Shown here: in pieces, positions 1-9,297 of the stretch
How the letters are laid out: each line of letters opens with the position of its first letter
Position numbering within the stretch: the first letter of the stretch is position 1
Assembly (NCBI GenBank): GCA_947259435.1
Contig: CAMYMP010000650.1
Coordinates: forward strand, 1-9,297
From: an uncultured Woeseiaceae bacterium
GTDB lineage: Bacteria > Pseudomonadota > Gammaproteobacteria > Woeseiales > Woeseiaceae
Length of the DNA: 9,297 nucleotides
Reading direction: 5' to 3'
Notes under the pieces: generated by a model
Databases searched by the model: none
What the model was told of the DNA's origin: nothing
What the model saw: the letters and a program-made list of their open reading frames with translations, nothing else
Translations under genes and position numbers: made by a program

Positions 1-234
1 GGTGCGAACGTTCGAAATGTCGTTGTCTTCGAGACCTGAGTCGTCAATCGCTTGCTGCATGGAAATATAGGCATAAGCGGCTGCGTCGCCCATGAAGCGG
101 AGCACTTTGCGATCGATGAGTTCTTTCGTGTCGATGTTGACCGACCCCGAGATCTGGCTGCGAAGTCCCATCTCTTTGTAGGACTCGTTCGCCACGATTC
201 CCGAGCGGCCATTCTTTAATGAATCAAGGATCTC
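1..234 (-). pseudogene. fabB: Inverted N-terminal segment of fabB (3-oxoacyl-ACP synthase I)
   Basis: Read on the minus strand from 234 down to 1, this segment is open for exactly 78 codons. It gives the region of FabB that follows the first 20 or so residues: it begins [13 protein letters not shown], contains [18 protein letters not shown], and ends DISNVRT. From my memory of E. coli FabB, this matches residues about 21-98 (EVLASLREGRSGI ... LIDRKVVRFMSDASIYAF ... NNPRV). The next residues of the protein, GLIASSGG, are encoded on the opposite strand starting at 235. The segment is therefore inverted in place relative to the rest of the gene, with no codon gained or lost at the T|G junction. 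The first about 20 codons (start and first strand of the thiolase fold) are not in the window. A real inversion would destroy the gene. A fold-back read or assembly error at a contig end would look the same. Confidence 0.9.
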
Positions 235-1152
235 GGCCTGATCGCGTCCTCCGGCGGCGCGTCGAGCGCCAATATCGTCGCGAGTGCAGACAAGCTTCGC
301 GAGCGCGGCGTGCGCAGGATCGGCCCCTACATGGTCACGCGCACGATGAGCAGCACTGTCTCCGCGTGCCTGACGACGCCGTTCAAAATCAAGGGACTCA
401 ACTACTCGATAACATCCGCCTGCGCAACGAGTGCGCATTGTATCGGTGCTGGCGCCGAACAAATTCAGTGGGGCAAACAGGACATCATTTTTGCCGGAGG
501 CGGTGAGGAAGAAGACTGGACACTCGCGTGCCTGTTCGATGCGATGGGCGCTCTGTCATCCAAATACAACGATGCGCCCGAAACCGCATCGCGTCCGTAC
601 GATACGACCCGCGATGGTTTTGTGATTGCCGGCGGTGGCGGCATGATGGTTCTCGAAGAACTCGAGCATGCCAAAGCTCGGGGTGCAAAAATCTACGCCG
701 AGCTTGTCGGCTACGGCGCAACGTCGGACGGTCACGACATGGTCGCACCTTCGGGTGAAGGTGCGGCTCGTTGCATGAATATGGCGAAAGCGACGGTTGA
801 CGGGCCGATCGACTACATCAACACGCACGGGACCAGCACACCTGCCGGCGACATCGCGGAAGTAGAGGCCATGCGGTCCGTGTTCGGCGGTAACGTACCC
901 AGGTTCGGCTCGTCGAAGTCACTCTGCGGTCATTCGCTCGGCGCGACCGGCGTGCATGAGGCGATACACTGCCTGCTGATGCTCGAGCATGACTTTATCG
1001 CACCCTCGATCAACTGCAACGAACCGGACCCCGAGATTGAGGGCGCCCCTCTTGTCACTGAGTGCATCGACAATGCCGGTATTTCGACCGCCATGTCGAA
1101 CAGCTTCGGCTTCGGCGGCACCAACTCGACACTCGTATTCCAGAAGCCATGA
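235..1152 (+). CDS. fabB: 3-oxoacyl-ACP synthase I (FabB), C-terminal 305 residues, 5' end disrupted
   Basis: FabB is the cytoplasmic condensing enzyme that extends acyl-ACP with malonyl-ACP in type II fatty acid synthesis, and is needed for the unsaturated branch in FabA/FabB organisms. The reading frame starts at GLIASSGG and runs to TGA at 1152. The nucleophilic cysteine lies in [12 protein letters not shown] (codon 421-423). The two catalytic histidines lie in INTHGTSTP (826-828) and CGHSLGATG (931-933), with the conserved lysine in SSKSLCGH (916-918). The glycine-rich C-terminal motif NSFGFGGTN is present. Adding the 78 inverted codons and about 20 missing ones gives about 403 residues, close to the 406 of E. 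coli FabB. In this frame a TGA stands at 220-222, and the first usable start would be GTG at 310, which would yield a product lacking much of the N-terminal half-domain. As written the gene could not give a working enzyme. The next gene begins 22 bases downstream. Confidence 0.93.
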
Positions 1153-1174
1153 AGCGCGGGCATAATCACTGCCC

Positions 1175-2029
1175 ATGACCCTCGAAACCATCAGCGAAAC
1201 CAACTGCTTTGGCGGCAGGATCGGTTTCTATCGCCACCGATCGGACGCTAATAACTGCGACATGCGGTTTTCGGTGTTCGTGCCGCCCCAGGCGGCCGAC
1301 CGCAGAGTACCCGTCGTCACATTCCTCTCGGGGTTGACCTGCACCGAAGAGAATTTCATGGTGAAAAGCGGCGCGCAGCGCTACGCGGCCGAGTTCGGCA
1401 TCATGCTGGTGTCGCCGGATACGAGTCCGCGCGGCGACGGCGTGCCCGACGATCCCGACAAAGACTACGATTTCGGTCTGGCCGCCGGCTTTTATCTCAA
1501 CGCCACTGAGGAACCGTGGTCGCGGCACTACCACATGTATGACTACGTGATGCAGGAGCTGCAGCCCGCCGTGTTCGACAATTTTCCAGGCGATGCCAAT
1601 CGGCACGGATTGACCGGCCATTCGATGGGTGGTCATGGGGCGCTGACGATCGGGCTCAAGCACCCTGAGGTGTTCCGGTCGTTATCGGCATTTGCGCCAA
1701 TCTGCACGACGGTGCACAGTCCGTGGGGCCAAAAAGCGCTCGGGTATTATCTTGGCAGCGATACGTCAACCTGGCACGTTTATGACGCCTGCGAAGTCGC
1801 GCGAAATGTCAGCGATGCGTCGTCGCGCGGCAGGATTCTCGTTGATCAGGGCGCCGCTGATCCGTATCTCGCGGAGCAGCTCAGGCCCGAACTACTCGAG
1901 CAGGCCTGCAAAGAAAGTGGCCTGCCGCTCGAACTGCGCATGCACGAAGGCTACGATCATGGCTACTATTTCATTTCGACATTCGTAGAAGATCACCTGA
2001 AGCATCACGCGGAACTGCTCTGTGCCTGA
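1175..2029 (+). CDS. fghA: S-formylglutathione hydrolase (esterase D family)
   Basis: This cytoplasmic serine hydrolase splits S-formylglutathione into glutathione and formate, the last step of glutathione-dependent formaldehyde detoxification. The 284-residue product has the usual family length. It has the conserved start with CFGGRIGFYRH, the oxyanion region FLSGLTCTEENF (residues 50-61), the nucleophile elbow GHSMGG with Ser150, an acid residue in VDQGAADPYL (Asp224 or Asp229), and the catalytic His262 in GYDHGYYF. The ATG at 1175 is chosen because the family N-terminus follows directly. I see no strong Shine-Dalgarno sequence before it. The usual partner, glutathione-dependent formaldehyde dehydrogenase, is not next to it: fabB lies upstream, and a B3 metallo-beta-lactamase-like gene overlaps its stop codon by 8 bases. 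The family assignment is firm; activity on other esters is possible. Confidence 0.95.
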   Translation: MTLETISETNCFGGRIGFYRHRSDANNCDMRFSVFVPPQAADRRVPVVTFLSGLTCTEENFMVKSGAQRYAAEFGIMLVSPDTSPRGDGVPDDPDKDYDFGLAAGFYLNATEEPWSRHYHMYDYVMQELQPAVFDNFPGDANRHGLTGHSMGGHGALTIGLKHPEVFRSLSAFAPICTTVHSPWGQKALGYYLGSDTSTWHVYDACEVARNVSDASSRGRILVDQGAADPYLAEQLRPELLEQACKESGLPLELRMHEGYDHGYYFISTFVEDHLKHHAELLCA

Positions 2030-2909
2030 CCGGGCGTGGCTGCTGCTTGTTCTTGCCTGCTGCACACTAGCCGCCTGCGCATCCCCGACGCTGTCCCCTG
2101 ACGCAGCCATCCAGTGTAATAGCTGCGCAAGCTGGAATGAACCACAGTCCCCGTTTCGGATTTTTGGCAATACCTACTACGTCGGTACCGCCGGTCTTTC
2201 GTCGATACTGATCGCGACAAAGGATGGGTTGGTTCTTTTCGACGGTGGTCTGCCGCAGTCGGCGCGGCTGATCGCGGACAATGTTCACACGCTGGGCTTT
2301 GATCCGCGGGACATTCGCGTCATCGCTGTATCACACGCGCACTTCGATCACGTCGGAGGAATCGCTGCGCTACAGCGCCTCAGCGACGCCGACGTAGTGA
2401 CGAGCCTTGCATCGCTGTGGGTCATGCGGCGCGGTGTTCTGCCCGACGACGATCCACAGTTCGATCCGGACAATCGAACAACGGAGTTTCCCGCCATTCC
2501 GGGTTCGGACGCACTAGATGACGGTGCGGTCTTCACGATTGGCGGCGTTTCCGTTCGCGGCATTTATACGCCCGGCCACACGCCCGGTGGCATGACATGG
2601 ACCTGGCAGTCCTGTGAAGACAGGCGATGTCTCGACTTCGTCTATGCCGATTCGATCAGCCCTGTCTCGGTCGACGGGTACCGATTCTCCGACGGGCTTG
2701 GCGCGGCGCTTGGCGATAGCATCGAACGGATAGGAAATCTCGAATGCGACATCTTTCTTGCACCGCATCCATTCTTATTTGGTCTAAAGGACAAAATTCG
2801 GCAGGGCCCGGAGGCGTTCATCGACAAGGATGCCTGCAGCCGATACGCGGCCTCAAGTCGTGCCGGACTGGAGCGTCGGCTGGGCGAGGAGCATGGTGCA
2901 GCACCCTAA
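2022..2909 (+). CDS. Subclass B3 metallo-beta-lactamase-like lipoprotein
   Basis: This is a 295-residue metallo-beta-lactamase-fold hydrolase. All six ligand positions expected of a di-zinc B3 enzyme are visible: His105, His107, Asp109 and His110 in SHAHFDHVGG, His186 in PGHTPGGMTWTW, and His249 in LAPHPF. Other B3-like stretches are NTYYVGTAGLSSILI, VLFDGGLPQSA and YADSISPVS, with Cys198 and Cys203 placed like the family disulfide. The N-terminus is a short hydrophobic signal ending in the lipobox LAAC (Cys19, then Ala), so the enzyme is probably a lipoprotein, likely on the periplasmic face of the outer membrane. The GTG start at 2022 overlaps the end of fghA by 8 bases and is needed to include the signal. 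No good ribosome site precedes it, which suggests translational coupling. Beta-lactam hydrolysis is plausible from the complete metal site but unproven; a related lactonase or other hydrolase remains possible. Confidence 0.88.
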   Translation: MPDRAWLLLVLACCTLAACASPTLSPDAAIQCNSCASWNEPQSPFRIFGNTYYVGTAGLSSILIATKDGLVLFDGGLPQSARLIADNVHTLGFDPRDIRVIAVSHAHFDHVGGIAALQRLSDADVVTSLASLWVMRRGVLPDDDPQFDPDNRTTEFPAIPGSDALDDGAVFTIGGVSVRGIYTPGHTPGGMTWTWQSCEDRRCLDFVYADSISPVSVDGYRFSDGLGAALGDSIERIGNLECDIFLAPHPFLFGLKDKIRQGPEAFIDKDACSRYAASSRAGLERRLGEEHGAAP

Positions 2910-2941
2910 GTACTTCTCCGAATAGCCTATCTGTGGTGCTT

Positions 2942-2970
2942 TTGAGGAAATAGACGCGGCCCTCTACTAT
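2942..2970 (+). promoter_or_regulatory. Possible sigma-70 promoter for the Sel1-repeat gene
   Basis: TTGAGG (2942-2947) and TACTAT (2965-2970) are separated by 17 bases. Each matches four of six consensus positions of the -35 and -10 elements. They lie in the only sizeable intergenic gap on the plus strand, 36 bases before the ATG at 3007. This is a consensus match by eye only. Confidence 0.35.
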
Positions 2971-2985
2971 TTTCATTCGTAGAGG
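2961..2985 (+). repeat. Short inverted repeat upstream of the Sel1-repeat gene
   Basis: CCTCTAC (2961-2967) and GTAGAGG (2979-2985) form a perfect 7-bp stem around an 11-base loop. There is no T tract after it, so it is not a typical intrinsic terminator. It overlaps the possible -10 element and could be an operator-like site or a 5' leader hairpin. A chance palindrome cannot be excluded. Confidence 0.4.
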
Positions 2986-2991
2986 AGTTCC

Positions 2992-2998
2992 GAGGAGG
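2992..2998 (+). promoter_or_regulatory. Strong ribosome binding site for the Sel1-repeat gene
   Basis: GAGGAGG ends 8 bases before the ATG at 3007. This is near-optimal Shine-Dalgarno pairing and the best such site in the window. It fixes the start of the downstream gene. Confidence 0.75.
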
Positions 2999-3006
2999 CT
3001 ACCCTC

Positions 3007-3621
3007 ATGCGAAATCTGACCCGAATACTGCCGATTGCAGCACTACTGCTGTCACCGTGCACGGTATTTGCTGCCGACGTCGAGAAAGGATTTGCGGCCT
3101 TCAATGTCGGCGATTACGCGAAATCACTCGCTGAGTGTCAGCCGCTGGCCGAAGAAGGCAACGCAGCGGCGCAGTTCTGTGTGGGTCGACTGTACGCTAA
3201 TGGTTTCGGCGTCGACATGGATGACTCCAAGGCATTGCAATGGTACGGCGCAGCAGCAGACCAGGGGTACCCCGACGCCCTGTACAACCTCGGCGTCATG
3301 CACGCGAACGGCTGGGGCGTCGAGATGAATGACGATCGCGCTGCGGACTACTACTATCAAGCAGCTGTGCAGGGGTACATACCGGCCATCATGAGCCTGG
3401 CGGAAGTTCGCCACCGCGGAATGGGGGTCAAGGAAGACGAAGTGGAAGCTTACGCCTGGTACATCATTGCCGCTCAATTGGGCAACCTGGACGCCGAGCT
3501 CAGGCGGGATGCAGCTGCGAAAGACCTGACGCCAGAGGAGCAGGCCGCAGGTCAGAAAATGGCCAAAGAGCGGCTCGAAACGATCGACGTAGAACGTTTG
3601 CAGGCCATTCGAGTCGACTAG
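3007..3621 (+). CDS. Secreted Sel1-repeat (TPR-like) protein
   Basis: The 204-residue product begins with a Sec signal peptide: charged MRNLTR, a hydrophobic core, then TVFAA, with cleavage near residues 22-23. Three Sel1-like repeats of 36 residues follow at about 52-87, 88-123 and 124-159. They carry the consensus features A.Y.LG..YA.G.GV and A..WY..AA.QG, for example LYANGFGV, MHANGWGV and YAWYIIAAQLG. The C-terminal tail (about 160-204) is charged and helical with LTPEEQAAGQ, as often seen at the end of such proteins. Sel1 repeats form helical solenoids that bind other proteins; the periplasmic partner here cannot be told. The start is supported by the strong ribosome site. The gene converges on the TauE/SafE-like gene with only 6 bases between the two stop codons. 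Confidence 0.9.
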   Translation: MRNLTRILPIAALLLSPCTVFAADVEKGFAAFNVGDYAKSLAECQPLAEEGNAAAQFCVGRLYANGFGVDMDDSKALQWYGAAADQGYPDALYNLGVMHANGWGVEMNDDRAADYYYQAAVQGYIPAIMSLAEVRHRGMGVKEDEVEAYAWYIIAAQLGNLDAELRRDAAAKDLTPEEQAAGQKMAKERLETIDVERLQAIRVD

Positions 3622-3627
3622 TCGCGG

Positions 3628-4332
3628 CTAGCCATGCTGATGTGCTTCGGGCAATAGCCAGCCCGTAAGCGGCATTGCGATCGTCAATACGCCCAGGACC
3701 ACAATCAATGCGCCAAATCCGAGGCGCGTGCCGCGGCGGCGCATGAAGTGTGACACCTGCGCCGCACCGAGACCCGTCATCACCATGGCCGGCACGGTCC
3801 CGAGACCGAATGCGATCATTATGGCTGCGCCGTCAACGGGCGCCGCGCTGGTTGCCGCGATCAGCAACACGCTGTAAACAAGGCCGCACGGCAGCCAGCC
3901 CCAGACCAGTCCGAGGCCGAGAGCACGTGGCAGGCTGGTCACCGGCAGCAGTCCCTTCGCAAGCGGAGCGATCTTCGCCCAAAGTATCGCGCCCATTCGT
4001 TCGATGGCATTCAGAAGTCGCAGATCGAATGCGACCTTCAGTCCGACCAGAATGATGATCAAGCCGCTCAGAAATCTGACAGAGCTCGCAATCGTCGGCG
4101 ACGCTTTGACAATGACGCTGCCGAAGCTGCCTACAATAGTACCCAGTACCGCATAGCTGACTACGCGACCCAGATTGTAGGTCACCGCTGTCGGTAGTTG
4201 CGTACGCAAGGTTGTGACGCTCGCATTCACGGCAAACAATCCCGAAATCCCGGCGCACATTCCGAGACAGTGTGCGCTGCCGAGCAGCCCGGCGAGCAGT
4301 GCCGCCGACAGGGCAGGCACGAGCTCGCTCAT
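3628..4332 (-). CDS. TauE/SafE-like (COG2836 type) membrane protein of the cbb3 cluster
   Basis: This 234-residue inner-membrane protein has about six predicted helices (roughly 5-33, 55-75, 84-104, 137-160, 167-190 and 205-227). Family marks are GSAHCLGMC (residues 18-26) at the first helix, NLGRVVSYAVLG (about 53-64) and WLPCGLVYS (146-154). The last is a Pro-Cys motif reminiscent of the transmembrane domain of DsbD/CcdA proteins. Databases usually name this group sulfite exporter TauE/SafE, but members beside ccoS, as also in Pseudomonas cco regions from memory, more likely take part in oxidase assembly, perhaps metal or thiol handling. That role is inference from context and from Cys22, Cys26, Cys149, His21 and the C-terminal HQHG. 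Its ATG overlaps the ccoS stop as ATGA. It is the last gene of the minus-strand operon in view. Confidence 0.85.
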   Translation of the reverse strand: MSELVPALSAALLAGLLGSAHCLGMCAGISGLFAVNASVTTLRTQLPTAVTYNLGRVVSYAVLGTIVGSFGSVIVKASPTIASSVRFLSGLIIILVGLKVAFDLRLLNAIERMGAILWAKIAPLAKGLLPVTSLPRALGLGLVWGWLPCGLVYSVLLIAATSAAPVDGAAIMIAFGLGTVPAMVMTGLGAAQVSHFMRRRGTRLGFGALIVVLGVLTIAMPLTGWLLPEAHQHG

Positions 4333-4496
4333 GATGCGGGATTTTCAGGTGGTTTTTCGTCGTCATCCATCACGACGCGTACGGCCGGTGTGTCGAGGTC
4401 GTCGAACTGACCCGAGCCAACGGCCCAGAAAAATGCCCATACGGCGCCTCCAAGTAACAGCAGGGCCAGCGGAATCAGTACGTACAGAATGTTCAT
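4329..4496 (-). CDS. ccoS: cbb3 oxidase maturation protein CcoS
   Basis: This small 55-residue protein begins MNILYVLIPLALLLLGG, a single N-terminal transmembrane helix, followed by WAFFWAVGSGQFDDLDTPA. The SGQFDDLDTPA stretch is the hallmark of CcoS/FixS. The tail is acidic and probably cytoplasmic. CcoS is required for insertion of redox cofactors (heme and copper) into cbb3 oxidase subunit CcoN in Rhodobacter; the mechanism is unknown. The start and stop are fixed by two four-base ATGA overlaps, with ccoI upstream (4493-4496) and the TauE/SafE-like gene downstream (4329-4332), so translation is probably coupled. Confidence 0.95.
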   Translation of the reverse strand: MNILYVLIPLALLLLGGAVWAFFWAVGSGQFDDLDTPAVRVVMDDDEKPPENPAS

Positions 4497-6892
4497 GGTG
4501 CTCCGTAGCGGCTAAGGCGCAGTGCGTTGAGCACGACGATGAGCGAACTCGCGCTCATGCCGATTGCCGCCGCCCATGGTGGCACATACCCCAACGCAGC
4601 CAGCGGCAACGCCGCCGCATTGTAAACGATTGCCCAGGACAGGTTCTGCCTCACAATCTCCATCGTTTTGCGGGCGGTGAGCACTGCGCGGACAATTGGT
4701 TCGAGCGATTCGCCGAGCATGATGACGTCTGCGCTGGTCTGGGCGAGCAATGCGCCGTGGACCGGAGCAATGGAGGCGTCCGCCCCGGCCAGCACGGGCG
4801 CGTCGTTGATGCCGTCCCCAACCATGATCACCGTGTCACCTGCGCGCTGCGCGGAGCGAATGATCTCGAGCTTGTCCTCGGGAGTGCAGCCGTAGTGATA
4901 ATCCGAAATTCCGAGCGTCGCGGCAGCACGACTCACGGGTTCCTTGCTGTCGCCGCTTACGAGTCCGAGCGCAAGACCCAGGCCCTCGAGTTGCTGCAGC
5001 GTTTTTGCCGCGGCGGGCCTGATCGCATCATCGAGTTCGAATCTCGCGACAAGTTCCTTGTCAGTGCCAAGGTAAACACTCGTTGTCTGCTCGTCGCGCG
5101 CAGCGGTCGCCGTGTCTCGGGCAACATAATCGAGGCGCCCCAACCGCCAGCGCCGTCCATCGATAGTACCGGCGACGCCGTCGCCGACCGCGATCCGCTG
5201 TTCCGTAGCTTTATACTCGTTGTCGTGCGCACGAAATGCGCTGGCAATCGGATGAGTCGATACGGTTTCCAATGCAGCCGCGATGCGCAGACATTGCGAT
5301 TCATCGAAGGACTCGTCGAAAACCCGGGTAGACACGATTGCCGGTACGCCAAGCGTCAACGTTCCGGTCTTGTCGAAGAGCACGCGCGTCGCTTTGGACA
5401 ATGCCTCGATCGCGTTGCCGTTAGTGACGAGCAAGTGCAGTTCAGACAGGCGCGAGCCGGCTGCCGCAAATGCAGCCGGCGTAGCCAGCGCAAGCGCGCA
5501 GGGACAAGTGACGACAAGCACAGAAAGGGTTATCACGAAAGCGCGATCCGGCGCAGCGACGTACCAGAAGCCTGCGACAACTGCTGCGATGATCAGTATC
5601 GCGACAACTATGTAGCTTGCAATGCGATCCGCAAGCTGCACGAAAGCAGGCCGGGCAAAACGCGCCCGCTCGCTCATACGGCTGATGGTGCCCAACGTCG
5701 TGTCGCTGCCGGTCTTTTGCACGCGCATCCTGACAACGCCGTCCAGATTGACGCTACCGGCAACAAGGCTATCGTTGATAGATTTCGGCCGTGGCTCCGC
5801 TTCGCCGGTTAACAGGGCTTCATCGACCGTCGTGATGCCGTCAACGAGGAGGCCGTCGGCAGGAATCGATTCGCCGGGTCGAATCAGTATCACGTCGCCG
5901 GAAACGATTTGGCTTGCCGGAACGACCTCCTGAGCGTCTCCGTCGACCCGGGTCACGGTATTTGGCAGCACGGTCGACAGCGCGGTACTGCGATCAATGG
6001 AGCGATGCCGCGCGCGCATCTCGAGAAAACGTCCGAGCGTCAGGAAAAACACGAACATCACTACGGAGTCGAACCAGACGGCCGGTCCGTTGGTCAGCAT
6101 CGCGTAGACAGAGCCCAGGTACGCGGCGGCAATGGCGATCGATACGGGCAGATCCATACCGGGCATGCGCGACACCACACCGCGCCAGGCGCCCGCGAAG
6201 AACGGTCGAGCGGCGTAGAAAACAACCGGTGTCGTGACCACAAAACTGACGATCCGCAGGAAGCGCTGCATGGTTGCATCCATTCCCTGAAAGTCGCCGG
6301 CATAAAGCCCGACCGCGAACATCATGACCTGCATCATGCCGAGCGATGCAACCAGCAGGCGCTTGAGCGCCGCACGTTGCTCGGCGACTTCCGGTCGTGC
6401 CGCTGATTCGGGCGCGAGCGGCTGCGGGTCGTAGCCCAGGTGAGAGAGGCTTTTCAGTAGCTGTCCGAGCCCGAGCTGAGCAATGTGCCAGCGCACGCGC
6501 AGGCGATGTGTCACTGGATTCACCTCGGCGCTTGCAACGCCGTCGAGTCTTGCCAGCGTCGTTTCGATCAGCCAGCTGCAGGCTGCGCAGTACATCCCAC
6601 CCACGTAGATCGTCGCCTCGGCGCTATCGCCGTCTGTGTGCGCAAAAGCGGCGAGCATGTCGTCGCGATCATAGATCTGCCATTCGGCGGCATCGTCAGG
6701 CGGCCTGCCGGCGCCGGGCTGCGGCGCATCGCGCATCGCGTAGTAACTTGTCATGCCCGTGTCGCGAATGAGCTCGGCGACAGCCTTGCAGCCGGGACAA
6801 CAAACGGGATTCAGTTCGCCGTCGATCTCGACCTGGAATTCGTCCAGCCGATCAACGGGCAGGGCGCAGTGAAAACAAGCACCAGCGCTCAT
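4493..6892 (-). CDS. ccoI: Copper-translocating P-type ATPase CcoI (FixI type)
   Basis: This 799-residue P1B-type ATPase exports copper from the cytoplasm for the cbb3 oxidase active site. The N-terminus has a Cys-rich metal-binding region (CFHCALPV at 6-13, CCPGCKAV at 31-38), then a heavy-metal-associated domain with GGMYCAACSWLIE (98-110). The core shows the actuator motif TGEA (362-365), the membrane metal site CPC (463-465), the phosphorylation motif DKTGTLT with Asp507, the HP dipeptide of the nucleotide domain (547-548, STHPIA) and the hinge GDGINDAPVLAGAD (692-705). Eight transmembrane helices are expected for the family. Length and order are typical of FixI/CcoI rather than of CopA. 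It starts with an ATGA overlap with the ccoH-like gene and ends in an ATGA overlap with ccoS. No key residue is missing. Confidence 0.96.
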   Translation of the reverse strand: MSAGACFHCALPVDRLDEFQVEIDGELNPVCCPGCKAVAELIRDTGMTSYYAMRDAPQPGAGRPPDDAAEWQIYDRDDMLAAFAHTDGDSAEATIYVGGMYCAACSWLIETTLARLDGVASAEVNPVTHRLRVRWHIAQLGLGQLLKSLSHLGYDPQPLAPESAARPEVAEQRAALKRLLVASLGMMQVMMFAVGLYAGDFQGMDATMQRFLRIVSFVVTTPVVFYAARPFFAGAWRGVVSRMPGMDLPVSIAIAAAYLGSVYAMLTNGPAVWFDSVVMFVFFLTLGRFLEMRARHRSIDRSTALSTVLPNTVTRVDGDAQEVVPASQIVSGDVILIRPGESIPADGLLVDGITTVDEALLTGEAEPRPKSINDSLVAGSVNLDGVVRMRVQKTGSDTTLGTISRMSERARFARPAFVQLADRIASYIVVAILIIAAVVAGFWYVAAPDRAFVITLSVLVVTCPCALALATPAAFAAAGSRLSELHLLVTNGNAIEALSKATRVLFDKTGTLTLGVPAIVSTRVFDESFDESQCLRIAAALETVSTHPIASAFRAHDNEYKATEQRIAVGDGVAGTIDGRRWRLGRLDYVARDTATAARDEQTTSVYLGTDKELVARFELDDAIRPAAAKTLQQLEGLGLALGLVSGDSKEPVSRAAATLGISDYHYGCTPEDKLEIIRSAQRAGDTVIMVGDGINDAPVLAGADASIAPVHGALLAQTSADVIMLGESLEPIVRAVLTARKTMEIVRQNLSWAIVYNAAALPLAALGYVPPWAAAIGMSASSLIVVLNALRLSRYGAP

Positions 6893-7044
6893 CGTCCGTC
6901 ATACGACTGATTCAAGACCGGTTCCGCGGTGCTGGCGGCCAGATACACGGTATAGAGGCTTGCAGAGACCGACGAGCCGAGCAGCACAATGATGAACCAG
7001 GGCCAGAAGTGGCGGTACCAGGGCCGGGCGTCTTTTCGGGTCAT
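6889..7044 (-). CDS. ccoH: Very short CcoH/FixH-like protein (membrane anchor only)
   Basis: A 51-residue ORF lies in the ccoH position between ccoG and ccoI. It begins MTRKDARPWYRHFWPWFIIV and continues LLGSSVSASLYTVYLAAS. The PWY..FWPWF start plus one transmembrane helix is the typical N-terminus of FixH/CcoH. The usual protein is about 150-170 residues, with a periplasmic beta domain after the helix. Here only about 16 residues follow before the stop. The start overlaps the ccoG stop as TGATG, and the stop overlaps the ccoI ATG as ATGA, so the ORF looks like a coupled gene rather than random leftovers. There is no room for the missing domain. In Rhodobacter CcoH is an assembly factor stably bound to the oxidase. 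Identity as a reduced CcoH is inferred from position and the N-terminal motif. Confidence 0.8.
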   Translation of the reverse strand: MTRKDARPWYRHFWPWFIIVLLGSSVSASLYTVYLAASTAEPVLNQSYDGR

Positions 7045-8435
7045 CAGGGTGTGGGGCCGAGGAAGCGGCTGTCTTCAATGACCGAAACACTTTCGTCGTC
7101 GACAGCAATTGCAGAAAAAGTAATGTTCATAATGCCATACGCGTTGCTGCGCTGCGTACGTGCCCTGACCGGGAGCGACATAACGTCGCCGCCAGCGACC
7201 GTTACTCCGTCCGCGGCGCCGTCCAGCGTCAGCCCCGGCACGCCATCGACGGACAGTCGGAATTTGCGCGGCGTGTTGCTCTGGTTGATGAGTTTTAGCG
7301 TGTAGCTGTTCTCGATGATGTCGCCGGGCAGCTCACGGTAGAGCGTGTTGCGATCGCGAATCACGTCGAGGATTAGAGGCGTCCGGGTGACCATCGAAGT
7401 GATCAGGGCGCCACCAAGCACAAGTAGTACCGTGGCATAGACGAACATCCTCGGGCGCAATACTCGCGTTGCTTCGCTGTGCAAGGAGTGTTCGGTCGTA
7501 TAGCGTACGAGCCCGCGCGGGTAGTCCATTTTGTCCATAATCGAGTCGCAGGCATCGATGCACGCGGCGCAGGCGATGCATTCGTACTGCAGGCCCTCCC
7601 GAATGTCGATACCTGTTGGGCAAACCTGCACGCACAGCTGGCAGTCAATGCAGTCGCCAAGGCCTTCCTGTTTGCGATCGACTGAGCGCTTGCGTCCGCC
7701 GCGCGGCTCTCCGCGCTTCTCATCGTAGGAAATTATGAGCGTGTCTTTGTCGAACATCGCGCTCTGAAAGCGCGCATACGGGCACATGAATTTGCAGACC
7801 TGCTCACGCATGTAGCCCGCGTTGCCGTAGGTCGCGAAACCGTAAAACAGACCCCAGAACAGCGTCCAGCCGCCGACATTGAATGTGAGGATATCGAGTC
7901 CGAGCTGGCGAATCGGCATGAAATAGCCGACGAACGTGAAGCCGGTCCACAGCGAGAACGTAATCCAGAGGAGCTGCTTGGAGCCTTTGCGGCGCAGTTT
8001 GTTCCAGCTCCACGGCGCCTTATCGAGCTTCATGCGCTGCGAGCGCGTGCCTTCGGTAATCTGCTCCATCCAGATGAACGCTCCGGTCCAGACCGTTTGT
8101 GGACAGGCGAAGCCGCACCAGAGTCTTCCCGCCAGCGCCGTGAAAAAGAACAGCGACAACGCGGCAATCATCAGCAGCAGCGCGAGGTAGATGAAGTCCT
8201 GTGGCCACAGAGTCAGGCCAAGCAGGTAGAACTTGCGCGCCGGGAGGTCGAACAGAAATGCCTGCCGGTCGTCCCACATCAGCCACGGAATAAGGTAGAA
8301 AAGGCCCAGGAGAACGTTGGTAGCCAGCTTTGAGAGCGACGCGAAGCGACCCTTGATCTCGCGCGGATAGATTTTTTTGGCGCTTTCGTAGAGCCCCGCG
8401 GCCGTTGGCCGGTCGGTTTTTGTCGATGTGCTCAT
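7044..8435 (-). CDS. ccoG: cbb3 oxidase accessory protein CcoG (ferredoxin-like cupric reductase)
   Basis: This 463-residue membrane iron-sulfur protein is of the FixG/RdxA family, shown in Rhodobacter to reduce Cu(II) to Cu(I) for cbb3 assembly. The N-terminal half has several helices, with cysteine pairs in LWCGFACPQT (Cys107, Cys111) and VCKFMCPYARFQ (Cys214, Cys218). Two ferredoxin-type clusters follow: CIDCQLCVQVCP (Cys262, 265, 268, 272) and CIACAACIDACD (Cys286, 289, 292, 296). A further helix lies at about 333-355, then an Ig-like FixG C-terminal domain in the periplasm. The length is normal. The ATG at 8435 lies 12 bases after the stop of the small membrane protein gene, without an obvious Shine-Dalgarno. 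Its stop overlaps the next start by one base. Confidence 0.96.
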   Translation of the reverse strand: MSTSTKTDRPTAAGLYESAKKIYPREIKGRFASLSKLATNVLLGLFYLIPWLMWDDRQAFLFDLPARKFYLLGLTLWPQDFIYLALLLMIAALSLFFFTALAGRLWCGFACPQTVWTGAFIWMEQITEGTRSQRMKLDKAPWSWNKLRRKGSKQLLWITFSLWTGFTFVGYFMPIRQLGLDILTFNVGGWTLFWGLFYGFATYGNAGYMREQVCKFMCPYARFQSAMFDKDTLIISYDEKRGEPRGGRKRSVDRKQEGLGDCIDCQLCVQVCPTGIDIREGLQYECIACAACIDACDSIMDKMDYPRGLVRYTTEHSLHSEATRVLRPRMFVYATVLLVLGGALITSMVTRTPLILDVIRDRNTLYRELPGDIIENSYTLKLINQSNTPRKFRLSVDGVPGLTLDGAADGVTVAGGDVMSLPVRARTQRSNAYGIMNITFSAIAVDDESVSVIEDSRFLGPTP

Positions 8436-8447
8436 CAGCTTTGAGGG

Positions 8448-8735
8448 TTAACGATGTTTGGTGTCGCGTTTCGGAGCAGTCCGCACGAGCCAGGCAGTGA
8501 CAGCCGAGCAGCCGGCCGAAATAATCCAGAAAAAAAAGAAACCTGCCGCATAACCCGCCTGACGACCGACTTCGAGGTCCGGGTCCAACGTTGCGAGCAG
8601 TTCGATCGGGTCGAACAAAGCAAAGAAAAGCATCGTGGCCACGGCTGCGGATAGAAATGAGATCCAGACAACCGTCGCAACAGCCTGTTTGTTACGACTC
8701 CATTGCCTCGCGCCTCGATACTCGTCGTTGACCAC
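8448..8735 (-). CDS. Small two-helix membrane protein of the cbb3 operon, unknown function
   Basis: This 95-residue product has two hydrophobic segments: about 20-42 (VATVVWISFLSAAVATMLFF) and about 62-86 (YAAGFFFFWIISAGCSAVTA). Between them is a short acidic loop, DPIELLATLDPDLEVGRQ. The C-terminus is basic. Both ends probably face the cytoplasm. The start is GTG at 8735, supported by AGGT (minus strand of 8741-8744) five bases upstream. The gene lies 11 bases after the ccoP stop and 12 bases before ccoG, so it is clearly part of the operon. I do not know a characterised homologue. Similar small proteins occur between ccoP and ccoG in other gammaproteobacteria as far as I recall. A role in cbb3 assembly or stability is inference from position alone. 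Confidence 0.8.
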   Translation of the reverse strand: MVNDEYRGARQWSRNKQAVATVVWISFLSAAVATMLFFALFDPIELLATLDPDLEVGRQAGYAAGFFFFWIISAGCSAVTAWLVRTAPKRDTKHR

Positions 8736-8746
8736 GGCGCACCTCG

Positions 8747-9297
8747 CTATTCGGCACCGGACAGGCTGTAAACATAGGCCGCAAGAATCTTCGTGCGCTT
8801 CTCTCCAAGTAGTTCGCCATGAGCAGGCATCACGCCATTGCGGCCCTGCACGATGGTCGTCCGTATCGCGTCCGCCGATCCGCCGTATAACCAGATATCG
8901 TCAGTCAGGTTGGGCCCACCCAGCATCTGATTGCCACTGCCGTCGGCCATATGGCACGCGCTGCAGAGTGCAACGAACATGGGCTGAGCGCTCATCGCAG
9001 CCTGGTCTGCTTCTGCCGCGCCACTCAGGCTCTGCACGTATTTGACCATGTTTTCGACACCGGCATCGCCGCCCAGGGCGGCTGACAGATTCGGCATGAT
9101 GCTGTTGCGGCCATGCAGGATCGTTGTCGAAATCGCCGCTTCGCTTTTACCCCAGATCCAGTCGTCGTCTGTCAGATTCGGATAGCCGGTCGCGCCGCGA
9201 GCATCGGAGCCGTGGCAAGTCGTGCAGTAGCTTGCAAACAGGCTCCTGCCCAGTTTGTTCGCGTCGGGGTCTTGTGCCAGCGCCCCGAATTCCATAT
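8747..9297 (-). CDS. ccoP: cbb3 cytochrome c oxidase diheme subunit CcoP, C-terminal part
   Basis: The frame is open to the right edge, so the N-terminal membrane anchor lies outside the window; the ATG at 9295 is internal. The visible 182 residues hold two cytochrome c domains. The first has CTTCH (24-28 from that Met) with its likely axial methionine in NSIMPNL (Met67). The second has CSACH (111-115) with its likely axial methionine in NGVMPAHG (Met156). The repeated NLTDD.W..G phrases are typical of CcoP. The protein passes electrons from soluble or membrane cytochromes c to CcoO and CcoN on the periplasmic side. The following genes ccoG, ccoI and ccoS confirm the identity. The end is TAG at 8747. 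Confidence 0.95.
   Translation of the reverse strand, partial: MEFGALAQDPDANKLGRSLFASYCTTCHGSDARGATGYPNLTDDDWIWGKSEAAISTTILHGRNSIMPNLSAALGGDAGVENMVKYVQSLSGAAEADQAAMSAQPMFVALCSACHMADGSGNQMLGGPNLTDDIWLYGGSADAIRTTIVQGRNGVMPAHGELLGEKRTKILAAYVYSLSGAE

Follow-up and report, generated by a model that had tools for sequence, protein, structure and literature searches.

Introduction

Exact in-place inversions of a few hundred bases characterize site-specific invertible DNA switches such as the fim switch. The gene fabB encodes beta-ketoacyl-ACP synthase I (described by the NCBIfam profile NF005935), which is needed in FabA/FabB bacteria. A different origin of inverted segments has been described for DNA prepared by multiple displacement amplification, where 406 of 475 chimeras were inverted and 337 of those 406 joined segments located less than 10 kb apart (Lasken and Stockwell, 2007, PMC1855051). 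In the part of that report dealing with junctions, displaced 3' ends are described to use short complementarity, and complementary bases were found at the junction in 93.5% of the inverted chimeras with a distance below 10 kb, with up to 21 bases in the whole set (PMC1855051).

Here we have analysed a stretch of 9,297 nucleotides from an uncultured Woeseiaceae bacterium (the window), which starts with an inverted piece of fabB. This locus resembles the invertible switches in that a few hundred bases are inverted exactly and in place; it differs from the fim switch in that the frames scanned in the window contain no recombinase, that the inversion lies inside a housekeeping coding gene and that no second orientation was seen in relatives. 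With the amplification chimeras of PMC1855051, it has in common that neighbouring segments are inverted over a short distance (234 bases) and that short complementarity is expected at the junction, whereas in our case the junction is found in a contig instead of a read, the complementarity is predicted and the amplification of the sample is an assumption. Compared to the FabB proteins defined by NF005935, both pieces belong to one gene, but its frame is broken and its first 20 codons are missing. A literature search returned no published account of this exact contig-end pattern, which does not prove that none exists.

Results

The inverted segment is manifested in the translation of the first 1152 bases. 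The reverse complement of positions 1–234 is free of stops, ends in DISNVRT and encodes fabB codons 21–98 on the minus strand, up to the edge of the window, while positions 235–1152 on the plus strand encode codons 99 to the stop (1150–1152), starting with GLIASSGG. Residues 1–78 of the reverse-complemented piece match positions 21–98 of NF005935 (E 7.1e-29) and 235–1149 match positions 99–403 (E 1.5e-162), so that the profile continues exactly from 98 to 99, as the original prediction of an inverted segment of about residues 21–98 followed by residue 99 onward had proposed. The first segment thus belongs before position 235 but is written reversed. In its present form, with codons 1–20 absent and the reading frame broken, the gene stays below the curated cut-off of the profile (630 bits), with its two pieces scored separately at 100.9 and 541.1 bits. 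Once restored, the composite shows up to 0.95 identity to FabB proteins in a position-by-position comparison of residues 21–403, which included the 112 proteins of exactly 403 amino acids among 120 of 7999 matches listed. In the best two of these, P0003 and P0004, the identity is 0.923 and 0.949 in the flipped piece and 0.957 and 0.944 in the rest. The flip within the record is real and far beyond chance, and its breakpoint coincides exactly with the end of the contig. The boundaries had been proposed to be exactly position 1 and 234/235; this is correct for the fit to the profile, whereas the junction itself carries an ambiguity of one base or more, as G at position 1 is complementary to C at position 234, and of 6–8 more bases if the repeat predicted below exists.

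The possibility that 1–234 on the minus strand would be part of a separate ketoacyl synthase gene, which was named in advance as the observation that would speak against an inversion, was rejected in light of the match to residues 21–98 of NF005935 and the 94.9% protein identity to FabB of the nearest relative found (L001, JAOTUB010000188.1). At the DNA level, the identity to the colinear stretch of this relative is 0.91 in the flipped piece and 0.89 over the first 900 bases of the rest, and due to this similarity both parts fit a single genome. Three near genomes (L001, L002 and L004) each contain one close fabB, and none of their other synthases exceeds 45% identity to the rest of FabB. A near-identical intact copy was not seen among 120 of 7999 matches listed, where the top full-length FabB reaches 96% identity to the 235–1149 query. 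Similarly, among 120 of 125 listed fragments of 50–159 amino acids, we found neither the missing left end (the top-scoring fragment being 83% and the highest 84% identical) nor a reverse-strand entry of the same contig, and the junction as written (219–248) has no exact match in viral_contigs.

Since the flip starts exactly at base 1, it could stem from processing of the window at a stage later than the public record, an option that had been raised before. We consider this very improbable in view of P0007, a database protein of 280 residues whose entry gives 9297 bases for the longest contig and which starts at the GTG at position 310 and thus already inside the broken frame. A flipped contig would be expected to produce just this start, as its frame is closed by a stop at 217–219, before position 235; without the flip, the partial protein would be longer. 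P0007 would only mislead if it was itself derived from the window. The flip was thus probably present in the public contig already and not made in cutting the window, a conclusion that presupposes P0007 to be a genuine database entry.

The nearest relatives by genome record, among 80 of 560 loci, are uncultured gammaproteobacteria, several of them titled Woeseiaceae. In L001 the stretch is uninverted, with a FabA-domain gene located directly upstream of fabB in the order fabA-fabB-fghA, and as far as this contig reaches its downstream order (fabB-fghA-lactamase remnant-sel1-dsbD2) equals that of the window, which lacks fabB codons 1–20 and, judged against L001, fabA. L002 and L004 are close in fabB and differ from the window in their downstream genes. 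In the window, fabB is directly followed on the plus strand by a gene for an S-formylglutathione hydrolase (fghA, 1175–2029, TIGR02821), for which a match is found downstream of fabB in 14 of 23 loci (L001–L023). Between fghA and a Sel1-repeat gene resides a gene encoding a protein resembling subclass B3 metallo-beta-lactamases (2022–2906, plus strand; 272.2 bits in NCBIfam with a cut-off of 240). In L001 its counterpart matches only in residues 1–61 and 216–271 and therefore looks internally shortened, and matches of 50–53% identity are located downstream of fghA in L009–L014 and L017. Further to the right, the window (3628–9295, minus strand) contains in a domain scan a block of the cbb3 oxidase assembly type, comprising a DsbD_2-type membrane protein, a copper-type P-type ATPase, CcoG and a ccoP-like cytochrome. 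The latter is cut by the right edge, where no flip is apparent because its frame is open up to the edge.

The comparison of the junction with related genomes, as had been suggested, revealed no flip in the relatives examined. The search covered 107 genomes of the family to which the genome of L001 belongs, 105 of which contained matches; by best E-value per genome, these comprise 90 genomes with a full-length FabB, five with partial hits only and ten with weaker synthase matches only. A genome was counted as full-length if its match to codon 99 and beyond fell in an open frame of 403 codons or more, long enough to accommodate codons 1–98 as well. All 90 matches reside in uninterrupted frames. 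Among six regions with partial hits, taken from five family genomes, L116 turned out to span residues 1–402 and L117–L121 are plain cuts at contig ends. None of these latter five pieces (from four genomes, two of them from one) carries a flip, which argues against a habitual artefact at fabB. A self-complementary stretch of 22 bases in L120 is located away from fabB. L119 (residues 1–307) and L120 (residues 200–402) are contig-end pieces of one family genome that overlap in residues and may therefore come from two strains or copies. After removal of duplicates and of loci not anchored at both ends, 33 distinct loci remained from 115. In 30 of these, the two pieces are spaced by 234 bases on one strand, placing the joined segments close to each other and well within the 10 kb typical of inverted chimeras, and in three (L030, L084 and L086) by 237, with L084 and L086 being paralogues of 38–39% identity. 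In total, no flip was found in the 90 full-length family matches, the 33 anchored loci or the five contig-end pieces.

These data bear on the question whether the inversion might exist in some cells, perhaps reversibly, to switch fabB off. The flip is exact and in place, with no base lost, it may be bounded by a short inverted repeat, and its coincidence with the contig edge is compatible with such an event, because mixed orientations in a population would also break the contig exactly at the breakpoint. We nevertheless consider a real inversion improbable, as none of the 90 full-length family matches is interrupted, which leaves us with a single orientation, and as it would break a gene that is the sole close fabB in the three near genomes. 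A recombinase domain was detected neither in the ten frames scanned, which comprise all but two small frames of the window and lie to the right of the contig end, nor in seven selected frames around fabB in L004 and L005. Together with the single close fabB and the end of the contig at the breakpoint, these observations are in line with the original prediction, which had favoured an artefact.

The sequence surrounding the breakpoints suggests how the two strands might have been joined. On the reverse strand, the frame is open across 234/235 and reads D-Q-A|E-I-L; at the same point, N-N-Q-A|E-I is found in P0003 and P0004, the two relatives most similar to the composite. In contrast, P0005 and P0006, which make up the other two of the four closest relatives, contain QS instead of QA (N-N-Q-S). 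Among the 112 proteins of 403 residues from 120 of 7999 matches listed, Q precedes residue 21 in two positions' distance in 106 and QA in 69. The bases before codon 21 are CAGGCC in L004 and, with one mismatch, CAGTCC in L001. From the Q-A shared with P0003 and P0004, an inverted repeat of 6–8 bases (CAGGCC/GGCCTG) is predicted at the breakpoints, provided that both residues are spelt CAG GCC as in L004, a spelling that by the codon usage of the window would be expected only roughly one time in four (0.81 x 0.29). In this case, the bases before codon 21 would form an inverted repeat with 235–242, beside the complementary pair 1/234. Within the junction region (229–243), it is GGCCTGATC at 235–243 that would pair over 6–8 bases with the predicted CAGGCC, the outer left arm of the repeat, which would be located beyond the left edge of the window. 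The earlier remark that inverted repeats are lacking at the two ends therefore applies to the sequence inside the window. The complementary bases visible at the junction thus amount to one pair, with 6–8 more predicted from some relatives and not from others. In L004, an exact 6-base inverted repeat occupies these two points, and repeats of at least 6 bases at such spacing occur at 6 of 9017 positions of the window. Among the 33 anchored relatives, L004 is the only one with 6 bases, the others having at most 4, and the repeat is therefore not a conserved feature. Longer inverted repeats within 1–1600 comprise two pairs (921–945/1284–1308 and 131–152/1326–1347), neither located at the ends of the flip. 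The 10-base palindrome CGAACGTTCG within the fabB coding sequence, which had been proposed to favour fold-back, is indeed present at 5–14, but was rejected as fold-back point by reasoning, since a strand folding back there would run straight into the gene again instead of producing a flip of 234 bases. The fold-back explanation does not need it, and the predicted short repeat at the breakpoints is the more informative mark.

Discussion

The flip described in this study is very probably an artefact of the contig end and not a gene switch in the cell. This assessment combines three origins, with a fold-back chimera accounting for the largest share, a flip arising purely in assembly for a much smaller one and processing of the window for very little.

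With fair but not strong confidence, we favour an error of fold-back copying in the course of DNA amplification or library preparation, the product of which was then probably incorporated at the contig end by the assembler. In such a process, a nascent strand copying fabB towards the start of the gene would come loose at codon 99 and anneal just upstream of codon 21 via a short inverted repeat, the predicted 6–8 bases of CAGGCC/GGCCTG. The annealed strand would then copy codons 21–98 in opposite direction. The resulting molecule would form a hairpin-like path, in which the bases beyond position 1 lead back into used sequence (codon 99 onward), so that the assembler would end the contig there, and the cell itself would keep an ordinary intact fabA-fabB pair. 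A fold-back chimera is consistent with the exact continuity of the profile at 98/99, the contig edge at the breakpoint, the intact order in relatives including the colinear L001, the Q-A reading shared with P0003 and P0004 and the 6-base repeat at both points in L004. It is weakened by the fact that the repeat is only predicted, with QS in P0005 and P0006, CAGTCC in L001 and 6 bases in one of 33 anchored relatives, and by the unflipped state of the five other contig-end pieces. Moreover, a blastn search of the whole window against itself found no inverted match, so that 235 onward does not recur in inverted form at the contig end. Assemblers leaving overlapping contig ends would show such a recurrence, and an assembly that is non-overlapping or trimmed thus has to be assumed.

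The lack of a second copy of 235 onward at the far end of the piece is also consistent with an origin without any chimeric molecule, in which the assembler or scaffolder would have attached a correct end piece of 234 bases in the wrong orientation, in line with the location of the piece at the contig edge and its exact fit once turned. We regard this origin as rather unlikely, as it leaves the Q-A reading at the junction, common to the two closest relatives, unexplained, which could be due to chance.

Irrespective of the relative weight of fold-back copying and misassembly, the locus illustrates that a contig end can carry a perfect-looking inversion in a housekeeping gene, which could be misread as a pseudogene or as phase variation. 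If the inversion were real, it would instead constitute an on/off switch acting on membrane lipid synthesis, although it appears exceedingly improbable that a reversible DNA switch in fabB would turn off the synthesis of unsaturated fatty acids in part of a Woeseiaceae population.
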